Part shown: one piece after another, positions 1 through 64,000 of the stretch
How the letters are laid out: the number at the start of each line of letters is the position of its first letter
How positions within the stretch are numbered: position 1 is the first letter of the stretch
DNA from: Lactobacillus johnsonii
GTDB taxonomy: Bacteria; Bacillota; Bacilli; Lactobacillales; Lactobacillaceae
DNA: 64,000 nt
Assembly: GCF_013487865.1 (NCBI RefSeq)
Contig: NZ_CP047409.1
Span: forward strand, 186,001 to 250,000
Direction of reading: 5' to 3'
The notes under the pieces: generated by a model
The model's input: only the letters and a program-made list of their open reading frames with translations
Databases searched by the model: none
Told to the model about the DNA's origin: nothing
Program-made: the position numbers and the translations under genes

Positions 1-64
1 TAGCTGTACAAAAATTCAATATAATCTTACATTGAATTACAATCAAAAGCAAATTTTATAGGGC

Positions 65-1129
65 TTATTTAAAGTTTTCTACATCTTGTTTAGTGTAAGA
101 ATCAATTGTAGTATGGCCACTATTAGCAGCTGATCTCATGAAGTCAACTACTTTTTGATCAGACCATGAACTAGTATCAACACCAATTGAACTTAATTGA
201 TTACGGGTTTGAGAAATTACTCTACCAGTAACTGTTTGACCATTGATCATCATACTATCATCACTTGAAGTTGATGAAGAATTAGTATCTGAATTGTTGT
301 TATTAGCTCCAGTATTGCTGCTTGAGCTTGTTGCACTAGATTTTTGACTTGCAGCATTATTGTCTTGAGCATTTGAGCTATTTGAATTACTTGAACTCTT
401 GTTAGAGTTAGAACTAGTGTTATTGTCAGTATTACTACTGTTTGATGAGCTAGATTTTGAGTTAGAACTTTGCTTGTTTGAAGTAGTAGCTTCATCGTCA
501 TCATTAGCATCTAAGTTTTCAGTATCAATGTCATCGTGAACATTTTCGCCATTTAATTTTGCGTTAGCAACTTTACGTAAATGTTTAACGTTCTTTTTTA
601 CCTTCTTATAATACTTATTATTAATGTAAGGTAAGTCTAAAATTTGATCGCAAGAGTCAACTGCTGCTTGGTAGTCTCCGTCTCTGTAGCTTAGTTTAGC
701 CTTCTTGTACAAAGGATTAATATCATTAGTGATATGATCTTGAATCTTGTCAATTGTCTTATAGAGTTTAGAAGCTTGTTTAGTCATTACTGAGTAGCCA
801 TTAGTCTTATTGGCTGCTTTATCTAATTCACCTAAGGCATCTTTAAATTCATATTCTCTAATTTCTTCTTGAGCATCCTTCATGTCGCCAGCTTGATCTG
901 CGTAAGCTTTTGATTCAGAAGTGGCTTTTACATCATGTGCATCTTCAAATTTTTCTTCAGCTGTTTCATATTTTTGACTAGAAGCAGCATCTTTTCCTTG
1001 ATTCATGTAAGTAGTGTACTTATCTGAACCACTGTTAGATGAATTATTTGATGATGTATTTGAACATCCAACTGCTAAAAAGGTAATGAAGAATGCCGTA
1101 ATGGCAACTCCGAGTTTTGATCGTTTCAT
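65..1129 (-). CDS. Cell-surface lipoprotein with helical and Ser/Asn-rich regions
   Basis: Predicted secreted lipoprotein of unknown function, anchored to the outer face of the membrane. The N-terminus has a short basic segment, a hydrophobic core and a lipobox (LAVGC). Residues of about 35-190 are charged and helical, resembling TPR-like repeats. They are followed by about 90 residues of low-complexity Ser/Asn linker and a small folded C-terminal domain of about 60 residues that begins near MINGQTVTG. Two ATG codons are adjacent (1132 and 1129). CCTCCT at 1138-1143 is an AGGAGG site that gives 8 nt spacing to the second, so 1129 is preferred. Surface lipoproteins with similar linkers recur at 15956 and 35359. 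The family is not recognised. Confidence 0.85.
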   Translation of the reverse strand: MKRSKLGVAITAFFITFLAVGCSNTSSNNSSNSGSDKYTTYMNQGKDAASSQKYETAEEKFEDAHDVKATSESKAYADQAGDMKDAQEEIREYEFKDALGELDKAANKTNGYSVMTKQASKLYKTIDKIQDHITNDINPLYKKAKLSYRDGDYQAAVDSCDQILDLPYINNKYYKKVKKNVKHLRKVANAKLNGENVHDDIDTENLDANDDDEATTSNKQSSNSKSSSSNSSNTDNNTSSNSNKSSSNSNSSNAQDNNAASQKSSATSSSSNTGANNNNSDTNSSSTSSDDSMMINGQTVTGRVISQTRNQLSSIGVDTSSWSDQKVVDFMRSAANSGHTTIDSYTKQDVENFK

Positions 1130-1305
1130 CATTTTTTCCTCCTATTAGAAATGAATTTATCCTACTTAAATTATACCAAATTTCATGTATAACAATTTTT
1201 TAGAAAAAAGTTGGCACAAATCACTGAGATAAATCGTTAGTAATAGTGTAAGGCAATTCACCGGTGATGACTTACAAAAAATATTTATAAATTAGGAGCA
1301 TAATA

Positions 1306-1515
1306 ATGGAATTTGTTTTAAAAGATCAATCAATTCAATTTACTTTTATGGGTGAAAAGTACAACAATGGTAAGAAAAATAAAATTTTGAAAAATGTTAA
1401 AAAGCAAGTTAAAGCTGAAGATATTATGAAGGTGGGCAAAGCTTTATCTAGCCTTCAAAAAGATGCAGGAATTCAAAAAGCTAGATTAATCTCATATTCA
1501 GATATTCAAAACTAA
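1306..1515 (+). CDS. DUF1659-like small protein
   Basis: A 69-residue cytosolic protein without membrane segment or cysteine. The size, the basic central region and the location directly upstream of a DUF2922-like gene match the DUF1659/DUF2922 pair known in Firmicutes; the biochemical role of that pair is unknown. The start has an AGGAG site (1293-1297) about 8 nt upstream. The assignment to DUF1659 rests on pairing and general resemblance and is moderate. Confidence 0.7.
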   Translation: MEFVLKDQSIQFTFMGEKYNNGKKNKILKNVKKQVKAEDIMKVGKALSSLQKDAGIQKARLISYSDIQN

Positions 1516-1567
1516 AAATTATCTATTTTATTTTATAAATCTCAATAGTTGGAAAGGAAAATAAAAA

Positions 1568-1807
1568 ATGACTACTACTAAGACTTTAAGACTTACATTC
1601 AAAAATGCTAAAGACAAGAAAGTGAATTTATCTTTAGCAGATGCAGCTGAAGATTTAACTGCAGAAGAAGTAAAGAATGCAATGAATGAAATGTGTGAAG
1701 CGAACATTTTTGCAAAGGAAGAAGTTGATCAATATCAGGTTCCTTTATCTGCTCAATACGTTGAACGTACAGTTACTTCTGTGTTTGATGATAGTGAAAA
1801 GAATTAG
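1568..1807 (+). CDS. DUF2922 family protein
   Basis: A 79-residue protein with the pattern typical of DUF2922: an N-terminal beta strand (KTLRLTFKN), a conserved middle of the type LSLADAAEDLTAEEVKNAM, and a second half ending in strands. Its function is unknown. It lies 52 nt after the DUF1659-like gene with its own GGAAAGGAA-type ribosome site, and a hairpin terminator follows at 1867-1896. The two genes are probably co-transcribed. Confidence 0.8.
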   Translation: MTTTKTLRLTFKNAKDKKVNLSLADAAEDLTAEEVKNAMNEMCEANIFAKEEVDQYQVPLSAQYVERTVTSVFDDSEKN

Positions 1808-1866
1808 GACGATATTTTTTGAGATAAGAAACTTGAATAAGTTATTAAATAAACTCTTGAAGGGGG

Positions 1867-1896
1867 GTAATGTTTCGGCATTACTCTTTTTATTTT
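1867..1896 (+). terminator. Rho-independent terminator after DUF2922 gene
   Basis: GTAATG (1867-1872) pairs with CATTAC (1879-1884) around a TTTCGG loop and is followed by a T-rich tract. A run of six G precedes the stem. Confidence 0.75.
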
Positions 1897-2012
1897 GAGA
1901 TGAAAGTGTGTAATTTATGTTACTTTTTCATTTCAGAATGTTTGTTCGGTTGTATCTGACAACTTGCCAAACTACAATAAAGGGTGTATGTAAATTGGAG
2001 GGAGTTTAAGTG

Positions 2013-3887
2013 ATGAAAAAAAGAACATTCACTGGTATTGCTACCGCGGCACTTATAACCACTGCCGGTATATCAGTTACCAACAACCTTAAACCAGATA
2101 ATCCTTTAAAAACTGGTGAAGGTACTGTTCAAGCTGCAACCTATCAACAAGAATTTTTAAATAAAGCTATTCCAGCTGCTACGACTGCATCATCTAAGTA
2201 TGGTACTTATACTTCAGTTATGCTTGCTCAAGCAACAGTTGAATCAGCTTGGGGCCAATCAGGTTTAGCCCAAGAACCTAATAATAACTTATTTGGTATT
2301 AAGGGCTCTTACAATGGCCAATCTGTAAACATGAATACTGGCGAATACGGTAATGGTGGTTACTACACTACTAATGCTGGATTCAGAAAGTATCCATCAT
2401 ATACTGAATCATTTGAAGATAATGGTTCTTTATTACGTAACCAAATGGGTAATTATTACTCTGGTACTTGGGTAGAAAACTCAAGTAACTATGCTCAAGC
2501 AACCCAAAATGGTTTACAAGGTAAATACGCTACTGATCCAAATTATGCTAAGACTCTTAATAGTGTGATTGCAACTAATGGCTTTGACAAATATGATCCC
2601 GTTACACAAGTTGTTAACGAAAATCGTACAGTTGCACAAACGACACCAGTTATGAGTGCACCAGTTGATCCTAGTGTTGGTACACAAGTAGATACTGCAA
2701 GAGTAGGTCAAAACGTAAATGTTACTAAGTATATTACTTATAACAACGGCGTAAAGCGTGCATTTATTGGTAACGGCTGGATTAATGCACTTGCATTTAG
2801 TCCAATTACTAATAACACTACTGCTAACAATGCCGCTACTAATACTAATAATAGTAATAAGCAAACTACGGCTACTAACAACCAAGCGAGCCAACCAGTT
2901 AAGACTCCAGTAGCTCAAACTCAACAAGCTAAGAGTCAAGCTCCTGCAGCTCCAGTTAAAGCAGCCACTGTTGAAACAAAGAAAGTTGCAGAAGTTAAAA
3001 CTCCAGCCCAAACTACGACTTTGAATGTTAAGGCTAAAAATAAAGAAACTAAGACTGCTGCCCCAGTAGTTAAAACAACTGAAGCTAAGACTACTAATAC
3101 AGTTAAAAATGTTGAAACTGTAAAGAAGGAGACCACTCCAGTTGTTAAAGCAGCTGAAGTTAAGAAGACTGAAACTCCAATAGTAAAACCAGTTGAAGCA
3201 GTGAAGAAAGAAACAACTCCAACTGTTAAGACTACTCCAGTAGTTTCAACTAAGGAATCAGCCAAAGTAGTTGAAGCTCCAGCAGTAAAGTCTAAGAAGG
3301 TTGAAGTTAAAGAAGTTAAGACCACTCCAGTAACTACTGGTGCTAAAACTGTTGTAAAACCAACTACTTTAGTTGAAAATGTTGCACCAGTACAAAGTTA
3401 CCAAAGTGCTGTATCTACTGCAGCTGCAAATAATAGCTATGGTACTCAATGGATTAGTACTAATACTGCACCAAAGGCTGTTTCTACTGTTTTGGTTAAA
3501 GTAACTAAGACTACTCAAGTTTTATCAGCTCCAAATGGTCAAAAATTAAACCAACAAGTTGAAGCTGGTAGTGCATTTGTAGTTATAGCTTCAAAATATG
3601 CTAACGGAAACTTATATTATGAAATTAGTAATGGTAAATGGATTATGGCAAAATATACTACTCAAGAAGCACAAATTACTGCAAAATCTGGTGTATTAAC
3701 TATTAATTCTAAACCAGACTACGGTGTAGCAGTATGGCGTGTTCCAGGCCAAGATCAAATTTCAGGTAAGTTCTTGAAAGATGGTTCAAGTTGGAGATAC
3801 TTCCGTGTAGCTAATGTTAACGGACAAACTTGGTACGACCTTGGTGGAAATCAATGGATATCTGCCAAGTCAGTACTAATTCGTTAA
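2013..3887 (+). CDS. Secreted GH73 N-acetylglucosaminidase (autolysin)
   Basis: Peptidoglycan hydrolase predicted to cleave glycan strands during cell-wall turnover. A signal peptide ends near VQAAT. It is followed by a GH73 glucosaminidase domain (about residues 45-195) with the catalytic Glu in QATVESAWGQSGLA and conserved NNLFGIKG. A first small beta-rich module follows (about 205-265). A long Thr/Lys/Pro/Val-rich linker (about 290-460) probably spans the wall, and two C-terminal beta modules (about 485-625, ending DLGGNQWISAKSVLIR) probably bind the envelope. A GTG at 2010 is directly before the ATG at 2013. GGAGGGAG at 1997-2004 serves either; I chose the ATG, which starts the usual MKKRTF signal peptide. 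It is followed 54 nt later by a second wall hydrolase. Confidence 0.93.
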   Translation: MKKRTFTGIATAALITTAGISVTNNLKPDNPLKTGEGTVQAATYQQEFLNKAIPAATTASSKYGTYTSVMLAQATVESAWGQSGLAQEPNNNLFGIKGSYNGQSVNMNTGEYGNGGYYTTNAGFRKYPSYTESFEDNGSLLRNQMGNYYSGTWVENSSNYAQATQNGLQGKYATDPNYAKTLNSVIATNGFDKYDPVTQVVNENRTVAQTTPVMSAPVDPSVGTQVDTARVGQNVNVTKYITYNNGVKRAFIGNGWINALAFSPITNNTTANNAATNTNNSNKQTTATNNQASQPVKTPVAQTQQAKSQAPAAPVKAATVETKKVAEVKTPAQTTTLNVKAKNKETKTAAPVVKTTEAKTTNTVKNVETVKKETTPVVKAAEVKKTETPIVKPVEAVKKETTPTVKTTPVVSTKESAKVVEAPAVKSKKVEVKEVKTTPVTTGAKTVVKPTTLVENVAPVQSYQSAVSTAAANNSYGTQWISTNTAPKAVSTVLVKVTKTTQVLSAPNGQKLNQQVEAGSAFVVIASKYANGNLYYEISNGKWIMAKYTTQEAQITAKSGVLTINSKPDYGVAVWRVPGQDQISGKFLKDGSSWRYFRVANVNGQTWYDLGGNQWISAKSVLIR

Positions 3888-3941
3888 TTTATAAAAGATT
3901 AGATTGTTTCATTAAAATTTTTTGGAGGAGAAAGTTTTTTA

Positions 3942-6095
3942 ATGCGTTCAACAAATAAGAAATTTATTAGTGCATTAGCTTGTGCTAGTGCTATGACAGC
4001 TTTAGCAATTGTAGATCCTATGGGAGTTACTAAAACTCATCAAGTAGCACAAGCTGCAACTGATAATGTGCCTGCAAAGTCTACAGGTGTAGATGTTTCA
4101 AGTTGGCAAGGTACCAACTTGGATCAACAAGCTAAGTCTGGTGCACAATTTGCTGTTGTTAAAGTATCTGAGGGTACAAATTATCAAAACCCTAATGCTC
4201 AAGGCCAAATCCAGAGTGCTGAACAAAATAATATGATGACTATGGGTTACCACTACACTCATTTTGGCTCTGACAGCAATCGCGCAGTTCAAGAAGGAAA
4301 CTATGCAGTTAATTCAGCACAACAAGCTGGTTTACCACAAGGTTCATACTTAGCAACTGATTGGGAACAAGACGTTAATAATAATACTAACGGTAGTGTT
4401 GCCGCTAATACTAAGGCAATCATTAGCTTCATGGATACTGTTCATGATGGTGGATACAACCCAATGCTTTATTCTAGTGAATGGTTATTAAAGAATAAGG
4501 TTGATACTAATAAGATTTCTGAAAAGTATCCAAATGCATTATGGGTAGCTAAGTACAAGACTAATGGTCGTGAAGATAATCCTGACTACAATTACTTCCC
4601 ATCAATGGATAATGTAGCTATTTGGCAATATACGCAAAATTGGCGTGGTCAAAATGTTGATGGAAATGTTAATGTAGTTCCTCTTTCAAATAAGACTAAT
4701 ACTAATAACAACACATCAAATAACGCTGCTAATACCAATAATTCAAATGCTAATAACGGTCAAAGCAGTAGTCAAGCACCTGCAAATCCAATTACTAATA
4801 ATAGTAATGATACTGCTAAGCCAAATAGTAATAACAGTACACAACCAGCTCAACCAACTGAAACTAAGCCAGTAGAAAAGCCAAGTACAAACACTAACGT
4901 AAACAGTGATTGGACTAAGCAAAATGGTGTCTTTGTAACTGGTGGTGCAATTAACTTGAGAACAGGTGCAAGCACTGATAGTAAGGTCATTGCTCAATTA
5001 CCAGCAAACTCAGAAGTTAAATACGATGCTTATCGCACAATTGGTCAATACACATGGTTAAGACAACCACGTGCAAACAACCAATATGGTTACTTAGTAG
5101 GACGTAACAATGGTCAAGCATGGGGAACATTCAAAGAAGGTTCTGCAACCACTACTAAGCCAGCAGAAACCAAACCAGCACAACCAATTGAAACTAAGCC
5201 AGCAGAAAAGCCAAGCACAAATACTAACGTAAACAGTGACTGGACTAAGCAAAACGGTGTCTTTGTAACTGGCGGCGCAATTAACTTGAGAACAGGTGCA
5301 AGCACTAACAGTAAAGTAATTGCAATGCTTCCAACAAACACAGAAATCAAGTACGATGCCTACCGTACAGAAGGTCAATACACATGGTTAAGACAACCAC
5401 GTGCAAATGGACAATATGGTTACTTAGTAGGACGCAACAATGGTCAAGCATGGGGAACATTCAAGGAAGGTTCTGCAACTACTGCTAAGCCAAACACTAA
5501 TACTACTAAGCCAGCAGAAAAGCCAAGTACAAACACTAACGTAAACAGTGACTGGACTAAGCAAAATGGTGTCTTTGTAACTGGTGGAGCAATTAACTTG
5601 AGAACAGGTGCAAATACCAACAGTAAAGTAATTGCCCAATTACCAGCTAACACTGAAGTTAAATATGATGCCTACCGTACCGAAGGCCGATACACATGGT
5701 TAAGACAACCACGTGCAAATAATGAATATGGTTACTTAGTAGGACGTGATAATGGTCAAGCATGGGGAACATTCAAAGAAGGTTCTGCTAAAGCCACTAA
5801 TGCAGTAGCTAATAAGCCTGTTCAACAAACTACTCCTAAGCAAGTAACTACTAATAACAATGCTAGTTGGACTAAGCAAAATGGTTCTTTCATTACTGGT
5901 GGAGCAATTAACTTAAGAACAGGTGCAAGTACTATTAGCCCAATTATTGAAACTTTACCAATTAATACTGTAATTAAATACGATGCATACTACCGTTCTG
6001 GTAACTATGTATGGTTAAGACAACCACGTGCAAATGGTCAATACGGTTATTTAGTTGGTCGTTTGAACAACCAAGCATGGGGAACTTACAGATAA
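3942..6095 (+). CDS. Secreted GH25 muramidase with four SH3-like repeats
   Basis: Lysozyme-type hydrolase (beta-1,4-N-acetylmuramidase), predicted extracellular. A signal peptide ends near AQAAT. The GH25 domain (about residues 45-250) shows GVDVSSWQG, VVKVSEGT, YHYTHFG and the acidic pair in ATDWEQD. Four bacterial SH3-like modules of about 75 residues follow, each starting WTKQNG and containing GGAINLRTGA, WLRQPRAN, YGYLVGR and AWGTF. They are separated by Pro/Thr/Lys/Glu linkers. The start has GGAGGAGAAAG upstream. It lies directly after the GH73 gene, and the two may form a cell-wall remodelling unit. No holin or other phage gene is nearby, so it is a cellular autolysin rather than a phage lysin. 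Confidence 0.95.
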   Translation: MRSTNKKFISALACASAMTALAIVDPMGVTKTHQVAQAATDNVPAKSTGVDVSSWQGTNLDQQAKSGAQFAVVKVSEGTNYQNPNAQGQIQSAEQNNMMTMGYHYTHFGSDSNRAVQEGNYAVNSAQQAGLPQGSYLATDWEQDVNNNTNGSVAANTKAIISFMDTVHDGGYNPMLYSSEWLLKNKVDTNKISEKYPNALWVAKYKTNGREDNPDYNYFPSMDNVAIWQYTQNWRGQNVDGNVNVVPLSNKTNTNNNTSNNAANTNNSNANNGQSSSQAPANPITNNSNDTAKPNSNNSTQPAQPTETKPVEKPSTNTNVNSDWTKQNGVFVTGGAINLRTGASTDSKVIAQLPANSEVKYDAYRTIGQYTWLRQPRANNQYGYLVGRNNGQAWGTFKEGSATTTKPAETKPAQPIETKPAEKPSTNTNVNSDWTKQNGVFVTGGAINLRTGASTNSKVIAMLPTNTEIKYDAYRTEGQYTWLRQPRANGQYGYLVGRNNGQAWGTFKEGSATTAKPNTNTTKPAEKPSTNTNVNSDWTKQNGVFVTGGAINLRTGANTNSKVIAQLPANTEVKYDAYRTEGRYTWLRQPRANNEYGYLVGRDNGQAWGTFKEGSAKATNAVANKPVQQTTPKQVTTNNNASWTKQNGSFITGGAINLRTGASTISPIIETLPINTVIKYDAYYRSGNYVWLRQPRANGQYGYLVGRLNNQAWGTYR
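4911..6089 (+). repeat. Four tandem SH3-like module repeats inside the GH25 gene
   Basis: Modules span 4911-5132, 5241-5462, 5553-5774 and 5868-6089 (each 222 nt), with periods of about 330, 312 and 315 nt. Modules 1 to 3 are near-identical at nucleotide level, linkers included. Module 4 is more diverged. These are coding repeats that could expand or contract by recombination. Confidence 0.92.
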
Positions 6096-6130
6096 TTTGA
6101 TAACAGTTTTCAAATAGACTAAATACATGA

Positions 6131-6164
6131 AAGACATGATCCTAATGGGAATCATGTCTTTTTT
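6131..6164 (+). terminator. Terminator after GH25 gene
   Basis: AAGACATGAT (6131-6140) pairs perfectly with ATCATGTCTT (6151-6160) and runs into a T tract. Confidence 0.88.
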
Positions 6165-6205
6165 GTCTTATAATAAACTATGAAAAAAGCATGGAGGATA
6201 TAATT

Positions 6206-7018
6206 TTGATTTATACAGTAACCCTAGATCCTAGTGAAAGTGTAGTAGGTAAAGGAATTAATATTTCGCTTATTTTAAAAAAATTAGGTATTGATTCCAT
6301 TGCGACTGGAATTGTAAATCACAAAAATGTAGAACAAGTAGCAGAAGAGCTTGATAAAGCTGAGATTGAGAATCAATTTATTGAACAAACTCGTGGAATT
6401 AAAATTACTGCTAAAAACCAACAAAAATTATTGGATTATTTGAAAGTCCTAAAAGCTGGTGACATTTTAGTAATTGCCGGAAGCTTTTCTAAGGGAATAG
6501 ATCCAGTTTATCTAACTGATTTGGCTAAAGTTGCTGATCAAAGAGCAGCTGCCTTGGTAGTGGATGTGCCTTATGAAAACGTACTTGATATCTTGCCAAT
6601 GAATCCATTATTAATTAAACCAAATGAAACTGAATTAAAGCATTGGTTCGAAAAAGATGACAAGGAAGTAACTTCAAAAGAATTAATTGATATGGCTCAT
6701 AATTTAGTAGTTAGAGGAGCACAACATGTTCTGTTATCCTTAGGTGCAAATGGTGCTGCAATTGTTAATATGATGGATGCTTTAATGGCACATGCGCCTG
6801 AAATTGAAGAAGTTGATAGTAGTGGTAGTGGAGATGCCTTACTTGGAACGTTCTTAGCTGGGATGCTTAAAGGATACACTCCTGTTAGAAATTTAGCTGA
6901 TGCAATTGCTGCAGGAAGTGATACGGCTCAAAGTAAATGGCTTACTGATTTCAGAACAACACCCGCACTTCAAAAACAAGTTATTGCTAGAAGAATTACC
7001 TTTGAAGAAGCAGAATAA
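6206..7018 (+). CDS. Shortened PfkB-family sugar kinase homologue
   Basis: Related to 1-phosphofructokinase/tagatose-6-phosphate kinase of the PfkB family. The best start is TTG at 6206, giving MIYTVTLDPS, the usual opening of this family. GGAGG at 6193-6197 lies 8 nt upstream and overlaps an ATG at 6191 that therefore cannot be the start. After MIYTVTLDPSES the sequence jumps to GKGINISLILKKLG; the roughly 25 residues that normally lie between and contribute to the substrate site are missing. The C-terminal signature reads DSSGSGDALLGTF, so the catalytic Asp region is kept while the usual DTxGAGD is altered. The length of 270 residues is below the usual 300-310. It may be inactive or have a changed substrate. 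Confidence 0.8.
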   Translation: MIYTVTLDPSESVVGKGINISLILKKLGIDSIATGIVNHKNVEQVAEELDKAEIENQFIEQTRGIKITAKNQQKLLDYLKVLKAGDILVIAGSFSKGIDPVYLTDLAKVADQRAAALVVDVPYENVLDILPMNPLLIKPNETELKHWFEKDDKEVTSKELIDMAHNLVVRGAQHVLLSLGANGAAIVNMMDALMAHAPEIEEVDSSGSGDALLGTFLAGMLKGYTPVRNLADAIAAGSDTAQSKWLTDFRTTPALQKQVIARRITFEEAE

Positions 7019-7022
7019 ATAG

Positions 7023-7060
7023 AATAAGTTGGCTTATAAAATCCGACTTATTTTTTGTTG
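7023..7060 (+). terminator. Terminator after PfkB homologue
   Basis: AATAAGTTGG (7023-7032) pairs with CCGACTTATT (7043-7052, one wobble), followed by T-rich sequence. Confidence 0.75.
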
Positions 7061-7068
7061 TTTTTTAG

Positions 7069-7074
7069 TATAAT
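7069..7074 (+). promoter_or_regulatory. -10 element for the antiporter gene
   Basis: A perfect TATAAT lies 30 nt before the GTG start. No clear -35 was seen. Confidence 0.5.
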
Positions 7075-7104
7075 GGTACTAAATTTACTATAAGGGGAAG
7101 AAAA

Positions 7105-8931
7105 GTGGATCTATCTATATTTATTGTTAGTTTAGCAGCTTTAGTAATTCCAATCGTTATGGCGCGATTTAGAATTAATGCTATACCAACGGCAGTTGCT
7201 GAGATTGTGACTGGAATAATTCTGGGAAAAAGCTTATTAGATACCATAAAAATCACAAGCAGTGTATCGCTTCTATCAGATTTAGGTGTGATTTTGCTGA
7301 TGTTTTTATCAGGTATGGAAATTAATTTTGATCTTTTTAAAAAGAAGGATTTACCTGAGTCTAAACAGAGTAAAATTAATCCAGCACGAATAGCAATTAT
7401 TGCCTTTACTACTATTACAATATCGGCATTTGCTTTAGCTTATATTCTAAAATTAATCGGTCTATTTAATGATGTCATGCTGGCTATGATTATTTTTATG
7501 ACTGTAGCCTTAGGGGTGGTAATTGCCACTCTAAAAGAAAAAGAAATCTTATCTCGACCGATTGGGCAAACTATATTATTAACAGCCGTTCTAGGGGAAG
7601 TAATTCCCTTATTGCTGTTGACTATTTATGCTTCAATTAACGGTGGGAATGCTGGAAGATTATGGCTTATTGTTCTGCTTTTCCTAGTAGCAATTATCTT
7701 ATTGAGACGATTTAAACAACCATATCAATGGTTTAATAAGATATCTAAAGCAACTACTCAACTGGATATTCGATTGGCCTTCTTCTTAATATTCACCCTA
7801 GTAACAGTTGCAGAACGTGTAGGGGCAGAAAATATTTTAGGTGCCTTCTTAGCTGGGATGGTTATGAAGTTACTTGAACCAAGTGAAGCAACAATGGATA
7901 AATTAACTTCTATTGGTTATGGGTTCTTCATTCCAATTTTCTTTATTACTACTGGTGTTAAGCTGGATTTGAAGTCACTTCTTGCTAATCCAAATGCTTT
8001 AATGTTGATCCCAGTTTTAGTATTATTCTTACTTTTAGCCAAATTGCCTATATTTTTGGTTTATACACGAAATTTCAATAAACGTAATAGTCTTGCAGGC
8101 ACGTTTTTAATTATGACTACAATTACGATTGTACTTCCAACTTTAGAGGTTGCTCGTAAGTTAAATGCAATTACTGAAACTCAATCAGATGCTTTTATTT
8201 TGGCAGCAGTGGTCGTATGTATTTTAGGACCAATTCTATTTAATTCGCTCTTTAAATTAACTAAAGAAGATAAAATTAAGCAAAGAGTTGTCATGATGGG
8301 AACCAATGTAATGACGGTGCCTGTTGCCCAAGAGCTTCATGATAATTGGTATGATGTATTGTTAGTAACCCATAAAAAAGAAAACTATGATACTTATAAG
8401 AGTAAAGTTGCTAATTTGAAATTAATTAATAGCTTAGAAGAGGCGTGTTTAGAAAAAGCCGGTGTCTTTGACTGTGATATTTTAGTAGCTGGATTTATTG
8501 AAGATAATCTAAATCGTAAAATTGCCCGTTTAGCAAAAGAGCATGGTGTGCAAAGAGTTATTGCTAGTCAAGAGAGGCCAAAGCCTGAAACTATTAAGAA
8601 ATTAGTCAGTGAAAAAATTGAAATTTACAATATTTTCAATGTTCAGACTTCTGTATTACGAGCTCTAATTGAATCACCTTTCATTTTGAGAATTTTAACC
8701 GATACTAAGAATGGTTTGTTTGAAGTAACGGTTAGAAATCATAAGTATGCTGGTCAGAAACTGATGAATCTAGACTTTATTGAGCAAATGACTGTTAGTC
8801 GAATTTGGCGAAATGGTAAATGGCTAGTGCCACACGGAAATACAATCATTGAAGTAGGAGATCATCTAATTTTTACAGCTAAAGGTGAAGATGCAGAAAG
8901 AATTAGAGAAGAATTGGGTAGAAAGAATTAA
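7105..8931 (+). CDS. KefB-type monovalent cation:proton antiporter (CPA2) with RCK domains
   Basis: Integral membrane exchanger of the CPA2 family, probably moving K+ or Na+ against H+. About 12 hydrophobic segments fill residues 1-390, including AGMVMKLLEPSEATMDKL. Next come a TrkA-N-like domain (about 395-510) and an RCK-C domain (about 525-608). The TrkA-N glycine loop reads MGTNVMTVP instead of GxGxxG, so classical NAD binding is doubtful. The start is GTG, with AGGGGAAG 4 nt upstream at 7093-7100. A TATAAT at 7069 and a terminator on each side suggest a single-gene transcript. Confidence 0.9.
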   Translation: MDLSIFIVSLAALVIPIVMARFRINAIPTAVAEIVTGIILGKSLLDTIKITSSVSLLSDLGVILLMFLSGMEINFDLFKKKDLPESKQSKINPARIAIIAFTTITISAFALAYILKLIGLFNDVMLAMIIFMTVALGVVIATLKEKEILSRPIGQTILLTAVLGEVIPLLLLTIYASINGGNAGRLWLIVLLFLVAIILLRRFKQPYQWFNKISKATTQLDIRLAFFLIFTLVTVAERVGAENILGAFLAGMVMKLLEPSEATMDKLTSIGYGFFIPIFFITTGVKLDLKSLLANPNALMLIPVLVLFLLLAKLPIFLVYTRNFNKRNSLAGTFLIMTTITIVLPTLEVARKLNAITETQSDAFILAAVVVCILGPILFNSLFKLTKEDKIKQRVVMMGTNVMTVPVAQELHDNWYDVLLVTHKKENYDTYKSKVANLKLINSLEEACLEKAGVFDCDILVAGFIEDNLNRKIARLAKEHGVQRVIASQERPKPETIKKLVSEKIEIYNIFNVQTSVLRALIESPFILRILTDTKNGLFEVTVRNHKYAGQKLMNLDFIEQMTVSRIWRNGKWLVPHGNTIIEVGDHLIFTAKGEDAERIREELGRKN

Positions 8932-8940
8932 ATATAAAAA

Positions 8941-8970
8941 AATGACAGGATTTTTAGTCCTGTCATTTTT
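8941..8970. terminator. Bidirectional terminator between convergent genes
   Basis: AATGACAGGA (8941-8950) pairs perfectly with TCCTGTCATT (8958-8967), with A-runs before and T-runs after, so it can serve both the antiporter and the oxidoreductase gene. Confidence 0.88.
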
Positions 8971-8971
8971 G

Positions 8972-9934
8972 TTAACGCTGCTTTTTTGCTTCTTGTAAAA
9001 TAGCTAGGGTATTTAGACTGTGGGTAAAGGCTTGATCAGCAGCTGTAAAATCATGTTGATCAATAATCTTAGTGAATTCGATAAATTCAGCAATCATTCG
9101 ATGAGAATGCTTGTTGTGGTTAATAACTTTCGGCTCTTCTCCTCGTAATTGGATGCCAACCTTTGGCATTTCATTAGGATGGCCGTAAATAATGAGTGCA
9201 CCTTTTTCACCTTCAATGGTGCTGACATTAGGTGAAAAGCTATCTTTAGCAGCAATTGAACTAGCTTGTTTGTCAGAATAGCCCACGTGAAGGATGCCAG
9301 AAGTATCAATATTTTTTTGAATAGTTGGGAAGTAGTTAACAGAATCTGGCTTACCAAATAATTTAATAATAATGTGTAAGTTGTAGATACCTAAATCCAT
9401 TAGCGCTCCACCATCTTTTTTAGGATCAAAAGCTGGTTGAATATCCCCTTCTAAGAAAGCATCATAGCGACTTGAATATTGAGTGTAATTAAGATTAACA
9501 ACATGAATTGGGGCAACTTTAGCTAAGTTATCTTCGATGAATTTAAAGTTTTCTAGATAAATGTTAGTGATCGCCTCAACAATAATTACTTGGTTTTTAT
9601 CAGCAATTTCTTTTAATTCGCGTGCTTCATCAGTTGTAGCAACAAATGGCTTTTCACAAATGACATTTTTTCCTGCTTCTAATGCGGCCTTGGCAATACT
9701 AAAATGCAAACTATTTGGAACAGCTACATAGACAGTATCGACATTAGCATCATTAAATAGGTCAGTGTTGTCTTGATATAATTTTGAAATATTGTACTTT
9801 TCTTGCAATTCAAGACCAATTTGATGACTTCTTTTCGTAGTTGAAAGAGCAGTAAGTTCAAGATTTGGAATTTGATCAGCAATTGATAGAAAATCATGAA
9901 CAATTTTTCCTGAGCCAATAATACCTAGTTTCAT
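8972..9934 (-). CDS. Gfo/Idh/MocA family oxidoreductase
   Basis: NAD(P)-dependent oxidoreductase of unknown substrate, 320 residues, cytosolic. The N-terminal Rossmann fold shows GIIGSGKI. The family motif EKPF follows AGKNVICEKP at about residue 95, and the C-terminal alpha/beta substrate domain starts near residue 125. AAGGAGGT lies about 7 nt before the start and overlaps the end of the upstream gene, only 12 nt away, suggesting co-transcription with the membrane protein at 9947. Confidence 0.9.
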   Translation of the reverse strand: MKLGIIGSGKIVHDFLSIADQIPNLELTALSTTKRSHQIGLELQEKYNISKLYQDNTDLFNDANVDTVYVAVPNSLHFSIAKAALEAGKNVICEKPFVATTDEARELKEIADKNQVIIVEAITNIYLENFKFIEDNLAKVAPIHVVNLNYTQYSSRYDAFLEGDIQPAFDPKKDGGALMDLGIYNLHIIIKLFGKPDSVNYFPTIQKNIDTSGILHVGYSDKQASSIAAKDSFSPNVSTIEGEKGALIIYGHPNEMPKVGIQLRGEEPKVINHNKHSHRMIAEFIEFTKIIDQHDFTAADQAFTHSLNTLAILQEAKKQR

Positions 9935-9946
9935 AATAAAACCTCC

Positions 9947-10729
9947 TTAATTAAGTTTAAAATTTAATTTTTTAGCATTTTTAGTAACTGAGGAAGGTAC
10001 GGTTAACTTTTTAACTTTGTTAATGTCATAAAGATGTAAGGTGAGAGTACCTTCTTTCTTAGTATTATAAGTAACTTTATAATACATATCAGTTAGTTGT
10101 TTTTTTCGATTAATCGAAATTCGTACATCAATATTTTTAATATTGGTTGATTGTGGATCGCTAGTGAGAGCGACAGTAGTCGCTTTTTGCATACTTTTAA
10201 TTACGTCACTATTATCACCCTTATAGGAAATAACATAACCGTTAAATCCATTAGATTTAAGTGTCATATGTTTAAAGGCATCATCAGAAAATTGGGTGAA
10301 ATCATGTGCGGTATAAAGTTTTTTATAGCCTGAATAAACTTCACTAAAGATGGCATTTTGTTTAATGTAGTTCCATTGTTTGGTGCCATCACGGTGGTAA
10401 ACATAGTCTTTGTTACCCCATAACTCAGAATTAGTATCAGATTTAGGAACGCTTTTCATCGTGATATGGATAGCATTATTTGGACCGACGACGTAATTTG
10501 AATACATCTTTGACTTTGTATTAGTGGTTTTGACGTTAACGCGTGCAGTTGTAATTTGGGTATCAGCTGCTGTAGTTGATGCATCTTTGACGCTTGGCTT
10601 ATTAAATGCAATAATTGCGCCCCAGACTACTACGATTAGGATAATAATACCTAAAATTAAAGCGGCAATTTTGCCGCCTTGATTGTTAGAAAAAATAATC
10701 TTTTTATTTTTGATTTTATTTTTTTCCAT
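9947..10729 (-). CDS. Membrane-anchored extracellular protein, unknown function
   Basis: Residues 1-18 are basic, 20-42 form one transmembrane helix, and the rest is predicted outside the cell. The C-terminal part (about 75-260) is beta-rich and resembles the domain of the neighbouring lipoprotein in layout: strands, then a conserved end of the type LxVPSSVTKNAKKL compared with LAVPSDIQKNAI. The two look like diverged paralogues of a LolA/LppX-like fold. No function is assigned. The start lies 20 nt after the lipoprotein stop with only a weak AGAAAG site, so translational coupling is likely. Confidence 0.8.
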   Translation of the reverse strand: MEKNKIKNKKIIFSNNQGGKIAALILGIIILIVVVWGAIIAFNKPSVKDASTTAADTQITTARVNVKTTNTKSKMYSNYVVGPNNAIHITMKSVPKSDTNSELWGNKDYVYHRDGTKQWNYIKQNAIFSEVYSGYKKLYTAHDFTQFSDDAFKHMTLKSNGFNGYVISYKGDNSDVIKSMQKATTVALTSDPQSTNIKNIDVRISINRKKQLTDMYYKVTYNTKKEGTLTLHLYDINKVKKLTVPSSVTKNAKKLNFKLN

Positions 10730-10749
10730 CAGTGTATCTTTCTAAATGA

Positions 10750-11577
10750 TTATTGATTATTTTGTTCTTCTTGTGCTTTCTTGATGTCTTCAGCACTAAT
10801 TGCATTCTTTTGAATGTCAGAAGGAACGGCTAAATCACTGTGTTGACCTAATTGGTCGTAAGTTAAGTTCCAAGTGAAGTTATATTTTCCGCCAGCAGTG
10901 TATTGAGCTTTAAAGGTCAATGATTCGACATTTTTGGTAGTTGGATCAATTAAATAAGTGATCTTAAGATTTTGAACTTGAGCTGATTTTACTAAGCGGG
11001 CTACCTGCATGTTTTGAGAACCAGGAGTGTTCATGGCATCAATAATTAAAGGGTTGACAGCATTCCATAGGTTGGCGTCGGTACCATCGAAACTAATTTC
11101 ATAATTTCCATTTTTTCTTTGAACAGTGGCTTTTTTGGCAAAAGCTTTATTAATTTTCTTAAAAGTTGCAGGATCGAATCTTTCTTTTACTTGGTCTGAA
11201 TCAAAGCTATCCGCATCAATTGAGTTTTTAATCCAATGACCCTTGTTTTGCTCTAAAAGTAAGTACATATCGTTCTTGGTAAGCCACATTTGTTCAGTTT
11301 GAGATTTCTTCTTTTGAGTTAAAGTATAAGTAAGGTTAGTTACATCACCTTTGTCTTTGAATAAACCCTCTGATTTTGACTTTTGGTTCATTTCATTAGA
11401 ATTAGTAGTTTGAGTGAAGTGACCGTTAGCAAAGCTAGAATTAAATTTTGCATTGATTAATGAACTTGCAGAAGGTCCAGTACTCTTTGTTTGTTTACTG
11501 CTTTTATTTGAACAAGCTGTAGTTAAAGAAACTAAGATGACTCCCAATAAAATTAGGAAGCTGAATTTTTTCTTCAT
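10750..11577 (-). CDS. Lipoprotein, DUF6612-like (LolA/LppX-type fold)
   Basis: Lipoprotein with signal MKKKFSFLILLGVILVSL and lipobox LTTAC. The remaining 250 residues are polar and beta-rich, of the kind found in DUF6612-type lipoproteins with a half-barrel fold; the family name is a moderate-confidence inference. A TTG six codons upstream (11595) lies inside the Shine-Dalgarno GGGGGA, so ATG at 11577, 10 nt after it, is the start. It is first in a likely three-gene minus-strand operon with 9947 and 8972. Confidence 0.85.
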   Translation of the reverse strand: MKKKFSFLILLGVILVSLTTACSNKSSKQTKSTGPSASSLINAKFNSSFANGHFTQTTNSNEMNQKSKSEGLFKDKGDVTNLTYTLTQKKKSQTEQMWLTKNDMYLLLEQNKGHWIKNSIDADSFDSDQVKERFDPATFKKINKAFAKKATVQRKNGNYEISFDGTDANLWNAVNPLIIDAMNTPGSQNMQVARLVKSAQVQNLKITYLIDPTTKNVESLTFKAQYTAGGKYNFTWNLTYDQLGQHSDLAVPSDIQKNAISAEDIKKAQEEQNNQ

Positions 11578-11635
11578 AAAAATATATTCCCCCAATAAAT
11601 GTATCTATCTTATTTTATTTTACTCTATTTTTGGC

Positions 11636-11672
11636 TGAAAAAAGCATTCTAAGAGCTTAACTTTAGTGCTTT
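11636..11672 (-). terminator. Probable terminator of the PAS gene
   Basis: On the minus strand an 8-bp A/T-rich stem (AAAAAGCA with TGCTTTTT), extended by a few pairs after a bulge, ends in T6. It overlaps the last codons of the gene. Confidence 0.5.
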
Positions 11673-12085
11673 TTAAGGACATTTAAAATATTGCGTAATT
11701 TACCGCCTTTAACTTGTAAGTTACTTACTGCTTGGGTTACTTCAATGCAGCCAATATATTTACCATGTTCATTATGAAGACTATAGAAGGAAATGTTAAT
11801 TGGTTGTTTATTTTTGGTAATCATGATTGAAATGCTTTTACGCTTGCCGGTGTGCATTTGATCTAGGACTTCTTTAACATGCTTTTGACTGTGGCCGGGA
11901 TGCACTTCAAAAACAGTTTTACCGATATCTTTTTCAGTACGCTTAAAAAGGCGATTCTCATTCATAGAGGACCAGACAACGCGGTCATTTTCATCTAAAA
12001 CATCCATTTCTTGTGGAATTGTTTTAAAAATCGCATTTAGTTGTTCAAGTGAGAGATGCCCACCATCTAACTTGATATTTTCCAT
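11663..12085 (-). CDS. PAS-domain protein (DUF438 C-terminal type)
   Basis: Small cytosolic sensor-like protein of 140 residues made almost entirely of one PAS domain (about 15-115: AIFKTIPQEMDVLDENDRVV, HPGHSQKHV, SFYSLHNEHGKYIGCIEV). The HPGHS/KHV segment matches the PAS part of DUF438 proteins, which can bind haem or another cofactor; ligand binding here is inference. No output domain is present. GGAAG at 12095-12099 lies 9 nt before ATG 12085. Upstream ATG codons at 12124 and 12106 lack such a site. Confidence 0.8.
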   Translation of the reverse strand: MENIKLDGGHLSLEQLNAIFKTIPQEMDVLDENDRVVWSSMNENRLFKRTEKDIGKTVFEVHPGHSQKHVKEVLDQMHTGKRKSISIMITKNKQPINISFYSLHNEHGKYIGCIEVTQAVSNLQVKGGKLRNILNVLKKH

Positions 12086-12246
12086 AATTAAATACTTCCA
12101 ATTCATCAAAATTAATATATCCATTGTTATTTTAACATTAAATATTTTGTGAATTAATCAAGCTTTTTTTCGTAATTCCTATGAAAATTTTGAATAAGCG
12201 TGTAAAATAGTTAGTGAAACATTGAATTTTAAAGGAGATACAGTTC

Positions 12247-12939
12247 ATGTCGAAATTAGTTTTAATTCGTCACGGTCAAAGTGAATGGAACCTTTCTAAC
12301 CAATTTACTGGTTGGGTTGATGTAAACCTTTCAGAAAAAGGTGTTGAAGAAGCTAAGAAGGCTGGTCGTTTAATTAAGGAACACGGTCTTGAATTTGATC
12401 AAGCTTATACTTCATTATTAACTCGTGCTATCAAGACTTTGCACTACGCACTTGAAGAAAGTGACCAACTTTGGATTCCAGAAACTAAGACTTGGAGATT
12501 AAACGAACGTCATTACGGTGCTCTTCAAGGTTTAAACAAGAAGGCTACTGCTGAAAAATACGGTGACGAACAAGTTCACATTTGGCGTCGTTCATACGAT
12601 GTTTTGCCACCAGCTATTGATGACGATAACGAATACAGTCAAGCACATGACCGTCGTTACGCAAATCTTGATCCACATATCGTTCCTAAGGCAGAAAACT
12701 TACACGTTACTTTAGACCGTGTAATGCCATTCTGGGAAGATCACATTGCTCCAGATTTACTTGACGGCAAGAACGTTATTATTGCTGCACACGGTAACTC
12801 ACTTCGTGCTTTAACTAAGTACATTGAAAACATCTCTGACGATGACATCATGGACTTAGAAATGAAGACTGGTGAACCAGTTGTTTACACATTTGATGAC
12901 AAGTTAGATGTTGTTAACAAAGAAAAACTTGACGACTAA
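12247..12939 (+). CDS. gpmA: 2,3-bisphosphoglycerate-dependent phosphoglycerate mutase
   Basis: Glycolytic enzyme interconverting 3-phosphoglycerate and 2-phosphoglycerate. It has the phosphohistidine signature [10 protein letters not shown] at the N-terminus, the second conserved region [10 protein letters not shown], and the second active-site histidine in [15 protein letters not shown]. The length of 230 residues is standard for the family. AAAGGAG lies upstream of the ATG. Codon use is strongly biased (many GGT, CGT, AAC), as expected for a highly expressed gene. It is monocistronic with a strong terminator. Confidence 0.98.
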
Positions 12940-12960
12940 TTTTTAGTTCTTGAGTAAAAG

Positions 12961-12989
12961 AAGCTCCGACGAAAGTCGGGGCTTTTTTG
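12961..12989 (+). terminator. Terminator after gpmA
   Basis: AAGCTCCGAC (12961-12970), loop GAAA, GTCGGGGCTT, then T6. Confidence 0.92.
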
Positions 12990-13004
12990 TTGGGAGGGAT
13001 AGAC

Positions 13005-13394
13005 ATGAAAGAAAGAATTGTAACATATCCAGCAATCTTTAAACCAATTGAAGATAATGTTTACTTTATTAGTTTTCCCGATGTTAAGGGAGCCATTACT
13101 TAAGGACATGGACTAAAAGATGCTTTTGAAATGGCAGCAGATGCTTTGGGAACAATTTTGTTTGATGAAAAGAAATTGCCAAAAATGACTTATCCTGCTG
13201 AAATTAAAATAGAGGAGCCTGGTGCTTTTGTTGCATTAGTATCAACTGATCTAACAAAATCAGCAGCTAATTTTGAAAAAACTGTTAGAAAAAATGTAAC
13301 TGTACCTGCTAAGCTAGCTCTCCAAGCTGAGAAAAAGAAAATTAATTTTTCCAAAGTATTAACAGAAGCCCTTAGAGAAAAATTGAATTATTAA
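13005..13394 (+). pseudogene. Orphan hicB-like antitoxin gene with in-frame TAA
   Basis: Read through one stop, the frame encodes a 129-residue HicB-like protein. The N-terminus has a HicB core (YPAIFKP, YFISFPDVKGAIT, GHGLKDAFEMAADAL). The C-terminus has a ribbon-helix-helix-like tail (VTVPAKLALQAEKKKINFS). Codon 33 (13101-13103) is TAA exactly where the family usually has Gln in ...GCITQG..., so CAA-to-TAA is the simplest change. GGGAGGGA precedes the ATG. No hicA toxin gene lies on either side. A restart at ATG 13131 would remove the N-terminal half of the core fold. Confidence 0.82.
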
Positions 13395-13399
13395 TAATA

Positions 13400-13452
13400 A
13401 AAAATTCCGAAATTCTATCAATTGATGATGAGTTTTGGAATTTTTTTATTTT
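13400..13452 (+). terminator. Terminator after hicB remnant
   Basis: AAAATTCCGAAATT pairs imperfectly with the later GAGTTTTGGAATTTT and ends in T7. Confidence 0.65.
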
Positions 13453-13599
13453 TGGAAAATGCTGGTATAAAGGGAAAGTTATTAAAGCGGTCTAAAAAAT
13501 ACAACGAATTGTGTGAAAAGGCTTGACTTAGTTGAAAATGGGGGGGTTAAACTACCTTTGTATAAACTGTTATTTATTACTTTGTTTAGAGGATGTAAA

Positions 13600-15219
13600 A
13601 TGAAGAAAAGAACAACAATGTTGATGTCTGCTTTGTTTGCAGCTGGAACATTTGCGCTTAATGGAAATGTTGCTAAAGCTGACAATGTACAAGCAGTAAA
13701 TAATAACAATGCTAATAGCACAGAAGTTAAGCAAAACACAGTTAATGCTGATAGTAGTAAGTTAAATGTTGCTAGTGCACAAACCCAAAATGATCAAGCA
13801 AATAATCAAGAGACGTCTACAAAATCAGAGCCTGATAATAAAGAATTAACCCAAGATTCTGATAAATTTAATATTGCGGCAGTTAAACATTCTTTTGGTG
13901 AAGACTCAAATATTAAGGTGCCTAACGAAGAAGCACTTGAGCAAGAAACGACAGATTTATATTCAAAATATATGGATCAAAAAGATGAGAATGAGCGCAA
14001 CACCACTTCGACATATGACTCACCATTTGTGTCTATGGGTGAGGTACGACCTACCATGTACCTAGAAAATTTAACCAATCCTAACTCAGAAAAGTTAGAT
14101 GATAAGGATGTGGATTGGAATAAAGTTGGCACCCAATTAAAAAATGCAAAAGAAAAAGTAGATCATTACCTTGATACTGCTTTAAATGAAAATACTTCTT
14201 ACTTACCAACTGCAAAAAAGGATGCCCGTGATTCTATAAAAGATATAGCTATACCGGCAGCATCTGAAATCAAGCCAAATTATAATATTGACCTAGAGAC
14301 ACTTGAAGGTATTTATAACACAGTTTCATTTCCATATTTAGCAACTTTATTTGATTTTCGTGGTAATGAGGGAGACTATGTATCTGCCATAGGAAATTCA
14401 GACTACAAAGATCAATCAAATGATTACGTAAATAAATTAGCAGAATTAGTTGCAAGAAATGTAAAGAAAGACAAAGAGTGGGTATTATTTAATACTAATC
14501 CTTTTGTTCCAACAGCTGCATCATATGTAATAAACCCAGAATTAATTAAAATTGATCGTGATGCCTACAACAGAAACAACAATATCAAATCAGACGAAAA
14601 TACTTCTGCCAACAAGAACCAATCAACAACTGATACAAAGAAGGATCAATCTTCTGAAAAAGTAACAAACGACACTACTTCAAAGAAAGATCAATCAACT
14701 ACAAGCACTTCAAACACATCATCATCAAATACTAACCAAACTACTGAAAGTAAGTCTTCAACTACTTCATCAAAGACTACTTCTGATACTAAGACTCCAG
14801 TAGCTAAGAATGAAGGTTCAAATACTAAGATCACTGACGTAGTTAAGAACAAAAACAAAGCTACTGAAAATACTGCAAGTGTAGTTAAGAATGATACTAA
14901 AGCTGCAACTGAAAAGACTACTGATATTAAAGTTGTTGCTCCAGCAAAGAATGCTTCAAATGAAGTAAAGACTGCTGATGCAGTTGCTAAAGCAAGTGAT
15001 GCTCATGTTGTTGCTTTAAACAGCAAAGTTAACGCTGGTACTACTTCTACTACACCAGCTGCTGCAACAAAGGGCTCACAAGCAAAAGCTACCGAAAACA
15101 AATTACCACAAGCCGGAACTGACGAAAAGATTAGCTTATTTGCAAGTTTAGCTGGTTTGTCAATTGCTTCTCTTGGCTTAGGTGCTTTAGGTGCAAGTAA
15201 GAAGAGAAAGAACGACTAA
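13600..15219 (+). CDS. LPXTG-type cell-wall-anchored surface protein
   Basis: Sortase substrate of 539 residues. A signal peptide (MKKRTTMLMSALFAAGTFAL, cleavage near AKAD) leads into an Asn/Gln-rich stretch. A unique folded region follows (about residues 85-325) that I do not recognise. After it come about 170 residues of Ser/Thr/Lys-rich stalk and the sorting signal LPQAG plus hydrophobic helix and KKRKND tail. The start at 13600 has AGAGGA about 6 nt upstream. A GTG at 13513 is in frame but would put the signal peptide internally. It could be an adhesin or surface-exclusion-type protein; the function is not assigned. A run of seven G (13540-13546) lies in the leader. Confidence 0.9.
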   Translation: MKKRTTMLMSALFAAGTFALNGNVAKADNVQAVNNNNANSTEVKQNTVNADSSKLNVASAQTQNDQANNQETSTKSEPDNKELTQDSDKFNIAAVKHSFGEDSNIKVPNEEALEQETTDLYSKYMDQKDENERNTTSTYDSPFVSMGEVRPTMYLENLTNPNSEKLDDKDVDWNKVGTQLKNAKEKVDHYLDTALNENTSYLPTAKKDARDSIKDIAIPAASEIKPNYNIDLETLEGIYNTVSFPYLATLFDFRGNEGDYVSAIGNSDYKDQSNDYVNKLAELVARNVKKDKEWVLFNTNPFVPTAASYVINPELIKIDRDAYNRNNNIKSDENTSANKNQSTTDTKKDQSSEKVTNDTTSKKDQSTTSTSNTSSSNTNQTTESKSSTTSSKTTSDTKTPVAKNEGSNTKITDVVKNKNKATENTASVVKNDTKAATEKTTDIKVVAPAKNASNEVKTADAVAKASDAHVVALNSKVNAGTTSTTPAAATKGSQAKATENKLPQAGTDEKISLFASLAGLSIASLGLGALGASKKRKND

Positions 15220-15247
15220 TTAATAGTTAAAAAATTAGTATCTATAA

Positions 15248-15278
15248 AAGCATATTCCCAATCGAATATGCTTTTTTT
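15248..15278 (+). terminator. Terminator after LPXTG gene
   Basis: AAGCATATTC (15248-15257) pairs perfectly with GAATATGCTT (15264-15273), followed by Ts. Confidence 0.9.
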
Positions 15279-15302
15279 ATGAGTAATAGGAAGAATAAAA
15301 GT

Positions 15303-15932
15303 ATGGATAGAAATGAATTATTAAATTACCTTGACCAAAAAAGAATGGAAACCGCTGGTGTTGCACAAGCTCAACAAACTTTGTCTGATGATAAAAATAG
15401 ACCAGAAAATGCAAAGAGAAAGTGGCGTAAAACCATTATCTTTCTTTGGATTTTAGCAGTTATAGTAGGCTTGAACAATCAAACGGGTGATTTTTTCTCT
15501 TGGGGAGATGCTTTGGTTGGGTCAATTTTACCAGCTGGCTTAATGATTTTTAAATATTTTAAGTATATTAAGCCACTTAATGAGCAAATAGTTAAAGATC
15601 AAGTAAAGCTTAATGAAGAATTAAATAATCCAGTGTATCAAAACGGGAAAAACGGCTTCCCTGAAAAGTTCTATAATTATGGAGATGTATATCTTCTATG
15701 GAAGTTAGTAAGTGAAAACCGAGCAACTACGTTGCAAGAAGCTTTTAACCTGCTTGAAACGCAACAATATCGAGCAAATCAAATGGCAATCCAAGAACAG
15801 ATTAAGGCTATTCAAGAAGATACAGCTAGAAGTGCTAAAATTGCTGCAGTGGCTTCAACAGTTAGTGCGGTTAACTCTACCCGTCCTAGAAAAGTTGAAG
15901 TTAGTGGAACAATAAACCATCACGTTAATTAA
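15303..15932 (+). CDS. Membrane protein with two central helices, unknown
   Basis: Protein of 209 residues with a hydrophilic N-terminus, two hydrophobic helices at about residues 40-85 (IIFLWILAVIVGL and the GDALVGSILPAGLMIF region), and a long cytosolic helical C-terminus. The family is not recognised. ATG 15279 lies at the edge of the preceding terminator without a ribosome site. ATG 15303 has AGGAAG at 15288-15293 with 9 nt spacing and is chosen. A lipoprotein gene follows after 23 nt, and the genes to 17074 may be one unit. Confidence 0.75.
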   Translation: MDRNELLNYLDQKRMETAGVAQAQQTLSDDKNRPENAKRKWRKTIIFLWILAVIVGLNNQTGDFFSWGDALVGSILPAGLMIFKYFKYIKPLNEQIVKDQVKLNEELNNPVYQNGKNGFPEKFYNYGDVYLLWKLVSENRATTLQEAFNLLETQQYRANQMAIQEQIKAIQEDTARSAKIAAVASTVSAVNSTRPRKVEVSGTINHHVN

Positions 15933-15955
15933 ATTAGGGAAAAGTTGGATAAGTA

Positions 15956-16666
15956 ATGAAAAAGAAAGCATTAATTACAGCAGGAATATTGTCGACACTT
16001 TTATTAGCAGGCTGTAGTAATCAAAATACAAGTAGTGGAAACCATGATAGTAAGAAAAGTTCAGTAGTTTCTACTAAAAGGAGCTCGAATCAAAGCAGTC
16101 AGTCTAAAAAGAATACAGAAGAAATGGATAATGCACAATCTTCTAGCTCTAGTTCGGCTAATAAGAGTCAAAGTAGCTCTAGTGTAAAGCAATCAAATAA
16201 TAAATCTGAAAAAGAAACAAAAAATACTGCTAAAAGCAATAACAGTGATGACAAGATGAATTTTGATCAGATTGAGCAAGGAAACTATAGCAGCTTAGCT
16301 GGAACCTGAAAATCCACAAAAATTGTTGTTCGAGATGATGGAGAAGACAAGGTAAATACTGAAAATCCAATTACTTTATCTGTAACCTCAGATGCAATCC
16401 AAATGGTTGGTGGCGATAAAGTAGTCGTGAATAAAGATGGATTAAGTTATAACGATGATTTACATCCCTTAACCTTCCAAAAAACGCAGAATAGTTTGAC
16501 GGGCGCCTTAGATGGGGATGCTCCAATTAACTGGTCAGTTTCATTTTATCCAGCAGGTTCTACTGATTTTACAATTAATGGCGAAAAACAGGCTCCATCT
16601 TCAAAGAACTTAATTGTATTTTGGAGAAGCGGAATGAGTACAACCATGGTTTTTGAGAAAGAATAA
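15956..16666 (+). pseudogene. DUF6287-like lipoprotein gene broken by TGA
   Basis: The frame starts with a lipoprotein signal (lipobox LLAGC), continues through a Ser/Lys/Asn linker and enters a C-terminal domain with NFDQIEQGNYSSLAGT. The next codon (16307-16309) is TGA where DUF6287-type domains have Trp (SSLAGTWK). The same frame then continues uninterrupted for 119 codons to 16666. TGG-to-TGA is the simplest explanation. The truncated product would keep only signal and linker. A GTTGG-type weak ribosome site precedes the ATG. The domain name is from memory of the motif and is moderate. Confidence 0.82.
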
Positions 16667-16681
16667 TAAAGAGGTCACTAA

Positions 16682-17074
16682 ATGCATAACTACGAAAAAT
16701 TAAAGAAAAACAAAGCAAACTGGATTGTAGTTGCGGTAATAATTCTGGTAGCAATTATCTCCTTAATTGGATGGAGTAATTATAGATCGCATCATTTAGA
16801 TGGAACTTATACCAACCAAGCAACATTTTTAGGAGTGACCTCAAAAACAAAACTAGAATTTTCTAATGATAAAAAAGTAAAGATGACAAATGGTACGACA
16901 TCAGAAAATGATACTTATGAATTGTCTGGTAATGATTTAAAAATAAAAAATGAAGATGATGAAGTAATTATGCGTGCTAAGTTAGCCGATGATCGAAAAT
17001 CTTTTAAAGTAAAATCAATTGCTGGTGATATTTTCGGTATCCTCAAAAATATTGAATTTACCAGACAAAGCTAA
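16682..17074 (+). CDS. Small membrane-anchored protein with extracytoplasmic beta domain
   Basis: A 130-residue protein. A basic N-terminus and one transmembrane helix (about residues 14-35) precede an outside domain with alternating strands (DGTYTNQATFLGVTSKTKLEF, YELSGNDLKIKN) resembling small lipocalin-like or DUF domains of lactobacilli. The function is unknown. It starts 15 nt after the broken lipoprotein gene with AGAGG upstream, so the two probably shared a transcript. Confidence 0.75.
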   Translation: MHNYEKLKKNKANWIVVAVIILVAIISLIGWSNYRSHHLDGTYTNQATFLGVTSKTKLEFSNDKKVKMTNGTTSENDTYELSGNDLKIKNEDDEVIMRAKLADDRKSFKVKSIAGDIFGILKNIEFTRQS

Positions 17075-17086
17075 AATATATTAATG

Positions 17087-17115
17087 ATGACATCTCATTC
17101 AAAATCTTATATAAT
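17087..17115 (+). promoter_or_regulatory. Promoter of the plus-strand small RNA
   Basis: ATGACA (17087-17092), 17-nt spacer, TATAAT (17110-17115). It matches sigma-A consensus in 11 of 12 positions and predicts a start near 17122. Confidence 0.8.
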
Positions 17116-17118
17116 TGT

Positions 17119-17156
17119 AAAAGAAAAGGAGATAGAGAGTGCGAGTCTCTATCTCC
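17119..17156 (-). terminator. Terminator of the minus-strand RNA
   Basis: The 11-bp stem 17156-17146/17138-17128 read on the minus strand is followed by TTTTCTTTT. The same hairpin forms the 5' end of the plus-strand RNA. Confidence 0.7.
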
Positions 17157-17211
17157 AATCGTAACTTAAGATGACTGAGTGTGTGGCTAATCCTTGTGAT
17201 TAGCCTTTTTT
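17122..17211 (+). ncRNA. Predicted 90-nt small RNA, candidate antitoxin
   Basis: The predicted transcript starts with a hairpin with an 11-bp perfect stem (17128-17138 with 17146-17156). It continues through a short single-stranded middle and ends with a terminator, GGCTAATC (17185-17192) paired with GATTAGCC (17198-17205) plus T6. No ORF with a ribosome site is present. The RNA is fully complementary to the 3' end of the minus-strand transcript that carries the hydrophobic ORF, including its stop codon. This is the arrangement of antitoxin RNAs in Fst/par-like type I systems. The function is inferred. Confidence 0.65.
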
Positions 17212-17332
17212 GTTATTGCATAAGCAATTGCTGCACGGATTAGGAAAATACCCAATGCGTTTAAGACAATGCCGATAGCAATAGCAGCTATTATCAAGGC
17301 ACACCAACACTCCAGCCTATCCAAATTATCAT
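17187..17332 (-). pseudogene. Short hydrophobic peptide gene, candidate type I toxin (frame interrupted)
   Basis: GGAGG (CCTCC at 17341-17345) lies 8 nt before ATG 17332, which opens MIIWIGWSVGVP and stops at TGA 17294-17296. A second frame, overlapping at TTG 17297, continues with 36 residues: a hydrophobic helix LIIAAIAIGIVLNALGIFLI followed by a short segment ending KKANHKD, stop TAG 17187-17189. Adding one T in the CCTTG run would join both into a 48-residue membrane peptide. Either the gene has lost one base, or the two short frames are coupled. No homologue is recognised. Confidence 0.55.
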
Positions 17333-17381
17333 GGCTTCCACCTCCGTAACCTAAAATATATGTGAGGGGTGTAGAGCCATG
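17330..17381 (-). promoter_or_regulatory. 5' leader hairpin hiding ribosome site and start codon
   Basis: On the minus transcript CATGGCT (17381-17375) can pair perfectly with AGCCATG (17336-17330), which contains the AUG. Neighbouring CACC can also pair with the GGTG of the ribosome site. Such a leader stem is typical of type I toxin messages. Confidence 0.55.
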
Positions 17382-17429
17382 AAAAGTTACTAAGCTCTTA
17401 TATTAGCTATCTATAAAAGCCTAATAAAA

Positions 17430-17435
17430 ATTATA
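17430..17435 (-). promoter_or_regulatory. Extended -10 of the minus-strand RNA
   Basis: On the minus strand TGATATAAT is an extended -10 element (TATAAT at 17435-17430), predicting a transcript start near 17423. The -35 region is weak. Confidence 0.55.
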
Positions 17436-17477
17436 TCAAAATATGAATTGAGAATTTGTAGTATTAAACACAAAAAA

Positions 17478-17499
17478 AGACATTCCATCAGGAATGTCT
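17478..17499 (-). terminator. Terminator of rpsN
   Basis: On the minus strand AGACATTCC, loop TGAT, GGAATGTCT is followed by seven Ts. Confidence 0.88.
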
Positions 17500-17553
17500 A
17501 AAGTGTGACTATATGTTTAAATTTTGATTTAACTAAGAACTAGTTTTATAATT

Positions 17554-17811
17554 TTACCAACTAGCTTTGCGCACGCCAGGAAGTTGTCCCTTGTGTGCTA
17601 ATTCTTTAAAGCGTAAACGTGACATACCAAACTTACGCATATAACCATGTGGTCTACCATCATGTAAATCACGGTTATGGTAGTGAGTTGGGTGAGCATC
17701 AAGCGGTAATTTTGCTAATGCTTCTACGTCACCAGCTTCTTTTAATTCATAGTATTTCTTGATTAATTCACGCTGTTTAGCAGCTTTAACGATTTTGGAT
17801 TTTTTTGCCAT
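17554..17811 (-). CDS. rpsN: 30S ribosomal protein S14, zinc-independent form
   Basis: Small-subunit ribosomal protein of 85 residues. It carries the S14 signature region [20 protein letters not shown] and the conserved C-terminus GVRKASW. It contains no cysteine, so it is the C-minus form that does not bind zinc. This type is usually encoded outside the spc ribosomal operon, as here. AAAGGAAAG precedes the ATG. In many Firmicutes this paralogue is induced by zinc shortage through Zur; I saw no Zur-box palindrome in the leader, so control is open. It is monocistronic with a strong terminator. Confidence 0.95.
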
Positions 17812-17994
17812 ATATCTTTCCTTTCGAATATAGAATATAAAAAATAGTTTAATTAAGAATAAAGAATGACTAATTTGAGCTAACTTAAAGTAAGCATATT
17901 GTATTAAATTATTAATAATTTGTCAAAAAGAAAGTATTTTAAAAAGAATTAGTTTAAAATAAGTAATGATTGATTAAAGAAGGGAAAATAAGCC

Positions 17995-18432
17995 GTGGGT
18001 ATTTTTAAAAGAATACTTCATAATGAAGACTTGCGACAGTTAATAATTTATGTATTAATTGGTGTGTTAGGATTAGGTGTTGACTTTGGAATTTTTGCCA
18101 TTCTAACTCACTTTAAGATGCAAGTCGAAGTAGCTAATTTTATTTCATCATCTTGTGGGTTGATCAACAACTTTTTCTGGAATAGTTTTCTTAACTTTAA
18201 GGTTCACGATAAATTATTAGTAAGATTTATCTCCTATTATTTAGTAGGACAAATCACAACTTTGTTTACAACTGTCTGCCTATTTATTTTTGTAACTCAA
18301 CTTGGTTATAATCAATTGATTGTAAAGGCTGTTTCTACATTTATCGCTACCTTGATACAATTTGTAATTAATAAGTTACTTACCTTTAGAAAAATTAAAA
18401 CTACTAAACCAAAAGTAGACGTTAGAAAGTAA
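17995..18432 (+). CDS. GtrA-family membrane protein
   Basis: A 145-residue GtrA-like protein with four predicted helices. It is recognisable by LIIYVLIGVLGLGVDFGIF near the N-terminus, the central NNFFWNSFLNF and the C-terminal FVINKLLTFRK. GtrA-family proteins are thought to help move lipid-linked sugars across the membrane. The start is GTG at 17995 behind GAAGGGAAAA. A GT2 glycosyltransferase follows after 19 nt, and the pair is a common module for glycosylation of wall polymers. Confidence 0.9.
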   Translation: MGIFKRILHNEDLRQLIIYVLIGVLGLGVDFGIFAILTHFKMQVEVANFISSSCGLINNFFWNSFLNFKVHDKLLVRFISYYLVGQITTLFTTVCLFIFVTQLGYNQLIVKAVSTFIATLIQFVINKLLTFRKIKTTKPKVDVRK

Positions 18433-18451
18433 TAAGAAAGACTGTTAAAGT

Positions 18452-19384
18452 ATGAAAAAATTATCAATTATAGTTCCTTGTTATAATGAAGAGGAATCTG
18501 TACCACTTTTTTATCCCGCAGTGAATAAAGTAATGGATACTATTCCCGATCTAGAACCAGAATATTGGTTTATTAACGATGGATCAAAGGATAATACCCT
18601 AAAAGAAATTAAAGAACTACGCAAGAAGGATCCCGAGCATGTACACTTTGTTTCCTTTTCAAGAAACTTTGGTAAGGAATCTGCTCTTTACGCTGGACTT
18701 CAAGCAGCAACTGGAGACTATGTAGTTGTAATGGATGTTGACTTACAAGATCCTCCTAAGTTCTTACCACAAATGTATGATCTAATTAAAACGGGAGAAT
18801 ACGACTGTATCGGAACCCGTAGAGTGGATCGTACCGGAGAAGCTAAATTTAAGTCATTCCTAAGTGATATGTTCTATAAGGTAGTTAATAAGATCTCTGA
18901 TACTGAAATCGTACCAGGAGCTCGTGACTACCGAATGATGACTCGTCAAATGGTAGACGCAGTTTTGGATATGCCTGAGTATAACCGTTTTTCAAAAGGT
19001 ATTTTCTCTTGGGTTGGTTTTAAGACCAAGTATTTAGACTATCACAACGTTGAACGTGTTGCTGGTGAAAGTGACTGGAACACTTGGAAGTTATTCAAAT
19101 ATGCCATGGATGGGATTGCTGACTTTTCTCAAGCTCCACTTAACTTAGCTGTCTGGATTGGTACAGGATCGTTTATCTTATCACTTATTGGATTGATAGC
19201 AGTAATTATCCGTCGTGTGCTTTACCCAGGTTCAAGCATTTTTGGTTGGGCTTCAATGGTATGCATTATATTGCTACTGGGTGGCCTGCAACTTCTCTGC
19301 ATTGGTATTTTAGGTAAATATATTGGTAGGGTATATATTCAAGTTAAAAATCGACCAATTTATATTATTAAAGAGAAAAAATAA
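18452..19384 (+). CDS. GT2 glycosyltransferase, GtrB/bactoprenol type
   Basis: Predicted to load a sugar onto undecaprenyl phosphate at the inner membrane face. The GT-A domain (residues 1-225) shows VPCYNEEESVP, FSRNFGKESAL and the acidic motif MDVDLQDPP. Two transmembrane helices lie near residues 232-255 and 268-295, as in GtrB and CsbB/YkoT proteins. Its partner GtrA lies upstream in the same transcript, and a strong terminator follows. The sugar and final acceptor (teichoic acid or other wall polymer) cannot be read from the sequence. Confidence 0.92.
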   Translation: MKKLSIIVPCYNEEESVPLFYPAVNKVMDTIPDLEPEYWFINDGSKDNTLKEIKELRKKDPEHVHFVSFSRNFGKESALYAGLQAATGDYVVVMDVDLQDPPKFLPQMYDLIKTGEYDCIGTRRVDRTGEAKFKSFLSDMFYKVVNKISDTEIVPGARDYRMMTRQMVDAVLDMPEYNRFSKGIFSWVGFKTKYLDYHNVERVAGESDWNTWKLFKYAMDGIADFSQAPLNLAVWIGTGSFILSLIGLIAVIIRRVLYPGSSIFGWASMVCIILLLGGLQLLCIGILGKYIGRVYIQVKNRPIYIIKEKK

Positions 19385-19391
19385 ATATGAC

Positions 19392-19428
19392 AAAAAACCG
19401 AAGTTCACGTGGAGCTTCGGTTTTTTTT
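19392..19428. terminator. Bidirectional terminator between GT2 and MFS genes
   Basis: AAAAAACCGAAG (19392-19403) pairs with CTTCGGTTTTTT (19415-19426), in a convergent arrangement. Confidence 0.9.
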
Positions 19429-19446
19429 GATGAGAAATATTAAAAT

Positions 19447-20868
19447 CTAAGAGTGTTGATCCTCTTTAATAGTTAGGCTTAATAATAATCCAATTACAAT
19501 TAAAACTAGAGTGAAGTAAAAGCCGTAGTGAGTACCATTAGTGAATTTAACAGCACTGGAGCCAGCGATGGTGTTTTGGCCTGCAGCTAATAGAATAGTT
19601 GCAACGGCAGTCGCAATCGCACCTACAATTTGTTGAAGGGTATTCATGATTGTTGAACCATCAGCAGATTCTGGTCCTTGAATCGCGTTTAGAGCATAAG
19701 TTTGGGCAGGCGACATAGCTAAGGGACAACCAATCATTAGAATGATCTGAGCTAAAATAATATACCAAACTGGAGCAGTTGGTGTAGCTAAGGCAAGCAT
19801 TAGAGCACCGATTAAAGCAATAATAAAACCTAAAATAGTAGGTTTCTTAGCACCTTGACTATCATAAATTCGACCAGCGATAGCAGATGTTAAAGCATTG
19901 ATAATACCGCCTGGAAGCATGATGATACCGGTAAGCGCAACAGCAATTGAAAGCCCATTTTGGATAAATTGTGGCAATAGATACATTGCGGACAAAATAA
20001 TGCCAAAATCAATCATGACTAACAGGGCACCAGTTCGAAACTGTGGAATAGAAAATATTTTTAAATTCAAAATTGGATTTTCTAACATAAGTTGTCGATG
20101 AACATAAAGTACCAAAACAACAATTGCTAGAATAAATAATCCTATTACAAGTGGTGAAGTCAAACCTAGGTCAGAGGCTAAGCTAACACTAGCAACTAGA
20201 CTGGCAAAACCAATGGCAGATTCAATAATAGAAAGATAATCGATTTTAGGCTTAGTAATTTCAGTTGTGTTTTTTAATGAAGTAAAAGCAAAAATAATTG
20301 CTACTACTAAAAATGGTACGAACATCCAAAAAATCCAATTCCAAGATAATTTGGCTAAGATTAAACCAGTAACTGTTGGTCCGATTGCGGGAGCTAACAT
20401 AATTACCATAGCGCAAACACCCATTGCTGCTCCTAAACGATTAGGCGGGAAAATTTGCATTGCGACAGTAAACATTAACGGTAAGACAATACCTGTTCCG
20501 ACTCCTTGAATCATTCTTCCCAAAAGTAAAATTTCAAAACTAGGTGCTAAAGCAGAAATAATCGCTCCAAATAAGAAAGCACATAGACCAGAAATAACCA
20601 ATTGTCGAGTTGTAAACCACTTAGTAAGTAAACTTGAAAGTGGCAAGATAATACCAATAATTAACATATAGCCAGTAACGAGCCATTGAATAGTGCCGCT
20701 TCCGACATGAAAAGCGTCCATTAATTGTGGCAAAGCAATGTTTAACGATGTCTCAGATAACATCCCTACAAAGGCTCCAATCATTAGCGCAGCCATTGCC
20801 ATCCAGGGATGGGCAACAAAAGTCAATGGCTTTAATTCAGGACGTGTTTGTGATTGTACTTCTTCCAA
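19447..20868 (-). CDS. MFS multidrug exporter, DHA2 (EmrB/QacA) family
   Basis: Proton-driven drug efflux protein with about 14 transmembrane helices in 473 residues. The family signs are SETSLNIALPQLMDAFHV in the first helix, GRMIQGVGTGIVLPL and the motif-C-like APAIGPTVTGLIL. GGAGGAA lies upstream of the ATG. No regulator gene is adjacent. Substrates cannot be predicted. Confidence 0.92.
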   Translation of the reverse strand: MEEVQSQTRPELKPLTFVAHPWMAMAALMIGAFVGMLSETSLNIALPQLMDAFHVGSGTIQWLVTGYMLIIGIILPLSSLLTKWFTTRQLVISGLCAFLFGAIISALAPSFEILLLGRMIQGVGTGIVLPLMFTVAMQIFPPNRLGAAMGVCAMVIMLAPAIGPTVTGLILAKLSWNWIFWMFVPFLVVAIIFAFTSLKNTTEITKPKIDYLSIIESAIGFASLVASVSLASDLGLTSPLVIGLFILAIVVLVLYVHRQLMLENPILNLKIFSIPQFRTGALLVMIDFGIILSAMYLLPQFIQNGLSIAVALTGIIMLPGGIINALTSAIAGRIYDSQGAKKPTILGFIIALIGALMLALATPTAPVWYIILAQIILMIGCPLAMSPAQTYALNAIQGPESADGSTIMNTLQQIVGAIATAVATILLAAGQNTIAGSSAVKFTNGTHYGFYFTLVLIVIGLLLSLTIKEDQHS

Positions 20869-21004
20869 AAAAATTCCTCCTGTATTTAATTTCTAAAAAA
20901 GCGTCGCTGATCATACTAACAGAAAAAATTTTTTCTCGTAAGTAATTTTTTTGAAGATTCTAAATTTGAAAAGTGCGATAATTTGAACAAGGGAGAATTT
21001 ACGA

Positions 21005-21718
21005 ATGAAAAAATTAACAAAAGATATTTGGATAAAGATTGCTCTATCTCTTCTAGGAGTTTTAGCTGCTGTTTTGGTCTATGTACCTAACTATGCTCTA
21101 GTTGATCAAGGACTCAAAGGTAGGTGTGCTATCTTTTTTATTGTTGCAATAGTTTTACTGTGGCTACCAATGGAACTAAAGAGCAGTATTTTTGCACTTA
21201 ATTTTTACTATGAATTAGGTTTGATTTTAATTATTGTGTTTTTTATGACTAATCAAATGGCGATGAATTTTACTATTGGTCTAGTGATTGCATTGCTTTT
21301 ATTAACTTGGGTTGGAATGGTAATTTTCAAAAATAATTTAGTCATGAAGCATAAAAATAGTGAGCTTTTAATCATTAGACTTGTAATGATGCTAGTTTTA
21401 GCATATTTAGCCTATATTAGCGGTTTTGCAGCTCTTATGGGAGCTGAAATCTTTACAGTACAAGGGCAAACTTGGCTACTTATTTTGGGCTTTGTTCTTT
21501 GTGTATATTATTTGGTCTTAGCCGGAAGTATTTGGCAACCATGGTTTAGAAGATGGACTTCCTGGATTATGATTTTAGTAGCAGTTGTTTTGCATATGCT
21601 ATTTGCAAGTGCAACGTCTTTAAATATTATCTTTTTACCTTTAATTGGAGAGGTAATTTTACTTATTTTAGTTTGGCGGAGTAATAGAATTTTAATGAAA
21701 AAGAAAAGGATTTCATAA
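21005..21718 (+). CDS. Polytopic membrane protein, unknown
   Basis: A 237-residue protein that is hydrophobic throughout, with about seven to eight predicted helices and a basic C-terminal tail (RILMKKKRIS). No conserved polar motif that would suggest transport or catalysis was seen. GGGAGAA precedes the ATG by about 8 nt. A separate transporter gene follows after 71 nt. The family is not recognised. Confidence 0.7.
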   Translation: MKKLTKDIWIKIALSLLGVLAAVLVYVPNYALVDQGLKGRCAIFFIVAIVLLWLPMELKSSIFALNFYYELGLILIIVFFMTNQMAMNFTIGLVIALLLLTWVGMVIFKNNLVMKHKNSELLIIRLVMMLVLAYLAYISGFAALMGAEIFTVQGQTWLLILGFVLCVYYLVLAGSIWQPWFRRWTSWIMILVAVVLHMLFASATSLNIIFLPLIGEVILLILVWRSNRILMKKKRIS

Positions 21719-21789
21719 TTAGCTCTTGTCAGACTGTATCGATCCTTGATAGAATTAATTGTTTAAAAGTTTAGGAGAGATACAAAATT

Positions 21790-22653
21790 ATGAAATATGT
21801 TTATTTGTTTTTACCAGCAATTGGCTGGGGACTTATGCCCTTAGTTATTGCAAGTGTAAAGAATAGTACAGTTTATAATCAGATTGTTGGTACTGTTGCC
21901 GCTTCATTTATTTTCGGAGCAATTGTAATGGCAATTATGCATCCAACAATGAGCTGGTCCCTCTTTTTGCTTTCTGCATTAGGAGGAGCCTGCTGGGTAA
22001 TTGGTCAAGTTGGTCAATATATTTCTTATGAAAAAATTGGTGTTTCTGAAACTATGCCAATTTCTACCGGTTTGCAATTAATCGGGGTTCCTCTTGTTGG
22101 TGTGCTTGCTTTTGGTGAGTGGAGCAGCCCTCAAGCTAAGCTGTACGGTTTTATTGGAATCTTAGTTTTGATTATTGGGGTTGTTTTAACTTCATTAACT
22201 GACCGTGGAACAAGCGAAGGAAACAAATCTAATCAAGTAAGTACTATCATCTTGCTTGTTTTAACTTCACTTGGATACATTACTTCAAGTTCTATTCCAA
22301 AGGCTTTACACGGAAACAGCGTTTCTATTTTCTTTGGTCAAACCTTTGGTATGTTAGTAGCTGTATTTATTTATACATTGGTTACTAAGAATTTACATGT
22401 TTGGAAAGAAAAATCTACAGTTCAAAGTGGTGGAGCAGGTATTCTTTATGCAATTGCTGCACTAGCTTACATTCTTTCTGTTCAAGATAACGGAGTTAAC
22501 ATGGCTTTCGTTATTTCACAACTTTGTGTAGTGATTTCTACTTTAGGTGGCTTGATTTTCTTACACGAAAAGAAAACTCGCAACGGCTTGATTTTTACCA
22601 TTGCAGGCCTAATTTTAATTATTGGCGGTGCAATGTTAACTACATTATTCTAA
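21790..22653 (+). CDS. GRP-family sugar uptake protein (GlcU/RbsU-like)
   Basis: Ten-helix sugar permease of the glucose/ribose porter family in the drug/metabolite transporter superfamily, 287 residues. Recognisable segments are LPAIGWGLMPLV at the N-terminus, IGQVGQYISYEKIGVSETMP and STGLQLIGVPL in the middle, and the internal duplication typical of this superfamily. TTTAGGAGAGA lies upstream of the ATG. Members import glucose or ribose by proton symport; the substrate is unclear here since no ribose catabolic genes are adjacent. Confidence 0.88.
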   Translation: MKYVYLFLPAIGWGLMPLVIASVKNSTVYNQIVGTVAASFIFGAIVMAIMHPTMSWSLFLLSALGGACWVIGQVGQYISYEKIGVSETMPISTGLQLIGVPLVGVLAFGEWSSPQAKLYGFIGILVLIIGVVLTSLTDRGTSEGNKSNQVSTIILLVLTSLGYITSSSIPKALHGNSVSIFFGQTFGMLVAVFIYTLVTKNLHVWKEKSTVQSGGAGILYAIAALAYILSVQDNGVNMAFVISQLCVVISTLGGLIFLHEKKTRNGLIFTIAGLILIIGGAMLTTLF

Positions 22654-22661
22654 CGAATAAA

Positions 22662-22692
22662 AAAGGCATCCCACGTCTGGGATGCCTTCTTT
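22662..22692 (+). terminator. Terminator after sugar permease gene
   Basis: AAGGCATCCC and GGGATGCCTT form a perfect stem around ACGTCT. Confidence 0.88.
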
Positions 22693-22726
22693 GTATCAAC
22701 TTGTCCTAATTCTTAAATTATTTTTA

Positions 22727-22768
22727 GTATTAGAACACTTTTAATTGTATTAGAACTAAATTAAAAGT
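22727..22768. repeat. Paired direct and inverted repeats in an intergenic region
   Basis: GTATTAGAAC occurs at 22727-22736 and 22747-22756, exactly 20 bp apart. ACTTTTAATT (22737-22746) and AATTAAAAGT (22759-22768) form an inverted repeat interleaved with it. It could be an operator for an unknown regulator. Confidence 0.5.
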
Positions 22769-22872
22769 CAAGTTAAATACAAGCGTGTGCTAAGAAATAA
22801 AGAATTTCTCAAGTTATATAACAAATAAAGAAATAATAAATTCAATAATAAACTATATGTTATCGCTTACAG

Positions 22873-22901
22873 TTGACATATTGAGTGTGGCGTGATATTT
22901 T
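22873..22901 (+). promoter_or_regulatory. Promoter of the aldose epimerase gene
   Basis: TTGACA (22873-22878), 17-nt spacer, TATTTT (22896-22901), about 40 nt before the ATG. Confidence 0.75.
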
Positions 22902-22940
22902 CAAAACGGGATTGGTCGAAATTGTTTAGGAGGACAATGG

Positions 22941-23822
22941 ATGCTAGCAATTGAAAACAACCAATTAAAGGTTGAAATTAATGAGGTCGGCGCTCAACTT
23001 ACTCATGTAGTTGATAAGACTACGAATGCCGACTATATCTGGAATGGGAGTGAATGGGAAAGACATGCTCCGATTCTTTTTCCGGCAATCGGAAAATCAA
23101 ATGACAATAAATATATTTTAAATGGAAAAATATATGAAATGAAGCAACATGGCTTTGCACGTGATTATCCTTGGACAGTTGTGGACAAGGGGGATGACAG
23201 AGTAAGTTTGACTTTAACTGAAAATGAAGAAACTTTAACTGTTTATCCCTTTCACTTTAGTCTAATGGTTACTTATACGTTAGAGGCTAATCAATTAAAG
23301 GTAGAATTTTTAGTTAAAAATAATTCAGAAGAAACGATGCCTTTCGGTCTTGGTTTCCATCCGGGATTCAATGTTCCAATCGCTGGAGATGAATTAGAAT
23401 TTTCTGATTATGAAGTGACATTAAGTCCAGAAGTTACAGAATTAACTCAATTCCAAATTGATCCTATTCCATTTAGAAATGGTAAAGTTATTCCAGTACC
23501 TAAGGCAGAAAAGAGTACATTACCTTTATCATATTCAGAATTTGATGATGGGTTGATTATTATTAACAATCCTGGATTAACCGGAATTGAATTATCAAGT
23601 GCGAAATCCGATCATCAGATTTCTTTAACTTTAGAAGATTTTCCATATGTAGCACTTTGGACAATGACAGATCCAGAAGCTAAATTCTTATGTATGGAAC
23701 CATTTGCAGGACTACCTGATATTAAAAGTGATGAATTAACTGATTGGATGAAAAAAGAAGGAAATAACTTATTAGAACCAGAAGAAAACACACATTTTTC
23801 AACCACAATTACTTTAAAATAA
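22941..23822 (+). CDS. Aldose 1-epimerase family protein (LacX-like)
   Basis: Cytosolic galactose-mutarotase-like enzyme of 293 residues. The fold shows GAQLTHV, HAPILFPAIGKS, KQHGFARDYPW and GFHPGFNVP, with conserved His residues in the KQHGFARD and GFHPG segments that correspond to the mutarotase active site. The similarity is to the LacX subfamily rather than GalM. The exact sugar is unknown. AGGAGGAC precedes the ATG. It is monocistronic, with its own promoter and terminator. Confidence 0.9.
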   Translation: MLAIENNQLKVEINEVGAQLTHVVDKTTNADYIWNGSEWERHAPILFPAIGKSNDNKYILNGKIYEMKQHGFARDYPWTVVDKGDDRVSLTLTENEETLTVYPFHFSLMVTYTLEANQLKVEFLVKNNSEETMPFGLGFHPGFNVPIAGDELEFSDYEVTLSPEVTELTQFQIDPIPFRNGKVIPVPKAEKSTLPLSYSEFDDGLIIINNPGLTGIELSSAKSDHQISLTLEDFPYVALWTMTDPEAKFLCMEPFAGLPDIKSDELTDWMKKEGNNLLEPEENTHFSTTITLK

Positions 23823-23828
23823 GATAGA

Positions 23829-23862
23829 AAGAGGGAAGCAATAAAGTTTTCCTCTTTTTTTA
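23829..23862 (+). terminator. Terminator after epimerase gene
   Basis: AAGAGGGAA pairs with TTTTCCTCTT (one wobble), followed by Ts. Confidence 0.7.
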
Positions 23863-23908
23863 CTAATTAGTTAAGATTTGTCATAATTAAGTTTTAAGAA
23901 TGTAATTT

Positions 23909-23917
23909 TGCTATAAT
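23909..23917 (+). promoter_or_regulatory. Extended -10 of the LCP operon
   Basis: TGCTATAAT (TATAAT at 23912-23917) lies 35 nt before the ATG at 23952. Confidence 0.55.
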
Positions 23918-23951
23918 ATCCTTGTTTTAAGAAAGTTTGAGAAAGAATATT

Positions 23952-25061
23952 ATGGATAAGAAGCCCCAAGAACCTATTCATTCAAGAGTTGAGTTGAACA
24001 GAGAAAAACATAATAAGAAAAAAAAGCTCCAAATTATTATTGGGATAATTTTAGTTTTGTTTTTAGGACTTGGAATTTATGCAGGTTCCGTATATTTAAA
24101 AGCGAAAAATGCTTTTGATAAAACTTATGATCCCAAAACAGCTGTAAAACAAGATAGCTTTTATGGTAAAGAGCCATTCAACATTCTCTTATTAGGAACT
24201 GATACAGGAGCCTTTGGCAGAAAAGAAGTTCGTGGTAATTCTGATACGATGATCTTAATGACTGTTAATCCAGCCAAGAAGAAATTATCTTTAATGTCTA
24301 TTCCGCGTGATACAATGGCACGTATGATTGGAACTGAAAACTTTAGTGTTCATAAAATTAATGCCGCTTATAATATTGGCGGTGCGAAGATGGCAATGCA
24401 GACCACAAGTAAAGTGCTCAATGTGCCAATAAAGTACTATATTTCGATGAATATGGGTGGCATGCAAAAGATTGTTGATGGTGTTGGTGGCGTTACCGTG
24501 ACGCCGCCACTAACCTTTACTTATAATGGCTATACCTTTACTAAAGGAAAAACAGTTCATCTAAATGGTAGTCAAGCTTTAGCTTATTCTAGAATGCGCT
24601 ATGACGATCCTAAGGGAGATTACGGTCGTCAATTGAGACAGCGTGAGGTCATTATGTCAGTTTTAGAGCATGCACTATCCTTTGATACTCTCAAAAATTT
24701 AGATTCAATTTTAGGTTCAGTGTCTACTAGCCTGAGGACAAATTTAACTTTTGATTCAATGGTTAAGATTAGTAAAAACTATCGTAAATGCACTAACAAT
24801 ATGTCTAGTGACTACTTGCATGGTGTAGGCGCAATGATTGGAGACGCTTCGTACCAAGTAATGTCTGATAGGGAATTACAAAGAACGTCAAATATTGTGA
24901 GAAATGATCTTGGGTTAGATTCGATGGATATTGATAATAATGAAACTTATCAAAATTCAATGAATTCTCAATTTGATTGGAACAGTGGTAACTCTAATCA
25001 GGTATACTACATATATGATCCGTATACGGATGAATTATGGAATGGAGATAGGGCGTACTAA
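23952..25061 (+). CDS. LytR-CpsA-Psr (LCP) family wall-polymer ligase
   Basis: Enzyme predicted to transfer teichoic acids or capsule polymers from lipid carrier to peptidoglycan, on the outer face of the membrane. The N-terminus is cytosolic and basic, followed by one transmembrane helix (about residues 30-50). The LCP domain spans about 75-240 and shows ILLLGTDTG, NSDTMILMTVNP, LMSIPRDT, INAAYNIGG and YSRMRYDDPKGDYGR, including the conserved Asp and Arg residues that bind the pyrophosphate. A TTG five codons upstream (23937) is less likely than ATG 23952. The next gene overlaps by 1 nt, forming an operon with plsY and a large LTA-synthase-like gene. Confidence 0.92.
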   Translation: MDKKPQEPIHSRVELNREKHNKKKKLQIIIGIILVLFLGLGIYAGSVYLKAKNAFDKTYDPKTAVKQDSFYGKEPFNILLLGTDTGAFGRKEVRGNSDTMILMTVNPAKKKLSLMSIPRDTMARMIGTENFSVHKINAAYNIGGAKMAMQTTSKVLNVPIKYYISMNMGGMQKIVDGVGGVTVTPPLTFTYNGYTFTKGKTVHLNGSQALAYSRMRYDDPKGDYGRQLRQREVIMSVLEHALSFDTLKNLDSILGSVSTSLRTNLTFDSMVKISKNYRKCTNNMSSDYLHGVGAMIGDASYQVMSDRELQRTSNIVRNDLGLDSMDIDNNETYQNSMNSQFDWNSGNSNQVYYIYDPYTDELWNGDRAY

Positions 25062-25681
25062 TGGATGAATTTGTCTCGCTAGCAATAGGATATTTCCTCG
25101 GAAATATCCTTTTTGCTATGATTGTTACAAAAATATTTTTGCATAAGGATCCGACTAAATACGGTTCTGGTAATCCAGGAACGGCTAATGTTGGAGCAGT
25201 TTTTGGTAAAAAATGGGGTATTCTGACTTGTATTGGTGATTTAGCTAAAACTTTAGCTGCTCTGCTCATTGTTTACTTTATCTATCATGGTAATCGTTTA
25301 GATTTGTCTTTTGCCGGGCTTGGAGTGGTTTTAGGACATTCCTTCCCATTTTGGAATCATTTTAAGGGTGGTAAAGGAGTGGCAGTTACTGCTTTGTGGA
25401 TTGTCTTTTTTGATTGGAGAGCGGGCCTGATTGCTTTATTAATTGGCCTATTTTTAGTCATTATTATGAAGAACCTTACTATTCCACCGTTGGTCTATAT
25501 GTTAGGATTCAGTATTTTTACTTGGATTAATTTTGGCTGGAAACAGGGATTGATTTTTTTAATTGCCACATTAATCATGATTTTTCAATTTAGAAAAGAT
25601 ATTGTTGATTTCTTTACTGGTCATGGTAAGCGCGTGGACGTATTAGTCACAATTAAGAAAAAGTTAGGGATATATAAATGA
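25061..25681 (+). CDS. plsY: Acyl-phosphate:glycerol-3-phosphate acyltransferase PlsY
   Basis: Membrane enzyme making lysophosphatidic acid in phospholipid synthesis. It is 206 residues with about five helices. The conserved PlsY motifs are present: YGSGNPGTANVGAVFGKKWG (GNPGxxN type), VLGHSFPFWNHFKGGKGVA (GGKG motif) and a later conserved small-residue segment. The ATG overlaps the stop of the LCP gene (TAATG), and the following gene starts inside its stop codon (ATGA). Because most lactobacilli carry plsY elsewhere too, this may be a second copy; that needs the rest of the genome. Confidence 0.92.
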   Translation: MDEFVSLAIGYFLGNILFAMIVTKIFLHKDPTKYGSGNPGTANVGAVFGKKWGILTCIGDLAKTLAALLIVYFIYHGNRLDLSFAGLGVVLGHSFPFWNHFKGGKGVAVTALWIVFFDWRAGLIALLIGLFLVIIMKNLTIPPLVYMLGFSIFTWINFGWKQGLIFLIATLIMIFQFRKDIVDFFTGHGKRVDVLVTIKKKLGIYK

Positions 25682-28611
25682 AATCAGCATTGAAAAAGAC
25701 AATCCAGTGGATTTTACTGATAGTTTTACTGCTGGGAATATTAATTCAAACCTTAGGCTTTTGGAACTATAATCCGGCAACTGTTGCTGGCCGAGCTAAA
25801 ATTGGTTTAATGATTGGTTTAGTAGAGCTAGCTGTGATGGTTTGGTATGGGATGAGCTATGGTGACAAGGAATACAGCTTTAAGGAAACAGTTAAAAGTT
25901 GGCTTGAAGGAGTAATTACCTTAGTCATCTTTTATCTAGTGTTCGTTATTTCCTTGCCGCAATTTTTCTCTGCTTGGAACCTGTGGGGAATCTTCTTTCC
26001 TGTTTTGACAAGTACTTCAGCTTTATTTAGTGGAATTATCATTTCTCTCTTCTTTCAGCCTTTTATCTTTAGGCTGCAAAAAAGGTTGAGTACTAAGCAA
26101 AATGTTTTGTTGTTAACTACAATTACAATTTTGATCTTTACCCTAAGTGCAGGTAATTCACTTTTAACTAGTTACAGTATTTTTGGTTTCTATTTGGTAT
26201 TGCCTTTTGCTTGGGGAATGCTTATTTCAAAAATTACTGTATCTAAAAAGTTAATAGCTGGTTTAACAGTTGCGACAGTACTTTTGCTTCCAGCAGTTTA
26301 TTATTTCACTATTCAATTAATACCGATTCAGACTCCACAAGCTGTTGTCTTCACCCAGATGAATATGTCATGGAATACGAGCTTGTTAATGAGTCCGTCA
26401 TCACCATTAATGATCTTATTTGTAGTAACTGGTGGATTGCTTTTTAGAAAATGGTTGGTAGGGGTATCGCATAAAGTCTTCTCTATCTTAATTCCTGCAA
26501 TTATCTTTGGGACAACTGCTTATGGAATGACTTTATGGAAAGAAAAGCTTCAATTATTACTTGCTCCTGTTAGCAAAAAAGTTACTCTTCTCTTAATTCT
26601 TTCCCTATTAGTCGCAAGTTTTATTATTAATTTTATTTTTAATAGATTTGTTCTTTCAAACAAACATGTTCAAAACTTCTTAGATAAATTTGCTGGCACA
26701 GACTTGGATGATCTTCTTAATTTATTAAACAGCGGCTTGAATTTCCTTAAGAAGCATAGGCCAATAATATGTCTCTTTGCATATTTTATGGTTGTAAGTA
26801 TTATTGGTTTCTTTACATTTAAGAGTAATGTTAACGTTACCTTGACTTATATTTTTACCAGTAGACTTGGAACTGTTATTTTGTCTAGTATTTTTCTTCT
26901 AGCATGTTTTGAAGTCTTTTATGTAATTACCAAGCACTTCTGGGTAGCAGCAAGTATTCCAACTATTTTGGGCTTAGGAATTGCGATTGCTAATGGCATT
27001 AAAATGAGCTTGAGAGAAGAGCCCGTTTATCCAACAGAGATTGGAGAAATTGTTAATTGGAAGACTTTAATTCCAATGATGGGGACAAACAATTTAATCT
27101 ATATTCTAATTGGATTAGCTGTCCTAATCGTTTTAATTGTCTTTTTAGAAAAGAAGTTTCCAATTAACCTTAAGCGTAAAAAATCAAGTTGGATAGAGTT
27201 GGTTATTAGCCTCTTAGTTTTAATTACACCATTATGGTTTAATGATGAAAATTCATCGATCTATTATATTTCAAAAGGTTTTGATAATAGTCCTAACTTT
27301 AGAAATCCACCTGATAGTACAGGAGCTAATGGTTCAATTCTGACTTTTCTAGACTTTATTAAAGTACCAATTATGGATAAGCCAACTAACTATTCAGAAA
27401 GTTCTGTAAAAAAGGTTGTTGAAAAATATCAAAATGAAGCTGTAAGTATTAATAAGACGAGAAAGAATAAGTTAAGTGATCAAACGCTTGTCTTTAATCT
27501 TAGCGAAAGTTTTGTAGATCCAAAAGAATTCCCAAGTGTTAAGATTTCTAATGATGTTCGTGATCCAATTAAATATATTCGGAAATTGATGACAACAACT
27601 ACTTCTGGCCACATGCTTAGTGCTGGTTATGGTGGCGGAACTGGAAATATGGAATATGAATCCTTAACTGGATTTAACATGGGAGTATTTTCTACTGCAA
27701 TTACGCCATACACGCAAGTTACATCTCGTTACAAGTTTTATCCAACAATTGGAATGGACTTTAAGTATAGTAGTGCCTTGCACCCATTTAATGGTACATT
27801 CTATGGCCGAATTGATAATTATCGTCGCTTTAAGTTTAATAAATTTGCCTACTTAGGCTCTAAGTATAAGATTTATGATAAAAAGACTATTGGAACTAAT
27901 CCATATTTATCTGATGAGACAGCTTATCAAAATGGTTTGCGACAAATTAATAGTCAAAAAGATGGTCAGTTTATCAATTTAATTTCAATGCAAAACCATA
28001 TTCCATATGGTGATTATTACTCTCCAAATGAATATAAAGAAAATGTTAGTGGGTCTTTAATTTCTGACGAAAATACTAAAAATAGTTTTGCTGCATATAC
28101 TAAAGGTATTGAATATACAGATAAAGCTGTGAAAAAGTTCATTAAACAGATTGATAAAATCAATAAGCCAATTACCCTTGTATTTTATGGTGACCACTAC
28201 CCAGCAATTATTGATCAGACACAATTAAGTAAATATCCGGTAAAATTACATGCAACGAACTACTTTATCTATTCAAATAAGTATGCCCGTGAGCATAGTG
28301 CTAAGAGTAAAATCAAACCAAATAAATATGTCTCAACAGCTTCCTTTATTCCAATGGCTTTAGAGCAAACTAATTCAAAAGTAACCGCTTATCAAGCGTT
28401 GCTTACTAAGAGTTATCAAGAATTACCTGCTATCACTATTAACTATTCTGGAGATGATGGCTTTGAATTAATCGATCAAAATGGTAAGCAAGTTTCTGAG
28501 AAGAAATTAACTAAGAAACAAAAAGAGTTATTAAAGGATTATCAATTAATTCAATATGATATGTCTGCAGGGAAAGGATACAGCTTAAAGATTAAGGGCT
28601 TTTATAAATAA
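25678..28611 (+). CDS. LTA-synthase-like sulfatase-fold protein with large membrane domain
   Basis: Predicted glycerol- or other phospho-group transferase of the LtaS/sulfatase superfamily. The N-terminal half (about residues 1-510) has more than a dozen hydrophobic helices, far more than the five of classic LtaS. The C-terminal extracellular domain (about 570-900) has NLSESFVDP (metal-binding Glu), GGGTGNMEYESLTG (nucleophile Thr), NHIPYGDYY and FYGDHYPA (metal-binding Asp/His). At 977 residues it is about 300 longer than LtaS. It overlaps plsY by 4 nt. The role is probably modification of teichoic acids or another membrane-linked wall polymer, consistent with the LCP gene upstream. Confidence 0.88.
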   Translation: MKSALKKTIQWILLIVLLLGILIQTLGFWNYNPATVAGRAKIGLMIGLVELAVMVWYGMSYGDKEYSFKETVKSWLEGVITLVIFYLVFVISLPQFFSAWNLWGIFFPVLTSTSALFSGIIISLFFQPFIFRLQKRLSTKQNVLLLTTITILIFTLSAGNSLLTSYSIFGFYLVLPFAWGMLISKITVSKKLIAGLTVATVLLLPAVYYFTIQLIPIQTPQAVVFTQMNMSWNTSLLMSPSSPLMILFVVTGGLLFRKWLVGVSHKVFSILIPAIIFGTTAYGMTLWKEKLQLLLAPVSKKVTLLLILSLLVASFIINFIFNRFVLSNKHVQNFLDKFAGTDLDDLLNLLNSGLNFLKKHRPIICLFAYFMVVSIIGFFTFKSNVNVTLTYIFTSRLGTVILSSIFLLACFEVFYVITKHFWVAASIPTILGLGIAIANGIKMSLREEPVYPTEIGEIVNWKTLIPMMGTNNLIYILIGLAVLIVLIVFLEKKFPINLKRKKSSWIELVISLLVLITPLWFNDENSSIYYISKGFDNSPNFRNPPDSTGANGSILTFLDFIKVPIMDKPTNYSESSVKKVVEKYQNEAVSINKTRKNKLSDQTLVFNLSESFVDPKEFPSVKISNDVRDPIKYIRKLMTTTTSGHMLSAGYGGGTGNMEYESLTGFNMGVFSTAITPYTQVTSRYKFYPTIGMDFKYSSALHPFNGTFYGRIDNYRRFKFNKFAYLGSKYKIYDKKTIGTNPYLSDETAYQNGLRQINSQKDGQFINLISMQNHIPYGDYYSPNEYKENVSGSLISDENTKNSFAAYTKGIEYTDKAVKKFIKQIDKINKPITLVFYGDHYPAIIDQTQLSKYPVKLHATNYFIYSNKYAREHSAKSKIKPNKYVSTASFIPMALEQTNSKVTAYQALLTKSYQELPAITINYSGDDGFELIDQNGKQVSEKKLTKKQKELLKDYQLIQYDMSAGKGYSLKIKGFYK

Positions 28612-28639
28612 GCAGTTGACTAAATAGCCATTCTCCCTT

Positions 28640-28852
28640 ATGATCATAGGTAATAAAAGTAGCAACTTGATTCAGTGTTCAGAGAACTAGCGGTTGGTGT
28701 GAGCTAGGCAGGTTAAGTGAGCGAAGTACACAGTGGGGTAGTTTCCGTATCAACTATTTTAAGGCGCATTAGGCGTAAACGTGGGTGGTACCACGGCTAA
28801 TAAAGTAATTTAGTCGTCCCTAGATTTCGAAAGAAGTCTAGGGACGTTTTTG
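28640..28852 (+). promoter_or_regulatory. T-box leader of tyrS
   Basis: Transcription-attenuation riboswitch that reads uncharged tRNA-Tyr. The specifier region contains AGCGAAGTACACAG, with the UAC codon (Tyr) at 28727-28729. The T-box sequence GTGGGTGGTACCACG is at 28781-28795. The terminator CGTCCCTAGA/TCTAGGGACG plus T5 lies at 28815-28851. Binding of uncharged tRNA would favour the antiterminator that includes the T-box and open tyrS expression. Confidence 0.95.
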
Positions 28853-28866
28853 TTAGGAGAAAGTTT

Positions 28867-30129
28867 ATGGCAAAATTTGATATTTTAGAAGATTTAAAAT
28901 GGCGTGGAGCTATTAATCAAGAAACTGATGAAGAAGGTTTGCGCAAGTACTTAGCAGAACATGATGATTTAGCGCTTTACTGCGGAACTGATCCAACCGG
29001 AGATTCTCTTCATATTGGGCACCTAATTCCTTTCATGATTATGAAGAGATTCCAAATGGCTGGTTACCACCCAGTAATTTTAATTGGTGGTGGTACTGGT
29101 TCAATCGGTGATCCATCAGGTAGAAAGACTGAGCGTGTTCTTCAAACTGCTGAACAAGTTAAACATAATGAAGAAAAATTAACTGCTCAAATGAAGAAAC
29201 TATTCGGTACAGAAAACTTTGAAATTAAGAATAATGCGGAATGGTTAGGTAAGTTAAATTTAATCGATTTCTTACGTGATTATGGTAAGTTCTTCCAAGT
29301 TAATAACATGATTAATAAGGATGTTGTTGCTAGTCGTTTAGAAAATGGTATTTCATTTACTGAATTTACATACCAAATTTTGCAAGCAATTGACTTCTAC
29401 CATTTGAATAAAGATAATGGCGTACAACTCCAAATTGGTGGTAGTGATCAATGGGGTAATATTACTGCAGGTATTGACTTGATTCACAAACTTGAAGGTG
29501 CAGATCGGCCAGCATTTGGTTTAACTATTCCATTAATGCTTAAGGCTGATGGTACTAAGTTTGGTAAGTCTGCTGGTGGAGCTGTGTGGCTTGATCCAGA
29601 AAAGACTAGTCCTTACGAATTCTACCAATTCTGGATCAATCAAGATGACCGGGATGTTATTAAGTATCTCAAGTACTTTACTTTCTTATCTCGTGAAGAA
29701 ATTGAAGATTTAGCTGAAAAGACTGAAAAAGAACCTTGGAAACGTGCTGCTCAAAAGAAATTAGCTGAAGAAGTTACTAAGTTTGTCCATGGTGAAGAAG
29801 GCTTGAAAGAAGCTCAAATGATTACCGAAGCATTATTCTCAGGTAATGTTAAGAGTTTATCAGTTCCTCAAATTGAACAAGCTTTAAAGAATGCTCCAAG
29901 CGCTGAAGCAACTCATGAAACTAAGAATATCGTAGAATTTTTGGTTGAAACTAAGATTGAACCATCTAAGCGTCAAGCACGTGAAGACATTAAAAATGGT
30001 GCGATTTACGTAAATGGCGAACGTCAAGATAATATTGACTTTATCATCGAACCAGATAGTGATTTTGATGGAAAATATGTAATTATCCGTAAGGGTAAGA
30101 GAAAGTATACTTTAGTTAAAATTAAGTAA
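28867..30129 (+). CDS. tyrS: Tyrosyl-tRNA synthetase
   Basis: Charges tRNA-Tyr in the cytosol. The class I signature HIGH appears in DSLHIGHLIPF, the second signature as KFGKSAGGAVWL, and the tyrosine-binding YQILQAIDFYHL segment is present. A C-terminal S4 RNA-binding domain (about residues 345-415) contains SKRQAREDIKNGAIYVNG. The length of 420 residues is typical. AGGAGAAA precedes the ATG, and the gene is controlled by the T-box leader directly upstream. Confidence 0.98.
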   Translation: MAKFDILEDLKWRGAINQETDEEGLRKYLAEHDDLALYCGTDPTGDSLHIGHLIPFMIMKRFQMAGYHPVILIGGGTGSIGDPSGRKTERVLQTAEQVKHNEEKLTAQMKKLFGTENFEIKNNAEWLGKLNLIDFLRDYGKFFQVNNMINKDVVASRLENGISFTEFTYQILQAIDFYHLNKDNGVQLQIGGSDQWGNITAGIDLIHKLEGADRPAFGLTIPLMLKADGTKFGKSAGGAVWLDPEKTSPYEFYQFWINQDDRDVIKYLKYFTFLSREEIEDLAEKTEKEPWKRAAQKKLAEEVTKFVHGEEGLKEAQMITEALFSGNVKSLSVPQIEQALKNAPSAEATHETKNIVEFLVETKIEPSKRQAREDIKNGAIYVNGERQDNIDFIIEPDSDFDGKYVIIRKGKRKYTLVKIK

Positions 30130-30142
30130 TAAATAAAAATTA

Positions 30143-30178
30143 AGGACTAGGAATGTAAAAACGTTCCTGGTCCTTTTT
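30143..30178 (+). terminator. Terminator after tyrS
   Basis: AGGACTAGGAATGT pairs with ACGTTCCTGGTCCT (with two wobble pairs), followed by T5. Confidence 0.85.
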
Positions 30179-30186
30179 GTTATAAT
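30178..30186 (+). promoter_or_regulatory. Extended -10 of tRNA-Thr
   Basis: TGTTATAAT (TATAAT at 30181-30186), 14 nt before the tRNA start. Confidence 0.55.
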
Positions 30187-30199
30187 TAAATTGATATCT

Positions 30200-30272
30200 G
30201 CCGTTTTAGCTCAGGAGGTAGAGCACCGCCGTGGTAAGGAGGAGGTCCCCAGTTCAAATCTGGGAAACGGCT
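30200..30272 (+). tRNA. tRNA-Thr (GGT)
   Basis: The cloverleaf folds with acceptor stem GCCGTTT/AAACGGC, D stem GCTC/GAGC, anticodon loop GTGGTAA (anticodon GGT) and T arm CCCAG-TTCAAAT-CTGGG. CCA is not encoded. The anticodon stem CCGCC/GGAGG has one G29-A41 mismatch, and position 32 is G. Confidence 0.9.
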
Positions 30273-30377
30273 TAGTGAATAATTTAGTAACAAAAAAATT
30301 CTAGGGATGGTCAAAAAGGTCATCCCTTTTTATAATTGTTATAAATAGTATAAATAATTTATGAAAGAAGAATTAAT

Positions 30378-31691
30378 ATGGCTCATGAACTTACGCTAGA
30401 TGAAATTTCAAAATTTCAACAAGATTATCAACAAAATAAGCAAAATAAAATTGCTGAGTTAGATGTTGTGAATAACGGTGTGCAAAAAGCAAGTTTCAAC
30501 GGTGAAGGTATCCGTGATTTAAATCGAACTTTCTCAATTGAAATTCCAACTGATAATGTGACAGATCAAAAGCAATCAGGTCGTTGTTGGTTGTTTGCGG
30601 CTTTGAATGTTTTACGTCATAAGTTTGCCAAGCAATATCATGCAAAGAACTTTACTTTTTCACAAAGCTACCTTTTCTTCTGGGATCGAATTGAAAGAGC
30701 GAATATTTTCTTTAATCATATTCTAGAAACTGCGAATAAACCTGTGGATGATCGTACTGTGCATTTTTACTTACAAGCACCTGATACTGATGGTGGACAA
30801 TGGCACATGGCTATTTCATTAATTAGAAAATATGGCTTGGTACCAACTTATGCACAAGACGAAAGTTTTATAGCTAATAATACAGCTGCCTTTAATCAAG
30901 CATTGAATATGAAATTGCGTGAAGATGGACTAGTTTTGCGTAAACTTGCTCAAGCTGGTAAAACTAATGAAATTGAACAAAAACGTCAGGAATATTTAAG
31001 TGAAATTTACCGCATGGCTGTAATTGCTTTTGGACAACCTGTGCAAAAGTTTGATCTAGAATTTAAAGATGATGATGGAAATTACAAGTTAGACCAAAAT
31101 ATTACTCCATTAGACTTTTTCCACAATTATTTTGAAGATGACTTAGATGATTATGTAGTACTATTTAACGCTCCAGATCATGAGTATGATAAGCTTTACG
31201 CTTTTCCATTTGAAGATAATGTTGAAGGCGGTAGCCCAGTTAGATTTTTGAATACAAAGATTGAAAATCTTAAGGAAGCCGCAATTAAGCAGCTAAAAGA
31301 TGGAGAAACAATCTGGTTTGGCTGTGATGTTGGTAAGCAAAGTGATCGCCAAAAGGGAATTTTAGCTGCTGATTTATATGAAACTGATACGATTTTTGGT
31401 ATTGAGACTAAGTTAAATAAAAAAGAACGTCTTCAGACTGGTGCTAGTGGTTCAACTCATGCAATGACCTTTGTAGGAGTAGATGTAGTGAATGGTAAAC
31501 CTCGTCAGTGGAAAGTAGAAAACTCATGGGGAACAAAAGTTGGCGATAAAGGCTATTTTGTCATGGATGATAAATGGTTTGACGAATATTTGTTTAAAGT
31601 TGTAGTTAAGAAGCAATATTTACCAGAGAAACTAGTGAAAATTGCTGAAGGCGAAGCAACTCCTGTTCCTTGCTGGGATTCAATGGCTTAG
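30378..31691 (+). CDS. PepC-family (C1B) cysteine aminopeptidase/endopeptidase
   Basis: Cytosolic thiol peptidase of the bleomycin-hydrolase family, 437 residues, part of peptide use by lactobacilli. The catalytic Cys lies in QKQSGRCWLFAALN, the His in GSTHAMTFVGVD and the Asn in VENSWGTKVG. The C-terminus ends PVPCWDSMA. In this family the C-terminal residues reach into the active site and set aminopeptidase activity. It could be PepC, PepE or PepG; I cannot separate them from sequence alone. AAAGAAGAA precedes the ATG. A paralogue on the other strand at 33887 shares the same start MAHELTL. Confidence 0.93.
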   Translation: MAHELTLDEISKFQQDYQQNKQNKIAELDVVNNGVQKASFNGEGIRDLNRTFSIEIPTDNVTDQKQSGRCWLFAALNVLRHKFAKQYHAKNFTFSQSYLFFWDRIERANIFFNHILETANKPVDDRTVHFYLQAPDTDGGQWHMAISLIRKYGLVPTYAQDESFIANNTAAFNQALNMKLREDGLVLRKLAQAGKTNEIEQKRQEYLSEIYRMAVIAFGQPVQKFDLEFKDDDGNYKLDQNITPLDFFHNYFEDDLDDYVVLFNAPDHEYDKLYAFPFEDNVEGGSPVRFLNTKIENLKEAAIKQLKDGETIWFGCDVGKQSDRQKGILAADLYETDTIFGIETKLNKKERLQTGASGSTHAMTFVGVDVVNGKPRQWKVENSWGTKVGDKGYFVMDDKWFDEYLFKVVVKKQYLPEKLVKIAEGEATPVPCWDSMA

Positions 31692-31706
31692 TCTAGGAAA
31701 TTGATA

Positions 31707-32360
31707 ATGAACATTGAATTAGTTAAGCAATTTACTAAAGATCACCTAAAAGGTGAAAAAACAGGACACGATTATTACCATGGTCAGCGTGTAGCAAATT
31801 TAGCTACAAAAATGTATTTAAGCGATTATCCTGATGCACATGAAGATAGTAGAATCGTTGCTATTATTCAGACAGGAAGTTATTTACATGATACGATTGA
31901 TGAAAAGATTTGTGAGGATCCCGAAAAAGTTATAAAGGAAATCAAAGAATTATTGCCTAAGGTTGGTTTTACGAATCTAGAAGTAGAAGATATTTTATTT
32001 ACTATTCAACACATGTCTTTTTCTGCTAATATTGAACGTCATTATCAACTGCCTTTGAGTGGACAATATGTGCAAGATGCTGATCGGATTGAAAGTTTAG
32101 GGGCAATCGGAATTGCTAGAGCATTTACTTATGGCGGAAAACACGGAAATAAGATTTATGACCCCAAAATTAAGCCTGAAAAACTAGTTAGTCATGATCA
32201 ATATCGCAATCATGTAGAAACCACAATTAACCATTTTTATGAGAAATTATTTGATTTAGAAAGTCTAATGAATACTCCAGCTGCTAAAAAGGAAGCACAT
32301 CGGAGAACTGAATATATGCATGAGTTTGTCCAAGAATTTATGAATGAATGGAATGTATAG
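31707..32360 (+). CDS. HD-domain phosphohydrolase
   Basis: Metal-dependent phosphohydrolase-like protein of 218 residues. The HD motif appears as SYLHDTIDE near residue 60, with the earlier GHDYYHGQRVANLA and the later DADRIESLGAIGIARAF, a pattern of the YedJ/YpgQ-like branch. The substrate is unknown, probably a nucleotide. ATG 31707 has AGGA at 31695-31698 with 8 nt spacing; a TTG two codons earlier is not preferred. It starts 15 nt after the peptidase stop, so the two are likely co-transcribed. Confidence 0.87.
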   Translation: MNIELVKQFTKDHLKGEKTGHDYYHGQRVANLATKMYLSDYPDAHEDSRIVAIIQTGSYLHDTIDEKICEDPEKVIKEIKELLPKVGFTNLEVEDILFTIQHMSFSANIERHYQLPLSGQYVQDADRIESLGAIGIARAFTYGGKHGNKIYDPKIKPEKLVSHDQYRNHVETTINHFYEKLFDLESLMNTPAAKKEAHRRTEYMHEFVQEFMNEWNV

Positions 32361-32369
32361 CTGAAGAAA

Positions 32370-32408
32370 AAAGAGATTTGTATCAACAATAGGTACAAAT
32401 CTCTTTTT
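32370..32408. terminator. Terminator after HD gene
   Basis: AAAGAGATTTGTA (32370-32382) pairs perfectly with TACAAATCTCTTT, followed by more Ts. Before the insertion sequence arrived it probably also ended the convergent peptidase gene. Confidence 0.88.
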
Positions 32409-32417
32409 GGTATATAT

Positions 32418-32425
32418 TTTAGTTT
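32418..32425. repeat. Left target-site duplication
   Basis: TTTAGTTT, identical to 33876-33883. Confidence 0.88.
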
Positions 32426-33875
32426 GGCTCTATACTTTTTCCTGTTGATGGATATCTATGATATTCTATCGACAGGATTTTTATTGCACAAAGAAAGAGG
32501 CCATAAGCCTCACTGCATTAAATCTTCTGATTCCACTCTAAAGAATAAAGGTGATTGCTTATGTCCTCTAACAATGATTGTATTAAATTTCATCTCAATA
32601 TTGAAGATCCTAATATTATTTTTTCTGATTATTTTAAAAAATATATTAACGGCAAATATCATAATCTCTATGTAGCTGAACTTATTCAGTCCCATTGTCC
32701 TTACTGTCTTTCCTCTAATCTTAAGCATAACGGTCATTACGTTTCTAACGTTCGTTTCATTACTGCTGATGCTAGTAAGCCCGTTACTATCAGATTAAGA
32801 AAACAACGTGTTCTCTGCAATGACTGTTTAAAAAGATCTATGGCTCAATCTAATCTGGTTAATAAAGGCTCCTATATCTCTAACACTTCTAAGCGAAAAA
32901 TACTTTCTGCTCTTACTGAAGATCGTTCAATGACCAGCATTGCTAGAGAACATAATGTATCTGTCAACACGGTTCAAAGAGTATTAGAAGCCTGCTCTTC
33001 TAAGTTCTATGATAACTTTGATCATCTCCCTGAACACTTAGCTTTTGATGAATTCAAAGGTGTAGGCAAAAAGCTTCACTTTATTTGTCTAGATGGTGAT
33101 ACTCACAAAGTTGTTCAAATTCTTAGAACTCGTTTCAAACCTGATATTCTACGCTATTTTTACAAGTTCACTCCTAAAGCTCGTGCAATGGTTAAAACAG
33201 TAACTATGGATCTTAATTGTTATTATCCTTTAGTTGCTAGAGAATTATTTCCAAATGCTCAGATAGTTATTGACCGTTTTCATATGGTTCAAATGCTTAC
33301 TAGATCGTTTAATATTTTCCGAGTTCAAATCATGAAGCAATTTAAAAAGCAAAGCCATGAATATAAGCTTTTAAAGTCTCCTTGGAAGCTTTATCTCATG
33401 AAATATGACAAACTTAATAAGACTACTCCTTATTACGACTGGCATTTAAGGACTGTCTAACACAGGAGCATGTTGTCTTAGATGGTTTAGATTGTGACCA
33501 AACCTTAGAAAATACTTATTGGGTTATGCAGGACTTTATGACTTGCTATTCAGGATAACGATGAAAAGAAAGTTATCCATCTACTTCATTCAAAACAAAG
33601 TGTTGGTAAACAAATGCATCAAACTCTATTAACTTTTAAACGTAATTATTCTGGTGTCCTAAACGGTATTACCTCAACTTATTCTAATGGTTGTCTTGAA
33701 GGAGTTAACCGTAAGATTAAACAAATTGAACGTACTGCTTATGGCTATAGAAATTTCAAACATTTATTAATTAGACTCGAAGAAAATATTATAAAAGAAA
33801 AAGAGCCAAACAACTATTTTCTAGTTGCTTAGCTCTCTTTACAAACTATTCATCAACAGGATTTGACAAACAGCC
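32426..33875 (+). mobile_element. ISL3-family insertion sequence, 1450 bp
   Basis: Both ends begin with GGCT and carry TCCTGTTGATG exactly 14 bp inward (32440-32450, and the complement at 33851-33861), so the tips form an imperfect inverted repeat of about 25-30 bp. The element is flanked by an 8-bp direct repeat, TTTAGTTT, at 32418-32425 and 33876-33883, the duplication size known for ISL3. It carries one transposase frame. It sits between the HD gene terminator and the stop codon of a PepC-family gene. Confidence 0.92.
32561..33832 (+). pseudogene. ISL3-family transposase with two compensating frameshifts
   Basis: DDE transposase of the ISL3 family. The N-terminal zinc-binding part shows CPYCLSS and CNDC, then a helix-turn-helix (MTSIAREHNVSVNTVQRVL) and a DDE core (LAFDEFKG, TMDLNCYY, IDRFHMVQ). 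The C-terminal Glu region reads SNGCLEGVNRKIKQIERTAYGY. Near 33445 one base is missing, and near 33543 (ACTTGCTATTCAGG) one T is extra. Between them the reading continues in another frame (KDCLTQEHVVLDGLD, TYWVMQDFMT), and afterwards the original frame returns. ATG 32561 follows AAAGGTGA. The enzyme is probably inactive, with the catalytic core split by about 33 wrongly framed codons. Confidence 0.88.
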
Positions 33876-33883
33876 TTTAGTTT
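33876..33883. repeat. Right target-site duplication
   Basis: TTTAGTTT, ending 3 nt before the first base of the reverse-strand stop codon at 33887. Confidence 0.88.
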
Positions 33884-33886
33884 TTA

Positions 33887-35197
33887 CTAAGCTAGTGAAT
33901 CCCAAGCAGGAAGTGGAGTAGGCTTGCTTTTTGCGAGTTTCTTTTGGTCGTCGGTTAAGAATTCTTTTCTAACAACTACTTCATAAACAAATGCATCAAA
34001 CCACTTATCACTCATTGTGAAGTAACCTTTACGGCCAGATTTTTCACTCCATGAGTTTTCAACTTTCCACTTGCGAATTTCACCCTTATCTAAGTCAACA
34101 CCGACTAAAGTCATAGCGTGGCTAACTTCGCCTTCACCAGTAGCCAATCTTTCTGCCTTAGTCATATAAGTATCAACATCAAATAATTCATCGGTCTTGT
34201 ATAATTCAGTATCTAGGTAACCAGTCTTGCGGTCCATTTCCTTTAAGACATCGTTACCAAACCAAACGCTTTCGCCGTCTTTCAATTGGTTAATAGAAGC
34301 TTCCTTTAAGTATTCGATTGGGACATTTAGAAAGGTAATCGGAATACCACCATTAACGTTGTCTTCAAATGGAAGAGAGTAAAGCTTACCATATTCATGA
34401 TCTGGTGCATTGGTTAAACAAACATAATCTTCAAAGTTAACATCCCAGTATTTATTAAAGAATTCAACTGGAGTTAAGTCCTTATCTAAGTGAAGCTTTT
34501 TATCATCGTCTCGATATTCTAAGTCAAAAGTCTTAGGTGGTTCACCAACAGCAATTGCAGTCATGCGGTAAATTTCGCTTAAGAATTCTTTACGCTTCTT
34601 TTCAACTTCATCAGTTTTACCTTCTTGAACTAATTTACGTAAAACTAGGGCATCTTTTCTTTCCTTACGAGCTAAAGCATCAGCTAAGCCAGCAGTGTGG
34701 TTAGTATTAAAACTCTCAGGCATTGCATTAGTTGGTACAACACCGTATTTTTTAACTAATGAAGCAGCCATTGCCCATTGACCACCATCTGAGCCAGCAA
34801 AGTTCATGTAGGCTTTAACAGTACGATCCTCTAAAGGCTTATCAGCAGAATCAATAATTGCATCATAGAAAATATTAGCACGTTCAATCTTATCCCAGAA
34901 GAAGTTATATGCTTGAGATAAGGTGAAGTTTTTAGCCTTATATTTTTTACCAAAATCATGACGTAAAGTATTTAAAGTCGCAAATAACCAGCAACGACCT
35001 GACTGCATTTGGTTAGTAACGTTATCAGTTTCTACTTCGACAGAGAATACATCGTTTAGACGGTTAGTAACTGCTGGATTAAATGAAGCCTCTAACACAC
35101 CAGATCGCATTGCTGCGCGAGAAACTACTTGATTACGTGAATTATCAAAGTCACTACGGAATTGATCGATTTCTTGTAGGGTTAATTCGTGAGCCAT
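33887..35197 (-). CDS. PepC-family (C1B) cysteine peptidase, second paralogue (PepG/PepE-like)
   Basis: Cytosolic thiol peptidase of 436 residues, paralogous to 30378. The catalytic Cys lies in QMQSGRCWLFATLN, the His in VSHAMTLVGVDL and the Asn in VENSWSEKSG. The C-terminus is PLPAWDSLA. The N-terminus LTLQEIDQFRSDF and ASFNPAVTNRLNDVF resemble PepG/PepE of lactobacilli. The start is ATG 35197 with AAGGAGTG upstream; an in-frame extension to 35299 adds 34 unlikely residues. An insertion sequence lies directly after the stop codon, so the natural terminator is now 1.5 kb away. Confidence 0.93.
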   Translation of the reverse strand: MAHELTLQEIDQFRSDFDNSRNQVVSRAAMRSGVLEASFNPAVTNRLNDVFSVEVETDNVTNQMQSGRCWLFATLNTLRHDFGKKYKAKNFTLSQAYNFFWDKIERANIFYDAIIDSADKPLEDRTVKAYMNFAGSDGGQWAMAASLVKKYGVVPTNAMPESFNTNHTAGLADALARKERKDALVLRKLVQEGKTDEVEKKRKEFLSEIYRMTAIAVGEPPKTFDLEYRDDDKKLHLDKDLTPVEFFNKYWDVNFEDYVCLTNAPDHEYGKLYSLPFEDNVNGGIPITFLNVPIEYLKEASINQLKDGESVWFGNDVLKEMDRKTGYLDTELYKTDELFDVDTYMTKAERLATGEGEVSHAMTLVGVDLDKGEIRKWKVENSWSEKSGRKGYFTMSDKWFDAFVYEVVVRKEFLTDDQKKLAKSKPTPLPAWDSLA

Positions 35198-35324
35198 AAA
35201 TGACACTCCTTTAATTTTTTTATCATGTTTTTCATTATATTTACTATACAGCAAATCACAACTTAATACACTAATTTTGTGAATGAAAGTAGCTTTCATG
35301 AGTATTTAAGGTGTGATTCTGAAG

Positions 35325-35330
35325 TATAAT
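35325..35330 (+). promoter_or_regulatory. -10 element of lipoprotein-greA unit
   Basis: A perfect TATAAT lies 28 nt before the ATG, followed by a small dyad ATATTG-ATAA-CAATAT at 35330-35345. Confidence 0.5.
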
Positions 35331-35358
35331 ATTGATAACAATATCGGAGGGAAGAACT

Positions 35359-35985
35359 ATGAAAAAGAATATTTTTGTATCAGGAATTACCCTAATGACA
35401 ATGCTTTTAGCTGTAGGTTGCAGTAATAATGCAAGCCAATCTAACAATAATAATGAAGCTAAAAGTACTAACACAAGCCATAAAAAGAGCCACAAAGCTA
35501 AAAAACATACAACTAAGAAAGATAAGACTGATATAGATACTGATAATTCAGAAACTACCAGTTCAGATAAAAAAACTGATAAGAGTAGTGAAAATTCCAA
35601 GAGTAGTACTAGTAAGAAGATCAGCCAAAATGGCTCAGCAAGCTCTAATACTTCTTCTAATTCAAATGAATCAGAAAACCAAAATAATTCAAATGGTTCA
35701 TCAAATTCTTCAGCATCTAATACTCAAAATAATAGCGGTCAAAGTGCTGCGTCAGCTAATAACTCTTCAGATGCTATGTTTAACAAGATGGTTTCTAATA
35801 CTATTAAAGAAAACGGCTATTCAGGTAGTTATGGACCAGATAATTTTACGTTAATTGATGGTGGTAATGGGCAATATTCTTTAGCTGAGAAGTCAACTGG
35901 AACAATTGTCGGTCATTATTCCGTAAAGAATGGTGATCTTTACAAGCAAGATGTGATTACTGGAAATGATGTTAAGGTTAAATAA
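35359..35985 (+). CDS. Lipoprotein with Lys/Ser/Asn-rich stalk
   Basis: Surface lipoprotein of 208 residues with lipobox LLAVGC. A basic Lys/His-rich stretch (about 40-65) leads into an acidic and Ser/Asn linker to about residue 135. The C-terminal domain of about 70 residues (NKMVSNTIKENGYSGSYGP, DGGNGQYSLAEKSTG, VGHYSVKNGDLYKQD) has the look of a small alpha/beta module found in other lactobacillar lipoproteins. The function is unknown. The start follows CGGAGGGAAG. The stop overlaps the ATG of the next gene by 1 nt. Confidence 0.85.
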   Translation: MKKNIFVSGITLMTMLLAVGCSNNASQSNNNNEAKSTNTSHKKSHKAKKHTTKKDKTDIDTDNSETTSSDKKTDKSSENSKSSTSKKISQNGSASSNTSSNSNESENQNNSNGSSNSSASNTQNNSGQSAASANNSSDAMFNKMVSNTIKENGYSGSYGPDNFTLIDGGNGQYSLAEKSTGTIVGHYSVKNGDLYKQDVITGNDVKVK

Positions 35986-36446
35986 TGGTTTATTATCAGA
36001 AAATGACGCCTGAAGGCTATCAGGAAATTAAAGACGAGATAGCCCGCTTAAAAAAAGATCGGCCACGAAGAATTAAAATCTTACAAGAAGCTCGTAGTAT
36101 GGGAGACTTATCAGAAAACTCTGAATATACTACAGCTAAGATGGAATTAGGGCATTTACAAAGTCGCTTGCGCTATTTAGATAAGCAATTAAGATATTCA
36201 GAAATTATTCAAAAAGATGAAAGTGGAACTATTGATTTAGGATCAAATGTTACTTTACTTTTTGATGGTGACGATGAAGCTGAAAAGTATCGGATTGTTG
36301 GTAGAATGGAAGCAGATTTAGCTAAGGGGAAAATTTCCTTTGATTCGCCTTTAGGACAAGCCTTAATGAAGAAAAAAGCTGGTGTAACAGTAACTATTGA
36401 AGCGCCAGCTGGAAACTACGATGTTAAAATTATCGCGGTAGATTAA
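35985..36446 (+). CDS. greA: GreA/GreB-family transcription elongation factor
   Basis: Protein of 153 residues that rescues stalled RNA polymerase by stimulating transcript cleavage. The N-terminal coiled coil (residues 1-75) shows MTPEGYQEIKDEIARL and the acidic tip ARSMGDLSENSEY, which carries the residues reaching the active site. The C-terminal FKBP-like domain contains the DSPLGQALMKKKAGV segment. The start overlaps the stop of the lipoprotein gene (TAATG), so translation is probably coupled. Lactobacilli often carry more than one greA-like gene; whether this is the main one is open. Confidence 0.92.
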   Translation: MVYYQKMTPEGYQEIKDEIARLKKDRPRRIKILQEARSMGDLSENSEYTTAKMELGHLQSRLRYLDKQLRYSEIIQKDESGTIDLGSNVTLLFDGDDEAEKYRIVGRMEADLAKGKISFDSPLGQALMKKKAGVTVTIEAPAGNYDVKIIAVD

Positions 36447-36448
36447 AA

Positions 36449-36478
36449 GACATCTCGCTTATGCGGGATGCCTTTTTC
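36449..36478. terminator. Bidirectional terminator between greA and hsp20
   Basis: CATCTCGC (36451-36458) pairs with GCGGGATG (36463-36470), with a T-run on the plus side and Ts on the minus side. Confidence 0.75.
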
Positions 36479-36491
36479 TTCTCTAAATAAT

Positions 36492-36923
36492 TTATTCAAT
36501 ATTAATTGTATTTTCCTTATCTTCTTCAGTTAACTTTGGTAAGGTAATGGTTAAAACGCCATTAACGTCTTTTGCGGAAATGTCTTTAGAGTCAACATCA
36601 GGAATACGATAACTTCTTTGAATGTGACCAACGCTTCTTTCACGGTGAAGAACGTTGCCATTGTTATTGTCTAAGTTATCGAATGAATCCCGACTACCTG
36701 AAACGTTTAGAACGCCATCTTTATATGAAACTTTGATGTCTTTCTTATCCATTCCTGGCATGTCAACCTTAACAATATAGTCCTTATCAGTTTCTGCTAC
36801 ATCAGATTGCATAATGTTCTTGATGGAACTGTCGTCAAAAAAGTCTTTTGGAAAACTAAACCAATCACTCAATTGATCCATCATATTATCGTTGTTACGA
36901 TTTTTCATCATTTCGTTTGCCAT
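36492..36923 (-). CDS. Hsp20 family small heat-shock protein
   Basis: ATP-independent chaperone of 143 residues that holds unfolded proteins. The alpha-crystallin domain spans about residues 40-140 and shows YIVKVDMPGMDKKDIKVSY, DGVLNVSG, RSYRIPDVD and GVLTITLPK. The start is ATG 36923 with GGAAGGAAG 7 nt upstream; an in-frame extension to 36992 would run through the promoter region. A CIRCE operator lies 70 nt upstream, which predicts HrcA repression and heat induction. Confidence 0.95.
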   Translation of the reverse strand: MANEMMKNRNNDNMMDQLSDWFSFPKDFFDDSSIKNIMQSDVAETDKDYIVKVDMPGMDKKDIKVSYKDGVLNVSGSRDSFDNLDNNNGNVLHRERSVGHIQRSYRIPDVDSKDISAKDVNGVLTITLPKLTEEDKENTINIE

Positions 36924-36949
36924 AATAAAACTTCCTTCCATTATGCTCT

Positions 36950-36967
36950 CTACAATCTCTATTGTAG
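36950..36967. promoter_or_regulatory. Short perfect palindrome in the hsp20 leader
   Basis: CTACAAT-CTCT-ATTGTAG lies between the CIRCE element and the ribosome site. It may form a hairpin in the message or bind a second regulator; it may also overlap the -10 (TACAAT). Confidence 0.5.
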
Positions 36968-36992
36968 TAGGTCCATAGGGAAAGTAAAACAT

Positions 36993-37019
36993 TTAGCACT
37001 CTAAGTAAGACAGTGCTAA
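36993..37019. promoter_or_regulatory. CIRCE operator (HrcA binding site)
   Basis: TTAGCACTC (36993-37001), nine bases, CAGTGCTAA (37011-37019). It differs from the consensus inverted repeat at one position. Confidence 0.92.
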
Positions 37020-37027
37020 TAAAATGA

Positions 37028-37066
37028 AAAATAGGATTTAGAAACTGCTCTAAATCCTATTTTAAA
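37028..37066 (-). terminator. Terminator after phospho-beta-glucosidase gene
   Basis: AAAATAGGATTTAGA and its complement (about 14 bp, loop AACTGCTC region), with Ts on the minus strand. Confidence 0.85.
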
Positions 37067-37069
37067 TAG

Positions 37070-38587
<1,518 letters not shown>

Positions 38588-38612
38588 GATTAAAAGTATA
38601 GAATTTATTTTT

Positions 38613-38649
38613 TATAATAAAACAGTGATAATTATTGCAAACGATTTCA
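38613..38649 (+). promoter_or_regulatory. -10 element and cre-like site of the EIIC transcript
   Basis: TATAAT at 38613-38618 is followed by TGCAAACGATTTCA (38636-38649), which matches the cre consensus in 12 of 14 positions. Confidence 0.6.
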
Positions 38650-38715
38650 TTATGAGGTATTATACAGATGTTATCTGAATTGTTCAGGAACAATATTAGG
38701 AGGGCAGATACAATA

Positions 38716-39213
38716 ATGACTAAAAGGGATCAGAGTTTAGAACAAAAGAAACATGATATGAGTGTGAGATCTATAAATTTTAGCCGCTATTTAATGATTC
38801 GTTATTTTTCTGCGGCGTTCTTATTCACTAATCTATTTTGGTTAGTTTTTGCAATTTGCTACAAGGATATTGTTGCTTCGATAATTTCGGGATTATTGTT
38901 TGTTTTATTATTAGTAGCTTCAGTAGAGCAGGTAAGCAAATGGAATGTTAGAAATACTGACTTGAAGTTTACGAAACTGTATTATCAGCTGCAGCTAGGT
39001 GCAAATGTAATCTTTGCTATAGGTTGCTATTTACCATTTGGAAAGATTCTATTTCCTTTTATGACTACAAATGATGTCGCAAATGTAATTTTTACGATTC
39101 TAGTTGTTGGAATTTTAGGTTCTATTTTGATTTTAAGAAGAATTAGCAATATTCAAAATGGCTGCGACAAATATGCACGAGCAATTAAGACATTTGAAAG
39201 TAATAGACAGTAG
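38716..39213 (+). CDS. Four-helix membrane protein linked to PTS EIIC
   Basis: Protein of 165 residues with a polar N-terminus and four hydrophobic helices (about residues 26-46, 53-72, 95-115 and 125-145), then a polar tail. The family is not recognised. It lies 22 nt upstream of the EIIC gene in the same transcript, so a role with that permease is likely. Two starts are possible: ATG 38668, and ATG 38716 behind AGGAGGG (38698-38704). I prefer the second because the ribosome site is much stronger. Confidence 0.7.
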   Translation: MTKRDQSLEQKKHDMSVRSINFSRYLMIRYFSAAFLFTNLFWLVFAICYKDIVASIISGLLFVLLLVASVEQVSKWNVRNTDLKFTKLYYQLQLGANVIFAIGCYLPFGKILFPFMTTNDVANVIFTILVVGILGSILILRRISNIQNGCDKYARAIKTFESNRQ

Positions 39214-39235
39214 GACAAATTGAGGGGGATGTACT

Positions 39236-40588
39236 ATGTCTGACACTGCACAACCATCATTTAAAGATAAAATGATGAAGGCTTTGGGTAAGTTCTCAGG
39301 TTCACGTTTTGTACGTGCAATTATGGGTGCTGGTTATTCAATTATTGCCTTTTCTATCATTGGATCAATGTTTTTGGTCTTAACAGTTTTACCACAAGTT
39401 ATTACTGCTAAAGGATTTGTAGATTTTTACAATAATACCATAGGTCGGTTTAATAATATGTATACAGTTATTTATAATGCCACTATGGGAATTATTGCAA
39501 TTTTCTTTGCTGGGTCATTTGCTTACAACTATGCAGATATTTACCGTAAAGAAGAAAACTTGTTGCTTGACCCATTGAACGCAGTTTTTTTAACTTTAAT
39601 GGGTTTATTCATTACCGTTCCACAATTAGTTTGGAAAAGTGGCAGTACAATTTTTATAAATGTTTTAAAAAATAATAATGTAATAGCAGGCGGATACGGT
39701 GTGTCTGGTTCAGGTTTAACTAGAATTGGTGCAACTGGAATTTTTACCGGTTTAGTAGTTGCTTGGTTAACTGTTCAAATTTATCGTTTCTGTATTAAGC
39801 ATAATTGGCGCATTAAGATGCCAGCATCTGTTCCATCAGGTGTTGCTAACTCATTTACTGCTTTAATTCCTGGTTTTGTTGTTGCATTTACAATTGGTAT
39901 CATTGATATTATTTTAATTGTCTTAGGTACTGATGTTTTCCAAGTATTATATATTCCATTCTCATTTATTTCTGCAATTGCTGATACTTGGTGGGGATTC
40001 CTGATTATTATCTTCTGTATTCACTTTTTATGGTGGTTTGGTATCCACGGTGCTACGATTACATCGAGTTTCTATCAAGCAATTGTTTTAGCAAATATGG
40101 CAGATAATGTAAAAGGTGGTTTCCATGTGTTTGCTGGTGATCCCATAAATGCATTTGTTACTATTGGTGGTTCTGGTGCTACTTTGGGTGCAGCTATCTT
40201 TATTGCGTTTATGGCTAGATCGAAGCAATTAAAAGAATTAGGTAAGCTTGAATTAATTCCAGCGATCTTTAATATTAATGAACCATTAATTTTTGGATTA
40301 CCTATTGTGTATAATGTTGGTCTATTTATTCCATTTATTTGTGCACCACTTGCTTCTGGTGCTGTAGCTTATGTTGCAATCGCAACTCACATGGTTCCTA
40401 AAATTATTGTTCAACAACCATGGCCAACTCCAGTTGGATTAAGTGGTATGATTGCCACTGCAAGTTGGCAAGGGTTCGTTCTTTCAGTTGTATGTGCTGT
40501 AGTAGCATTTTTAATTTGGTTCCCATTTATTAGACACTACGATACAGCGATTTATAAGAAAGAACAAGCTGATGCTACTAAAGCATAA
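39236..40588 (+). CDS. PTS EIIC permease, lactose/cellobiose family
   Basis: Sugar channel subunit of 450 residues with about ten helices. Features are the N-terminal RFVRAIMGAGYSIIAFSIIGS, the conserved WWFGIHGATITSS and IFNINEPLIFGLPIVYN, and LIWFPFIRHYD at the end. GAGGGGGA precedes the ATG. No IIA or IIB gene lies in this transcript, so the protein probably takes phosphate from the IIB/IIA pair at 44174-45166. A GntR/UTRA regulator follows. The neighbouring divergent GH1 enzyme suggests beta-glucoside uptake. Confidence 0.93.
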   Translation: MSDTAQPSFKDKMMKALGKFSGSRFVRAIMGAGYSIIAFSIIGSMFLVLTVLPQVITAKGFVDFYNNTIGRFNNMYTVIYNATMGIIAIFFAGSFAYNYADIYRKEENLLLDPLNAVFLTLMGLFITVPQLVWKSGSTIFINVLKNNNVIAGGYGVSGSGLTRIGATGIFTGLVVAWLTVQIYRFCIKHNWRIKMPASVPSGVANSFTALIPGFVVAFTIGIIDIILIVLGTDVFQVLYIPFSFISAIADTWWGFLIIIFCIHFLWWFGIHGATITSSFYQAIVLANMADNVKGGFHVFAGDPINAFVTIGGSGATLGAAIFIAFMARSKQLKELGKLELIPAIFNINEPLIFGLPIVYNVGLFIPFICAPLASGAVAYVAIATHMVPKIIVQQPWPTPVGLSGMIATASWQGFVLSVVCAVVAFLIWFPFIRHYDTAIYKKEQADATKA

Positions 40589-40608
40589 TTAAAAAGTATA
40601 TGCTTTTG

Positions 40609-40648
40609 AAATCCTCGTAGTTTAAAATATAACTATGAGGATTTTTTA
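40609..40648 (+). terminator. Terminator after EIIC
   Basis: AAATCCTCGTAGT pairs with ACTATGAGGATTT (one wobble) and ends in T6. Confidence 0.8.
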
Positions 40649-40663
40649 TTTAAGGATGTAATA

Positions 40664-41362
40664 ATGAAGAAATATGAATTAATTGCAGACAAAATAAAAA
40701 ATTATATTACTGAAAGGCAGCTTCATCATGGTGATAAATTGCCAACTATTACTGACTTGATGAAAAAATATCAAGTTGGAAAATCAACTATTTTGCAGGC
40801 AATTACATTACTTACCCAGCGCGGACTTGTTTATAAAGTCCAAGGTTCAGGAGTTTTCGTCCGTCCTACCGGACAAGATGGTTACATGTCACTGACTGAT
40901 AACGCTGGTTTTGCACATGTATTAAAATCCCCTACTACAGAAGTAATTGAGTTTTCTGACAAGAGAGCTCCCAAGCCTTTAAGTGAATATCTTCATTCTG
41001 ATGAAGTATGCTACTTCATTAAGAGATTGCGTAGGCAAGAGGGGAAGCCTTTTGTTTTAGAAGAGTCTTATTATCGTAAGAGTCTGATTCCCTTCATGAG
41101 TAAAGAAATAGCAGAAGGATCAATTTTTGACTATATAAGAGAGGGATTAAAGAAAGAGATTCGATTTTCTGACAAGTATATGCGTGTTAGAAAATTGACT
41201 GCCGATGAAGCAAAATATCTTGAATTAAAAGAAGGAGATCCGTGTTTAGAAGTTTATGATACTTTCTATTTAGCCAATGGAACACCATTTGACAGTTCTA
41301 AGTTGGTATACAATTATCAAAACTCTAAATTCTATGATCAAAGTTCTGATGACATTATTTAA
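40664..41362 (+). CDS. GntR family regulator with UTRA domain
   Basis: Sugar-responsive transcription factor of the HutC branch, 232 residues. The winged helix-turn-helix (residues 1-68) reads IADKIKNYITERQLHHGDKLPT and VGKSTILQAITLLTQRGLVYKVQGSGVFV. The UTRA effector domain (about 85-225) probably senses a phosphorylated glucoside. AAGGATG lies upstream. A terminator separates it from EIIC, so it may have its own promoter or depend on readthrough. The likely target is the divergent promoter region at 38.5-38.7 kb. Confidence 0.92.
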   Translation: MKKYELIADKIKNYITERQLHHGDKLPTITDLMKKYQVGKSTILQAITLLTQRGLVYKVQGSGVFVRPTGQDGYMSLTDNAGFAHVLKSPTTEVIEFSDKRAPKPLSEYLHSDEVCYFIKRLRRQEGKPFVLEESYYRKSLIPFMSKEIAEGSIFDYIREGLKKEIRFSDKYMRVRKLTADEAKYLELKEGDPCLEVYDTFYLANGTPFDSSKLVYNYQNSKFYDQSSDDII

Positions 41363-41364
41363 AA

Positions 41365-41414
41365 AATAGTCCTAATCTCAAAGTACAAATTCTTTGAGAT
41401 TAGGACTATTTTTA
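41365..41414. terminator. Bidirectional terminator, 20-bp stem
   Basis: AAATAGTCCTAATCTCAAAG and its exact complement, loop TACAAATT, between convergent genes; it extends slightly into the stop region of the DUF3284 gene. Confidence 0.92.
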
Positions 41415-41819
41415 TTTTGTATAGGATAAGACATTATTTTTCATTTGTTTTAATTGCCTTTTTGCGCCTTGCTTTAACTGCCAGTTATAAAACCATGTAC
41501 CGATATTAGAATGTTTCTTTTCATCATAACTAAGAATATCTTCTTTAAAAATAATCTGACAACCTTGAGGTGTATTAGTTAAACAGTAGTCAATTTTAAC
41601 ATCTATTTTAGGTGATTTGAAAACTGAAACATGTTTTTTACCGAATTCATATTCAGTGATTTCGGCTTTCACATTTCTTTGTTGATATGTTGTTCCTGCA
41701 GCAATTTTAACAGGTAAGTCATTACCACGGGATTTTTTAATTGCTTCAGTAAGCTGTCTATCTAGGTAATTAAAGAAATCTCTTGCTTTAAAGTTTGCTT
41801 GTTCTTTGATTGTAATCAT
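41412..41819 (-). CDS. DUF3284 family protein
   Basis: A 135-residue soluble protein with the DUF3284 pattern: an N-terminal helix FNYLDRQL, then alternating strands (VKAEITEYEFGKKHVSVF, KIDVKIDYCLTN, CQIIFKEDI) and a helical C-terminus GTWFYNWQLKQGAKRQLKQM. The layout recalls START/SRPBCC-type folds. DUF3284 genes often accompany beta-glucoside PTS operons; the biochemical role is unknown. It is the last gene of the minus-strand glucoside cluster but is separated from the GH1 gene by a terminator. Confidence 0.85.
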   Translation of the reverse strand: MITIKEQANFKARDFFNYLDRQLTEAIKKSRGNDLPVKIAAGTTYQQRNVKAEITEYEFGKKHVSVFKSPKIDVKIDYCLTNTPQGCQIIFKEDILSYDEKKHSNIGTWFYNWQLKQGAKRQLKQMKNNVLSYTK

Positions 41820-41850
41820 TTTGTTTGTCTTTCTCTATCTATCTTATCAA

Positions 41851-41884
41851 AAAAATAGAGCCTAGAAATGCTAGGTTCTATCTT
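41851..41884 (-). terminator. Terminator after GH1 copy 2
   Basis: On the minus strand AGATAGAACCTAG, loop CATTT, CTAGGCTCTATTTTTTT. Confidence 0.85.
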
Positions 41885-41889
41885 GTTTT

Positions 41890-44173
<2,284 letters not shown>

Positions 44174-44174
<1 letters not shown>

Positions 44175-44500
44175 TACTTTTCAGCCATTTTTTTGTAAAC
44201 AGCTACTACTTCCTTAGCTAAATCAATAAAAGTAATAGCTGTCATTAAGTGGTCTTGAGCATGAACCATGTAAAGGTCAACTTTTACGTGGTTACCTTGT
44301 GCTTCTTGAGTTAGCATATCAGTTTGAACATTGTGAGCATTTACTAAGCCTTCATTTGCTTGCTTAATAAATTCGTCAGCCTTGTCAAAATCGCCCTTTT
44401 TAGCAGCTTGAATTGCTTGCATAGCAGCAGCTTTTGCATTACCTGCTTGCATAATAATTCCCATTACAACTTGCATGTTATCGCTATTTTCTTGTGCCAT
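44174..44500 (-). CDS. PTS EIIA, lactose/cellobiose family
   Basis: Phosphocarrier of 108 residues, helical, with the active-site His in YMVHAQDHLM and the Asp-rich C-terminal helix. It receives phosphate from HPr and gives it to IIB. ATG 44500 has AGGAG 10 nt upstream; an extension to 44551 lacks support and enters a hairpin. A terminator-like hairpin lies between it and the upstream 82-residue gene. Confidence 0.94.
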
Positions 44501-44528
44501 AATTTTAATTCTCCTAGATAGTATTTTT

Positions 44529-44580
44529 AAAATAAAAGATGCTCCTGACAATATTTTATTTTACTATGTCAGCAAGCATC
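44529..44580 (-). terminator. Hairpin with T-tract inside the PTS operon
   Basis: On the minus strand GATGCT and CTGACA pair with TGTCAG and AGCATC (long A/T loop, small internal bulge), followed by TTTTATTTT. It could reduce expression of IIA, GntR and GH1 relative to IIB. Confidence 0.65.
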
Positions 44581-44589
44581 TCCCATAAA

Positions 44590-44838
44590 TTATTTTTGTT
44601 TTAATTCTTGAATTCCTTGATCAATTGCTGCATCACAGTCAATTGGTAGTTGTAAAATCATTTTTCCATCAATTTCAAGACCCTTAGGAATCTGAATCAT
44701 ACCGGGAAAATGGTAACCATGATGAGCCTTAGTTTCATTATCTAAATAAATAGAAACTTGTCCATCTGCACTGACACCAATTTTAAAGTGATGACCATTA
44801 CGATCAAATTCATTAACAATTTTTATTTCGTCAGTCAT
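44590..44838 (-). CDS. Small protein in PTS operon, unknown
   Basis: An 82-residue acidic soluble protein with beta strands in the first half (KIVNEFDRNGHHFKIGVSADG, VSIYLDNE) and a conserved-looking HHGYHFPGMIQIPKGLEIDGK segment. The family is not recognised. The location 4 nt after the IIB gene indicates a tightly coupled role with the PTS. A weak ribosome site lies within the end of IIB. Confidence 0.75.
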   Translation of the reverse strand: MTDEIKIVNEFDRNGHHFKIGVSADGQVSIYLDNETKAHHGYHFPGMIQIPKGLEIDGKMILQLPIDCDAAIDQGIQELKQK

Positions 44839-44842
44839 TTGA

Positions 44843-45166
44843 CTATTTATCGCCCATTAATTCTTGAGCAGTTTCAAGAACATGCTCACCATTCATCATG
44901 CCGTAGTCTTGCATGTTAATAACTGCTAATGGGATGCCTGCTTCATCAGTAATCTTTTTAACACTGTCTTCCATGTATTGAACTTGAGGTCCAAGCATTA
45001 ATACATCTGGGTGTTCCTTATCAATTTCATCTTGGATACCTGATGCTGCAGTAGCAAAGATCTTGTAGTCCTTGCCTTTTTCTTTAGCTGCGTTTTGCAT
45101 CTTTGATACTAATAATGAAGTTGACATACCTGCTGAACAAGCTAACATAATAGTTTTATCTGCCAT
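44843..45166 (-). CDS. PTS EIIB, lactose/cellobiose family
   Basis: Phosphocarrier of 107 residues with the active-site Cys near the N-terminus in IMLACSAGMSTSLLV, the signature of the IIB cellobiose fold, and the strand DVLMLGPQVQYM. It passes phosphate from IIA to the sugar bound by EIIC. AGGAGATAATTATT precedes the ATG. First gene of the downstream unit, with its own promoter and cre-like site at 45253-45271. Confidence 0.95.
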   Translation of the reverse strand: MADKTIMLACSAGMSTSLLVSKMQNAAKEKGKDYKIFATAASGIQDEIDKEHPDVLMLGPQVQYMEDSVKKITDEAGIPLAVINMQDYGMMNGEHVLETAQELMGDK

Positions 45167-45252
45167 AATAATTATCTCCTTTGTAAATCTAATTAAGTGT
45201 TTTTCAGTGTTTGAGTGTTGATCTATAAATTAAATGTATGCACTTTCATCAT

Positions 45253-45271
45253 TGAAAGCATTTACATTATA
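45253..45271 (-). promoter_or_regulatory. Extended -10 and cre-like site before EIIB
   Basis: On the minus strand TGCTATAAT (TATAAT 45271-45266) runs directly into a cre-like box. On the plus strand the box reads TGAAAGCATTTACA (45253-45266), 13 of 14 to consensus. Catabolite repression by CcpA is predicted. Confidence 0.75.
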
Positions 45272-45311
45272 GCACGATTTTAATCATAAGTGTTAATTAA
45301 TAGCTAAAAAA

Positions 45312-46742
45312 TTATTTACCTTCAGCTTCGTCCTTCTTAAGCGCTGTAGCTTCTCGTTGGACTAGGATCTTGTCGTACTTTCTAGCAAATGGCCAGTAGA
45401 TCAAAGTTGAAATAACTAAGGTACATGCTTGCCAAATTGCCATCTTCCAGCCACCAATTAGGAAACCAGAGATAACAGCTGGCATTGTCCATGGACAAGC
45501 AAAACCATTAAGAGGGGGAATAATACCAGTCTTAATTACGAAGTAAGTTGAGATAGAAACTACAACTGGTGTTAAGAAGAATGGAATTGCTAAGAATGGG
45601 TTCATAACAATAGGTAAACCGAATAGGAATGGTTCATTAATGTTAAAAATGCCCGGAACTAATTCAACTTTACCAATTGAACGTAGTTGTGCTGATTTAG
45701 CAGCAATTAAAATGAAGATAATTAAACCAATAGTGATGCCTGAACCAGTTAAGTTAATAAAGTTGTTGTAGAATTCGTTAGTAACAACGTGGGCACCATT
45801 GGCAATAGTTAATTTACCAGCTTTGTACAATTGAGCATTATCAAAAGAGTTAGCTTGAAGCATAGGGCCGGCAAGAGAACCAACAATTAAACCACCGTGA
45901 ACACCAAAGAACCAGAAGAATGGTACTAAGAAACCAATAGCGATGGCACCACCAAGTGAATCAGAGATACCTTGAAGTGGAATTTGAAGGGTTTGGTAAG
46001 TCCATTGTAAGAAGTCTGAACCAGTAGTTAACTTAAAGCCTGCATAAATAAGCATAGTACCAATTAAGATAATTCCTGATGGAATCATAGCAGTAAATTG
46101 GTTAGAAACAGCAGCTGGAACTTGTTCAGGTAACTTAATAGTCCAACCTTTTTTCATAATAGCTGAGTAAATCCAGCCGACTAATAAACCAACAATAATT
46201 GCAGCGATCATTCCGTCGCCACCAAGCCAGGTAATGTTGAAGACACCTGTAACTGGTGATTCTAAGAATGTTTGTAAAGCGTGTGGTAACTTATCAATAT
46301 TTTCAGTTACGGCTTTTGCACTCATTCCACCGTCAATACCTTTAGCCATGGCATTCTTTAATGGGCTGTCAATAGTTAAAGTTTGAAGCATTAAGAATGC
46401 AGCTAATGAAGTAAGACCAGGTGCTAATGGCTCATAGCCTTCATTTTTAACATAAATATAGGCAATACCAACTGATGCCCACATAGCCATGATACTAAAA
46501 GTAGTAGTGTAGGCTTGGTTGAAGAATGCACCCCAACCGGAAGCATTAATTGCATTAGCTACAGCTGGAATAGGAATATTTCCTAAAATTAAGAAAATAG
46601 ATCCAATAAGAATAAATGGTAAAGTATAAATCATACCATTTTGTAAGGCTTGGATAGCCTTAGTATTAACAAATTTCATTACTGGAGGCAGTATGTGTTT
46701 ATTAACAAACACACTAAAGCCTGATTGTTTTTGTTCGCTCAT
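45312..46742 (-). CDS. PTS EIIC permease, cellobiose family (second)
   Basis: Sugar channel subunit of 476 residues with about ten helices. It shows FFWFFGVHGGLIVGS and GIFNINEPFLFGLPIVMN, the conserved sugar-binding region with the catalytic Glu. Its ATG overlaps the stop of the GH1 gene (TAATG at 46742), so permease and hydrolase are co-translated. IIB and IIA lie downstream behind a separate promoter. A full cellobiose-type PTS is thus encoded between 44174 and 46742. Confidence 0.95.
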   Translation of the reverse strand: MSEQKQSGFSVFVNKHILPPVMKFVNTKAIQALQNGMIYTLPFILIGSIFLILGNIPIPAVANAINASGWGAFFNQAYTTTFSIMAMWASVGIAYIYVKNEGYEPLAPGLTSLAAFLMLQTLTIDSPLKNAMAKGIDGGMSAKAVTENIDKLPHALQTFLESPVTGVFNITWLGGDGMIAAIIVGLLVGWIYSAIMKKGWTIKLPEQVPAAVSNQFTAMIPSGIILIGTMLIYAGFKLTTGSDFLQWTYQTLQIPLQGISDSLGGAIAIGFLVPFFWFFGVHGGLIVGSLAGPMLQANSFDNAQLYKAGKLTIANGAHVVTNEFYNNFINLTGSGITIGLIIFILIAAKSAQLRSIGKVELVPGIFNINEPFLFGLPIVMNPFLAIPFFLTPVVVSISTYFVIKTGIIPPLNGFACPWTMPAVISGFLIGGWKMAIWQACTLVISTLIYWPFARKYDKILVQREATALKKDEAEGK

Positions 46743-48121
46743 TATATTTCGTCTCCATTATCTTTCAATACTTTTTGGAACCAATAAAATGATTTCTTTG
46801 GAACACGTTTTAAATCTTTTAAGTCATGATTTGAACGGTTGACATAAACAGCACCGTAACGCTTTTCCATATCGGCATGTGAACTTGGAATGTCGATTAA
46901 TCCCCAACCTAGATAACCTAAAACTTTAGCTCCATCTAAGAACATTGCATCTTTCATAGCCTTAATATGTTCCTCGTGGTAAGCAATACGTTCATCATCT
47001 TCGATCATATGCTCACCATCCCAAGTTTCTTTTAGGCCGATTCCGTTTTCAATTGGGAAGACTGGAATCTTGTAATGGTTGTACATAGTGGTAATAGCAT
47101 TTCTAAAGCCTAGTGGATCAATTGTCCAGCTCCAAGCATTTGTCTTGAGATACTTGTTTTCTACACCGCCATAATTCATGTAACGGTTAGGAGCAACGTC
47201 AGCAGGAATTTTATCAGCTGACACTGTCCAAGAAGAATAGTAACTAAAGGCTAAAAAGTCAGCCTTTGCTTTTTTCATTTCTTCTTTATCATCTTCAGTT
47301 ATATCCCAATTAATGTTGTGGTCTTTAGCATATTGCAGTACTTCCGGTGAATAACCGCGGCCAGTATCTGCATCATAAATATTGAAATTTAAAAATTCTT
47401 GAATTTGTTTTGCTGCCCAAACATCTGTAGATTTCGAAGTTTCAGGATAAATTTGTTGGAAGGCAAGCATTCCGCCGATTTTCACATCATCATATTTTTC
47501 ATGGATGTAATTAGCTAATCGAATATGACAGATCATGGTGTGGTGAAAGATGGTATACATATCATCTAAAGTTTTGTCACCTTTTTCGTAGCCAGAGATG
47601 TTAAATACTTCATCTTGGAAGTAAAGATTATGTTCATTGAAAACAATCCAGTACTTAACTCGGTCTGAAAAATGATCAATCATCTTTTTACCGAATCTAA
47701 CAAAAGCATCAACAACATGGCGTGACATAAAACCGTTGTATTCTTTTGCTAGGTGTAGAGGCATGTCAAAGTGATAAAGACAAATCATTGGCTCGATTCC
47801 GCGATCAAGCATGGCATTTACTAATTTGTCGTAAAATTCAATTCCCTTAGGATTAAAATCCCCGTCTCCCTCGGGACAAACTCTTGACCAAGAAATTTGA
47901 ATACGATACATATTCATATTCATTTCTTTCATTAGGTCTAAATCTTCATCATAACGATGGTACTCATCAATTGCGGTGTGCCAATCTGTAGTATTTTCTG
48001 TGGCAGGGCGCACATCGTAAACTGATAAGCCTTTACTGTCTTCATTCCAGGCACCTTCAGTTTGCATACTTGAAACTGAATTGCCCCAGAAGAAGTCTTT
48101 AGGCATTTTGTGCTTATTCAT
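46742..48121 (-). CDS. 6-phospho-beta-glucosidase, GH1 (copy 3)
   Basis: Cytosolic phospho-beta-glucosidase of 459 residues, shorter than copies 1 and 2. Marks are DFFWGNSVSSMQTEGAWNEDSKG, YRIQISWSRVCPEGDGD, WIVFNEHN (acid/base Glu) and FPIENGIGL (nucleophile Glu). ATG 48121 has GAAGGAA upstream; an extension to 48139 runs into the cre-like site. It leads the minus-strand operon with EIIC. Confidence 0.95.
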   Translation of the reverse strand: MNKHKMPKDFFWGNSVSSMQTEGAWNEDSKGLSVYDVRPATENTTDWHTAIDEYHRYDEDLDLMKEMNMNMYRIQISWSRVCPEGDGDFNPKGIEFYDKLVNAMLDRGIEPMICLYHFDMPLHLAKEYNGFMSRHVVDAFVRFGKKMIDHFSDRVKYWIVFNEHNLYFQDEVFNISGYEKGDKTLDDMYTIFHHTMICHIRLANYIHEKYDDVKIGGMLAFQQIYPETSKSTDVWAAKQIQEFLNFNIYDADTGRGYSPEVLQYAKDHNINWDITEDDKEEMKKAKADFLAFSYYSSWTVSADKIPADVAPNRYMNYGGVENKYLKTNAWSWTIDPLGFRNAITTMYNHYKIPVFPIENGIGLKETWDGEHMIEDDERIAYHEEHIKAMKDAMFLDGAKVLGYLGWGLIDIPSSHADMEKRYGAVYVNRSNHDLKDLKRVPKKSFYWFQKVLKDNGDEI

Positions 48122-48134
48122 AATATTCCTTCTT

Positions 48135-48148
48135 TGCAATCGCTTACA
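48135..48148. promoter_or_regulatory. cre-like site before GH1 copy 3
   Basis: TGCAATCGCTTACA matches the cre consensus in 12 of 14 positions and lies between the probable promoter and the ribosome site. Confidence 0.65.
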
Positions 48149-48234
48149 TATTTTACATGTATAAATATAATCTTATTTGGAATAAAAGTAAAGCACTTTT
48201 ATTTAAAAATATATACTTTTGCTTGATTAGATAA

Positions 48235-48271
48235 CAAAAAAGGACTGAGGTAGTTTCCTCAGTCCTTTTTC
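48235..48271. terminator. Terminator after ROK kinase
   Basis: AAAAAGGACTGAGG pairs perfectly with CCTCAGTCCTTTTT around TAGTTT. Confidence 0.9.
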
Positions 48272-48323
48272 ATGATGCTTTCAAACACATTTATTTAATA
48301 ATAAAAAAGTGTCTATATAAAAT

Positions 48324-49184
48324 TTAATGCTCTTTTTCAAAATCTGCAACCGCTCCACGCAAATTTGCTTCATTTTTTAACGTACAAATATCCAAAATTG
48401 GTTTAATTGTCGTAACTTCGATCTTATTTCTTAATTTAGCAATCTCATCATCAAGTAGTGGAACTAATTCCGGATTTTGTGAAATTCCACCACCAATAAT
48501 AATTTTTTCAGGATCAAAACTGTGTTGAATATTAAAAATTGCAACAGCAAGAGCATGAAGTAGCTTTCCACGTTCTTCTTGAGCAATTGGATCATCAGTG
48601 TCAGCAAGTTCAAAAACGGTCTTACCATCAAAATCTTTTCCAGTTTTTTTATTGTAGCGCTTAGCCATGGTAACAGGTGAAGCTAGATCGCTTAGCTGCT
48701 CACCATCAATAATCATAAAACCAAATTCACCACCGTAGAGATGAGCGCCATGCCAAATTTGATTGTTAATAATAATACTTCCGCCAACACCAGTGCCAAT
48801 AACTAAAAATGCCATACTCTTGCATCCTTTAGCTGCTCCGTCCGCGATTTCGGCAAGAGCTGCACAATTTGCATCATTTTCGATACTTACTGGCAGACCA
48901 AATCTCTTTTCTAATTCAGGCACGATCTTAAAGTTATGAATATAAGGTAGAGCACTTGCCCCTTCAATCACTCCAGTAGCTTTATTAACAGCACCGGGGG
49001 AAGAGATAGCTACACCCTCAATTTTATGATTAGCTTTTATTTCATTAACTGCATCACTTAATTCCTCATAAAAAGTATCTAAATTATCTGGTGTATCAAT
49101 CGTAAATATCAGTTTTAATTTTTGATTTATCCAAGTAGCGATTTTAATAGTTGTGCCGCCAATATCAATTGCAATTAAGTTCAT
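48324..49184 (-). CDS. ROK family sugar kinase (beta-glucoside kinase or glucokinase-like)
   Basis: ATP-dependent sugar kinase of 286 residues. It shows IAIDIGGTTIKIA (phosphate loop), ISSPGAVN, ENDANCAALAE (catalytic Asp region) and VIGTGVGGSI. The Cys-rich zinc motif of typical ROK glucokinases is absent, as in BglK-type members. The location beside three GH1 genes suggests phosphorylation of glucose or beta-glucosides, but the substrate is inferred. GAGAGGTAAT precedes the ATG. The promoter overlaps a cre-like site. Confidence 0.9.
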   Translation of the reverse strand: MNLIAIDIGGTTIKIATWINQKLKLIFTIDTPDNLDTFYEELSDAVNEIKANHKIEGVAISSPGAVNKATGVIEGASALPYIHNFKIVPELEKRFGLPVSIENDANCAALAEIADGAAKGCKSMAFLVIGTGVGGSIIINNQIWHGAHLYGGEFGFMIIDGEQLSDLASPVTMAKRYNKKTGKDFDGKTVFELADTDDPIAQEERGKLLHALAVAIFNIQHSFDPEKIIIGGGISQNPELVPLLDDEIAKLRNKIEVTTIKPILDICTLKNEANLRGAVADFEKEH

Positions 49185-49210
49185 TAGTATTACCTCTCTT
49201 TTTATCTTTC

Positions 49211-49239
49211 ATGTTAATCATCAAAGTAAGCGCTGTCAA
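49211..49239 (-). promoter_or_regulatory. Promoter overlapped by cre-like site, ROK kinase
   Basis: On the minus strand TTGACA (49239-49234), 17 nt, TAACAT (49216-49211). The box TGACAGCGCTTACT (49238-49225) matches cre in 13 of 14 positions and overlaps the -35, so CcpA would block polymerase directly. Confidence 0.82.
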
Positions 49240-49321
49240 TAAGTATATATTTTTTATGAAGTGTAACTAATATTAAATGCTTTGCTATAATTGAAAGTAA
49301 TTGATATAAAGGGGAAAAGAC

Positions 49322-49984
49322 ATGAATACACCATCGTCCAGACAAGGAAATTTAACTAGATATATTGTTTATTTGGTCTTGTATCTAATTGTAATTGGAG
49401 TTAAAAAATTAGCTCTGTTAAATGATCATGTAAATAAAATTGGGTACTTTTTTTTCTTACTTTGTGCCTTGTTTACTTTATATTTTTATATTCGTCAATT
49501 TAATCGAGAACAACGATTTTTTGAAAAAAAGCCCACAATGCCTTTATTAGCAGATTATGGATTTATAGTTGGTGTATCTATTCTGGTGATTTTAGGACGC
49601 GTTTTTGTTTCCTATCTTCAAACCAAGGGGAGCATTCCTTTAATGTCTTTTCAAGTGATCTATCAAAAGGCTGAATGTAATCTTTTATTTTGGTTTCTCA
49701 TATTTTCTACTGGTCTTTTGCTACCAGCGATGCAAGTATATTTAACAACAGGCTTTTTCTTTAATTATGGGTTTAGAGCCCAGAATATGGCTAGCGGAAT
49801 AGCGGGAATTATTTGCTCAGGCTTTTTCTATGGAATACTTAATTTTCAAGCTTCATTTAGTTTGTTTATTCTCAATAGTCTTTACGGGATGCTTTTTGCT
49901 TGGTCTTACTTATATTCACAAAGAATTGTGATGCCAATTTATTTAGCAATCCTAAATGGAATTTTTATGGTGATTTTAGCCTAA
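49322..49984 (+). CDS. CPBP-like membrane protein lacking protease residues
   Basis: A 220-residue protein with about seven helices. The C-terminal half has the shape of CPBP (CAAX protease/bacteriocin-processing) proteins: ASGIAGIICSGFFYGILNF, LFILNSLYGMLFAWSYLYSQRIVMPIYLAIL. The Glu-Glu-x-x-x-Arg motif and the His of FxxxH that form the active site are not present (YGILN replaces the His motif). It is probably a non-catalytic relative or a degenerate immunity-type protein. AAGGGGAAA precedes the ATG. Confidence 0.72.
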   Translation: MNTPSSRQGNLTRYIVYLVLYLIVIGVKKLALLNDHVNKIGYFFFLLCALFTLYFYIRQFNREQRFFEKKPTMPLLADYGFIVGVSILVILGRVFVSYLQTKGSIPLMSFQVIYQKAECNLLFWFLIFSTGLLLPAMQVYLTTGFFFNYGFRAQNMASGIAGIICSGFFYGILNFQASFSLFILNSLYGMLFAWSYLYSQRIVMPIYLAILNGIFMVILA

Positions 49985-49986
49985 CA

Positions 49987-50024
49987 AAAAAACGAGGAAC
50001 TTCGTAAAGTTCCTCGTTTTTAAT
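49987..50024 (+). terminator. Terminator after CPBP-like gene
   Basis: ACGAGGAACTT, loop CGTA, AAGTTCCTCGTTTTT, perfect stem. Confidence 0.92.
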
Positions 50025-50027
50025 ATA

Positions 50028-50098
50028 AGCGGATAGCGTGAATCGAACCCGCATCTTCAGCTTGGGAAGCTGACATTTTACCATTAAACTATACCCGC
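50028..50098 (-). tRNA. tRNA-Gly (CCC)
   Basis: Folds with acceptor GCGGGTA/TATCCGC, anticodon arm TCAGC-TTCCCAA-GCTGA (anticodon CCC) and T arm GCGGG-TTCGATT-CACGC. The T stem has a G52-A62 mismatch. CCA is not encoded. Confidence 0.9.
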
Positions 50099-50102
50099 AT
50101 AA

Positions 50103-50124
50103 GCAAAATGATTATATCATTTTG
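50103..50124. promoter_or_regulatory. Palindrome combining tRNA promoter and SRAP terminator
   Basis: GCAAAATGAT and ATCATTTTGC flank TAT. On the minus strand it contains TGATATAAT, an extended -10 for tRNA-Gly, and the hairpin could also end the SRAP transcript. Confidence 0.5.
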
Positions 50125-50737
50125 CTAACGATGTGGCAACTGATGCCTGTCTAAATTATATTCTGAACGATCAAGTAGAGAAGTAAAGTTTTGAAAGAGC
50201 CAACGACGTAATTCAGATGGCTTTAATACTAATGGCATTCTTTCATGGACTGGAAGAACAGTATCATTAGAAGCAGTAGTAACCATTGAAAAATCATCAT
50301 CTTTATAAATGCCAGCAATTAGTGCCATCGGTTCATCTTTTGCAGTAAAAGATGAGTGCTCATGATAGGTTTTGTTATTTGAAGCAAGGTAAGTTTGCTT
50401 GCTGCTTTCCCAGAATTCATTAGCTAAAATAATACAACGCTGACGAGCAAATGAATCATCCCACATTGATGGCTTTTCTTCATAAAAACGCTCTACCCGA
50501 GCATTATAAATTACTCGATTCTTTTTAAATGGACTAGGATAGCCCCATTTCTTTTCGACTAACTTTAGTTCGTCATCGCTATATAGCATAACTAAAGATG
50601 GAGATTTAGGATAAATTTGAGTAACAGATTCAAATTTGTCTTCAATGTTTTTTGGTACAACTAGCGGTAATTTTAAATCAGTTTTTTAGATATGTCTTAA
50701 TTTCTTTAAGCGACGGCATTTCATAATGACTACACAT
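50125..50737 (-). pseudogene. SRAP-domain (YedK/HMCES-like) gene with frameshift
   Basis: SRAP proteins cap abasic DNA sites by a covalent bond from Cys2. The gene opens at ATG 50737 as MCSHYEMPSLKEIKTYLK, with Cys2 present and AAAGGA upstream. It then hits TGA because a run of six A (50687-50682 on the minus strand) is one base too long. Removing one A restores TDLKLPLVVPKN and the rest of the domain: YNARVE, FWESS, HERMPLVL. The 154-residue downstream ORF alone, from ATG 50589, lacks the catalytic N-terminus. The length of 613 nt is not a multiple of three. Confidence 0.85.
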
Positions 50738-50871
50738 CCGTATTTATCCTTTCTTTATATAATTTTTCTCTCAATTTAATTTTAGCAAGTTTTAGGTAAG
50801 TTTAAACAAATAAGGTTTTTTGCTAGAATTGGAGGTAAAGCTAAAGATTACAGATATATTGGAGAAAAAAT

Positions 50872-51900
50872 ATGACAAAGGAAATTTTATTAACTGGAGA
50901 CAGACCAACCGGAAAGCTTCATATTGGTCACTATATTGGCTCCTTAAAAAACCGTGTAAAATTACAAAATGAAGGTAAATATGAGCCTTATATTATGATT
51001 GCCGATACTCAAGCATTAACTGATAATGCTAGAGATCCTGAAAAAATTAAGAATAGCTTAATTCAAGTAGCTTTGGACTACTTAGCTGTTGGACTAGATC
51101 CTGAAAAGTCTACTATCTATGTGCAATCACAAATCCCTGCTCTTTTTGAATTAACTGCTTATTACATGGATTTGGTAACAGTTGCACGTCTAGAAAGAAA
51201 TCCAACTGTTAAAACTGAAATTAAGCAAAAGAACTTTAAGGATTCAATTCCAGTTGGTTTTTTAAACTACCCAGTTTCTCAAGCAGCAGATATTACTGCT
51301 TTTAAAGCAACAGTAATCCCAGTTGGGGATGATCAAGAACCAATGCTTGAGCAAACTAGAGAAATTGTTCGTACTTTTAATAGAGTTTATAACACTGATA
51401 TTTTAGTTGAACCAAAGGGTTACTTCCCACCCAAGGGACAAGGTAGACTTCCAGGTTTAGATGGAAATGCAAAAATGTCTAAATCACTTGGAAATGCAAT
51501 TTACTTGTCTGATGATGCAAAGACTGTACAAAAGAAAGTTATGTCAATGTACACAGATCCAAACCATATTCATGTTGAAGATCCTGGTCAAGTAGAGGGT
51601 AATACTGTCTTTACTTATCTTGATGTTTTTGCACCAGATAAAGATAAGGTGGCTGAACTTAAGGAACAATATCAAAAAGGTGGCTTAGGGGACGTTAAAA
51701 TTAAGCGCTATTTGAACAAGGTTCTTGAAGAAGAACTTGGGCCAATTAGAGAGCGTCGAGAGAAGTTTGCTCAAGATCCAGATGCTGTATACGAAATGTT
51801 ACTAGAGGGATCAAAGAAGGCAAATGAAGTTGCTAACCAAACTTTACAAGAAGTTAGAGAAGCAATTGGTTTAAATTATTTTGATAGATTAAATAAATAA
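50872..51900 (+). CDS. trpS: Tryptophanyl-tRNA synthetase
   Basis: Charges tRNA-Trp. Class I motifs are [17 protein letters not shown] at the N-terminus and [13 protein letters not shown] (KMSKS loop) near residue 200; the length of 342 residues is standard. GGAGAAAAAAT precedes the ATG. Unlike tyrS, no T-box leader was seen upstream. The dCMP deaminase gene follows after 19 nt and may be on the same transcript. Confidence 0.97.
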
Positions 51901-51919
51901 TTTAAAGAGGGTAAGACTG

Positions 51920-52408
51920 ATGACGAGAGACAGGATTCCGTGGAAGCAATATTTTATGATGCAGGCGTTAGTTATTGCACAGCGCTCAACTTGTGATCGT
52001 GCCCTAGTGGGAAGTGTGCTAGTTAAGGATGACCGGATGATTTCCACTGGCTATAATGGAAGTGTTTCTGGACAGCCTCATTGTGATGACGTTGGGCATT
52101 TAATGGTTGATGGACACTGTGTTAGAACTATTCACTCGGAAATGAATGCCTTAATTCAGTGTGCTAAAAACGGCATTTCAACTGAAGGTACTGAAATCTA
52201 TGTGACTTATTTTCCTTGCTTTAATTGCAGCAAGTGCTTAGTTCAGGCCGGTATTAAGAAAATTAACTATTATTATGATTATCATGATAATCCGTTAGCA
52301 CTCAAATTATTACGTGAAAAGGGTGTGGCGATTGAGCAAGTAACGCTAGATCATAAATATGTTCAAAGCTTAGCTGACAGGTTAGAGAAGGCGGATAATG
52401 AAAAATAA
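51920..52408 (+). CDS. Deoxycytidylate deaminase-family protein (ComEB-like)
   Basis: Zinc-dependent deaminase converting dCMP to dUMP for thymidylate synthesis, 162 residues. It has TIHSEMNALIQC (His-x-Glu), YFPCFNCSKC (Pro-Cys-x-x-Cys) and the extra zinc-site residues in GQPHCDDVGH typical of dCMP deaminases. The next gene overlaps by 11 nt. Confidence 0.93.
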   Translation: MTRDRIPWKQYFMMQALVIAQRSTCDRALVGSVLVKDDRMISTGYNGSVSGQPHCDDVGHLMVDGHCVRTIHSEMNALIQCAKNGISTEGTEIYVTYFPCFNCSKCLVQAGIKKINYYYDYHDNPLALKLLREKGVAIEQVTLDHKYVQSLADRLEKADNEK

Positions 52409-52985
52409 GTTTATCAGTTTTGGACTACTTCTAATTTCTTTTTTACTATTTACTGCTAGTACAGCTTTTTTTGTTAGTGATCCGCAAAATTTATTTAATA
52501 ACCAAACTAAAGAGTTAGTAACTCAAAAAAATAAAGAGTATCAAAAAACAAAAAATAAACCTGAGATTCGGCTTTTAAGTCTAAAAAATAGTAATGATAT
52601 AAATAAAATTAGGCCGATGAAAAATCAGGTAATTATTGTAGCTGCATTACAAAATAAAAGAAAAAATGTTCAAATTCTTGTTGGTAAAAATTACCAAGAT
52701 GTTTTGACACAAAATAAGTGTAGCAACATTATTCGATATGCAGGCGATAAATTAAGAAGTGAGAAAAAAGCAAGCTTCAACTCAGGAATTCGATTAGTTT
52801 TTAATGCCTGTGCAACTTTAATTGCCCAAAAAGATAAGTTATCTTATGATAAAAATTCTTTGACGCAAGAAGAGTTACAAAAAATTGATCATCCACAAAG
52901 TGTAAGTTTAGTTTGGGGATTAGTGATTGCAGCTTTAATTAGTTTTGGATTAGTTTTATTCAAAAGCACGCGAAAGCCACATTAG
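52398..52985 (+). CDS. Membrane-anchored protein with divergent TPM-like domain
   Basis: A 195-residue protein with a transmembrane helix or signal at 7-27, an extracellular domain (about 35-155), and a second helix at 170-187 followed by a basic tail. The domain pattern VIIVAALQNKRKNVQILVGKNYQDVL and FNSGIRLVFNACATLIAQ resembles TPM-domain proteins, which help membrane protein repair or act as phosphatases, but it is divergent. It overlaps the deaminase gene, so translational coupling is likely. Confidence 0.72.
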   Translation: MKNKFISFGLLLISFLLFTASTAFFVSDPQNLFNNQTKELVTQKNKEYQKTKNKPEIRLLSLKNSNDINKIRPMKNQVIIVAALQNKRKNVQILVGKNYQDVLTQNKCSNIIRYAGDKLRSEKKASFNSGIRLVFNACATLIAQKDKLSYDKNSLTQEELQKIDHPQSVSLVWGLVIAALISFGLVLFKSTRKPH

Positions 52986-52988
52986 GGC

Positions 52989-53017
52989 TTGACTAAAAGC
53001 TAGTTAGCCGTTAAAGT
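52989..53017 (+). promoter_or_regulatory. Promoter of the M-box transcript
   Basis: TTGACT (52989-52994), 17-nt spacer, TAAAGT (53012-53017). Confidence 0.6.
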
Positions 53018-53039
53018 ATCAATAGAAATTAAATATTAG

Positions 53040-53205
53040 AGCAAATAAACTGTTAGGTGAGACTCCTACGTGAACACATGCTGTCGCCCAGCAACATCCA
53101 GAGATGCCAACGGGTCAAACAGGGATCGTCGATATAAGGCCCTCCCCAGCCAGCTAGTTATATTTTTATAACCTTACGTCACGTAGTGTTAAAACTGAAC
53201 GACGA
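53040..53205 (+). promoter_or_regulatory. M-box magnesium riboswitch (ykoK leader)
   Basis: The conserved core is visible: TTAGGTGAGACTCCTAC (53053-53069), CATGCTGTCGCCCAGCAAC, CCAGAGATGCCAACGGGTCA and ACAGGGATCGTCGATATAAGG. In known M-boxes Mg2+ binding favours the terminator, and low Mg2+ lets transcription continue. The regulated gene encodes an MgtA-like protein, in line with the ligand. Confidence 0.92.
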
Positions 53206-53226
53206 GTATAAAAATCGCTTGGATTT

Positions 53227-53256
53227 AAGCCGATGCAGTTTTTGCATCGGCTTTTT
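53227..53256 (+). terminator. Expression-platform terminator of the M-box
   Basis: AAGCCGATGCA (53227-53237) pairs with TGCATCGGCTT, then Ts. Confidence 0.9.
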
Positions 53257-53292
53257 GTTTGTTTGCTAGGTTCTTAAGAAAGGATGTTGAAG

Positions 53293-54315
53293 ATGTTAAA
53301 AATCAACACTTCCGGCAAAAGACATACTACAGACACCAAGCTGGTGCGCCGGATTGCATGCGAAGATAAATTTGCAACACTGCAACGATTAAAAACCTCA
53401 ATTAGTGGCCTTCAAACTAAAGATGCGAGGCAACGCTTAGCAAAAAATGGTCCTAACGAAATTGTAAATAAACCTAAAAATACTAGACTTCAATTTTTAT
53501 GTGAAGCATTCATGACGCCTTTTACAAGTATTCTTTTGGGCTTAGCAATTGTATCTATTATGCTTAACTATAAATTAAAGGTTCATAATTTAGATACACC
53601 TGTTTTAATTATTTTAGTTTTAGCTATTTCTGGAATGTTAAGTTTCATTCAAAATATCAAAATTAGAGCGGCTATTCAAAATTTACTACATAAAATATCA
53701 CCCACTACTAAAGTTATGCGCGACTGCATGCCACAAGAGTTGGCAACTAAAGAGTTAGTTGCTGGGGATATTATCTTGTTACAAGCTGGAGAAGTGGTTC
53801 CGGCAGATGTAAGAATTTTAAAGAATAATAATATAATTTGTTCAGCCGATTTCTTTATGGATGAAGATAATCCAGTATATAAGAGTGAAATTACTTCTTT
53901 AGGTCAGAGAAACAATCATGGTTATGTAGACTATTCCAATATTTTATACGCAGGTACCAGAATTATCTCTGGTTCTGGAGTTGGAGTAGTATTTGCGACT
54001 GGAAAAGAGACTATTTTTGGAAAATTAGTTCAAAATATTTCCAAGATGGAATTAAAGAAGCACGTGTTTAATTTAGATACCAGAAATTTAACAAGAGTAT
54101 TTTTAATTCTAGCTGCAGTTATTGTTCCTTTGTTTTTAGTAATTAGTAGTATGATGCATGGCAACTGGGAAAATACTTTAGTATTTGCTCTTGCAGTAGT
54201 TGTCGGATTAACCTCTGATGCAGTTCCTATTTCTATCACTAGCCAATTACTAAAAAATTCAATTCACCATCCGAGTAATAGCATGGTAATGAAAAAACAA
54301 AATCAATCTAACTAG
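53293..54315 (+). CDS. Truncated MgtA-like P-type ATPase, catalytically dead
   Basis: The 340 residues correspond to the N-terminal part of MgtA-type Mg2+ ATPases: cation-ATPase N-domain (GLQTKDARQRLAKNGPNEIV), TM1-2 (ILLGLAIVSIML, VLIILVLAISGML), the actuator-domain region and TM3-4 (VFLILAAVIVPLFLV, FALAVVVGLTSDAVPISITS). It ends just before the segment that would lead to the DKTGT phosphorylation site, so P and N domains are absent. The actuator motif LTGES reads FMDED, and the TM4 motif PEMLP reads SDAVP. The stop codon TAG is part of a terminator, so nothing follows. ATG 53293 has AAAGGA upstream; ATG 53284 lies inside it. Confidence 0.88.
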   Translation: MLKINTSGKRHTTDTKLVRRIACEDKFATLQRLKTSISGLQTKDARQRLAKNGPNEIVNKPKNTRLQFLCEAFMTPFTSILLGLAIVSIMLNYKLKVHNLDTPVLIILVLAISGMLSFIQNIKIRAAIQNLLHKISPTTKVMRDCMPQELATKELVAGDIILLQAGEVVPADVRILKNNNIICSADFFMDEDNPVYKSEITSLGQRNNHGYVDYSNILYAGTRIISGSGVGVVFATGKETIFGKLVQNISKMELKKHVFNLDTRNLTRVFLILAAVIVPLFLVISSMMHGNWENTLVFALAVVVGLTSDAVPISITSQLLKNSIHHPSNSMVMKKQNQSN

Positions 54316-54345
54316 GAATTTCTAAAAAAGAAATTCCTTTTTTGG
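54313..54345 (+). terminator. Terminator overlapping the MgtA-like stop codon
   Basis: AGGAATTTCT, loop AAAAA, AGAAATTCCT plus T5. Confidence 0.88.
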
Positions 54346-54362
54346 TACACAAATTTATATAG

Positions 54363-56389
<2,027 letters not shown>

Positions 56390-56390
<1 letters not shown>

Positions 56391-57163
56391 TGGAGATTTT
56401 TGATTCGCATACACACTTAAATGGTGCACCTTTTCGCGGAAAAGAAGACATTTATCTTGAACGAGCTAAAGAATTAGGTGTTGTGAAAAGTGCGGTTGCT
56501 GGACAAGATCCTGAATTTAACGAACGTGCGATTGACTTGAGTCAAAGATTCGATAACTTATATGCTATTGTTGGCTATTGTCCGGATGTTGCTAAAGACT
56601 ATGATCAAAAAGCTGAGAATAAGCTAGTCGAGCAACTAAAAGAACCTAAAACTGTCGCTTTAGGAGAAATTGGACTAGATTATTATTGGGATGAATCCCC
56701 TAGAGATGTACAACGTAAAGTTTTTGCGAGACAATTAGATTTGGCTCATAGTTTGAAAATGCCTGTTAATATTCATACTCGAGATGCTTTTGAAGATACT
56801 TATCAAGTTTTGAAAGATAGCCATGTCGGTGAATATGGTGGAATAATTCATAATTTTAACGGTGATCCGGAATGGCTCAAGAAGTTTCTTGACTTAGGGA
56901 TGATGGTTTCATTTTCTGGTGTGGTTTCTTTTACTAAAGCGGTGGATGTTCATGCGTCAGCAAAGGTTGTGCCATGGGACAAGTTTTTAATTGAAACTGA
57001 TGCTCCATATTTAACGCCAAAGCCATATCGTGGAAAACAGAATGAAACAGGATATGTACGCTATGTAGCTGAAGCAATTGCCGATTTGCGTGGAAGCTCT
57101 GTTGAAGAAGTAGCTAAGCATACATTTGAGAATACGATGAGGGTATATGGAATCAGAAAATAA
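56390..57163 (+). CDS. TatD family DNase/metal-dependent hydrolase
   Basis: TIM-barrel metal hydrolase of 257 residues with FDSHTHLN, GEIGLDYYWD, IHTRDAF, IHNFNGDP and ETDAPYLTP, the usual TatD metal ligands. Members act on DNA ends. It overlaps metG (TAATG) and rnmV (17 nt), in the order metG-tatD-rnmV-ksgA that is conserved in Firmicutes. Confidence 0.95.
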
Positions 57164-57710
57164 GAAACAATTTAATGCTGTAATAATTGTTGAAGGTCGA
57201 GATGATACCAAGCGACTAAAACAATTTTTTCCTGGAATTGAAACTATTGAAACCAATGGCTCAGATGTATCTGAACAAACTTTAGCTGAAATAAAGAAAC
57301 TTTCGCAAACTAGAGAAATAATTATTTTTACTGACCCAGATTATAATGGCGAAAGGATTCGGCGCTTAGTTACCCAAGCGGCTCCTCAGGCTAAGCAAGC
57401 TTTTATTACACGCAAAGAAGGAGAACCAACTAAGCGTGGAAATAGTTTAGGAGTTGAACACGCTTCAAAAGAGGCCTTGGTTCGTGCTTTAAGTGATTTG
57501 CATGAAATCAAACCAATCGAAAGTGATATCACTAAGGAAAAGTACGATGAGTTAGGCTTGGGAATGAGTTCAGGTGCTCGTCTTTTACGTGAAAAGGTTG
57601 GGATTAAGCTAGGAATTGGATATGGAAATAGTAAACAATTTTATAAACGCTTAAAGATGTTTGGAATTACTTATGATGAATTAAAGAGGGCAGTTGAAGA
57701 TGTCAAATAG
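57147..57710 (+). CDS. rnmV: Ribonuclease M5
   Basis: TOPRIM-domain endonuclease that finishes 5S rRNA maturation, 187 residues. The TOPRIM motifs are VIIVEGRDD near the N-terminus and [13 protein letters not shown]. The C-terminal domain contains the [16 protein letters not shown] segment typical of the family. The start overlaps tatD by 17 nt, and ksgA overlaps its end by 11 nt, so all are co-translated. Confidence 0.96.
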
Positions 57711-58590
57711 TATGCCGATTGCAAGTCCAGTTAGAACTCAAGCAATTGTTAATCGCTATTTTATGCATGCGAAAAAGAATTTAGGTCAAAACTTTTTAGT
57801 GGATTTAGCAGCAATTAAAGGAATTGTTGAAGCAGCAGATATTCAACCAGGAGACCAGGTTATTGAAATTGGACCTGGAATTGGCTCATTAACTGAACAA
57901 CTTCTTTTAGCTGGGGCTAAAGTTTTAGCTTATGAGGTTGATCAAGATTTACCAGAAATCTTAAACAATGAATTGCCACAAAAAATTGATGGTGAAGAAT
58001 TGAAAGATCGCTTTAAGTTGGTAATGAAAGATGTATTGAAAGCCAACTTTGTAGAGGATAATGATGGCTTTCTTGATTTAAGTAAATCAGTTAAGATTGT
58101 TGCTAATTTACCTTACTACATTACAACTCCAATTATTTTTAATCTGATTAAGAGTGATTTAGATTTTTCAAGTTTAACCTTAATGATGCAAAAAGAAGTT
58201 GCTGAACGGTTAGTTGCTAAGCCTAAGACAAAGGAATACGGTCCTTTATCTATTGCAGTGCAAAGTCGGATGAATGTTCGCTTAGCCGAAGAAGTAAAGA
58301 GCACATCTTTCATGCCAAGACCTAAAGTTGATTCTGCTGTTGTTGTTTTAACGCCACTTCTTGAAAAGCCTGACATTAATGATTATGCATTCTTCGATCA
58401 TGTAGTAAAAATGTGCTTTGCTCAACGTCGTAAAACTTTAGCTAATAATTTGAAGACTTTAATCAAAGATAAAGATGAACGCGAGAAATTAATTAATGAT
58501 CTAGGGCTAGATGTTAGAATTCGTCCGGAAGAAGTAACCCTAAATCAATTTGTTCAGTTGGCACATCTTTTAAACGATCGGCAGGCATAA
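57700..58590 (+). CDS. ksgA: 16S rRNA (adenine1518/1519-N6)-dimethyltransferase
   Basis: SAM-dependent enzyme that dimethylates two adenines of the 16S rRNA 3' hairpin in ribosome biogenesis, 296 residues. The SAM-binding motif is [15 protein letters not shown] and the catalytic motif [13 protein letters not shown]. The N-terminal [11 protein letters not shown] is typical. ATG 57700 has GAGGG at 57686-57690 and 9 nt spacing, preferred over TTG 57694. Confidence 0.97.
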
Positions 58591-58610
58591 AACGGTTACA
58601 AATTACAGAC

Positions 58611-58639
58611 TTGAAAAAATATTAATTTTTTGATAAAAT
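58611..58639 (+). promoter_or_regulatory. Promoter of veg
   Basis: TTGAAA (58611-58616), 17 nt, TAAAAT (58634-58639) with TGA just before. Confidence 0.75.
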
Positions 58640-58665
58640 GAGTCCAAGCAAAGGAGTGACGTCCA

Positions 58666-58905
58666 GTGCCAACAACACTAATGGCAATTAAACAAAGTTT
58701 GGATTCTCATTTGGGTGAAAACTTAGTAGTAGTAGCTCAAGCAGGAAGAAAAAAAGTAACCCGTCGTAAAGGTAGATTAACTAAGACTTATCGGGCAGTA
58801 TTTGTTGTAGATCTTGACCAAGATCAAAACAATTTTGAACGAGTATCTTATAGTTATACCGATTTATTAACCAAGAACATTGAACTTGAGTTTGATGAAA
58901 TGTAG
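58666..58905 (+). CDS. veg: Veg protein
   Basis: A 79-residue DUF1021/Veg family protein. It starts at GTG (58666) behind AAAGGAGTGAC. The conserved parts are LMAIKQSLDSHLGE, GRKKVTRRKGRL and the C-terminal strands up to YTDLLTKNIELEF. Veg is abundant in Bacillus and affects biofilm genes; its molecular role is unclear. The gene order ksgA-veg-purR is the usual one. Confidence 0.95.
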   Translation: MPTTLMAIKQSLDSHLGENLVVVAQAGRKKVTRRKGRLTKTYRAVFVVDLDQDQNNFERVSYSYTDLLTKNIELEFDEM

Positions 58906-58927
58906 TCGACAATAGAATATTACGAAC

Positions 58928-58965
58928 AATCACTAGTATTTCACTTAAAATGCTAGTGATTTTTC
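58928..58965 (+). terminator. Terminator after veg
   Basis: AATCACTAG and CTAGTGATT close a longer stem (ATTT with AAAT, one wobble), followed by Ts. Confidence 0.8.
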
Positions 58966-59022
58966 TTTATATAGAGTATATTTAAACGTAGAAATCTATT
59001 TAATGTTTAGGAAGGTAAAAGC

Positions 59023-59859
59023 ATGAAACGTTCAGAAAGATTAGTTGATATGGTTAAGTATCTTTTGGCTCGCCCTCATACTTTGATTGCATTACCATTT
59101 TTTGCAGATCGCTATGGTGCAGCAAAATCTTCAATTTCAGAAGATTTGGCAATTTTACGTCAAACTTTAGCCAACGATCAAAATGGAATTTTAGAAACTG
59201 TAGCAGGAGCAGCAGGTGGAGTAAGATACATTCCTTTTGTAGGAAAAAAAGAAGCTACAGACTATCTTTATGATTTAGCTGACCGTATTGAAGATCCTGA
59301 TCGTATTTTACCCGGTAATTTTGTTTACTTATCCGATATTTTAGGTTCGCCGCAAGATTTACGTCAAATTGGACAACTGATTGCTACCAAATATGCTTAC
59401 AGTAATGTTGACTATGTAATGACGATTGAGACTAAAGGAATTGCTCTTGCACAAGCAGTAAGTCGTTTCTTAAATGTGCCATTTGTAATGGTTAGAAGAC
59501 GTCCTAAAATTACTGAGGGATCAACAATTTCAGTTAATTATGTTGCTTCTTCAAGTGAACGAGTTGAAAAAATGGAGTTGGCCAAAAGACTCCTCCCAGA
59601 AGGAAGTAATGTACTAATTGTCGATGACTTCATGAAAGGTGGAGGCACTTTAACTGGGATGGAAGAACTAGTTAAAGAATTTAAAGGTACTGTTGCCGGT
59701 ATGTGTGTACTTTGCGAAACAAAGTATGCCTCTCAAAAAGTAGTTGATGACTACCAATCTTTAATTAAAATCACTGAAGTTGACAGGGATAAGAAACTAA
59801 TCAAAGTACGACCAGGTAATTTCTTAGAGCAGACAGACTTCAATCGTTTCCCAAAATGA
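59023..59859 (+). CDS. purR: Purine operon repressor
   Basis: PRPP-responsive regulator of purine genes, 278 residues. A winged helix domain (residues 1-72) is followed by a phosphoribosyltransferase fold with the PRPP loop VLIVDDFMKGGGT. In Bacillus and Lactococcus this family represses or activates pur genes according to PRPP. AGGAAGG precedes the ATG. glmU follows after 47 nt. Confidence 0.96.
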   Translation: MKRSERLVDMVKYLLARPHTLIALPFFADRYGAAKSSISEDLAILRQTLANDQNGILETVAGAAGGVRYIPFVGKKEATDYLYDLADRIEDPDRILPGNFVYLSDILGSPQDLRQIGQLIATKYAYSNVDYVMTIETKGIALAQAVSRFLNVPFVMVRRRPKITEGSTISVNYVASSSERVEKMELAKRLLPEGSNVLIVDDFMKGGGTLTGMEELVKEFKGTVAGMCVLCETKYASQKVVDDYQSLIKITEVDRDKKLIKVRPGNFLEQTDFNRFPK

Positions 59860-59906
59860 TATACTGATAGATAGCTTAAATACAATATTGAGGGGATATT
59901 AAATTC

Positions 59907-61292
59907 ATGAATAAATATGTTGTTATCTTAGCTGCTGGAAAAGGTACCCGTATGAAGTCAAAACTTTACAAGGTATTACATAAGGTTTGCGGAAAAGCGA
60001 TGGTAGAACATGTCGTTGAGGCAGCAAAGGGAACTAATCCAGATAAGATTATCACTGTTGTTGGTAATGGCGCAGAGAGTGTTAAAGATGTATTAGCAGG
60101 TCAGTCAGAATTTGCTTTTCAAGAAAAGCAATTAGGAACTGGAGATGCAGTTTTAGCAGCAAATGATCTATTAGAGAATTTAGAGGGATCAACTTTAGTT
60201 GCTACTGGGGATACTCCATTATTTACAGCCGAAACCTTTAATAACTTATTTAAAAAACACGAAGAGAGCGGAAATAGTGCAACTGTTTTGACCGCAAAAG
60301 CTCCAAATCCATTTGGCTATGGACGTATCATTCGTGACGAAGATGGAAATGTTCTGAGAATTGTTGAACAAAAAGATGGTACTCCAGAAGAGTTAGCTGT
60401 TGATGAAATTAATACTGGTGTTTTTTGTTTTGACAATAAAGAATTATTTAAAGCTCTAAAACAAGTAGGTAACGATAACGCGCAAGGTGAATACTATCTA
60501 ACTGATGTTTTAGAAATTATGCGCAAGGCTGGTTACAAGGTTGGTGCATATGAAATGCCAGACTTTAGTGAAAGTCTAGGGGTTAACGACCGAATAGCTC
60601 TTGCTCAAGCAACTAAAATTATGCAAAAAAGAATCAATGAGGAACACATGAGAAATGGTGTATCATTTATTGATCCTGATACTGCATATATTGATAGCGA
60701 TGTTAAAATTGGCAACGATACTGTTATCGAAGGTAATGTTGTTATTAAGGGTAAGACTGAAATCGGTAGTAACTGTTATATTACTACGAGTTCAAGAATC
60801 ATTGACTCTAAGATCGGTAATAATGTAACCATTACTTCTTCAACTCTTCAAGAAGCTCAAATGGATGATAATACTGACATTGGCCCTAACTCTCACCTTC
60901 GTCCAAAGGCCGTAATTCGCAAGGGTGCACACATTGGTAACTTTGTCGAGATTAAGAAGGCTGAAATTGGTGAAAATACCAAGGTTGGACACTTAACTTA
61001 TGTTGGGGATGCAACTTTAGGCAAAGACATTAATATTGGCTGCGGAACTATTTTCTCTAACTACGATGGTGTTAAGAAGTTCCACACTAATGTGGGTGAT
61101 CATTCATTTATTGGTGCAGGTGCTACAATTATTGCTCCAGTTAATATTGCCGATCATGCATTTGTTGCAGCTGATTCAACAATTACTAAAGATGTTGAGA
61201 AGTATGACATGGCAATTGCCAGAGGTAGACAGACTAACAAACCAGATTATTGGCACAAATTACCTTTAGCAAAAGATAAAGAATGGGAATAA
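59907..61292 (+). CDS. glmU: Bifunctional UDP-GlcNAc pyrophosphorylase/GlcN-1-P acetyltransferase
   Basis: Makes UDP-GlcNAc, the wall precursor, 461 residues. The N-terminal nucleotidyltransferase (about 1-230) has [20 protein letters not shown] linker leads to a left-handed beta-helix acetyltransferase (about 255-450) with hexapeptide repeats and the conserved [21 protein letters not shown]-type loop. AGGGGA precedes the ATG. A terminator follows, so prs has a separate promoter. Confidence 0.97.
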
Positions 61293-61296
61293 ATTT

Positions 61297-61330
61297 AAAA
61301 GAAGTTGTTAAATACAACTTCTTTTTTTTG
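61297..61330 (+). terminator. Terminator after glmU
   Basis: AAAGAAGTTGT, loop TAAAT, ACAACTTCTTT, then more Ts. Confidence 0.88.
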
Positions 61331-61403
61331 CTATTTACAAGCGTAACAAGCATTTTTCTGCTATTATTAAATGTGGAATTGTAATTTTTCGGTGGAGGAA
61401 ATT

Positions 61404-62375
61404 ATGTCTCAATTAGACAAAGAAATCAAAATTTTTGCGCTCAACTCTAATAAACCTTTAGCAGAAAAAATTGCTAAAAAGGTAGGAGTTGAGCTTGGTA
61501 AGTCTGATGTTAAACGTTTCAGTGATGGTGAAATTCAAATTAACATCGATGAATCGGTTCGTGGTAAAGATGTTTATTTAGTACAATCAACTTCAGCTCC
61601 AGTAAATGATAATTTAATGGAATTATTGATCATGATTGATGCTGTTAAGCGTGCTTCAGCTAGAAGTGTTAACTTAGTGATGCCTTACTACGGATATGCA
61701 CGTCAAGATAGAAAGACTCGTGCACGTGAACCAATTACAGCTAAGTTAGTAGCTGATATGTTACAAAAAGCTGGTGCTGATCGAGTACTTTCACTTGATT
61801 TACATGCTCCACAAATTCAAGGATTTTTTGATATCCCTGTTGATAATTTGATGGGTGCACCTCTTCTTGCGGACTACTTCTTAAGCCATGATTTAGAAAA
61901 AGATGCTGTTGTAGTTTCACCTGATCATGGTGGTGTAACTAGAGCAAGAAAGCTAGCAGAATTTCTTAAGACTCCAATTGCAATTGTGGATAAGCGTCGT
62001 CCAAAGGCAAATGTTGCTGAAGTTATGAACATTATTGGTGATGTAAAAGGCAAGCGTGCCATTATTATTGATGATATGATCGATACTGCTGGTACTATTA
62101 CTTTAGCATCTCAAGCTTTAATGGATGCTGGTGCAACTGAAGTTTATGCTTCCGCTACTCATGCTGTTTTATCAGGTCCTGCAATTGAACGCTTGAATAA
62201 TTCACCAATTAAGAAATTGATCTTAACTGATTCAATTAACCAACCTGAAGAAAAAGATTTATCTAAGGCTGAAATTGTTTCTGTTGGACCATTAATGGGT
62301 GAAGCAATTAAATTGATCCAAGAACATAAACCGGTTAGTCCACTATTTAATACTCGTTTCCAATCCCATAATTAA
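61404..62375 (+). CDS. prs: Ribose-phosphate pyrophosphokinase
   Basis: Makes PRPP from ribose-5-phosphate and ATP, 323 residues. It shows [42 protein letters not shown] and the PRPP-binding [13 protein letters not shown], as in class I enzymes. ATG 61404 has GGTGGAGGAAATT upstream; an extension to 61371 has no such site. PRPP made here is the ligand of the neighbouring PurR. Confidence 0.97.
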
Positions 62376-62386
62376 GTAATAAAAAC

Positions 62387-62416
62387 CAATATCTATGTAC
62401 TTAGGTATTGTTTTTT
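62387..62416 (+). terminator. Terminator after prs
   Basis: CAATATCT (62387-62394) and AGGTATTG (62403-62410) pair with one wobble, then T6. Confidence 0.7.
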
Positions 62417-62451
62417 AAAAATAAAAGCTATACTTTTATTTTTAAAAATGA

Positions 62452-62465
62452 AAAAAGCGTTTACA
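62452..62465. promoter_or_regulatory. cre/LacI-type operator before the regulator gene
   Basis: AAAAAGCGTTTACA matches the cre-type consensus in 12 of 14 positions. It may serve autoregulation by the LacI protein or CcpA. Confidence 0.55.
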
Positions 62466-62526
62466 TATTTCCGATAATTAAGGTAGTATATAAACTATAC
62501 AGTTTTAAAGAGGGAACTATGGGAAT

Positions 62527-63471
62527 ATGACTACTTTATCTGATGTAGCAAAAAAAGCTAGTGTATCTAAGATGACAGTATCACGGGTTATTAATCATCC
62601 GCAACAGGTGACGCCCGAATTAAGAAAAATTGTGGAAAAAGCAATGGAGCAATTGAATTATCATCCCAATTCAATTGCGAGTGCTTTAGCTCATAATCGG
62701 ACGAATGTGGTTAAATTGGTAATTTTAGAAGATATTGATACAACCGAGCCGTACTATATGAATCTACTTTTTGGAATTGCTAAGGGACTAAGCAAAAAAC
62801 ACTACGCGATTCAATTAGCCACAGATAGGGATGTTGGCGGAGGAGACGGCTACATTATAACTGGTGGGCGAGCAACGGATGCAGAATGGTTAGATCAATT
62901 AGATAAACCTTTTGTTTTATTTGGAGAAAATCGCTACGGTTATGATTTTATTGATACAGATAACAAGTTAGGTGAACAGCTGGCTACACAGTATGCACTT
63001 AATAAAAATTATCAATCAATTGTTTTCATTGGAATTGATGAAAAAGAGCCGTTTGAATACTCAAGAGAAGCTGGCTATATCAACACACTTCAGAAACATA
63101 ATATGATTCCAAAAATTTTTCGAATCCAAAACCATAGTAGTCTGGCTGAAAAGTTAATTATTAGCAATTGGAGAAAGTTTGCGCCAAATACATGCTTTAT
63201 TTGTGCTAGTGATCGAATCGCAGTGGGCGTAGTACGAGCTATACAAAGAAAGAATGGAAATATTCCTCGGGATTTTGGTGTGATTGGTTTTGACGGGGTC
63301 TTGTTAGATCAAGTTTCTAATCCTAAATTGACTACAGTTAAGCAAAATCTATTTAAGCTTGGTGAACTATTAGCTGGGATGATTCTACAAAAAATAAAAC
63401 AAGATGGAGCTCAACAAGGTGAGGTTTTGATTGAACCAGAATTAATACAAAGTGAATCTACAAGAAATTAG
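62527..63471 (+). CDS. LacI family transcriptional regulator (MalR-like)
   Basis: Sugar-responsive repressor of 314 residues. The N-terminal helix-turn-helix reads TLSDVAKKASVSKMTVSRVINHP and the hinge helix YHPNSIASALA. The periplasmic-binding-protein-like core (about 60-310) binds an effector sugar. It lies directly upstream of a GH13 glucosidase gene with an operator-like palindrome between them, so regulation of alpha-glucoside use is likely. A terminator follows the gene. Confidence 0.93.
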   Translation: MTTLSDVAKKASVSKMTVSRVINHPQQVTPELRKIVEKAMEQLNYHPNSIASALAHNRTNVVKLVILEDIDTTEPYYMNLLFGIAKGLSKKHYAIQLATDRDVGGGDGYIITGGRATDAEWLDQLDKPFVLFGENRYGYDFIDTDNKLGEQLATQYALNKNYQSIVFIGIDEKEPFEYSREAGYINTLQKHNMIPKIFRIQNHSSLAEKLIISNWRKFAPNTCFICASDRIAVGVVRAIQRKNGNIPRDFGVIGFDGVLLDQVSNPKLTTVKQNLFKLGELLAGMILQKIKQDGAQQGEVLIEPELIQSESTRN

Positions 63472-63499
63472 GAAGCTGTTTAGTCAGCTTCCTTTTTTT
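63471..63499 (+). terminator. Terminator after LacI gene
   Basis: GGAAGCTG (63471-63478), loop TTTAGT, CAGCTTCC, then T7. Confidence 0.9.
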
Positions 63500-63524
63500 G
63501 ATACCGGTAACATATAAAATATAT

Positions 63525-63538
63525 TGTAAGCGCTTAAA
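63525..63538. promoter_or_regulatory. cre/LacI-type operator before the GH13 gene
   Basis: TGTAAGCGCTTAAA matches the cre-type consensus in 13 of 14 positions and has the central CG palindrome (TAAGCGCTTA) bound by LacI-family regulators. Confidence 0.75.
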
Positions 63539-63576
63539 ATGATTGCTTAAAATAAAAGCTATGGAGGAAGTTTATT

Positions 63577-64000
63577 ATGAGACATTGGTATGATCAAGCA
63601 ATTATTTATCAAATTTATCCGAAGTCTTTCCAAGATTCTAATAGTGACGGTATTGGTGACTTAAATGGAATAAGAAAGAGAATACCGTATTTAAAGGAAT
63701 TAGGAATCAATGCTGTTTGGCTAAATCCAATTTTTGTTTCTCCACAAGTGGATAATGGTTATGATGTATCAAATTATTTTGCTATTGATCCAAAGATGGG
63801 AACAATGGAGGATATGGATAACTTAATTAAAGAGATGCATGAGGCTGGTATTCATGTGATTATGGATTTTGTATTAAACCATACGTCTGACCAGCATCCC
63901 TGGTTTCAAGATGCTATAAAAAATCTAGAAAGTATCTATCGTGACTATTATATTTTTGCTGGAGAAAACAATCAGCGTCCAAATAATTGGGGAAGTTTTT
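63577..64000 (+). CDS. GH13 alpha-glucosidase (oligo-1,6-glucosidase/dextran glucosidase type), partial
   Basis: The first 141 residues of an alpha-amylase family hydrolase that the window cuts off. It begins RHWYDQAIIYQIYPKSFQDS and continues GDLNGIRKRIPYLKELGINAVWLNPIF, NGYDVSNYFAIDPKMGTMEDM and VIMDFVLNHTSDQHPWF. These are the first beta strands and conserved region I of GH13_31-like enzymes that split isomalto- or malto-oligosaccharides. ATG 63577 follows GGAGGAAG. It is probably controlled by the LacI protein upstream. Confidence 0.94.
   Translation, partial: MRHWYDQAIIYQIYPKSFQDSNSDGIGDLNGIRKRIPYLKELGINAVWLNPIFVSPQVDNGYDVSNYFAIDPKMGTMEDMDNLIKEMHEAGIHVIMDFVLNHTSDQHPWFQDAIKNLESIYRDYYIFAGENNQRPNNWGSF

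What the first reader, a model, noticed from the sequence alone, without database searches (positions are those of the whole stretch)
17087..17435. Convergent antisense RNA pair with a hydrophobic peptide: candidate new type I toxin-antitoxin locus
Seen in sequence: a near-consensus promoter drives a 90-nt plus-strand RNA with a 5' hairpin and a terminator. A minus-strand promoter drives a transcript of about 305 nt that covers it completely. The hairpin that starts one RNA acts as terminator of the other. On the minus transcript the start codon lies in a 7-bp leader stem (17330-17336 with 17375-17381) beside a strong GGAGG. The message encodes a short hydrophobic peptide with a basic tail. 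Known type I systems of the Fst/par kind share all these design features, but the peptide does not resemble Fst as I remember it.
Basis: partly seen in the sequence, partly recalled or inferred. Interest (0 to 1): 0.78.

Follow-up and report, generated by a model that had tools for sequence, protein, structure and literature searches.

The report
New Lactobacillus toxin–antisense RNA family
This stretch is one copy of a previously unannotated genetic element, scattered through Lactobacillus chromosomes and plasmids, in which a short antisense RNA probably keeps a small membrane-active peptide switched off, much like known bacterial "poison–antidote" RNA systems but built from an unrelated peptide and an unusual combination of RNA switches.

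Summary
The locus is real and conserved. Two convergent transcripts overlap by about 90 nt. RNA II (+, ~17122-17211) has a -10 box, hairpin, exposed repeat and terminator. RNA I (-, ~17423-17118) has an extended -10, 5' hairpin, masked GGAGG/AUG and a terminator that is RNA II's first hairpin. The hydrophobic peptide (36 aa, TTG 17297 to stop 17187) lies in another frame; in the window its start overlaps the leader stop (TTGA). The element occurs in 33/75 genomes of the genus, on 14 Lactobacillus plasmids, and by RNA model in 19/40 sampled Lactobacillaceae genera. It was not seen outside that family, in phages, or in Pfam, NCBIfam, PHROGs, PADLOC or Rfam. Terminator hairpins, a 5'-end/3'-end pairing and the RNA II/leader repeat covary across 44 copies. 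The peptide frame is under purifying selection (pN/pS 0.42 versus 1.0 and 1.6 in other frames). Fst and Hol_Tox systems coexist in the genus at other places. Best reading: a new type I toxin-antitoxin family, combining 3'-overlap (BsrG/SR4-like), repeat-on-RBS (par-like) and leader-ORF plus 5'-3' closure (hok-like). Expression and toxicity are untested.

The parts
17087..17115 (+). promoter of RNA II (ATGACA-17-TATAAT)
   Evidence: the -10 is TATAAT or TAAAAT in 44 of 45 relatives at almost constant position
17122..17211 (+). RNA II, predicted antisense antitoxin RNA of about 90 nt
   Evidence: folds at z -4.8; covariance model R1 made from it finds the family in 19 of 40 Lactobacillaceae genera
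17128..17156 (.). hairpin: 5' hairpin of RNA II and, on the minus strand, intrinsic terminator of RNA I (T run 17127-17118)
   Evidence: 9 of 11 pairs with compensatory changes, 99.4% of cells paired in 44 copies
17160..17172 (+). direct repeat copy in RNA II (CGTAACTTAAGAT), predicted contact with the RNA I leader repeat next to GGAGG
   Evidence: 41 of 44 loci pair at 7 or 8 of 8 positions; repeat copies covary within loci
17185..17211 (+). RNA II intrinsic terminator; overlaps the last toxin codons and stop
17187..17297 (-). hydrophobic toxin ORF, 36 aa, TTG start 17297, MIIAAIAIGIVLNALGIFLIRAAIAYAITKKANHKD
   Evidence: start ATG/GTG/TTG 10-15 nt after GGAG in 36 of 45 copies; pN/pS 0.42 in frame versus 1.0 and 1.6 out of frame
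17310..17313 (-). GGAG ahead of the toxin start, inside conserved GRCTGGAG (17317-17310)
   Evidence: GACUG pairs with 3'-end CAGUC with compensatory changes
17294..17332 (-). leader ORF MIIWIGWSVGVP*, ATG 17332-17330; its TGA overlaps the toxin TTG (TTGA)
   Evidence: ATG invariant in 44 copies; frame relative to toxin varies
17341..17345 (-). strong Shine-Dalgarno GGAGG of the leader ORF, masked by CACCCCTC
   Evidence: RNAalifold pairs it with the CACCCCTC element in the consensus
17345..17357 (-). leader repeat (ATTTTAGGTTACG), predicted RNA II target
17363..17371 (-). anti-Shine-Dalgarno element ACACCCCTC
   Evidence: CCCCTC nearly invariant; paired to GGAGGTG
17375..17390 (-). 5' arm GTAACTTTTCATGGCT, pairs with RNA I 3' end (complement of 17161-17176)
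   Evidence: 10-pair consensus helix found by RNAalifold without guidance; compensatory changes
17392..17422 (-). 5'-terminal hairpin of RNA I
   Evidence: stem of at least 8 bp in 39 of 39 copies tested despite different sequences
17430..17438 (-). extended -10 promoter of RNA I (TGATATAAT)
   Evidence: sequence; TANAAT-like hexamer in relatives
17118..17423 (-). RNA I, predicted toxin mRNA of about 305 nt, covering RNA II completely
   Evidence: folds at z -6.9; aligned in 44 copies

Best explanation
A type I toxin-antitoxin module of a family not previously annotated. RNA I encodes a 36-aa single-pass membrane peptide that would inhibit growth if overproduced (inferred). RNA II, transcribed from the opposite strand over the last ~90 nt of RNA I, is the antitoxin. 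In full-length RNA I the 5' arm (GTAACTT..ATGGCT) pairs with the 3' end (AGTCAT..AAGTTAC), and the leader GGAGG is masked by CACCCCTC. In the thermodynamic model this leaves both start sites largely closed. RNA II pairs perfectly with the RNA I 3' end, and its CGTAACTT can also pair with the leader repeat beside GGAGG. Together these would block the leader ORF and expose the duplex to RNase III. Translation of the leader ORF opens or feeds the adjoining toxin start, as mok does for hok, so the toxin is made when RNA II runs short, for example after loss of the locus or plasmid. Shown by sequence: anatomy, conservation, covariation, selection on the peptide. Inferred: transcription, pairing in vivo, coupling, toxicity, biological role.
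For: Family in 33 of 75 genus genomes, often multicopy and dispersed, and on 14 Lactobacillus plasmids. Unguided RNAalifold gives the 5'-3' helix, the SD-masking hairpin and both terminators, with 18 of 38 pairs compensated; named-helix counts exceed all or nearly all shuffles on most measures. The RNA II repeat covaries with the leader repeat. The peptide frame is conserved, with hydropathy 2.6-2.8 over the first 19-residue windows and a KKANHKD tail. The toxin start is unpaired 0.28 in full-length, 0.42 in 3'-truncated and 0.60 in nascent RNA I, mean of 35 copies. Plasmid and tandem copies are common among type I systems.
Against: No transcript data and no toxicity test. The leader ORF does not keep one frame relative to the toxin (start offsets 35, 37, 38, 40, 44 nt), and in some distant copies the leader start itself is in frame with the peptide (L091, L134), so coupling may not be general. 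GGAG-to-start spacing of 10-15 nt is long. Part of the conserved C-terminus overlaps the RNA II terminator, so its conservation is not purely for protein. Nine of 45 copies lack an intact toxin frame with a start at the usual place.
Confidence: 0.78

Rival explanations
1. The RNA pair is a type I system, but the leader ORF is not a coupling device: the conserved strong GGAGG/AUG is a ribosome standby or decoy, and the toxin start with its own GGAG is controlled directly by the 5'-3' pairing (GACUG with CAGUC) and RNA II.
For: Leader frame is not fixed. GACUGGAG is conserved as nucleotides and pairs with the 3' end with compensatory changes. The toxin start opens when the 3' end is removed, while GGAGG masking does not change.
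Against: AUG invariant in 44 of 44 and GGAGGTG nearly so; leader codons 2-8 show pN/pS 0.53 in frame versus 1.15 and 1.37 out of frame; the toxin GGAG spacing is long.
Confidence: 0.35
2. The peptide is not a toxin but a small membrane regulatory peptide or signal, with RNA II as an ordinary antisense regulator.
For: No toxicity data; the chromosomal copy is single in the own genome.
Against: Presence on plasmids and in tandem arrays, repeated decay by nonsense, frameshift and IS insertion, and tight antisense design all fit type I systems better.
Confidence: 0.13
3. A non-coding mobile or repeat element whose open frame is incidental.
For: Dispersed, multicopy; C-terminal codons coincide with the RNA II terminator.
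Against: pN/pS 0.42 only in the peptide frame, near-constant 36-37 aa length with ATG, GTG or TTG at the same place, no transposase.
Confidence: 0.04
4. A divergent member of the Fst/par family.
For: Convergent RNAs, repeat at the ribosome binding site, masked SD (par features, PMC7472228, and own knowledge).
Against: No PF13955 match here although the model finds true Fst loci elsewhere in the genus; those loci match Rfam RefB11 and this one does not; no PXXXG motif and no tryptophan before the charged tail.
Confidence: 0.04

Closest known systems
bsrG/SR4, bsrE/SR5, txpA/RatA of Bacillus subtilis
   Same: 3' ends of toxin mRNA and antitoxin overlap over about 100 nt; short hydrophobic peptide; SD masked (PMC6562991)
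   Different: peptide unrelated by Pfam scan (the Hol_Tox model finds other loci in the same genomes); here a repeat also targets the RBS and a leader ORF precedes the toxin
par/Fst of Enterococcus pAD1 and Lpt of Lacticaseibacillus rhamnosus
   Same: convergent RNAs, direct repeat letting RNA II pair near the RBS, SD masked by a 5' structure (PMC7472228 and own knowledge)
   Different: peptide unrelated (no PF13955, no PXXXG, no W before the tail); two separate terminators instead of one shared; antisense RNA fully inside the toxin mRNA
hok/mok/sok of plasmid R1
   Same: leader ORF with the strong SD just before or overlapping the toxin ORF; long-range pairing of mRNA 5' and 3' ends predicted to keep the full-length mRNA closed (hok facts: PMC6562991, PMC7472228 and own knowledge)
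   Different: antisense RNA overlaps the 3' end, not the 5' leader; peptide and RNA sequences unrelated; 3' processing not shown here

Membership tests
type I toxin-antitoxin system (as a kind) | small hydrophobic peptide under coding selection | tested here: met
type I toxin-antitoxin system (as a kind) | conserved antisense RNA gene complementary to the toxin mRNA | tested here: met
   gene anatomy and covariation; transcription itself not testable
type I toxin-antitoxin system (as a kind) | peptide toxic when overproduced, RNA neutralises it | not testable with these tools
   needs expression experiment
Fst/Ldr (PF13955) | match to the Fst_toxin profile | tested here: not met
   no match here, true Fst loci found elsewhere in genus
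Fst/Ldr (PF13955) | P/D/S/TXXXG motif and (mostly) W before charged tail | tested here: not met
   alignment of 30 peptides; definition from PMC7472228
Fst/Ldr (PF13955) | Rfam RefB11 RNA that marks Fst loci in Lactobacillus | tested here: not met
   versus positive controls
Hol_Tox / BsrE-BsrH (PF16935) | match to the Hol_Tox profile | tested here: not met
   the model rings at other places of the same genome
txpA/bsrG | sequence relation to TxpA/BsrG peptide | tested here: inconclusive
   no significant Pfam, NCBIfam or PHROGs match; a dedicated TxpA model was not run
hok/mok/sok regulation | leader ORF whose translation is required for toxin translation | tested here: inconclusive
   leader ATG and SD conserved, overlap with toxin start in many copies, but frame not fixed
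hok/mok/sok regulation | 5'-3' closure of full-length mRNA, opened by 3' processing | tested here: inconclusive
   closure supported by covariation; processing not testable

The most novel reading that the evidence does not exclude
A new, Lactobacillaceae-wide family of RNA-controlled membrane toxins whose full-length mRNA is closed by 5'-3' pairing with a leader ORF gating the toxin, i.e. [quoted passage not shown]
Probability: 0.4. Interest if true: 0.78.

Novelty: new variant of a known kind. Interest (0 to 1): 0.64.

Why it matters
Lactobacilli are major gut, vaginal and food bacteria, and few type I systems are described in them (Fst/Lpt and holin-like peptides). This family is unannotated in every plasmid record inspected, present in about a fifth of sampled Lactobacillaceae genomes, and on plasmids. 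It may explain plasmid persistence and offer selection or containment tools. Its RNA design would test whether closed-mRNA regulation evolved more than once.

Tried and rejected
Programmed -1 frameshifting joining leader and toxin: rejected as general, because the start offset is 35 in some groups and 37, 38, 40 or 44 in others and no shared slippery site was seen by eye. Intramolecular stem of 5' arm with leader repeat (helix HA): covaries but crosses the AUG stem and is not populated in ensembles; read instead as RNA II pairing with the leader repeat, which has the same letters. Toxin as the 45-aa ORF from TTG 17324: rejected, the frame is closed there in most relatives. Rfam sub-threshold hits (snoRNA, miRNA) are noise. 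Viral contigs and phages: no copy. Literature search for the peptide motif or a Lactobacillus system of this kind: nothing in the held library; subscription papers were not covered.

Full report
Setting. The window is positions 186001-250000 of a 1,995,616-base Lactobacillus chromosome. At this locus it is 94-97% identical to L. johnsonii ATCC 33200 (matched through the 550,939-base contig). The locus lies between a small membrane-protein gene (16682-17074) and an ORF read as rpsN (17554-17811, minus) (gene name from own knowledge).

Anatomy. On the plus strand, a promoter (17087-17115) precedes a hairpin (17128-17156), a mostly unpaired repeat (17160-17172) and a terminator (17185-17205 plus T run). 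On the minus strand, an extended -10 (17438-17430) precedes a 5' hairpin (17422-17392), a 5' arm (17390-17375), an anti-SD ACACCCCTC, a repeat, GGAGG (17345-17341) and ATG (17332). RNA I ends at the hairpin that starts RNA II. RNA II therefore lies wholly inside RNA I.

Reading frames. The ATG in the leader stem gives only MIIWIGWSVGVP*. The hydrophobic peptide is a separate ORF, TTG 17297 to stop 17187. In 36 of 45 compared copies an ATG, GTG or TTG stands 10-15 nt after a conserved GGAG, and it normally opens a 36-37 aa peptide ending KKANHKD; one of the 36 (L010) is frameshifted. In the window the leader stop overlaps the toxin start (TTGA); other copies end a few nt away or read through the toxin in another frame. 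Across 175 pairs pN/pS is 0.42 in the peptide frame and 1.0 and 1.6 in the other two. For leader codons 2-8 it is 0.53 against 1.15 and 1.37, weaker evidence that the leader is translated.

Family. blastn finds the element in 33 of 75 genomes of the genus, in up to six matches per genome, including tandem copies, and on 14 Lactobacillus plasmids where nothing is annotated under the match. A covariance model of RNA II (R1) finds it in 87 of 398 sampled Lactobacillaceae genomes and 19 of 40 genera. In an order sample and a class sample all hits were in Lactobacillaceae. Most distant loci inspected by eye carry the same tail (AKAYAI[IT]KKAN[HR]K[DG]) or decayed remnants; a few weak ones show no recognisable peptide. 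Phages and viral contigs have none.

RNA evidence. On 44 copies the RNA I terminator hairpin has compensatory changes at 9 of 11 pairs. RNAalifold, given no structure, predicts the pairing of 5' arm and 3' end (10 pairs), masking of GGAGGTG by CACCCCTC, and both terminators, with 18 of 38 pairs compensated. Named-helix counts agree and fall to background when slid. The leader repeat and the RNA II repeat change together, for example AAGTTACG to AAACTACG in both. The 5' hairpin is kept in 39 of 39 copies with unlike sequences.

Mechanism. In thermodynamic ensembles of 35 copies the leader SD is largely masked in every form. The toxin start is most open in nascent RNA (0.60), less after 3' truncation (0.42) and least in full-length RNA I (0.28). 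I infer a closed full-length mRNA, RNA II acting both on the 3' end (duplex, RNase III) and on the leader repeat, and leader translation helping toxin translation. Only the structural parts are supported here; the order of events, coupling and toxicity are inference.

Relation to known systems. The Fst model and Rfam RefB11 find real Fst loci in the genus but not this one. The Hol_Tox model rings elsewhere, including twice in this genome outside the window. Scans of Pfam, NCBIfam, PHROGs and PADLOC give no match above a curated cut-off, only weak chance-level ones. Literature searches found Lpt, Fst and BsrE/H-like systems in lactobacilli but not this peptide. The architecture combines features of bsrG/SR4 (3' overlap), par (repeat at the RBS) and hok/mok (leader ORF, 5'-3' closure), as described in PMC6562991 and PMC7472228 and from own knowledge.

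Decay. In L. johnsonii ATCC 33200 the toxin ORF of this same locus is interrupted by an IS200/IS605-type element carrying tnpA- and tnpB-like ORFs. Other copies carry stops or frameshifts, several in the A run of the C-terminus. This fits a costly peptide but is also what neutral decay would give.

Verdict. The interpretation as a new type I toxin-antitoxin family is supported by comparative evidence at about 0.78.

Noticed in passing
15956-16309 and 16403-16666 (+): Lipoprotein-like ORF interrupted by an in-frame TGA near 16308; looks like one gene split by a nonsense change.
   Followed up: partly
L119 297-2396 (L. johnsonii ATCC 33200): IS200/IS605-type insertion (tnpA- and tnpB-like ORFs) inside the toxin ORF of the orthologous locus, a natural toxin knock-out with RNA II still present.
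   Followed up: yes
window 17204-17212 region and L012, L023, L033, L046, L059: A run of 6 to 8 A in the toxin C-terminus varies in length between copies and shifts the frame of the tail; possible slippage-based switching or simple decay.
   Followed up: no
L058 2523-2780: An annotated Fst-family toxin (WP_163589011.1) sits about 220 bp from a copy of this element on an L. johnsonii plasmid; two different type I systems side by side.
   Followed up: no
L133 and L017: Tandem arrays: several copies at about 240-460 nt spacing in one stretch (L. colini and a g10 genome).
   Followed up: partly
G000:C1:280275 and 285076 (outside the window): Two holin-like toxin (Hol_Tox, PF16935) ORFs in the same genome.
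   Followed up: no
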